IMG/VR virus record: IMGVR_UViG_3300017987_001800
Span: 1-25,466 of that record
DNA from: a virus
Reading direction: 5' to 3' (one strand)
DNA length: 25,466 bases
This document shows positions 1 through 25,466 of this stretch, piece by piece. Made by a program: the position numbers and the translations under genes. How positions within the stretch are numbered: position 1 is the stretch's first letter; each line of letters begins with the position of its first letter. The notes under the pieces were generated by a model, which saw only the letters and a list, made by a program, of their open reading frames with translations, had not been told where the DNA came from and searched no databases.

Positions 1-1
1 G

Positions 2-283
2 ATTACCGAGCGGGTGGAAGCGACCCTCTCGGCCGCCGAGCGCATCGTCGAGATGGCCGTATCGGTGGCCGAAAAGAACGCTGATGATGCCCATAAGTGG
101 CGCGAGATCGGCGCAGATGCAGTTGTTGTGTTGCGGAACCTGTCTCAGTACGTGATGCCCAACGGCCGCATACACCATACCCGCGATTGTGCCGAGCTGG
201 AAAACCCGTTTATCGAGTGCGACTGCGGATACGTAGATGCGTTGATCCTGTTTGCCGAGTTTGTGGAGACGATCGATGAATGA
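2..283 (+). CDS. Hypothetical protein, possibly 5'-truncated
   Basis: The frame is open from the window edge to a TGA at 281-283. A GTG at 14 would give 89 residues, but no convincing ribosome binding site precedes it, so the true start may lie outside the window. The N-terminal half is an acidic, alanine-rich predicted helix. The C-terminal half has a small Cys/His cluster (HHTRDC, then ECDC), which could bind a metal. I recognise no family. The stop overlaps the ATG of the next gene, so it is read as the first visible member of a translationally coupled run of small accessory genes. Confidence 0.75.
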   Translation: MTERVEATLSAAERIVEMAVSVAEKNADDAHKWREIGADAVVVLRNLSQYVMPNGRIHHTRDCAELENPFIECDCGYVDALILFAEFVETIDE

Positions 284-425
284 GATACTGATTGAATTCC
301 TGCGCTTCTTAGGTACGGAAACCGGCTATCAAATACTCGCCCTCGGCACAATTGCCATGATCGTCATCTTTGGCGCGTTCTCAGCCATGCTTCTGTATGT
401 GATTGGAGAAGGGCGCGATGAATAA
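276..425 (+). CDS. Small single-span membrane protein (49 aa)
   Basis: This reading frame is short but well placed. Its ATG at 276 overlaps the preceding stop, and its TAA at 423-425 overlaps the next start. Residues 19-43 form an uninterrupted hydrophobic segment (ILALGTIAMIVIFGAFSAML and onward) followed by a charged tail ending GEGRDE. That is what a one-pass inner-membrane peptide looks like. Small phage membrane proteins include holin-like, superinfection-exclusion and anti-defence factors, but nothing here picks one. No lysin lies nearby, so a lysis role is not supported. Confidence 0.7.
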   Translation: MNEILIEFLRFLGTETGYQILALGTIAMIVIFGAFSAMLLYVIGEGRDE

Positions 426-666
426 ACACTTTATCGACATGGTTTATGTGCCGCAGAGCTTTCCGCACACCGTCACCATTCAATTTAACTCCGACTGGAT
501 GGCGGGCGCATTTGCAGACTGGCTGGTGGACAACCACGACCGGCTGTGGCTCGACTTGCTGGTTGCCCTGGAAAAAGAGGAGACACACTTCGGCCACACG
601 GCCGCTCAGGTTCCCGTGTTCTTCCAGCATTATGTCGAGCATATCAAAAAGGAGCGTTCTGAATGA
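418..666 (+). CDS. Hypothetical protein (82 aa)
   Basis: The ATG at 418 is chosen over an in-frame TTG at 403 because GGAGAAGG at 405-412 sits about five bases upstream and the ATG overlaps the preceding stop. The product is rich in aromatic residues, with several Trp and Phe and a motif DWLVDNHDRLWLDLL, and looks like a compact soluble alpha/beta protein. It carries no signal peptide or membrane span. No family is recognised. Its stop overlaps the next ATG by four bases, which implies coupled translation. Confidence 0.75.
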   Translation: MNKHFIDMVYVPQSFPHTVTIQFNSDWMAGAFADWLVDNHDRLWLDLLVALEKEETHFGHTAAQVPVFFQHYVEHIKKERSE

Positions 667-878
667 GAGATGGTGAGTTTGGCTTTGGAGAGTACCTATT
701 CATACTCGTTATATGCCTCGCGTTTCTCTATCTTGTCATAGGATCACTTGCCCAGGCTGGGTGCTGGGGAGCGGGGTATCAGTATAGCGATGTCGGCCGC
801 GATGGCGTCACCTGTCAGCATTGGGGCGAGCAACCTGTCAATTTGTTCGATGAGTGGGGAGAACGATATGAGCGATAA
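663..878 (+). CDS. Small N-terminally anchored membrane protein (71 aa)
   Basis: AAGGAG at 649-654 precedes the ATG at 663 by eight bases. Residues 11-30 are strongly hydrophobic (YLFILVICLAFLYLVIGSLA). They are followed by a polar tail with two cysteines and several aromatic residues. This suggests a single N-terminal transmembrane helix or uncleaved signal anchor with a small soluble domain. It is the second membrane peptide in this block. The function is unknown. Confidence 0.7.
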   Translation: MRDGEFGFGEYLFILVICLAFLYLVIGSLAQAGCWGAGYQYSDVGRDGVTCQHWGEQPVNLFDEWGERYER

Positions 879-1149
879 CAATTATCCGGATCAGATTACC
901 GTACACCGGGATATGTTTTACGAGTTTGATGATGAAGCGGGGCAATATTTCGCTGTCCTGGAGCATGGGAAGGTGGAGCAGAAGTATGTGCGGGCGGATA
1001 TCGTCGAGGCCGTACAGGACGCTCTCGATGACGCCTTGAAGTTGATCGAGCAACTTTTAGATGAGCGCGAGAAGCGGCAGCAGTTGACCGATTTTGTTTT
1101 TGCCATTGAGCGTGAAATTAACGACCAGAAAGGAGAGAAATGTGAGTGA
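868..1149 (+). CDS. Hypothetical acidic protein (93 aa)
   Basis: The ATG at 868 has GGGGAG about five bases upstream and overlaps the end of the preceding gene. An upstream in-frame start at 748 would run through that gene and is rejected. The first half is probably beta-rich (ITVHRDMFYEFDDEAGQYFA). The second half is a charged helix (VEAVQDALDDALKLIEQLLD, then EREKRQQ) that could form a coiled coil. No family is recognised. Confidence 0.75.
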   Translation: MSDNNYPDQITVHRDMFYEFDDEAGQYFAVLEHGKVEQKYVRADIVEAVQDALDDALKLIEQLLDEREKRQQLTDFVFAIEREINDQKGEKCE

Positions 1150-1744
1150 TGATTTGGAGAGAATGATATCCGCAGCAGTGGCGACGGGCGCGGGTGTAAA
1201 ATTTACCCGCAGCGAACACGACGGCCGCTTCTATGTATCGGTCGAGCTGCCGGGGGCGAACAAGACATTTGTCGGCACGTCCCCATCCGCTCAACACGCC
1301 TTGAAAACGGCGTCTGCCAATTACGAGGATTATCTGGCGAAGCATACGGGCGATCAGTCCAGCGCGATTGCGACGACGCTCAATTTTATTGGCCTCGTTG
1401 TTGAGCTGGACGAGTCCGTTTACGGCGAAGCCCCTCATTACAAATTCGAGGGGCCGCTGGCGACAAATTGGGCCTCGTTTTTCCCGGACTCGCGCACCCC
1501 GGCGACAGACCGCCTGTTTATGGATCGGCTTTTGGCTTACGTTATCGACTCCGTGTCCCCGGAAGCGGCGGTCAGCTACCGGCGGCTTCTCGAAGGGTTC
1601 GAGATCGTGATTGACGAAGGAATGGATCAGGTACGGCAGGAAATTACGTTTCGCCGCGAGGATCCGCTCCGCTATTTGTATGGCATTCAAGCCATCGCTG
1701 TCGCTTATCTACGGTGGATGGGCTGGGGGCGGGGGGCAGAATGA
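1142..1744 (+). CDS. Hypothetical protein (200 aa)
   Basis: AGGAGAG at 1131-1137 sits four to five bases before a GTG at 1142, and this GTG overlaps the upstream TGA, so it is preferred to an earlier start at 1094. The product has a short beta-rich N-terminal part (VKFTRSEHDGRFYVSVELPG). A mainly helical C-terminal region follows, with many aromatic residues and ending LRYLYGIQAIAVAYLRWMGW. It is soluble and roughly neutral. It is one of the largest proteins in the accessory block. No family is recognised. Confidence 0.75.
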   Translation: MSDDLERMISAAVATGAGVKFTRSEHDGRFYVSVELPGANKTFVGTSPSAQHALKTASANYEDYLAKHTGDQSSAIATTLNFIGLVVELDESVYGEAPHYKFEGPLATNWASFFPDSRTPATDRLFMDRLLAYVIDSVSPEAAVSYRRLLEGFEIVIDEGMDQVRQEITFRREDPLRYLYGIQAIAVAYLRWMGWGRGAE

Positions 1745-2040
1745 TGGAGCGTCGTATTCAGGATATGTTGGAGAAGCTAAACAAGGATGCGGTCGATACG
1801 TTCGTCAGCCTCATGGGTGAGCTAAAGCAGCAACGAGAGCGAACGCTCCGCGCCGAGCATGAGTTTCGTCAGCAGCAGAAGGTGTTGAGAGAGGTTCACT
1901 CAGCGACTGCCGCGATGGCACAGATGATGCAGGATCGCGGCATTGTCTTGAGCGAGGGGCAGGAGAAGGCGATCAAACTTATACATCCCCACCTTCCCGA
2001 TTACAAAAATTACGTCAACATGGTCAATGGAGTATCTTGA
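1741..2040 (+). CDS. Hypothetical coiled-coil protein (99 aa)
   Basis: The start ATGATG at 1741 overlaps the preceding TGA in an ATGA arrangement, with a very G-rich stretch just upstream. The protein is almost entirely predicted helix. Residues about 25-70 are charged with regular hydrophobic spacing (ELKQQRERTLRAEHEFRQQQ), consistent with a coiled coil. The C-terminal part contains a short loop and a HPHLPDY motif. The function is unknown. Confidence 0.7.
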   Translation: MMERRIQDMLEKLNKDAVDTFVSLMGELKQQRERTLRAEHEFRQQQKVLREVHSATAAMAQMMQDRGIVLSEGQEKAIKLIHPHLPDYKNYVNMVNGVS

Positions 2041-2504
2041 TGGGATCGAAAAAGAAAGCGGCGCGGCGCTGGAAAAACCGCGACAACCGAAGTGAGTTTG
2101 AGCGACAGATGGCGGATACGACGCCGGAGCAGGCGGCGGGCATCGCCCAGCAGGTTTCTGAGCAAACCGGCCGCCCCATAGACGAGGTGGCTGAGGCGAT
2201 GAAGAGCGAGGCCGCTTTCATCATGTTCCTTAACGATTATATGCCGAAGTTGGGGGCGATTAAGCCAGGCGACAGAGTGCGGCCGAAGGAGACACATGAT
2301 CGCCACGCCTACCTGGGAAGCGAGGTTGTTGGCGAGTGGCTCGCCGAGCATCCGCAGGAAGCGACTGTGATCGAGGTTGTTCTCCGCCGCGATGCGAAGC
2401 CGGTCATGGTGCGCGTCGAGCCGGTGCCCCCGGCGACTGGAGAGTACCTGTTTATGAGTAAGTTTGACCTGGAATTAGTCGAGGAGCGCGGTGATGCTGG
2501 TTAG
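2040..2504 (+). CDS. Hypothetical protein with basic N-terminus (154 aa)
   Basis: The ATG at 2040 shares its A with the preceding TGA. The N-terminus is very basic (MGSKKKAARRWKNR), followed by a helical segment (residues about 20-65) and a beta-rich C-terminal domain beginning IKPGDRV, a phrase common in small beta-barrel or SH3-like folds. The basic tail may contact nucleic acid, but this is inference. The same KKKAAR motif recurs near 14579, in the region before the small ORF at 14615. Confidence 0.75.
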   Translation: MGSKKKAARRWKNRDNRSEFERQMADTTPEQAAGIAQQVSEQTGRPIDEVAEAMKSEAAFIMFLNDYMPKLGAIKPGDRVRPKETHDRHAYLGSEVVGEWLAEHPQEATVIEVVLRRDAKPVMVRVEPVPPATGEYLFMSKFDLELVEERGDAG

Positions 2505-2706
2505 AGTGCCAGGCGGATGGGAAGTAGTGGACGCGGAGCGCGTTAATCGGGGTGACATCTTGCTCGGCCAGGATCGTCATCCATTCTATGTCAAAGCCGC
2601 CTACGCTCAGGAGAATGACGAAATCTATGTACTCCATGACGCCGAGGGTCGATTTACAACCGTCATGCGCGGCGAGCAGTTACTTAGGAAGGTGTCGCGT
2701 GGATGA
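2494..2706 (+). CDS. Hypothetical small beta-rich protein (70 aa)
   Basis: GAGGAG at 2481-2486 supports the ATG at 2494, although GTG at 2491 is also possible. The gene overlaps the preceding one by 11 bases. The sequence alternates hydrophobic and polar residues and contains a RVNRGDILLGQD turn, suggesting a small beta barrel. The RGDIL phrase parallels AGDIL in the next gene product. No family is recognised. Confidence 0.65.
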   Translation: MLVRVPGGWEVVDAERVNRGDILLGQDRHPFYVKAAYAQENDEIYVLHDAEGRFTTVMRGEQLLRKVSRG

Positions 2707-3130
2707 CAAGATCGAGATTGATGGGATTGTTTTTGAATTGCGGCCAGATTCCGAGTTGCAATACAGCGAGGCTCGCGAGCAAATGGATAGAGGGTATCGC
2801 GTTGGGTCGGAGCGCCTTGAGGGGTGGGGCAATCACGCCGACACGCCGGATATGCGCGTTCGCGCTGGTGACATACTTCGTTTTAAGCATACGTTTAGAC
2901 GCCGCCTGTACTGCATGGTTCGCACGGGTCGCGCATGGGCTGTTTATCATGGCGTCAAGAGGTGCGACGGGGTGCCGCTCGCTTACTTTACGCAATGCGG
3001 TTTCACCGACACGGAAGCGGAGATAGCTCGCGAGCTGTTTATTAAACAGACCAGCGACGGAAAGGTCGTTTACAGGAAGTGGCGCAAGAACATTTTGCGC
3101 CGTAACGGATTATTAGGATTGGCGCGATGA
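2699..3130 (+). CDS. Hypothetical basic protein (143 aa)
   Basis: AGGAAGG at 2686-2692 lies six bases before a GTG at 2699, which overlaps the preceding stop. An earlier in-frame start at 2552 would read through the previous gene. The middle section (VRAGDILRFKHTFRRRLYCM) is basic and beta-rich, and the C-terminus ends in a cluster of Arg/Lys (YRKWRKNILRRN). Binding to nucleic acid is possible but unproven. No family is recognised. Confidence 0.7.
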   Translation: MDDKIEIDGIVFELRPDSELQYSEAREQMDRGYRVGSERLEGWGNHADTPDMRVRAGDILRFKHTFRRRLYCMVRTGRAWAVYHGVKRCDGVPLAYFTQCGFTDTEAEIARELFIKQTSDGKVVYRKWRKNILRRNGLLGLAR

Positions 3131-3480
3131 AGCCGACAACAGTGATTGGCCCCTATGAGCTTGAGGGTACCATTTTTACCGATGTACAAACATTCGAGTC
3201 CGGCGCGATTGTCAAGCAGACATTCATGACGCCGACATCAAAACGAATTCCCTGGGTGGCCGTGCAGATAACAACAACGGTCGGCCAGAGCGACATAAAC
3301 TATGTCGGCTATGCCGCATGGGACTACTGGCGGCAGCTCTGCTCTTCCCTCTCTCAGCCGCACAACATGAATGCGAGGAAGGCGTGGATGGAGTACAATA
3401 GACGCCACGAGCTTGAGGGGCACGAGAGTCAGGAGGAGATTCCCTGGCACAGCGAGATGGCTCCGCCGGTGACGGAATGA
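3127..3480 (+). CDS. Hypothetical protein (117 aa)
   Basis: The ATG at 3127 forms an ATGA overlap with the previous stop. The N-terminal 65 residues are beta-rich with repeated threonines (VQITTTVGQS). The C-terminal half is acidic and helical with several Trp residues (AAWDYWRQL). It has no membrane segment and no recognised motif. Its own stop overlaps the next start, so it belongs to the same coupled run. Confidence 0.75.
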   Translation: MKPTTVIGPYELEGTIFTDVQTFESGAIVKQTFMTPTSKRIPWVAVQITTTVGQSDINYVGYAAWDYWRQLCSSLSQPHNMNARKAWMEYNRRHELEGHESQEEIPWHSEMAPPVTE

Positions 3481-3743
3481 TAAATCAATTCAGCTTCGTG
3501 GATATACTCAGGGCCGGGCGCACGGAAGAAGGGATGATTTTTGTGCGCCCCGCCTTTTCATCGCTGTTGATCGAGGAGCTGGAGTCGCTCTATGCGCTCT
3601 CCGACTCCGTAAAACAATTGCTGGACGGGGAGATCGATGCTGTCGAATTCCGTTCGGCCGTAGAGGGATATTATGGAAATGACCGAAAAAGGATGGGAAC
3701 GAGCAAGACGGGCAATAGTGGAGTTGACTCGCCTGTTCCATGA
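3477..3743 (+). CDS. Hypothetical protein overlapping the MazG-like gene (88 aa)
   Basis: The ATG at 3477 overlaps the preceding TGA. The first 65 residues look like a normal helical protein (SSLLIEELESLYALSDSVKQ). The last 23 residues lie inside the next gene in another frame and are polar and low in hydrophobicity, so they may be a later extension caused by loss of an earlier stop. No family is recognised. Confidence 0.65.
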   Translation: MINQFSFVDILRAGRTEEGMIFVRPAFSSLLIEELESLYALSDSVKQLLDGEIDAVEFRSAVEGYYGNDRKRMGTSKTGNSGVDSPVP

Positions 3744-4044
3744 CAATGCTGTTCAAAAGGGGTTTTATGAAGATGTTGATGCTGACGATCCTCGCGATCT
3801 GCTTTCTATTGTGGCTAAAATTCATGAGGAGTTGGGCGAGATTACACAGGCCATCTCCAACCCGGGAAGGCCATCCGAGAAAATCACGTCCTTTACCGAG
3901 CTTGAAGAAGAGATCGCCGACACGTTCATTCGACTCCTCGACTTCTCGGCCGTCGTCACGGCTCCGGAATTCATCGCCAGGGCGATCCAAAAGAAGCACG
4001 AGTACAACATCGGCAGATCGCATCGGCATGGAAAAGCCGTTTAG
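3673..4044 (+). CDS. MazG-like nucleotide pyrophosphohydrolase
   Basis: AGAGGG at 3662-3667 precedes the ATG at 3673. The 123-residue product is all-helical and carries the two acidic helix signatures of the all-alpha NTP pyrophosphohydrolase superfamily: an EELGE motif at 52-56 and an EEEIAD motif at 78-83. These acidic residues bind Mg2+ in the family. The C-terminus has K-H-E-Y-N-I-G-R followed by HGK, a pattern I associate with phage MazG-like proteins. Known members hydrolyse (d)NTPs to monophosphates, cleaning nucleotide pools or altering alarmone levels. Substrate cannot be read from sequence. The gene overlaps both neighbours. Confidence 0.75.
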   Translation: MEMTEKGWERARRAIVELTRLFHDNAVQKGFYEDVDADDPRDLLSIVAKIHEELGEITQAISNPGRPSEKITSFTELEEEIADTFIRLLDFSAVVTAPEFIARAIQKKHEYNIGRSHRHGKAV

Positions 4045-4453
4045 TTTTTCCGACTACCTCACTCGACAATCCCGGTACGCCCCGGATACGGAGTTGGCCA
4101 CGCTCGACGGGCGTACATTCTGGGCATCCGGGCCGTTGATTGACGCTGTAGCCGCCATTGTCGAGCTGCCGGGGATTCTTGGCGATGAGCGGATATATGC
4201 CGAGTGGTGGATAGAGGGGAAAATACCGCCGTCAATGGTGCAGCGGTTTTCAAACGCTGGCTTTGTGGATATCCGCGAGACGGGCGGTATGCGTTACTTC
4301 ATGATGTCCGAGCATGTCCAGCTCATCGCCAACTCTATGATTACTGCCTACACGCTCCCTGACGGGGAGTACGTCTATGGCACGCGCGACCCACGTACCG
4401 GCCGCCAGACACGGATTAAGCACCCGGTCGCCAAAGTTATCAGCAAGAATTGA
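4028..4453 (+). CDS. Hypothetical protein (141 aa)
   Basis: The ATG at 4028 overlaps the end of the MazG-like gene by 17 bases. Its ribosome binding site is weak, so coupling to the upstream gene is likely. An upstream open frame in the same phase is a shadow of the MazG-like gene. The product has a central motif ERIYAEWWIEGKIPPSMVQR, and its basic C-terminus (TGRQTRIKHPVAKV) follows a YVYGTRDP turn. It appears soluble. No family is recognised. Its stop codon lies within the -35 box of the next promoter. Confidence 0.7.
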   Translation: MEKPFSFSDYLTRQSRYAPDTELATLDGRTFWASGPLIDAVAAIVELPGILGDERIYAEWWIEGKIPPSMVQRFSNAGFVDIRETGGMRYFMMSEHVQLIANSMITAYTLPDGEYVYGTRDPRTGRQTRIKHPVAKVISKN

Positions 4454-4478
4454 CTTATCTGATAGACGGTGTTATCAT
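4450..4478 (+). promoter_or_regulatory. Sigma70-type promoter with extended -10
   Basis: TTGACT at 4450-4455 is followed by a 17-base spacer and TATCAT at 4473-4478, preceded by TGT, which makes an extended -10. The predicted transcript starts around 4484-4486, essentially at the ATG at 4486. This would give a leaderless or nearly leaderless mRNA. Confidence 0.65.
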
Positions 4479-4485
4479 GGGTGGC

Positions 4486-4764
4486 ATGGTGAAAAAGATG
4501 CGGAAACGCCGGTCTGATGCCAGTTTTTCATGGAAGCAGTACGGCCCTTACTTCAAGAAGTGTTCATCCGAGCGGTGCAATACTTGTATGTCTGGTGGCC
4601 ATCATGGCCCCTACTTCCAGATCGCTCGCACTAACCCGGACACGCGCCAGCGGGAAATCGTCTATCTCGGGTCGTCCCCGCTTCCTGACGAGGCGTTGAA
4701 TAGGCTCGACGATGTTTTCCCCACCAAAAAGCCGACCAGACAGCAGGTTTTAGAGCTGTTTTAG
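4486..4764 (+). CDS. Small zinc-finger-like protein, DUF6788-like motif (92 aa)
   Basis: I place the start at ATG 4486 because the promoter predicts transcription beginning there. The frame is open back to a TTG at 4450, and an ATG at 4477 is also in frame. The N-terminus is basic (MVKKMRKRRS). Residues 26-43 contain C-X4-C-X2-C followed by HHGPYF. This resembles the Cys-rich HGPY motif of short DUF6788-type proteins often found near recombinases, where metal or DNA binding is assumed. The gene is flanked by its own promoter and an intrinsic terminator, unlike its neighbours, so it is probably transcribed alone. A regulator at the accessory/structural boundary is a reasonable guess. Confidence 0.65.
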   Translation: MVKKMRKRRSDASFSWKQYGPYFKKCSSERCNTCMSGGHHGPYFQIARTNPDTRQREIVYLGSSPLPDEALNRLDDVFPTKKPTRQQVLELF

Positions 4765-4797
4765 CCAAAAATCATTGGATTCCTCCTCCCATGTACC

Positions 4798-4830
4798 AAA
4801 GCCCCTTTCTTTTGAGAGGGGTTTTGTGTT
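4798..4830 (+). terminator. Rho-independent terminator
   Basis: An imperfect 12-bp stem forms between 4798-4809 and 4814-4825, with four C-G pairs at its core, two G-U wobbles and a TTTT loop. The T-rich run that ends the stem continues as GTGTT. It lies 33 bases after the stop at 4764 and would end the short zinc-finger transcript just before the next promoter. Confidence 0.65.
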
Positions 4831-4835
4831 ATCAT
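4827..4835 (+). promoter_or_regulatory. Extended -10 promoter ahead of packaging genes
   Basis: TGTTATCAT repeats the extended -10 seen at 4470-4478. In both places the shared GTGTTATCAT is followed by exactly seven bases and then an ATG. No good -35 box is present here, so the extended -10 or a phage factor would have to compensate. An AGGA lies between the box and the ATG but is too close for an ideal ribosome binding site. Confidence 0.5.
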
Positions 4836-4842
4836 AGGACTC

Positions 4843-6063
4843 ATGTTAGTTATCGACAAACTTGCGGAATTGAGAAATCATGTAGACATAGGCGGCATGG
4901 GCATCCTTGAAGAGCTGACGCTCATGCTCGCGCCGTATAATTATCGGGCGGCCTATGATGCCTTGATGGGTATCGACCCTGCGACGGCGACGGATGAATT
5001 TTTATCCGCCCTGCGCCTTGTGGAGCTGGCCCTGAACGACCATTACGATCCTGTGCCGGGGACGGAGAGTGTGGCCAGGACGGATATCAAGCGGTGGATG
5101 AATATCGCCCGCTCGGCCGTGCATCGCAAAGCGTGGGAATCGCTCACCGAGCATATGGGGATATTCCCCGGCCTGTTCGACCCGGCCGGGAAAACGGTTT
5201 GCGGTCGCATCAATGTCTCATGTAGCAATGTTGAGTGTGGCGAGAAGTTTTATGATGCCGAGGCCACATACTGCGAGCATTGCGGGACAATGCGGCGCAT
5301 GTGTCGCAACGGCCTGGGGGACAGCGGCGTAGAGACGCGCTGCCGGGTACATCGGTCGCGGCAGGAGTTGACGGGGCTGACCGGTCGGGCGAAGATGTAT
5401 GCAGCCGTCATGAATGACGTAGATCGCTCCGTTTTTCTCGATGGCGTCATCTCCTCCGATCTTGACCTGACGGCGGAAATCGGCCTCATTGCCCGTCGCA
5501 TCACTTCTTTGGTTGACGGTGTGAAGGTCGATCCGAAAGAGATGGCCCGCGCCGTCAATGGGCGGACAAAAGATGTGCAAAAGGCGTACAAGAAGCTGGC
5601 CGACATCGACCCCGGCGAGGATCCCGAGGCGTGGTTTGAGTCGTTTGGTGAAGTGATGGGGCGTGTCGATTCCTTGATGGGTGTTTTGGACGCCGCGCAG
5701 GATGACGACTCCCGCTGGCGAGAGGTGGTTGGCACTATCAACCAGCTCCGCCCGGTTATCAAGGAGCAGCGTGATACGATTGTCCAGGAGCGGCAGATGA
5801 TTACGGCCGATAAGATGCGTGAGTTAATCGCGTTGACGACGGCTCAATTCCGCAATGCCGTTATGGAGGCGTCAAAGGATGTGATGGGCCTGCTGATTGG
5901 TCGGATGCAAGACTTGGGTGACGCTGAGTTTTCCCGGATGCTTGAAGAGCAGGTTTTGACAAACGAGGATATAAAGGACGGGTCGTACTTGTCTCGCCGC
6001 ATCCTCTCCACCACCCAGAAGCGCATCGCCCAGGATAGGCAACTCCAGCAAAGGGTTCAGTAA
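4843..6063 (+). CDS. Zinc-motif DNA-packaging protein, candidate small terminase
   Basis: This 406-residue protein starts at the first ATG after the promoter and ends in a TAATG overlap with the large terminase, the usual place for a small terminase subunit. Residues 127-147 hold C-X4-C and C-X2-C pairs (zinc-ribbon-like). Residues 154-170 hold C-R-N-G...C-R-V-H-R, a pattern I associate with phage small-terminase-type proteins carrying a C-N-G...C-X2-H knuckle. The rest is helical, with a charged C-terminal half. In known phages the small subunit recognises DNA and regulates the large one. The assignment rests on position plus the Cys/His motif. The protein is long for a small terminase, so another packaging or nucleic-acid role is possible. 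Confidence 0.55.
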   Translation: MLVIDKLAELRNHVDIGGMGILEELTLMLAPYNYRAAYDALMGIDPATATDEFLSALRLVELALNDHYDPVPGTESVARTDIKRWMNIARSAVHRKAWESLTEHMGIFPGLFDPAGKTVCGRINVSCSNVECGEKFYDAEATYCEHCGTMRRMCRNGLGDSGVETRCRVHRSRQELTGLTGRAKMYAAVMNDVDRSVFLDGVISSDLDLTAEIGLIARRITSLVDGVKVDPKEMARAVNGRTKDVQKAYKKLADIDPGEDPEAWFESFGEVMGRVDSLMGVLDAAQDDDSRWREVVGTINQLRPVIKEQRDTIVQERQMITADKMRELIALTTAQFRNAVMEASKDVMGLLIGRMQDLGDAEFSRMLEEQVLTNEDIKDGSYLSRRILSTTQKRIAQDRQLQQRVQ

Positions 6064-7703
6064 TGCCCGAAGATATTGACGTTCTATCTATCATTTACGA
6101 CGAGCTGGCCGCGCTGGATGACGGCGAGGGGTCGCTTGCCGATGTATGGATGGATGGAATCGTAGATGGCCTCGATCCGATGCAGGATGCCCCATACGCA
6201 GAATACAAGGATGACCCTATAGGTTTCTGCGAGGATGTGCTGGGTATCAAGCACCTAACGCAAGATCAGAGAGATATGCTAATCTCCATCCGGGACAATG
6301 AATCAACTGTTGTCATGTCGGCGACCGGGGTGGGCAAGACGTTTATTATGGCGGCGGCCGTCACATGGCTTTACAAGTGCCACACGGATATCGAGGCATA
6401 CACGGCCGCTGCGCCGCCGGAAGGCAACCTTAAACGACTCCTTTGGGGAGAGTTGAATCGCTTCATTGTCAAGAACCCGAAAGTGTTCATTGACGATAGT
6501 ATAAAGACCCTGATGATCACCCGCGCTCCCAAGCAGCACATCGAGGGGGTGACGATCCCCAACTCGGGCAAGCCGGAGGACATTGAGGCTCGCTTCTCCG
6601 GGAAGCATCAGGACGTACTGGTGTTTTTTTTCGACGAGGGGGATGCGATACCGGAGGCGGTATACAGGGGCGCAGACGGGTGCATGTCCGGCGGTCGGAT
6701 TGTGCGGATGGTTATCTGCTACAACCCCCGCCATAAGTCCGGCTACCCATACAAGCTAATTTCTGAGAAGATGGCTCACGTTGTTCATATGAGCGCCTTC
6801 TCGCACCCGAACGTCATTACAGGCAAGAACCTGATTCCAGGCGCCGTCACCAGGGCCGCGACCGTGCGGCGCATCAATGAGTGGACGCGGCCATTGGGCA
6901 AGGACGAGGAGCGCGACTCTTCGTGTTACGACCTGCCGGATTTCCTTGTCGGTGTCACGGCCAAAGATCGAAAGGGTCGCGAGTACCCACCACTCAAACC
7001 TGGTGTGTACAAGGTCATCGACCCACAGTTTTCTTACAAGGTACTTGGTGATTACCCATCATCCGGCTCACAGCAACTCTTCGACGAGATTAAGATCGAG
7101 GAAGCAATCGGCCGCTGGCAGACCTACGTCACCATCCGGGGGGAAACCCCACCGAAGGGAGTCAAGGCAATCATGGGTTGCGACGTGGCCGACCTTGGCC
7201 CCGACTCTTCTGTGGCGATTAAACGATATGGTGGCTACGTCACTCAGCCGCGCCGCAAGAACGGCGTCGATCCGTTTGGGGCGGCGTTGTGGTTCTCGGA
7301 TATGTACAAGGAAGATGGCGACGTGCGTGTGGCCAACATTGACGCCATTGGTGTCGGCGCAGGCGTGGCCCCAGCGATGTTTCGCGAGGGGTGTACGAAC
7401 GTAGTTGGTGTGAAGGTGTCGGAAACGGTCCCTGGCAACCCGGACGAAGGCGTATTCTCCCAGCTTCGCGATTACGCTTACTGGAAATTCCGCATGTGGC
7501 TGCACGAGGATGCGGGGGCAATGCTCCCCCCGGACGAGCGGCTACTTAAGGCCATGCGCGTGTTGACTTACGACAGCGTAAATGGCAAAATAAAGATTAT
7601 GAAGAAGGAGAAGATGAGGGATGCGCTCAACTATTCTCCTGACGAAATGGAGGCTCTTATGCTCACGTTTACGCCTTCCAGCGTATGGATGGGGGGTGTC
7701 TGA
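6063..7703 (+). CDS. terL: Terminase large subunit
   Basis: The 546-residue product has the ATPase and nuclease features of TerL. The Walker A motif is SATGVGKT at 86-93. A hydrophobic Walker B strand ends in D191-E192 (VLVFFFDEGD). A coupling-type segment, ICYNPRHKSG, lies near 218-227. In the C-terminal RNase-H-like nuclease, probable metal-binding aspartates are D374 (GCDVADLGPD), D427 (NIDAIGVGAG) and D527 (SPDEMEALML). It pumps DNA into the prohead and cuts the concatemer. The length is normal for the family. The ATG shares an A with the preceding TAA, and the end overlaps the portal start. Confidence 0.93.
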   Translation: MPEDIDVLSIIYDELAALDDGEGSLADVWMDGIVDGLDPMQDAPYAEYKDDPIGFCEDVLGIKHLTQDQRDMLISIRDNESTVVMSATGVGKTFIMAAAVTWLYKCHTDIEAYTAAAPPEGNLKRLLWGELNRFIVKNPKVFIDDSIKTLMITRAPKQHIEGVTIPNSGKPEDIEARFSGKHQDVLVFFFDEGDAIPEAVYRGADGCMSGGRIVRMVICYNPRHKSGYPYKLISEKMAHVVHMSAFSHPNVITGKNLIPGAVTRAATVRRINEWTRPLGKDEERDSSCYDLPDFLVGVTAKDRKGREYPPLKPGVYKVIDPQFSYKVLGDYPSSGSQQLFDEIKIEEAIGRWQTYVTIRGETPPKGVKAIMGCDVADLGPDSSVAIKRYGGYVTQPRRKNGVDPFGAALWFSDMYKEDGDVRVANIDAIGVGAGVAPAMFREGCTNVVGVKVSETVPGNPDEGVFSQLRDYAYWKFRMWLHEDAGAMLPPDERLLKAMRVLTYDSVNGKIKIMKKEKMRDALNYSPDEMEALMLTFTPSSVWMGGV

Positions 7704-10333
7704 TGGACAAGGTATCCCCGTATTATATAAAGGATAAGGAGACGGGCGAGTTTATCCCGCTCCCCGATCAGGCATCCACACGGGCCATGCACCCGTTCTC
7801 GGACCCAAACTCGGAACATCCGATTCGCTCAACCGGCATCCTGAGACAGACAAGCGATGGGACCAGTCTCAAATTTGACGACGACACCGGCATCGCCTTT
7901 TGGCCATCTTATGCGAGTGGGCTGGATGACATGCTCATGCGGGCACTTACTCGTGGCCATATGGCGAATGGCGGAATGACGCCGGTGCTGATTCCCATGC
8001 TCTCCACGATCGTTGCCAAGAGGCAGGCGATGGTCGGGACGTGGACGACGACGCTTACCGGTAAAAAGTCACCGGTCAGGGCGGCGCTCGAATTGATGGC
8101 AATGGCCGACGGGTCCACGATGGGTCCGATTGAGTTTGTGCAAAATGTCATCGGCGCTCTCGACGTGGACAACCGGGGGGCAATCATCGCTCAGGTTCCG
8201 TTCCACATGATCGACTTCGCCGATTGGGACAAGTACGGCATGACGGCCGAGCCGATGCAGGAGCGGGGGAGCAGGGGCCGACCGAAGAACTCGGACAAGC
8301 TATTCACGCTCCGCATGGGGCAAGACGATTTCCGCCAGGTGCGCGGCATCTGGACTATCGACGGCCTTCATTGCTACCCCACCGGAAACCCGGAGTACCC
8401 TTACTGGATCCGCAAGCACCGGAGCAGGAGCGAGGGTGATGCCTGGGTTTTGATTCACAAGGACTTTGGCTTTCAGATCCTACAGCGTTCGGGCGGCCGG
8501 GCTTCATCGTATGCCGGGTTCGGCCAATCGGGCACATGGCGGTTTTCTCCCTACGCGGTAAAGCACATGGCGGTTTCCCGGATGGATTGGGAGATGCTTA
8601 TCGCCCAGCCGCCGCGAGGGATTGTATGGGCATCCGGGCTAGATACGGCCACGCAGCTCCGCGACCAATTGACCATGTACCGCAAGCAGTTGGAAGAAGA
8701 AGAGATTTTGCTCTATCCCTCCGTATTCTTTGGCGGTACGACCGGCGAGAACTCGAAGGTGTCGCTGATTCCCTGGAGCGAGCCGCCGCACGGGTACACG
8801 CCGGTTGAGTGGATGGATGAGGTTGTTTCCAATCTCGCCAGCTCGTTTCATATGAACGAGACGCACCTGCGCCTCAAGTTGGGCGAGGGGGCAATGACGC
8901 AGAGCGGCGTGGCCGAATCCATTGAAGCAGAGACTTCCATCTCGTGGATGCGCCAGCAAATTGAAACGGTTTGGAATTATGTCGCCCCACCCCGCGTATC
9001 CGTAACTGTCGTCTGGCAGTCGGATCGCACAACCCGATACCAGATTGAGAGTTTTCGCGAGCTGTCACTTGCCGTTTCCCGCCTGCAAAAGCAGAATTCT
9101 GGCGGGATTGGCACGGGCGCATCGACACCAGAAGAAGATCGCGTATTTACCAATGATGAGATTCGGGCCATGATCACCCGCACGATTGGCCTGGAGATAC
9201 CAGATATTGAGGATGGTGATGGAACAGAAACGGCCAGAAGCAACGGAGAGGATATTAGCAACGGGCTTCGCTTCTCGTATGCACGTAATCGACAAGAGCG
9301 CATGGTCAGCCTTGCGACCGTACCATCCGAAAGGTGGAGTCCTGGACGTACCATCTGGCGAACCGACCAACTTCACCCCGCCGTTATCACGGGGTATTCC
9401 GGTCGTGGTTCGTGGGTCTGGATCGTGCAAGACGGCCGGGAGCTGCTCGTTGATGCAGGAAACTGTTATGCGGCTCCCGATGAAGGACGAACGGTAAATT
9501 TTCAGATAGAGGGTGAGCCTGCGCCAGCTCCACCCGACGACCTTTCAACCTTCCTGGATTATGACCAGTTGGCGCGTGAGGCCGAGATCGAGATGGCCGA
9601 GGTCGGCGGCTTCGATATGACGGACCCCAATTGGGAATGGGATTCAGATGAACGTGTCTGGGTCAACGCCCTTACCGGCGAGGTGATGGATGCCCAGATG
9701 ATGGTCGTCATCCGCGACCGATTCGCCGACGGCACGGCCGAGCGACACACAGATTACAACGAGGATATGACCGAGGATGACGACGACCTTTCCTGGCTGG
9801 CCCTGCTCCTGCTGGGCCTCATTTCCCTCGAAGCGTGGGAGATCGGTATGAGGGATATTGTCGCTCGCGACATGCTTGCGCAATGGCTTTTCGCTACCGG
9901 CGGTTACCCCCAATTCGGCGACGATGCTCGCGACATCATGACCGATCTTATCGCCGGTGAGTGGGGGTATCTCCATGCGTTCTCGCAACGTATCGCCTCC
10001 GGCGAGTTGAGCGATGCTCAAATTCGAGCCAACGCTGCCCTTTACTTCTCTGGTACAATAGGTGAGTTTGAGGAAGGTCACGCGCAGGCATTCGGGATGA
10101 TACTGCCCGCCTATCCCGGCGACTGCTCTTCTGAGTGCTGCGCAAATGACCGCTGCTATATCACCTACACCTACTTCCCGGCCGAGGAGGATAGGCTGGA
10201 GCGTATCGAGGCGACTTGGGTGCGAACGGCCGCAGAGTCTTGCCCCACCTGCCTGCGCCGGGCGGCTTGCCCACCCATCATCTTTTACCCGTCAACCGGC
10301 GAATACGAAAATTGGAATTGCTGGATTTCTTAG
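7703..10333 (+). CDS. Portal protein fused to MuF-like head morphogenesis domain
   Basis: ATG 7703 is preferred to 7685 because it overlaps the TerL stop and follows a G-rich ribosome binding site. The 876-residue product is much longer than a typical portal (about 400-550). Residues about 40-530 resemble an HK97-type portal, including the SSFHMNETHLRL and AMTQSGVAESIEAETS segments. A linker of about 150 acidic residues follows, then a hydrophobic helix near 697-712 (WLALLLLGLISLEAW). The end resembles MuF minor head proteins: LPAYPGDCSSEC, C818, then C847-P-T-C850-LRRAA. The portal forms the dodecameric DNA gate. MuF domains aid head assembly and may be injected. No separate MuF gene follows, which supports a true fusion. 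Confidence 0.8.
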   Translation: MDKVSPYYIKDKETGEFIPLPDQASTRAMHPFSDPNSEHPIRSTGILRQTSDGTSLKFDDDTGIAFWPSYASGLDDMLMRALTRGHMANGGMTPVLIPMLSTIVAKRQAMVGTWTTTLTGKKSPVRAALELMAMADGSTMGPIEFVQNVIGALDVDNRGAIIAQVPFHMIDFADWDKYGMTAEPMQERGSRGRPKNSDKLFTLRMGQDDFRQVRGIWTIDGLHCYPTGNPEYPYWIRKHRSRSEGDAWVLIHKDFGFQILQRSGGRASSYAGFGQSGTWRFSPYAVKHMAVSRMDWEMLIAQPPRGIVWASGLDTATQLRDQLTMYRKQLEEEEILLYPSVFFGGTTGENSKVSLIPWSEPPHGYTPVEWMDEVVSNLASSFHMNETHLRLKLGEGAMTQSGVAESIEAETSISWMRQQIETVWNYVAPPRVSVTVVWQSDRTTRYQIESFRELSLAVSRLQKQNSGGIGTGASTPEEDRVFTNDEIRAMITRTIGLEIPDIEDGDGTETARSNGEDISNGLRFSYARNRQERMVSLATVPSERWSPGRTIWRTDQLHPAVITGYSGRGSWVWIVQDGRELLVDAGNCYAAPDEGRTVNFQIEGEPAPAPPDDLSTFLDYDQLAREAEIEMAEVGGFDMTDPNWEWDSDERVWVNALTGEVMDAQMMVVIRDRFADGTAERHTDYNEDMTEDDDDLSWLALLLLGLISLEAWEIGMRDIVARDMLAQWLFATGGYPQFGDDARDIMTDLIAGEWGYLHAFSQRIASGELSDAQIRANAALYFSGTIGEFEEGHAQAFGMILPAYPGDCSSECCANDRCYITYTYFPAEEDRLERIEATWVRTAAESCPTCLRRAACPPIIFYPSTGEYENWNCWIS

Positions 10334-10342
10334 GAGTGTATT

Positions 10343-10690
10343 ATGGACACGGATAACAACACAACTGTTCTTGAGCTGAACGCCGAGGACATCAACGATC
10401 TTGGTGTTCGCCTGGGTGTTGAGCGTATGCAGAATCAGATCGCCAACATGAGCAACATGATCAATCAGCTTTTGGCATACATAAATATGGTCGATGACCG
10501 TATTGCGCAATTGAGCGGTGAAGGGCGCGTTACCCGTCATGTAGCGCCAAACTTCAACGCAGATACCGGGGATGTCTCGTTTGACGTTGATTATCCCGGC
10601 GTCCCGAAAGACATCAAGCCACCCTCGTTTATCGCGCAGGAGAGGGCGCGACGAAACAGTGTGACAGGTCTGATCAAAGATGGAAAATGA
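10343..10690 (+). CDS. Hypothetical small coiled-coil protein (115 aa)
   Basis: AGGAG at 10332-10336 lies six bases before the ATG. The N-terminal half is helical, and residues about 27-58 show heptad-like spacing (MQNQIANMSNMINQLLAYIN), suggesting an oligomerising coiled coil. The C-terminal half is polar, with a proline-rich stretch (VPKDIKPPSF). Its place directly after the portal suggests a head accessory role, but no family is recognised. Confidence 0.7.
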   Translation: MDTDNNTTVLELNAEDINDLGVRLGVERMQNQIANMSNMINQLLAYINMVDDRIAQLSGEGRVTRHVAPNFNADTGDVSFDVDYPGVPKDIKPPSFIAQERARRNSVTGLIKDGK

Positions 10691-10877
10691 AAATAGCATG
10701 GGCGAAGTGCGTTGTGTGGAGTGCGGATCGCTACTTTGTCGCGCCGCCGAGGGGAGCCGCGTAGAGATGCGCTGCCGAAAATGTCGGCGGACAGATACCT
10801 ACGTCATGACCGAAAGTGGCTGGGCAAGGCTGATCAATCAGCAAAAACGGCCAATTCCGGGTATAATTCGCGCTTAG
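10680..10877 (+). CDS. Com-like zinc-ribbon protein (65 aa)
   Basis: The ATG at 10680 overlaps the previous gene. A second in-frame ATG at 10698 is possible. Residues 12-35 contain C-V-E-C-G-S-L-L and, 17 residues after the second Cys, C-R-K-C, with an additional C20. This spacing and the RCXXC..LL pattern match the Com family named for phage Mu, whose founding member binds mom mRNA and activates its translation. Com-like genes also occur in many phages lacking mom. Here the protein ends the packaging/portal transcript, just before the capsid promoter. A role in RNA or DNA binding is likely, and the target is unknown. Confidence 0.65.
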   Translation: MENENSMGEVRCVECGSLLCRAAEGSRVEMRCRKCRRTDTYVMTESGWARLINQQKRPIPGIIRA

Positions 10878-10879
10878 AC

Positions 10880-10908
10880 TTGACGTAAGCGGCAACAACC
10901 ATTATTAT
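10880..10908 (+). promoter_or_regulatory. Near-consensus sigma70 promoter of the capsid module
   Basis: TTGACG at 10880-10885, a 17-base spacer and TATTAT at 10903-10908 form a near-consensus promoter starting three bases after the Com-like stop. Transcription is predicted to begin around 10914-10916. It would drive the helix-hairpin-helix, protease/scaffold and capsid genes at high level. Confidence 0.7.
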
Positions 10909-10921
10909 TGATAGGGAATAG

Positions 10922-10954
10922 AGCGCCACGAGTGCCAGCAGCACTCGTGGCGCT
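10922..10954 (+). promoter_or_regulatory. 5' leader hairpin, perfect 14-bp stem
   Basis: AGCGCCACGAGTGC at 10922-10935 pairs perfectly with 10941-10954 across a five-base loop (CAGCA). It begins about six to eight bases after the predicted transcription start and is not followed by a U-tract (TTCTGTATT). A 5' stem-loop protecting the mRNA from decay fits better than a terminator. A U-less terminator of the upstream transcript remains possible. Confidence 0.65.
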
Positions 10955-10977
10955 TCTGTATTATATGGAGCATATCA

Positions 10978-11289
10978 ATGGCGAGAGTCAGGCGAGACAA
11001 GTTTAACGAGTTGGAAGAGCGGGTGGAGCGGTTGGAGCAGATTGTCTCCGAGTATGTCACCGAACGCCACCTGGCGATCAGCGAATCCGGTGAACCGGAA
11101 GTAGCCCCCACTCAGGTAGAAGAGCCTGAGATTTTATCATTTGACGACCTGGGTCTGGCGCCCAACGCGAAGAAAGCATTTGAATCGGCCGGGGTCCGCG
11201 ATCTGCATGAAGCACTCGCCCTATCCGACGACGAGCTTTTATCCATTAAAGGCATCGGCCCGAGTACGGTAGAGAAGCTAAGGAGTTAA
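10978..11289 (+). CDS. Helix-hairpin-helix domain protein (103 aa)
   Basis: GGAG at 10967-10970 precedes the ATG by seven bases. Residues 7-30 form a charged coiled coil (KFNELEERVERLEQIVSEYV). After an acidic, proline-containing linker, residues 56-103 form a helix-hairpin-helix unit with the LLSIKGIGPSTVEKL signature, as in DNA-binding HhH domains and the RNA polymerase alpha C-terminal domain. Such domains bind DNA backbone non-specifically. As the first gene after the capsid promoter it may bind DNA during packaging or occur in the virion. This is inference from position. Confidence 0.75.
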   Translation: MARVRRDKFNELEERVERLEQIVSEYVTERHLAISESGEPEVAPTQVEEPEILSFDDLGLAPNAKKAFESAGVRDLHEALALSDDELLSIKGIGPSTVEKLRS

Positions 11290-11292
11290 AAA

Positions 11293-11706
11293 ATGCCTAA
11301 ACGATCTCCTGCCCTCCGCGCCGCTCGTGGTGCGGATGTCTTTTTAGGAAAGAGTATCGAATTTGAAATCGGCGCAGAAGCACTTGATGTAATCAATGTT
11401 GCCATGCAGTTACTGGACGCTGATGGGAAGAAGTTGCAGGGTAGCGGTCCCTTTGCCTTCCTGGCGTGGTTTTCTGACGATCCAGGCGGCGTCGTGGCCG
11501 CAGTTGGCCCCAGCGGGGGCATTTCTGACGGCACGAATGGCGGCATGATTGCCGAGAATACGGCCGATCTCGTTGCGGCCGTTGTCACCGACGCCGATGG
11601 GCGCATTGACATTGATGTTGAGGAAGCGGGCGCTTTGAGCCTGTATCTTAACGTAGCTCTTGAGGATCGGGTATTTACCTCTCCGCTGATCACTTGGGCT
11701 GCATAG
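11293..11706 (+). CDS. Hypothetical beta-rich structural protein (137 aa)
   Basis: AGGAG at 11281-11285, inside the end of the previous gene, lies seven bases before the ATG. The basic N-terminus (MPKRSPALRAARG) is followed by a glycine/alanine-rich, beta-rich body. The body ends VVTDADGRIDIDVEEAGALS and then LYLNVAL, resembling small Ig-like or decoration folds in phage head regions. It has no cysteine or membrane span. A virion surface or head-decoration role is plausible from position before the protease, but not shown. Confidence 0.65.
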   Translation: MPKRSPALRAARGADVFLGKSIEFEIGAEALDVINVAMQLLDADGKKLQGSGPFAFLAWFSDDPGGVVAAVGPSGGISDGTNGGMIAENTADLVAAVVTDADGRIDIDVEEAGALSLYLNVALEDRVFTSPLITWAA

Positions 11707-11716
11707 GGATAGTCTA

Positions 11717-12853
11717 ATGGACTTTCCAGCAAGAATCAATTTCCAGCCGGATCAATCGCTTCGTATCGGAGAGGATGGGGGAACCGTTCTCGCCGTATCC
11801 GGGTCACGGACACGGAACAAGGACTTTTGGTCTGGCAAGGACCAGCGCATTATCCCTTCCGGCGTTCGGCTGGAACCATTTAATCGCAACCCCATCCTGC
11901 TGTGGATGCACCACATGGGCATCCCTCTCGGCAACGTCGAGATGTACACAGACAGCGACAAGGTGTGGGCGCACAAATTCCGTTTCCACCGCAAAGAGAT
12001 TCCACTACTTCACGAAGGCTGGGCATCGGGCGATGTTGGCGTATTTGATACGGCCGTCATTGCTGATTTGTGGGAAGAATTTGTGCTGAACGCCGTGTCC
12101 ATTTCACTCATGATTGGCGATCAGGATGTGCCGAATATCATGGAGACGGACGATGAATTTGTTATTGGTTCGTCCGAGGCGCTGGAGTTGTCTGTTGTGA
12201 CAATTCCGGCTGACCGAGAAGCCCTGCGCCAGCGTATGGTTGGCCTGGGTGTCGAGGACCAGTTGGCGAACGCCATGACCTGCAAGGACGGAGTTTGTCA
12301 TCTGAAACTGTATAATCCAGGCAGCATATCGCTCGCCGTGCCTGTTGTCGGCTCGGATGGGCGGATTGAAATTGTATCATTTAACAGCACGTCAGATACG
12401 ACGGAAGGAGTTGAAATGGACAACGAAAGCGCACGTCGAGATGACGTGCAGGAAGTTGAAGAATTCGACGCCACCGAAGAAGAAATCGAAGAAGCCGAAG
12501 AAGAATCGGTTGAAGCGGCTGAGGTGGTTGAAGAGGTCGAGCTTGAGGTGGATATGGATGATGTCGTGAATGCGATTGTCTCCAACGCAGCGTTCGCCCA
12601 GCGCCTTGTGGCGCTGCTTTCGAGCAACGACGAATTTATTAGCGGACTCGCGGAAGCGGTCAGCCAGAGCATTGACACTCCGGCCGTCCCCACGCGGGCC
12701 AAGCTGAAATTTGCGGTGAATACGGATGTACCGTCGGCCGCAACAGACCGGCAAGCGGCAAAGCCCCGCACCGAGTCTTTCAGTCAGGAAGAGGCGGCTC
12801 CGGCTCCGAAGCGCAACACGCGCATTTTGGGTCTGGTAAAGCCCCGCATCTAA
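11717..12853 (+). CDS. Prohead protease with C-terminal scaffold region
   Basis: GGGAT at 11706-11710 precedes the ATG. Residues 1-175 match HK97-type prohead proteases: H65/H66 in LLWMHHMGIPLG, probable nucleophile S128 in NAVSIS, and the following EALELSVVTIPAD segment. Residues 234-378 are a strongly acidic helical region (EEEIEEAEEESVEAAEVVEE), followed by a basic tail ending LVKPRI, typical of phage scaffolds. The protease matures the prohead by cleaving scaffold and capsid proteins. An internal AAGGAG and in-frame ATG at 12416 divide the gene exactly at the domain junction. The tail sits directly before the capsid gene. Confidence 0.82.
   Translation: MDFPARINFQPDQSLRIGEDGGTVLAVSGSRTRNKDFWSGKDQRIIPSGVRLEPFNRNPILLWMHHMGIPLGNVEMYTDSDKVWAHKFRFHRKEIPLLHEGWASGDVGVFDTAVIADLWEEFVLNAVSISLMIGDQDVPNIMETDDEFVIGSSEALELSVVTIPADREALRQRMVGLGVEDQLANAMTCKDGVCHLKLYNPGSISLAVPVVGSDGRIEIVSFNSTSDTTEGVEMDNESARRDDVQEVEEFDATEEEIEEAEEESVEAAEVVEEVELEVDMDDVVNAIVSNAAFAQRLVALLSSNDEFISGLAEAVSQSIDTPAVPTRAKLKFAVNTDVPSAATDRQAAKPRTESFSQEEAAPAPKRNTRILGLVKPRI
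12405..12853 (+). CDS. Nested in-frame scaffold protein (145 aa), from internal start
   Basis: A perfect AAGGAG at 12405-12410 lies five bases before ATG 12416, in the same frame as the protease. Translation from there would give a 145-residue protein: an acidic helical N-terminal half, a short helical segment around VVNAIVSNAAFAQRLVALLS, then a basic Pro/Ala-rich tail. Lambda C/Nu3 has the same layout, with a protease gene and a scaffold from an internal start. The listed start includes the ribosome binding site, and the coding part is 12416-12853. Expression is inferred from sequence only. Confidence 0.6.
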
Positions 12854-12873
12854 TCCAAAGGAGTTAATTAGAG

Positions 12874-14484
12874 ATGACATTAGAATTCCAATCCCTAACT
12901 CCGGCGGGGAAATTCGGCGAGACTTGCGAAACGCCGATCCTGGACCTGCGGACCTTGTGTCCAGATGGTGTCCTCGCCGCGATTCCTCGTTTCCTCGGCC
13001 GCTGGGAAGATGGCCAGCAAATGGAAATGATTCTGGATGACAATTGGGAAATCACCACGTCTCAGGACGACTGTGATCCCTCGATTGCATCGGCAGAAAC
13101 AATCGAGTGTACCGTTATCCTGCCCGACCAGGAACTGGTCAGCGTAGGATTTGAAAACATGCTGTACCGTGACACGTTGCAGAAGTTCTGTGACGCCAAA
13201 GGTATCGTGCGTTTCCCGACCCTGTTCCGGTCTGATGGCTCTTTCGACACCGGCGCTCCGCTGGCCGAAGAGTTCCTGATGTACCTGCTGGCCGAATTGA
13301 AGCGGCCGTTTATGAAGCACCTGCGCTATGTAGCGTGGAACGGCAGCTCTGCCGTTCGCCATCAATTCGACGGCATCCTGACCCAGATGACCAATGGCTA
13401 CTCCGCTCCGAGCGGCGCGGCTGCTTGCGATATGTATCAGGTCGTCAATATTGACTGGGGAACCTGGACTGCTACCGGTGCCGTCACGCACCCGAGCGCG
13501 ACCGTAGACGCCACCCAGGACGCTCAGATTATTCACGGGGAATCGTTCTCCGGTCTGTCTGGCAACAACCTGGTGGAAGTGCTGCGACTGTGGATGGAGC
13601 GCCTTATCGAACACGATCTGGCCGAGTATGTTAGCCAGGATTTCTCCAGTATGGACATGGGTTTCGTCATGGAGCTGTGGGTGGGGCGTGGCCAGACTGC
13701 GTGTATCGCGGAGCTGGCGGCCTGCTTACAGCCGTGTGATGGCTGTGTTGACCCGATGTCTGACCCAATGATCCGCCAGCGGGCAGCCGAATTCCGCAAA
13801 GATCGCGTTATCTGGCTGTACCCGTATGACAACATTCCGATTGTCATCCGCCAGTCTCCCGAGCTGCGCGACCGTGTTATCTTCCGTCCGGCATCCATCA
13901 ATGGCCGCCCGACGCTGGCGTGGGTATTCCGCAACCAGAATGAAGAGCTGGGCATCCTCAATGGCGAGCTGCCCTGGTACGGTTCTCAGGTTGGAACCCC
14001 GGACAGCTCCCCCATCCACCCGGATGACGAGGTAATGTCTGAGGTTGAGATGTTCGAGATGAACGCCTTCTCCCTTCATGTGGAGCGGAGCGGAAACTGT
14101 ATCGACGTGTTCATGAACGCCGATGCGGGCATCTTGATGTTCTCGCCGCACCTGTGGCTCAACATCACCAACGTTGGTTGTGATGGCCTGATTCCTGCCG
14201 AGTGCGTTGATGGTATGAGCGTGGCGGTCACTGACTGCGCCGACGGCGCTGAGGCTACCGAGCTGGATCTGACGGTTGCTGACCTCGAAACCCTGTACCC
14301 GGACTTTGATGAGGCTGGTGATACGTGGCAGGTCGAATTCGCCAACGGTGGCGTACTGATTGGTACGGTAGTGTCTTACACCGCTGGAACAGATGTACTG
14401 GTTCTGGATGTGGGCGTCACCGGTGTCGATTGTACGACCTACGGCGGCGCGACCGCAATCTCTCCCCTAGCGGACAACGCCTAA
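12874..14484 (+). CDS. Major capsid protein
   Basis: AAAGGAG at 12857-12863 precedes the ATG. The 536-residue protein lies immediately after the protease/scaffold gene and before a hairpin, as expected for the major capsid gene. It is rich in aromatic and acidic residues, and segments such as EVLRLWMERLIEHDLAEYVS and RVIWLYPYDNIPIVIRQSPE look like shell-domain helices and strands. I do not recognise a precise family. Residues about 440-536 look like an extra beta-rich domain (DLTVADLETLYPDFDEAGDT). Fifteen cysteines are present, including C277, C284, C288 and C291 close together, which is unusually many for a capsid. The call rests on position, size and context. Confidence 0.8.
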   Translation: MTLEFQSLTPAGKFGETCETPILDLRTLCPDGVLAAIPRFLGRWEDGQQMEMILDDNWEITTSQDDCDPSIASAETIECTVILPDQELVSVGFENMLYRDTLQKFCDAKGIVRFPTLFRSDGSFDTGAPLAEEFLMYLLAELKRPFMKHLRYVAWNGSSAVRHQFDGILTQMTNGYSAPSGAAACDMYQVVNIDWGTWTATGAVTHPSATVDATQDAQIIHGESFSGLSGNNLVEVLRLWMERLIEHDLAEYVSQDFSSMDMGFVMELWVGRGQTACIAELAACLQPCDGCVDPMSDPMIRQRAAEFRKDRVIWLYPYDNIPIVIRQSPELRDRVIFRPASINGRPTLAWVFRNQNEELGILNGELPWYGSQVGTPDSSPIHPDDEVMSEVEMFEMNAFSLHVERSGNCIDVFMNADAGILMFSPHLWLNITNVGCDGLIPAECVDGMSVAVTDCADGAEATELDLTVADLETLYPDFDEAGDTWQVEFANGGVLIGTVVSYTAGTDVLVLDVGVTGVDCTTYGGATAISPLADNA

Positions 14485-14508
14485 TCAGGCGATAACCGAC
14501 TTCATGAT

Positions 14509-14543
14509 CCCCCCTCGGCCGGTGCGCCAACGGCCGAGGGGGG
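14509..14543 (+). terminator. Perfect 13-bp hairpin after the capsid gene, U-less
   Basis: CCCCCCTCGGCCG at 14509-14521 pairs perfectly with CGGCCGAGGGGGG at 14531-14543 across a nine-base loop. The next bases (TGTGAGG) contain no T-run, so it is not a classical intrinsic terminator. It may act as a U-less terminator or as a 3' block to exonucleases on the capsid transcript. Nothing else is seen between the capsid stop and about 14550. Confidence 0.6.
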
Positions 14544-14614
14544 TGTGAGGATTAAGGAAAATGGGCTGAGGCGGGAAGAAAAAAGCTGCGCGTGAAGCAG
14601 CAAAGAAGGTGGAT

Positions 14615-14851
14615 ATGGAAGCGATGCAAATGGTGTCGCTGGATATCCCAGAAACCGTAAGTTTACCGATTCGGTTTCCGAAGGCGCTCAACGGCAAAGA
14701 CTTGGTGGTGGTTCCAGAGGGCGGTGGCGCGGTCCGGGGAGTCATTACAGCAAGGGGCAGAGATGCCAAAGTTGCCTGGGCAGTCAAGAGGAAGCTGATG
14801 GAGAATTATCCGAATATCTTTACGGTGAAGGACAATGGCGCAACTACTTAG
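14615..14851 (+). CDS. Hypothetical small protein (78 aa), upstream in-frame TGA
   Basis: AAGAAGG at 14603-14609 supports ATG 14615, with GTG 14609 as an alternative. The product is beta-rich (VSLPIRFPKALNGKDLVVVP), with a short basic helix before the C-terminus. The frame continues upstream to ATG 14561 except for a TGA at 14567-14569. The intervening codons encode GGKKKAAREAAKKVD, which looks like real protein, so the gene may have been N-terminally shortened by a nonsense change. The function is unknown; it sits between the capsid and connector genes. Confidence 0.65.
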   Translation: MEAMQMVSLDIPETVSLPIRFPKALNGKDLVVVPEGGGAVRGVITARGRDAKVAWAVKRKLMENYPNIFTVKDNGATT

Positions 14852-15188
14852 TGTATTACTTTTAGCGGTCCCATCCACGTACCTGCTGGTAATGTTTCTG
14901 GTGTACACCGATGGCCCGTTTGATGTCTTTTACAGAGCCAGACTGCTCGCGGGATTAGAGGAAGTTATTGATGCCAACGGGGACTTCTACACAGATTGCG
15001 ACGATGAAACGCCATTCTTTGGCAAAGTCCTCTGTTGCCATCGCTGCACAACCCCTTACGCGGCTCTGGCAATACTTGTTTTAATGATGGTGACAGGGGT
15101 GGCCGTTGCGCCGCTCCTGCACCTACCTGTATACTGGTTAGCCGTTAGCGGCTTTACCTTGTACGCTCTGGAGCATACGGATGTGTAA
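14835..15188 (+). CDS. Two-span membrane protein, DUF1360-like
   Basis: The ATG at 14835 overlaps the previous gene by 17 bases, with GAAGG just upstream. Residues 4-24 and about 76-94 are hydrophobic, with a third weaker span near 97-111. Between them lie TDGPFDVFYRAR and then C67-C68-H-R-C71, resembling the phage membrane family DUF1360 with its CXXC before a transmembrane helix. That family has no firmly established function and often sits in structural gene clusters. The product would lie in the host inner membrane. Confidence 0.65.
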   Translation: MAQLLSVLLLAVPSTYLLVMFLVYTDGPFDVFYRARLLAGLEEVIDANGDFYTDCDDETPFFGKVLCCHRCTTPYAALAILVLMMVTGVAVAPLLHLPVYWLAVSGFTLYALEHTDV

Positions 15189-16290
15189 TAGCTGCGTTTC
15201 GTTTGACGAATCGCTCCGAATACTGAATATCCAGAACATATCCGGCTCCTACGGACTCCGCGTCCCCGGCGCTCAGTGTCTCCTGTACTGGGAGTCGTAC
15301 CAGCGACAGGCATGGTTCCGGGCGCTGGCCGAGGCGCAGGATATTATTCAGCGCGAGCTGGGTCACTTCCTGTGTCCAACAGAAATTTGCGACGAGATTC
15401 ACTTCGTCGATGAAAACATCATTCTGGACCAGAAGCCCGTATTGTCCCTCGGCGAATACGTTTACTCGGACTGGACCGAAGCAGCCCTCACAGGCTCCGA
15501 TCCGGTCAAAACCGAGTTGTGTATCCTGGATACCGATCTCCCGGCCGACTTCAATGTCGCCGATATCGAATTCAAGTACCCCGCCACCATCGACGAGGTG
15601 TACGATTACGATCAGTGTCTCCAGAATCCTAACGCGATTTACAAGGCTGACTGTGACGGTAGCGGGAATCCCGGCTGGCATTTTACGTGGAAGCAGTATC
15701 AACTGATTCCGCCGGAGACAGATACGCTGGAAGTCGAGGATGCCGCCGCAGAGTTTATCCAGAGTGTACAATGGCGCACGAGAAGCATTGACACAGCGAC
15801 GGCCGTCCAGCCGATTGCGCTGGACACCGATTGTGCATCACCCAACTTAACGGCCGTGTTGATTGACGGTCTGCGCGGTGTAATCGAGGTGGATGCCGAA
15901 GGCGACTGCGCCGCTTATGTGAACATATCGCAGCGACTCAAATTCAACTACATCACAACATTCGATTGCGAAACGGGGTCGATGCCATACGCGCTCCGCA
16001 AGGCGGTTGTCTTGCTGGGCCTGCACATGGTAGGTGATACACCGGCAAAGCCGTGTGAGTGCGACAACGATTTTATCGACGGCTGGCTCAAGATGGACGA
16101 GACAGCCGCCAACGAATTTGCCCACAAGATCCGCTACGGGGCCACAAAGGCGGCCATGCAGGCTCAGCGGATTGTAGACAATTATATGAAACGGCCCAAA
16201 GTCAACGCGCCGCTACAGGGCGCTGGTGCGTTGCTGAGAAAGCATCAGTTCGACGGTAAAAAGACGAAGATGCTCAGGAGATTCCGATAA
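15181..16290 (+). CDS. Cysteine-rich head-tail connector candidate (369 aa)
   Basis: GGAG at 15170-15173 lies seven bases before ATG 15181, which overlaps the membrane gene by eight bases. The N-terminal part has a helical segment RQAWFRALAEAQDIIQREL, and the C-terminal 120 residues are helical and basic (EFAHKIRYGATKAAMQAQRI). A beta-rich region separates them. Connector proteins that bind the portal often have such helical ends, and the position after the capsid supports this. Thirteen cysteines are present, including MCNSC at the N-terminus and C292/C294. The connector call is from context only. Confidence 0.55.
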   Translation: MCNSCVSFDESLRILNIQNISGSYGLRVPGAQCLLYWESYQRQAWFRALAEAQDIIQRELGHFLCPTEICDEIHFVDENIILDQKPVLSLGEYVYSDWTEAALTGSDPVKTELCILDTDLPADFNVADIEFKYPATIDEVYDYDQCLQNPNAIYKADCDGSGNPGWHFTWKQYQLIPPETDTLEVEDAAAEFIQSVQWRTRSIDTATAVQPIALDTDCASPNLTAVLIDGLRGVIEVDAEGDCAAYVNISQRLKFNYITTFDCETGSMPYALRKAVVLLGLHMVGDTPAKPCECDNDFIDGWLKMDETAANEFAHKIRYGATKAAMQAQRIVDNYMKRPKVNAPLQGAGALLRKHQFDGKKTKMLRRFR

Positions 16291-17591
16291 TGGCTGGTGT
16301 AGTCAGGGTAGAACTTGTGCGGAGAACGGCTCTAGGTGAACTCGTTCCGGTTGGCAACGAGTTTGTTTTAGGTAGCGAGATTGGCGTATCCGTACTTTCC
16401 GAAGGGCAGATTGACGCTTTTGGAAGGCAGCGCGTTAGTGCGCCTGAAACCATATTTGACAGCAAGCAATTATTCGATAATTCGCCGCTGCTTTGGGACG
16501 ATCAAGAGGTGAGCGGTGGCGGAACGGGGACTACATATACCCAGAATCGCGCATCCACGTCCATATCCGTTGGCGACACGACTGCCGGAAAGCGTATCCG
16601 ACAATCGTTCCGCAGCTTCAACTACGAACCCGGCAAAAGCCAGTTGATCTTCATGACCTTTACAGGAATGGGCGGGGCGGCCGGGATCGTCAAGGAAGTC
16701 GGCCTCGGCAACGACGGTAACGGTGTGTTTTTTGTGAACGACGAGGGGACGCTGAAGATGCGCATTAGGTCGAGTGTCGGCGGCGTTGCGACGAATACGG
16801 ATGTAGAGCAGTCCGCGTGGAGCGATCCGCTTGACGGGACTGGAGACAGTGGGTTTACGATTGACCCGTCCAAGTCGAACATTCTGTTTATCGACCTAGA
16901 GTGGCTCGGTGTGGGCCGTGTGAGAACTGGGTTTGTTATCGACGGGTTGATTGTGCCCGTTCATGCTTTTAACAACGCCAATAACCTCGACTCTGTTTAT
17001 ATGTCCACACCAAACTTACCGCTGCGCTACAGCATTGAGAACGACGGAACCGGGGCGGCCGATTCGCTTGAGCATATTTGTTCGAGCGTAATATCGGAAG
17101 GCGGGACGCAGAGCGTTGGTAAAACCGCCTACCTACCCAGCGATGGAGAGGTCAACGCGAATACTGAAGCGGTGATTTACGCATTGAAGGGGGTCAGATT
17201 AAAGACTGGCGGTGTCGGGGCGACCGTGCGCGTGGAAAGCGTTTCGGTGCAAGCGACTACAAACGATCCGTTTGAGTGGCTACTTATTCTTAACCCAACC
17301 GTAGCCGGTTCTCCATCGTGGGCCGATGTATCAAATTTCGCTATACAAGAGGGATCCCCGGACACGACCGGAAGCCCGTCAGCGACAACGGTCACTGGCG
17401 GTACAATCATCAGTGGCGGCCTCGGCAGCGGGGATGGTGGCGGCGGTATTTCTGATATTCAAGCCATTTCCGACACCGTTTCGCTCGGCGCGGACATTGC
17501 CGGGAGTGTTGACGAGTTGTGGCTCTGCGTGACTCCACACAGCGCCAATCTCGACATACGGGGCGCATTAAAGATCAGGGAGTTGGCCTAA
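16290..17591 (+). CDS. Phage surface/fibre-like structural protein (433 aa)
   Basis: The ATG at 16290 shares its A with the preceding TAA. Residues about 44-140 contain a recognisable phage structural segment: FGRQRVSAPETIFDSKQLFD, then a glycine/serine/threonine stretch, then FRSFNYEPGKSQLIFMTFTG. I associate this with surface or head-fibre/decoration proteins in many phages. The remainder is beta-rich, with a Gly/Ser-rich segment at about 370-390 (SGGLGSGDGGGGIS). It contains few charged helices and no membrane span. It probably lies on the virion exterior near the neck, but attachment site and binding partner are unknown. Confidence 0.6.
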   Translation: MAGVVRVELVRRTALGELVPVGNEFVLGSEIGVSVLSEGQIDAFGRQRVSAPETIFDSKQLFDNSPLLWDDQEVSGGGTGTTYTQNRASTSISVGDTTAGKRIRQSFRSFNYEPGKSQLIFMTFTGMGGAAGIVKEVGLGNDGNGVFFVNDEGTLKMRIRSSVGGVATNTDVEQSAWSDPLDGTGDSGFTIDPSKSNILFIDLEWLGVGRVRTGFVIDGLIVPVHAFNNANNLDSVYMSTPNLPLRYSIENDGTGAADSLEHICSSVISEGGTQSVGKTAYLPSDGEVNANTEAVIYALKGVRLKTGGVGATVRVESVSVQATTNDPFEWLLILNPTVAGSPSWADVSNFAIQEGSPDTTGSPSATTVTGGTIISGGLGSGDGGGGISDIQAISDTVSLGADIAGSVDELWLCVTPHSANLDIRGALKIRELA

Positions 17592-17911
17592 TGGCTAAAA
17601 AGAAAAGTTATCTGCGATCCCTGCTTGATCGATCAGCCTACCGCAAAAGCGCGGTTGGTCTGGACAATCGGTTGGGGAATCGTGTAAAATCGTTAAAGGA
17701 TATTGACAATCTCCCCGCAATCGTTGGAAGCCCCTCGATTGACGGGATAGACATTTATCAATTGGCCGCTGAGTTACGTACACTGGCACTTATACCCGAA
17801 GGCGAGTCAAAACCTGACGTGGTAGCCGAGGAAAAGGCCGAAGAAGAGCCGAAACCGAAGCGTAAACAGCCAAAGGCTAAAGTGGCCGTAGAAGATGATG
17901 GAGGCAAATAA
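17591..17911 (+). CDS. Hypothetical basic/acidic small structural protein (106 aa)
   Basis: ATG 17591 overlaps the preceding TAA, and an earlier in-frame start at 17519 would read through the previous gene. The N-terminus is basic (MAKKKSYLRSLLDRSAYRKS). The middle is a short helical region, and the C-terminus is a low-complexity acidic then lysine/proline-rich tail (EEKAEEEPKPKRKQPKAK). Such tails suit a flexible linker or assembly protein. It lies where neck or tail-completion genes are usually found. No family is recognised. Confidence 0.7.
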   Translation: MAKKKSYLRSLLDRSAYRKSAVGLDNRLGNRVKSLKDIDNLPAIVGSPSIDGIDIYQLAAELRTLALIPEGESKPDVVAEEKAEEEPKPKRKQPKAKVAVEDDGGK

Positions 17912-19410
17912 TGGCCGAAACGTTTATGAGACAAGACCGGCTCGCCCTCTGGATCCAGAAAAATCCTGGTGAGCCGCTGGAGCTTTTGGGTGTTGATGAC
18001 AACGCCGCCGGTCTGACGGGTATCAACATTCCCGTTGTGGACAATTCTCCAGTGTATAGCAAAGATCGTAACGGCAAGCCCGTTATTATCTCGGTCACGA
18101 AGTCCGCTCCTGGCGACCTGCCCGGTTTGACCGTGACTATTTATGACAAGCCGACCCTGACCTTCCTGCTGGAACTGGTTAAGCGCGGCTGCCCCGTACA
18201 GTTGCATCGGGTGTATGTGGATTGTGGTGTTCTGGACAACCCGAACATCTACACCACCGACGACATCCATGTCAACTCGGAGATCACGTCCTACAGCCCC
18301 GGCGACGGGCCAACGCTGGTATTTTCCGGTGAGTTGGTCACGGCCGCTGGTACGATGACGTTTGAGAAGGCGATTCGCTTCCTGCGGACCGGCCTGAGCG
18401 CCCTGACGAATGCGTCTGAGGCTTTGAACGACATCGCTGGCCTGAAAGATGAGGATTGTAATGAGTGTGGCAACGGCTACGCTGGCCCGGACAAAATCAT
18501 GTACGCGGCCGCCGATGCCGCTGGCGGCGCAACCGCCAAGCTGCGCTACACGGCCGATGGTGGGTCCACCTGGGCCGACACCTCTGCCGACCCGTTCGCT
18601 GCTGACGAGAATATTGACTTCGTTCAGGTTCTCCCGATTTCTCAGGACGAATTCCGGGTCGTTGTCGCTACCGGCACGACCGATGGCGCGGCGACGGCCA
18701 AGTTTGCCTATGCCGACGTGGAATACGGTGACGAGGGCACGACTGTCTGGACGACCGTGAATATCTCCGCTGGTGCGAACGGCGACGTGATCGAAGCCCT
18801 GTTGTGGGCAGAATTCTCCCGAGGCTACGTTGCTTCCGCAGGTGATATCTTCCTGTCGGACGACGGGTTCAACTCGGACCCCGGAACAGCCATCTACACG
18901 GGCGCGACTGCTATGGCCGGATTCGCCAAGAGCTTTAACGGCCGTGACATCTGGGCCTACGGCGCATCCAACCTCATTCTGCGGGAGCGGGATAAGTCTG
19001 GTGTATTCGAGGCGAAGGTCGGGCCGTCCGGTGGTGGCGCCTTTACGGCAGTCGCCCAGGCTGACGACAATCTCCTGTACGCCGGTAACGGCCAGGCTCT
19101 CTACAAGAGCGTGAACCAAGCCACCAACGCTGGTGGTTGGGAAGCCCTGAAAGATTTTGGGGCAAGCCACTCTGTTGCGGAGATCCAGCTTGTTCAGGGT
19201 AACAGCCAGGTGTTTCGCGTGGTTGTCGATGACGCAACGCCGGGCAACGGCGAAGTATGGGAAACTCGTGATGGTGGCGCAACATTCACGAAGGTAACGG
19301 AGTTGACCAACACTGGCTACAACGCCGCTTACTTTAGTGAGATCGACGACAATCTCGGGGTCGTTGTCGGTGATGGGGGGTCCATCCATCTGTTGCAGCC
19401 CGTAGCCTAA
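17911..19410 (+). CDS. Tail tube protein with appended beta-propeller-like domain
   Basis: The ATG at 17911 overlaps the previous TAA. Residues 1-180 look like a tail tube monomer (WIQKNPGEPLELLGVDDNAA, then beta-rich segments), and the gene precedes chaperone and tape measure genes as expected. After a short CNECGNG linker (183-189), residues 198-499 contain Asp-box-like turns: TADGGSTW at 214-221, LSDDGFNSDPG near 315-325 and TRDGGATF at 452-459. These motifs mark BNR-type beta-propeller repeats. The full length (499) is more than twice that of most tube proteins. The propeller would project from the tail surface and may bind glycans or other ligands. The tube call is from position. Confidence 0.68.
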   Translation: MAETFMRQDRLALWIQKNPGEPLELLGVDDNAAGLTGINIPVVDNSPVYSKDRNGKPVIISVTKSAPGDLPGLTVTIYDKPTLTFLLELVKRGCPVQLHRVYVDCGVLDNPNIYTTDDIHVNSEITSYSPGDGPTLVFSGELVTAAGTMTFEKAIRFLRTGLSALTNASEALNDIAGLKDEDCNECGNGYAGPDKIMYAAADAAGGATAKLRYTADGGSTWADTSADPFAADENIDFVQVLPISQDEFRVVVATGTTDGAATAKFAYADVEYGDEGTTVWTTVNISAGANGDVIEALLWAEFSRGYVASAGDIFLSDDGFNSDPGTAIYTGATAMAGFAKSFNGRDIWAYGASNLILRERDKSGVFEAKVGPSGGGAFTAVAQADDNLLYAGNGQALYKSVNQATNAGGWEALKDFGASHSVAEIQLVQGNSQVFRVVVDDATPGNGEVWETRDGGATFTKVTELTNTGYNAAYFSEIDDNLGVVVGDGGSIHLLQPVA

Positions 19411-19421
19411 TCGGGGTTAAT

Positions 19422-20120
19422 ATGATAATAACTATCACCACAGAAGCCGGTGATAGTATAGAGATTCGTCGGATGGGGCTGTTTGAGATCAATGAGGTCA
19501 AGCAGCCCCATCTTCGTCCATTTACCTATACTATTACCAGTGTGACCGGCAAAGAGTTTGAAATCGAGTACGATCCTAGCCGATACGAGGATCCGCCGGG
19601 TCGCCCGGATTGCGACAAGGACTCCGCCACAAAGGGGGACAACTGTTGGCACGAATGGCGCGAGTATGACTTGTTCCGTGCGGCAATGGCGCATCAGTCC
19701 AGGCGGTTTGCCGATCTGATTGATTACAAGCGAAGCGTGGCCGACTACGTGTTGCGGAATTGCATCGTAAACCAAGACGACATCCACAAGATTGTCACAA
19801 TGGCAGATTGGGAAGCGGTGTCAAAAGCCGCGCTTGTCGGACAGGTGGGGCACGACATGATTGTCCAGGTTTTACGCGAGGACTTCGGCGCAAGCTGGGG
19901 TGGCATGGAAGTGTTTGACGCTTTGGAAAAGCATCTCGAAGGTGGTCATGGCGAATTCAAGGCCATTGCCGTATGGGAAACGGAGATGATGATCGAACAC
20001 AATATGACAGAATCAGAGTATATCACACTCGATCCTCGGGAGCGGGCGCGGAAGATTGTCGCCCACAAATTGCCGAAATGGATCGAGTCGCTCGATATGA
20101 ATCTGGCGAGTAAGAGTTAG
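19422..20120 (+). CDS. Probable tail assembly chaperone (232 aa)
   Basis: The ATG at 19422 follows GGGG at 19412-19415. The first 60 residues are beta-rich, and the remainder is helical with WHEWREYDLFRAAMAHQSRR and TESEYITLDPRERARKIVAH. That C-terminal pattern resembles phage proteins lying between tail tube and tape measure genes, where the chaperone that coats the tape measure is encoded. No programmed -1 frameshift into the next gene is possible near the end, because TAA 20111-20113 blocks that frame. The first 120 nt hold nested inverted repeats, described separately. Confidence 0.6.
   Translation: MIITITTEAGDSIEIRRMGLFEINEVKQPHLRPFTYTITSVTGKEFEIEYDPSRYEDPPGRPDCDKDSATKGDNCWHEWREYDLFRAAMAHQSRRFADLIDYKRSVADYVLRNCIVNQDDIHKIVTMADWEAVSKAALVGQVGHDMIVQVLREDFGASWGGMEVFDALEKHLEGGHGEFKAIAVWETEMMIEHNMTESEYITLDPRERARKIVAHKLPKWIESLDMNLASKS
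19431..19538 (+). promoter_or_regulatory. Nested and competing RNA stems at the start of the chaperone gene
   Basis: Three complementary sets occur. ACTATCACC (19431-19439) pairs perfectly with GGTGATAGT (19449-19457). GGTGATAGTATA (19449-19460) also pairs with TATACTATTACC (19527-19538), 12 bp with one G-U. Inside the latter, 19472-19486 pairs with 19498-19512 (15 bp with one G-U, 11-base loop). The first and outer stems share a strand and are mutually exclusive. Confidence 0.6.
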
Positions 20121-20128
20121 GGGGAAAA

Positions 20129-20674
20129 ATGGCCGACGTATCCGGGGGAATCAGATTAAAGAAAAAGCCGCATTTCCGGGCGTGGTTTGCAAACAATCGG
20201 CGTTCGCCAATGCGGAAATTAAACACGGCTTTCACCAAGTCGCTTATGTCTGGTCTGAAAAAGCGCCAGACGTATGTGAGTAAATTCAAGAATCCCCCCG
20301 CCTTTTCGGCGAAAGCGGAAGGTACATTTTGGCAGGGGAAGTTTCGCTACGCAATTGAGCGCGACGACGAACCGGCAGAATCCGCCCACCTCTCTGCGTG
20401 GGAGCTTGTCAATATGGCGCGTGTACAAAAAGCGATATTCAGCCCTAACTTTGTTGCCAAGACAAACCGCGACAATCTACGGACGGTCAGGGGGCAGGGC
20501 AAGATGATTGGGGTCAACAACAAAGCGGCCAGAATCATCACGCCGCGCTACCAGATACCTCGTCTTAATCGGATCATCCTGCGCGACATCAAGAAGCACG
20601 TTAAGGGCGCCGGTGTCACAATGAGTGTGCAATTCGACCCATTTGAGCAGTACAAGTCTCCGGGGGACGGGTGA
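20129..20674 (+). CDS. Hypothetical basic tail-region protein (181 aa)
   Basis: GGGGGAAAA lies directly before the ATG. The N-terminal third is very basic (RLKKKPHFRAWFANNRRSPM). The middle has a WQGKFRYAIERDDEP segment and helices, and the C-terminus is again basic (RIILRDIKKHVKGAGV). There are no cysteines or membrane spans. Its position between the chaperone and tape measure suggests a tail completion or minor tail role, but no family is recognised. Its stop overlaps the next ATG by one base. Confidence 0.7.
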   Translation: MADVSGGIRLKKKPHFRAWFANNRRSPMRKLNTAFTKSLMSGLKKRQTYVSKFKNPPAFSAKAEGTFWQGKFRYAIERDDEPAESAHLSAWELVNMARVQKAIFSPNFVAKTNRDNLRTVRGQGKMIGVNNKAARIITPRYQIPRLNRIILRDIKKHVKGAGVTMSVQFDPFEQYKSPGDG

Positions 20675-21054
20675 TGGGAACGGGTGACAATATCCGGGAG
20701 AAGGCTTCTGAGTTTGCTCGATCTCCTGAGTTTGCGATGTATATATCAGCGGCAGTTTCCCGGGCCGACAAGGCGTGCTGGGGCTATACAGACGGGACGC
20801 TTCCCATGCTGATGGGGCAACTGGCCGTGATGATGAATTCCCCCACCTACTCCGCCTTGCTGGCGCTTAATGCGGTGGATATCTATCAAGACTTGCGCGG
20901 GATGATTGAGAGCGCGAGAGAAAACGCTTCGGACTTGAGTCCAGAGCAAATGGCTGATAAACTAGGCATGATGCAGCTATTAACCGGGTGGCTGCAAAGT
21001 ATCGAAGTAATGGCGCAAGAAGCAGCGGAGTTTGACGATGGGAACCCAAACTAA
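20674..21054 (+). CDS. Hypothetical helical protein before the tape measure (126 aa)
   Basis: ATG 20674 overlaps the preceding TGA, with GGGGGA about six bases upstream. The product is mainly helical and methionine-rich (GTLPMLMGQLAVMMN), with an acidic C-terminus, and has one cysteine. It overlaps the tape measure start by 17 bases in another frame, so the two are translated together. The second tail-chaperone gene usually occupies this position, but no slippery sequence joining it to its neighbour was found. The function is uncertain. Confidence 0.65.
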   Translation: MGTGDNIREKASEFARSPEFAMYISAAVSRADKACWGYTDGTLPMLMGQLAVMMNSPTYSALLALNAVDIYQDLRGMIESARENASDLSPEQMADKLGMMQLLTGWLQSIEVMAQEAAEFDDGNPN

Positions 21055-24000
21055 TCGAGTAGATTTTGAAGCTCTGCTGGATATCAATAAATTCCTCAGT
21101 GGTATGAGAGCCATCGAGAAAGAGGTTTCAAAGACTGCGAAGAAGATAGACAGCGCCTTCACCCCCGCTCTCGAAAAGGCCAACAAAGAGTTGGTCACAA
21201 TGAAAAGCAACGCTGAGGGTGTCGCTACTGCTGTGAAGAACATGGCCACCTCAGCCAAAAGTGTGGCCACCAACCTAAAGCAAGCAAACCGGGCCGCCGT
21301 CACAAGTCAACGGGCCTCGACGGGTGGCCTGAGCGCCGCGCAGATGCGAGCTGGTATCAACGTATACGGTGGATACGGAGCTGGTGGATACGGGCCATCT
21401 CAGATCAACGCGGCCGGTGGGTTTTCTGGCGCACCTTACGGCCCATTCCCGAGAATGAACGCGGCTGGTGGGCCAGGCGGTGTATTTGGCCCGCTTCGCC
21501 CATTTGGCGGCATGAATACATACGGAGGTTACGGCACATCGGGGTACGGGCCGTTTCAGTCTATAAATCGGTACGGCGGGCCAGGTGGCGTTACCAGCCC
21601 GTTCCAGTTTGGGCCAGCGCCATTTTCGGGCGTTCCGCTCGGCCCGGCAACGCCCACTAATTCCGGTGTGGCGCCATCCCTCCCTATGCACGGCCCGGCT
21701 GTGTTTGGGCAAGCTCCTGGATCGGTCAAGGGCATCTTCACCGAGCTTATCCCACAGATTGGCAAGGCTGCCGGAGAGATGGCTGACATGGACAAAATCA
21801 TGGCCTCTCTGGGTACGCGGGCCACCGGATTCCTGGAGAGCATGACCACCAGCGGCAGTACGCTTGCCAGGACGCTCGGCCAGGGCGGCTTGAAAATGGG
21901 TGAGTTGGCGAGTGCTGCCGGGCTATCTGGAAAAGCCCTCCTCGCCGCCGGTGCCGCTGCCGCCGGTATCGCTGCTGCCGTTGCCGGGGCCGTCGTTGCC
22001 ATGAAGGGGATGTGGGAAATCTCCAAGATGGTCTACCAGCAGTTCATACAGATTACCGATCAGGCTGCGCAGGCGGCAATTCAGATTGACACGGCCCGCT
22101 CCGGCTTCGAGGCTATGTTTGAAGGTAGCGAGGACATGGCCGGGGTGGCGCTCGATATTGTGCGGGAAAAAAGCCGCGAGATGGGTGCCGATCTGACCCA
22201 GCTCGGTCGCGCATTTCTGCCTGAAATGTCGTCGCTCGAAGAATTTGACAAACTCGCCGAGGTTTCGGCTGCGCTGGCCGCTTACGATCCCGCCCAGGGG
22301 GCTTACGGTGTCAACCTGGCGCTGAAAGACGCGATGACGGGCGACTTCCGCTCACTTCGCCAGCGTCTTGAGTTTTCCGTGCCGGAAACAGACCGCATCC
22401 GCGCCCACATGGAAGAAAACGGCAACTCCATCATATCTATGCTCGACGCCATCGAGGTTGAGCTGGAGCGTAAAGGTCGTTCGTGGGAAGCGTTCGCTGA
22501 CACGTTCGCCGTTCAGATCGGACGTGTTCAGCAGGGTTGGCAGTTTCTCCTTGAGGAAATGGGGGAGCCAATTCTGGATACGCAGAAAGAGGGCTTCCGG
22601 GCACTTGCTGACGCGATGGAAGAAAACATGGATGTGTTTATCGTCATGGGTCAAGGCGTCGGCCGACTCCGGGCGATAATCGAAGACCTGAAACTGTCTT
22701 TCTACCAGGGTCTTGTTGAGGTCATTGTCAGCAACCAGGAACAGATATTTGCCTACCTGGAGTATGCGGAAAAGATGTTCACCATCATTGCTACAGTGGC
22801 GCGAGAGGCGGGGCAAGCTATCCAGTCCATGTTTACGCGCTCTGAGTCGAACGACGCCACAGCCATGCGTCTCGTCCTCGATCAGATTATTCAAATGGGC
22901 AGGGCCGTCGCGGTCAAGTTTATCGAGGCTTCTACTATTGTCGAGAACTTTTTCGAGACGTTTAGGGACAATGTGGATGCGCTGGCGACAATACTCGACC
23001 CAGATTCCACCGCCGAAGAGCGATGGGATGCACTCGCCAACCTGGAAGGTCCGAGCGATCTTGTCAAGGAGAGCCTGGATGAAGCGAAGGCATCTATCGA
23101 AGAACTCGACAACAGTCTCGCCCAACTTGAAGTGGATTGGGAAACGAGAATGGAAAACATTGGTAAGTCCGCCGACGATACGGCCGAACAGATAGCCAAT
23201 GCGTTCCTGGAAGTGAAGGCCGCCCAGCAGGTTTTGGCGCAGGCGCAAGCAGACTTGGCGGAGGCCCAGGCGGATTTTGATAGCGATCTGATTGAATTGA
23301 CTCGCGATACAACTAACAAGATTTTGGAGTCCTGGGTCCAGCACGGGCGCGATATCATAGACCTGGAGCGCGACACCTCGCAAAAGCGCGAGGATGCTAT
23401 GCGCGACCACATCCAGACAATCCGCGATATGCAGATAGATTACCGCAACGACCTGCAAGATGCGGCGATGGATTATGCACAGGACCAGGAAGATGCCGCT
23501 CTGAAAGCGGCCCGCAAGGAAGAGGATATACGCCGGGAGTACGCCCGCAAACTCCTTGAGGATGAAGAGGATCTCAACAAGAAGAAACTGGAAGCGGAAC
23601 GCAAGTACCGTGACAAGTTGGCGGAGCTGCGCCGCAAGTATGAATTCGATGCGGCTGAGGCGATTCGCCAAAACGACGCCGTTGCCCTGTTGCGGCTAAA
23701 GCGCAAGCTGCAATTCGATCTCAATGAAGCCCGCATCGCTCGCGACAAGGAGCAGTCCGACGAGGACCGTGTGGCGGCCGAGAAAAAAGCCCAGCGCGAA
23801 CGCGATCTTCAAGATGAGCTAGAGGACGCCCGCATCGCCAACGAGCGCCGACTGGAAGATGCAAAGATATCTTACGAGCGCGAGCTGGAGCAGTTACAAA
23901 TAAACCTCCAGCGCAAGCTCGCCGAACACCAACTCGCCCTTGAGCGCGAGTTAGAGGCAATCAAAACAGCGGAGGAGCGCAAGCGGGAAGAAATCAACCT

Positions 24001-24700
24001 GGCCCACAACCGCCGTATCGAGGACTTGATAACTAACCTGGATCGGGAGGCGAGGGTGCTGAACGAAAAGATGGATGCTCAGGTCAGAATCGTTGAGGCG
24101 GCCGCAAAGCGAATGCAGAACGCCTACGCCAGAATGACGGCTGTGTCGTCCAGGGGCATCCTTGTGCGCACCGGTGTCTCATCGAGCCTCAGCGGCCGGG
24201 CTGGGAACGAGGGTGGCCCACTCGTCGGCGAGGCAGGAAGCGGCCTTAGCGGTGGGCGGGGAACAATTATCCCCGGCGCAGATGGCGGTTATGTGGACAC
24301 GACCGATTCTACGTATCGCAGCAAGGCGCTCGGGGGGCGGCGTTGGGGCGGCAGTGTATTCCCCGGTATGCCCGTCGTGGTCGGCGAACCCCGTGCGGGG
24401 AACACGCCGAACCCGGAAATCTTTATCCCGTCCCAACTCGGCAGGATTATGCCATACGCCGGAGCGCAGCGATATATCGGAGATAGCATCCTCGGACAGT
24501 GGTCGCTTATGAACAGACCCCCGATTATGGGATACGGCGGCGGCAACAATTACCAATCCGTGACAGAGATGAATATCGATCTATCTGAAAATATCATGGA
24601 TAAATTTAGCCCGGTGCAGATGCGTATTATGGAGAATGTGTTTACACAACTGATGATTAACGCCAGGCGCCGTCAGGGCACATTTATGAGGAGAACATAA
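21038..24700 (+). CDS. Tape measure protein (1220 aa)
   Basis: ATG 21038 is preferred to TTG 21032 because GCGGAG at 21025-21030 lies seven bases upstream. This is the longest gene in the window. The N-terminal 90 residues are helical. Residues about 105-205 are Gly/Tyr/Pro-rich. A small-residue hydrophobic helix spans 300-322, and LALKDAMTGDFRSLRQRLEF at 427-446 matches a common tape measure segment. Residues about 715-1030 form a long highly charged coiled coil. The C-terminus has the PVVVGEPRAGNTPNPEIFIP pattern. Tape measures set tail length and are threaded inside the tube. At roughly 1.5 angstrom per residue this would suit a tail of about 180 nm, but that is only an estimate. Confidence 0.85.
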   Translation: MGTQTNRVDFEALLDINKFLSGMRAIEKEVSKTAKKIDSAFTPALEKANKELVTMKSNAEGVATAVKNMATSAKSVATNLKQANRAAVTSQRASTGGLSAAQMRAGINVYGGYGAGGYGPSQINAAGGFSGAPYGPFPRMNAAGGPGGVFGPLRPFGGMNTYGGYGTSGYGPFQSINRYGGPGGVTSPFQFGPAPFSGVPLGPATPTNSGVAPSLPMHGPAVFGQAPGSVKGIFTELIPQIGKAAGEMADMDKIMASLGTRATGFLESMTTSGSTLARTLGQGGLKMGELASAAGLSGKALLAAGAAAAGIAAAVAGAVVAMKGMWEISKMVYQQFIQITDQAAQAAIQIDTARSGFEAMFEGSEDMAGVALDIVREKSREMGADLTQLGRAFLPEMSSLEEFDKLAEVSAALAAYDPAQGAYGVNLALKDAMTGDFRSLRQRLEFSVPETDRIRAHMEENGNSIISMLDAIEVELERKGRSWEAFADTFAVQIGRVQQGWQFLLEEMGEPILDTQKEGFRALADAMEENMDVFIVMGQGVGRLRAIIEDLKLSFYQGLVEVIVSNQEQIFAYLEYAEKMFTIIATVAREAGQAIQSMFTRSESNDATAMRLVLDQIIQMGRAVAVKFIEASTIVENFFETFRDNVDALATILDPDSTAEERWDALANLEGPSDLVKESLDEAKASIEELDNSLAQLEVDWETRMENIGKSADDTAEQIANAFLEVKAAQQVLAQAQADLAEAQADFDSDLIELTRDTTNKILESWVQHGRDIIDLERDTSQKREDAMRDHIQTIRDMQIDYRNDLQDAAMDYAQDQEDAALKAARKEEDIRREYARKLLEDEEDLNKKKLEAERKYRDKLAELRRKYEFDAAEAIRQNDAVALLRLKRKLQFDLNEARIARDKEQSDEDRVAAEKKAQRERDLQDELEDARIANERRLEDAKISYERELEQLQINLQRKLAEHQLALERELEAIKTAEERKREEINLAHNRRIEDLITNLDREARVLNEKMDAQVRIVEAAAKRMQNAYARMTAVSSRGILVRTGVSSSLSGRAGNEGGPLVGEAGSGLSGGRGTIIPGADGGYVDTTDSTYRSKALGGRRWGGSVFPGMPVVVGEPRAGNTPNPEIFIPSQLGRIMPYAGAQRYIGDSILGQWSLMNRPPIMGYGGGNNYQSVTEMNIDLSENIMDKFSPVQMRIMENVFTQLMINARRRQGTFMRRT
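21350..21650 (+). repeat. Degenerate Gly/Tyr/Pro repeats inside the tape measure gene
   Basis: Residues about 105-205 repeat a unit like YGGYGxxGYGP followed by N-A-A-G-G (for example NVYGGYGAGGYGPSQINAAG and TYGGYGTSGYGPFQSIN). The DNA repeats only imperfectly, so selection appears to act on the protein. The segment is likely unstructured and flexible and is unusual next to the helical remainder. Confidence 0.6.
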
Positions 24701-25161
24701 TGAGCCAGTTTGGATGCGATCCCTGGAATTGGCGCGTTGCCGTAACGGAGCCGGGGTTGGCAACCGGCGCATTTTTCAACTGGAAACTACCGCCGCCAAC
24801 CGTCGCCAACTTTGCCGATCACTCCGAGCAGAAGCAGCGTTCTGATGGGACGCTGGCGTTTCACGGCCGTCAGATACTCAATATCATGTGGGATATCCTT
24901 GACGCGCCTCAAATGGGGCAACTCAAGTTTATCATCAATGCCGGGGTTACGGCCGGAGATGTCATCTTCATGACTATCGACAGAGGCTTCGGGGCCACGT
25001 TCGGTCGCGATTGGGTAGACATTCGAGGTATCCCACACGAGCCTGTCGTCACGCAGGGTGGCCCCCTGGATTACGTAACGGGTGCGCCGCATTATCGCAA
25101 TGTGCAACTGTTCATCAACGAGATAACGATACTCAACGAGCCATCTATTTACGCGGAGTAG
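24700..25161 (+). CDS. Distal tail candidate (153 aa)
   Basis: The ATG at 24700 shares an A with the tape measure stop. The protein is mostly beta-rich with many aromatic residues (DPWNWRVAVTEPGLATGAFF). It has no membrane span and a single Cys (C6). A gene directly after the tape measure usually encodes the distal tail protein or another tail-tip component, and the size is small for a distal tail protein. No specific motif identifies it. The call is from position only. Confidence 0.6.
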   Translation: MSQFGCDPWNWRVAVTEPGLATGAFFNWKLPPPTVANFADHSEQKQRSDGTLAFHGRQILNIMWDILDAPQMGQLKFIINAGVTAGDVIFMTIDRGFGATFGRDWVDIRGIPHEPVVTQGGPLDYVTGAPHYRNVQLFINEITILNEPSIYAE

Positions 25162-25164
25162 TCG

Positions 25165-25466
25165 ATGACTGTCCTGAACGCCACACAACTATCCGACCTC
25201 AGAGAGACGCGCCATCACATGGACGTGTTTGCATCGTTTATGCAGCCCACAACCCTGTGGGCGGCGCGAGTGAACAACGCCTCGGCCGAGCGAGAGGATC
25301 AAACGATCCCATTCGACTCCGGCTCCGGCTCCGACTTCTCCGCCATCGGCCCACATCAAACCGTATGGATAGGGACGACGGCTGGCGCGAAGGACATTGG
25401 CCTCGCACGTATCAAGTCAATCTCTTCGGGCGATGGCGGCGTGACTGGCACACTTGTCGTTGGGGC
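25165..25466 (+). CDS. Tail-tip/baseplate-region protein, 3' end cut by the window
   Basis: GCGGAG at 25153-25158 lies six bases before ATG 25165, three bases after the preceding stop. About 100 residues are visible, starting MTVLNATQLSDLRETRHHMD and continuing into a beta-rich segment with Ser/Gly repeats (DSGSGSDFSAIGPH). The frame is open to the window end. Position after the tape measure suggests a tail-tip or baseplate component. No family is recognised. Confidence 0.6.
   Translation, partial: MTVLNATQLSDLRETRHHMDVFASFMQPTTLWAARVNNASAEREDQTIPFDSGSGSDFSAIGPHQTVWIGTTAGAKDIGLARIKSISSGDGGVTGTLVVG

Follow-up and report, generated by a model that had tools for sequence, protein, structure and literature searches.

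Does the start of a putative phage tail gene carry more RNA structure than its protein would produce by chance, and if so, what might that structure do? The question is raised by the 25,466-base virus record IMGVR_UViG_3300017987_001800 (the window, that is, the whole stretch of DNA analysed), in which a 232-aa open reading frame (ORF) begins only 11 nt after a 499-aa ORF and is separated by two small ORFs from a 1222-aa tape-measure-like ORF at 21032. The two genes that meet at this boundary are:

17911-19410, + strand: 499-aa ORF, putative tail tube gene by position only, upstream of the 232-aa ORF
19422-20120, + strand: 232-aa ORF, putative tail assembly chaperone gene by position, with no family match; holds the hairpin in codons 9-40

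An earlier note on this DNA had treated 19422-20120 as a tail chaperone gene. The position between the tube and tape-measure-like genes agrees with that assignment, but neither profiles nor folds add to it: the 232-aa protein gave no PHROG match and no significant Pfam match, structure prediction from the single sequence gave a poor model (mean pLDDT 47), and Foldseek with this model returned no match at E <= 0.001. Because no profile names the protein and the poor model has no significant matches, "chaperone" and "tube" are labels from position alone. The putative tube protein is large for its part (499 aa), and its C-terminal region shows a weak, sub-threshold likeness to YCF48-like/BNR repeats. 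Long open frames also run antisense to the tube ORF (17758-19389, - strand, 543 aa) and to the tape-measure ORF (22352-23671, - strand, 439 aa), and are probably an effect of codon bias.

At the sensitivity used, neither phage records nor IMG/VR or GTDB contigs yielded a homologue of the 232-aa gene; these sets may omit records very near the window. The search comprised tblastn against the phage collection with the chaperone, tube, portal-like, capsid-like, terminase, decoration-like (16290) and 24700 ORFs as queries, scans of IMG/VR and GTDB contigs, 16 terminase-related whole records, and phmmer on the ORFs of more than 100 loci. Useful relatives were recovered only for the terminase and for the virion protein at 16290-17591, and none of these relatives carried the chaperone or the tube gene. 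For the terminase (6063-7703), the closest relatives (44-48%) lie on Deltaproteobacteria/Desulfobacterales MAG contigs and a few IMG/VR contigs, followed by Salinibacter ruber phages (37%); these may hint at the hosts of the lineage, though no tail gene is held in common. The 16290-17591 product belongs to phrog_1645, a virion structural protein whose relatives occur in many cyanophages, in HMO-2011 and in 17 IMG/VR contigs. Their carriers have no other gene detectably in common with this phage, so that the protein is apparently a freely exchanged module. A scan with the degenerate protein motif ERAR...A.xLP.W was discarded, as its matches were all unrelated frames.

The structure in question is made up of the following predicted elements:

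19446-19541, + strand: complete hairpin with outer, middle and inner helices, about -48.6 kcal/mol as RNA (predicted)
19449-19461, + strand: 5' arm of the outer stem, the first nine bases of which double as the 3' arm of competing stem A
19526-19538, + strand: 3' arm of the outer stem
19472-19486, + strand: 5' arm of the inner 15-bp stem
19498-19512, + strand: 3' arm of the inner 15-bp stem, with the loop at 19487-19497
19431-19439, + strand: 5' arm of competing stem A, partner 19449-19457, 9 bp, about -11.3 kcal/mol alone

A base-pairing check recovered all three of the stems that had been proposed within 19431-19538, each at its given position. Stem A pairs 19431-19439 (ACTATCACC) with 19449-19457 (GGTGATAGT) at nine of nine Watson-Crick positions across a 9-nt loop. 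The outer stem pairs 19449-19460 with 19527-19538 at 12 of 12 positions, one of them G-U, and reaches 13 pairs with 19461/19526; the inner stem pairs 19472-19486 with 19498-19512 at 15 of 15, again with one G-U, and its 11-nt loop allows two further pairs. The outer stem encloses the inner one as had been described, and short helices join the two, such that 19446-19541 forms a single hairpin of 39 pairs in 96 bases, with uninterrupted double-stranded runs of 16 inner and 13 outer pairs. Its 5' end lies 36 nt past the tube stop codon, at +25 of the 232-aa ORF.

This fold is exceptionally stable. The minimum free energy (MFE) of 19422-19541 is -50.4 kcal/mol, as compared to -25.1 +/- 3.3 kcal/mol for dinucleotide shuffles, the control by which the earlier note proposed to judge the structure; the native fold is far lower (z -7.72), and 0 of 200 shuffles were as low. 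With the protein held fixed, the native energy was reached in none of 5000 gene-wide synonymous permutations (z -5.9) and in none of 5000 samplings from the codon usage of the genome (z -5.5), so that the folding energy is lower than in either of these two coding-preserving controls. When codons were permuted within the first 40 only, the native energy was reached 5 times in 5000 (z -3.2), from which it follows that part of the stability signal stems from local codon composition. Of 1015 windows along the contig, the one with the hairpin has the lowest dinucleotide-shuffle z, and of 829 coding windows it has the lowest synonymous-sampling z (-5.8). Two other coding windows have unusually low synonymous-control z values, 7551-7670 at the 3' end of the terminase gene (-4.8) and 19279-19398 at the 3' end of the tube gene (-4.5). 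Among 103 gene starts upstream of large ORFs, drawn from this window and other loci, the hairpin is the most extreme (-7.8), and the positional equivalents in the other loci hold no comparable hairpin (next best z -4.3). The signal is stronger for the + strand RNA (z -7.7) than for the complement strand (z -5.1), while the same hairpin folded as single-stranded DNA gives z -6.0.

These results bear on the possibility that the good folding is a mere coincidence of amino-acid repeats and AT-rich local codons, in one gene among the many that phages have. Of the 37 positions in the hairpin's register, 30 form Watson-Crick pairs, compared to 18.4 +/- 2.3 (maximum 27) in 20,000 synonymous recodings, a test biased upward by the fact that the register was picked after the fold was known; a simple count puts the ceiling attainable without protein change at 34. 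The protein sequence alone thus yields about 18 of the 37 positions, and this, together with the matches under local permutation (5/5000) and the further coding windows of the contig that reach down to z -4.8, is what a chance origin has in its favor. Against it stand the absence of any match in both genome-level controls (0/5000 each) and the first rank of the hairpin among 829 windows and among 103 gene starts. We therefore consider chance an unlikely explanation; the hairpin is far beyond what chance provides for this 232-aa protein.

Several classes of known element could be set aside. No terminator-like site occurs at 19446-19541 and no T run follows either stem, which excludes an intrinsic terminator or attenuator. 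The hairpin sequence is not shared elsewhere in the window, as a repeat element would be, and Rfam 15 covariance models gave no match at gathering threshold in the window, with only chance-level scores near the hairpin (E 0.7 or worse). A recoding signal, the other role that had been suggested, deserves attention given that -1 frameshifting is frequent in tail chaperones (PMC5009743). In lambda, however, the site is found close to the 3' end of gene G (PMC5009743), not at the 5' end of the gene as here, and no slippery site is seen adjoining the phage hairpin. A single open frame spans the hairpin; upstream of it no slippery heptamer is seen, and the + strand offers no alternative ORF of 60 aa or more. 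With neither a slippery heptamer nor a frame to enter in the sequence and ORF list, we rejected a -1 frameshift signal, and the chance that the hairpin serves programmed frameshifting or other recoding is close to negligible. What may be held in common with lambda G/GT is the matter of dosage for a tail assembly chaperone downstream of a tube gene, here by positional labels.

Stem A raises a separate issue, that of a switch. As the earlier note had it, the two stems that use 19449-19457 are mutually exclusive, which the geometry bears out, and the two folds are comparable in energy: the long hairpin (MFE -57.6 kcal/mol) is ahead of the stem-A state (-54.0 kcal/mol) by 3.6 kcal/mol. In prefix folding, all the prefixes examined with ends from 19460 to 19535 have stem A in their MFE structure, and it is lost by 19540 (at about 19538). 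The predicted cost of opening the region from -20 to +17 is 16.2-16.7 kcal/mol with stem A and 12.1 kcal/mol after the long hairpin forms, within a range of 7.8 to 24.7 kcal/mol across the genes of the phage. In addition, when partners are required to lie within 120 nt with at most one G-U, 19449-19457 is the only 9-mer on the + strand of the window with two alternative partners (two occur on the - strand), and no such 9-mer arose in 4000 recodings.

These properties could be read as a translational switch, in which stem A, covering codons 4-12 while the transcript is nascent or incomplete, would lower initiation until the long hairpin opens the start. The small energy difference, the loss of stem A between 19535 and 19540, the fall in opening cost and the uniqueness of the three-strand competition on the + strand all fit such a reading. 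It also has precedents among type I toxin mRNAs, of which hok is one with metastable nascent hairpins. In AapA3, such hairpins sequester the Shine-Dalgarno (SD) sequence and block early translation (PMC6733600); as here, a strand pairs locally until a later partner captures it, and the structure lies partly inside the ORF (PMC6733600). In contrast to AapA3, the first stem of the phage lies past the start codon and its mature state is predicted to be more open. Unlike for type I toxin systems, we know of no antisense RNA for the phage hairpin, and the resemblance is one of folding logic only.

Other observations weigh against the switch. Only about 80 nt of transcription, which takes very little time, lies between the two states. 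In both folds the SD region, immediately ahead of the start codon, remains largely paired, and neither a ligand, a sensor, a leader peptide nor a U-tract was seen. Moreover, the rival strands form a direct repeat, ACTATCACCA at 19431-19440 and ACTATTACCA at 19530-19539, that encodes TITT and TITS within a protein repeat, TIT..G...EI. An equally high repeat score arose in 17 of 5000 shuffles, and the structure model (pLDDT 47) likewise shows two strand pairs there. Since the rival strands encode one repeated protein motif, the two-partner property reflects one coincidence and not two: once one stem exists, the competing stem comes nearly free. The original argument that three stems would hardly arise by chance thus stands for the fold as a whole with the protein fixed, but not for the additional partner, and the suggestion of an attenuator or translational switch is energetically conceivable, yet the sequence gives no sign of its use. 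Most likely, stem A is only the nascent fold of the 19449-19457 strand and gives way when transcription reaches base 19538; a functional use of the switching is possible from the folding model, though we regard the translational switch itself as decidedly unlikely. The more elaborate proposal, that exclusive stems on nascent and finished transcripts would set the timing or the dose of the tail assembly chaperone against that of the tube protein, a role filled by frameshifting in lambda-like phages, is very doubtful.

What, then, might a stable hairpin do at this position? The three longest near-perfect inverted repeats of the window all form hairpins that start no more than 45 nt past a stop codon (10877, 14484 and 19410). 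As the three strongest hairpins follow stop codons, this suggests that strong hairpins mark the ends of gene segments in the late region of the phage. The hairpin at 14509-14543 (CCCCCCTCGGCCG...CGGCCGAGGGGGG) is very strong and intergenic, lies 25 nt past the stop (14484) of the putative major capsid gene, and has no T-run on the + strand (z -4.8). That at 10921-10955 is a perfect 14-bp inverted repeat (10922-10954) between ORFs ending at 10877 and starting at 10978; it is terminator-like by scan and adjoins a sigma-70-like promoter match at 10880-10908.

We tentatively favor a reading in which the late mRNA would carry a boundary hairpin, encoded within the opening 40 codons of the gene that follows the tube gene, that limits chaperone output or processes or shields the tube mRNA. 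The hairpin would lie inside the coding sequence because intergenic space is lacking at this boundary. It could delay ribosomes entering the gene and so lower downstream output relative to the tube gene; it could, instead or alongside, be a double-stranded processing site of the RNase III type; and it may protect the upstream tube mRNA against 3' exonucleases. Most likely, the downstream gene would yield less product, the upstream mRNA would be processed or protected, or both. Such an effect should be needed at a tube/chaperone boundary, with many copies of the tube protein and few of the chaperone; the lambda virion contains about 192 tube subunits but neither gpG nor gpGT (PMC5009743). Our preference, which we hold with limited confidence, is owed in part to the exceptional fold at fixed protein and the stronger + strand RNA. 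Counting against it are the weaker structure at equivalent positions of other loci and the share of the signal that local codon composition supplies. Long stable stems at gene boundaries of polycistronic mRNAs are familiar from the T7 RNase III sites and lambda sib. The phage hairpin shares this placement, but the T7 and sib stems lie between genes or in untranslated regions, whereas the phage hairpin is wholly coding and its cleavage hypothetical.

Ranking close behind the boundary hairpin, and nearly as likely, is its strongest rival, a coding quasi-palindrome with no RNA function. Here, template switching during replication would have rewritten one arm into the reverse complement of its partner, a change that the protein would have tolerated. 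The creation of near-perfect hairpins by template switching is documented (PMC8794818). The two main stems are nearly coaxial (i+j = 38987 and 38984, an offset of one codon), 33 of 44 pairs are in the codon register 1-3/2-2/3-1, and six of the seven in-register sites that are not Watson-Crick involve a third position, compatible with silent decay, although two thirds would be expected to do so anyway. Long inverted repeats within ORFs are also known from Nematomorpha mitochondria, where coding palindromes are perfect, up to 284 bp long and numerous (PMC6649704), unlike the one imperfect 96-nt element of this phage. On the other hand, the middle section (10/13 nt) is not palindromic in register and would need an indel and further changes after a single event, the in-register departures (four G-U versus one A-C) lean weakly toward selection at the RNA level, and the window holds no second long intragenic inverted repeat of this kind. 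The hairpin would offer a clean test of how selected RNA structures can be distinguished from palindromes left behind by template switching.
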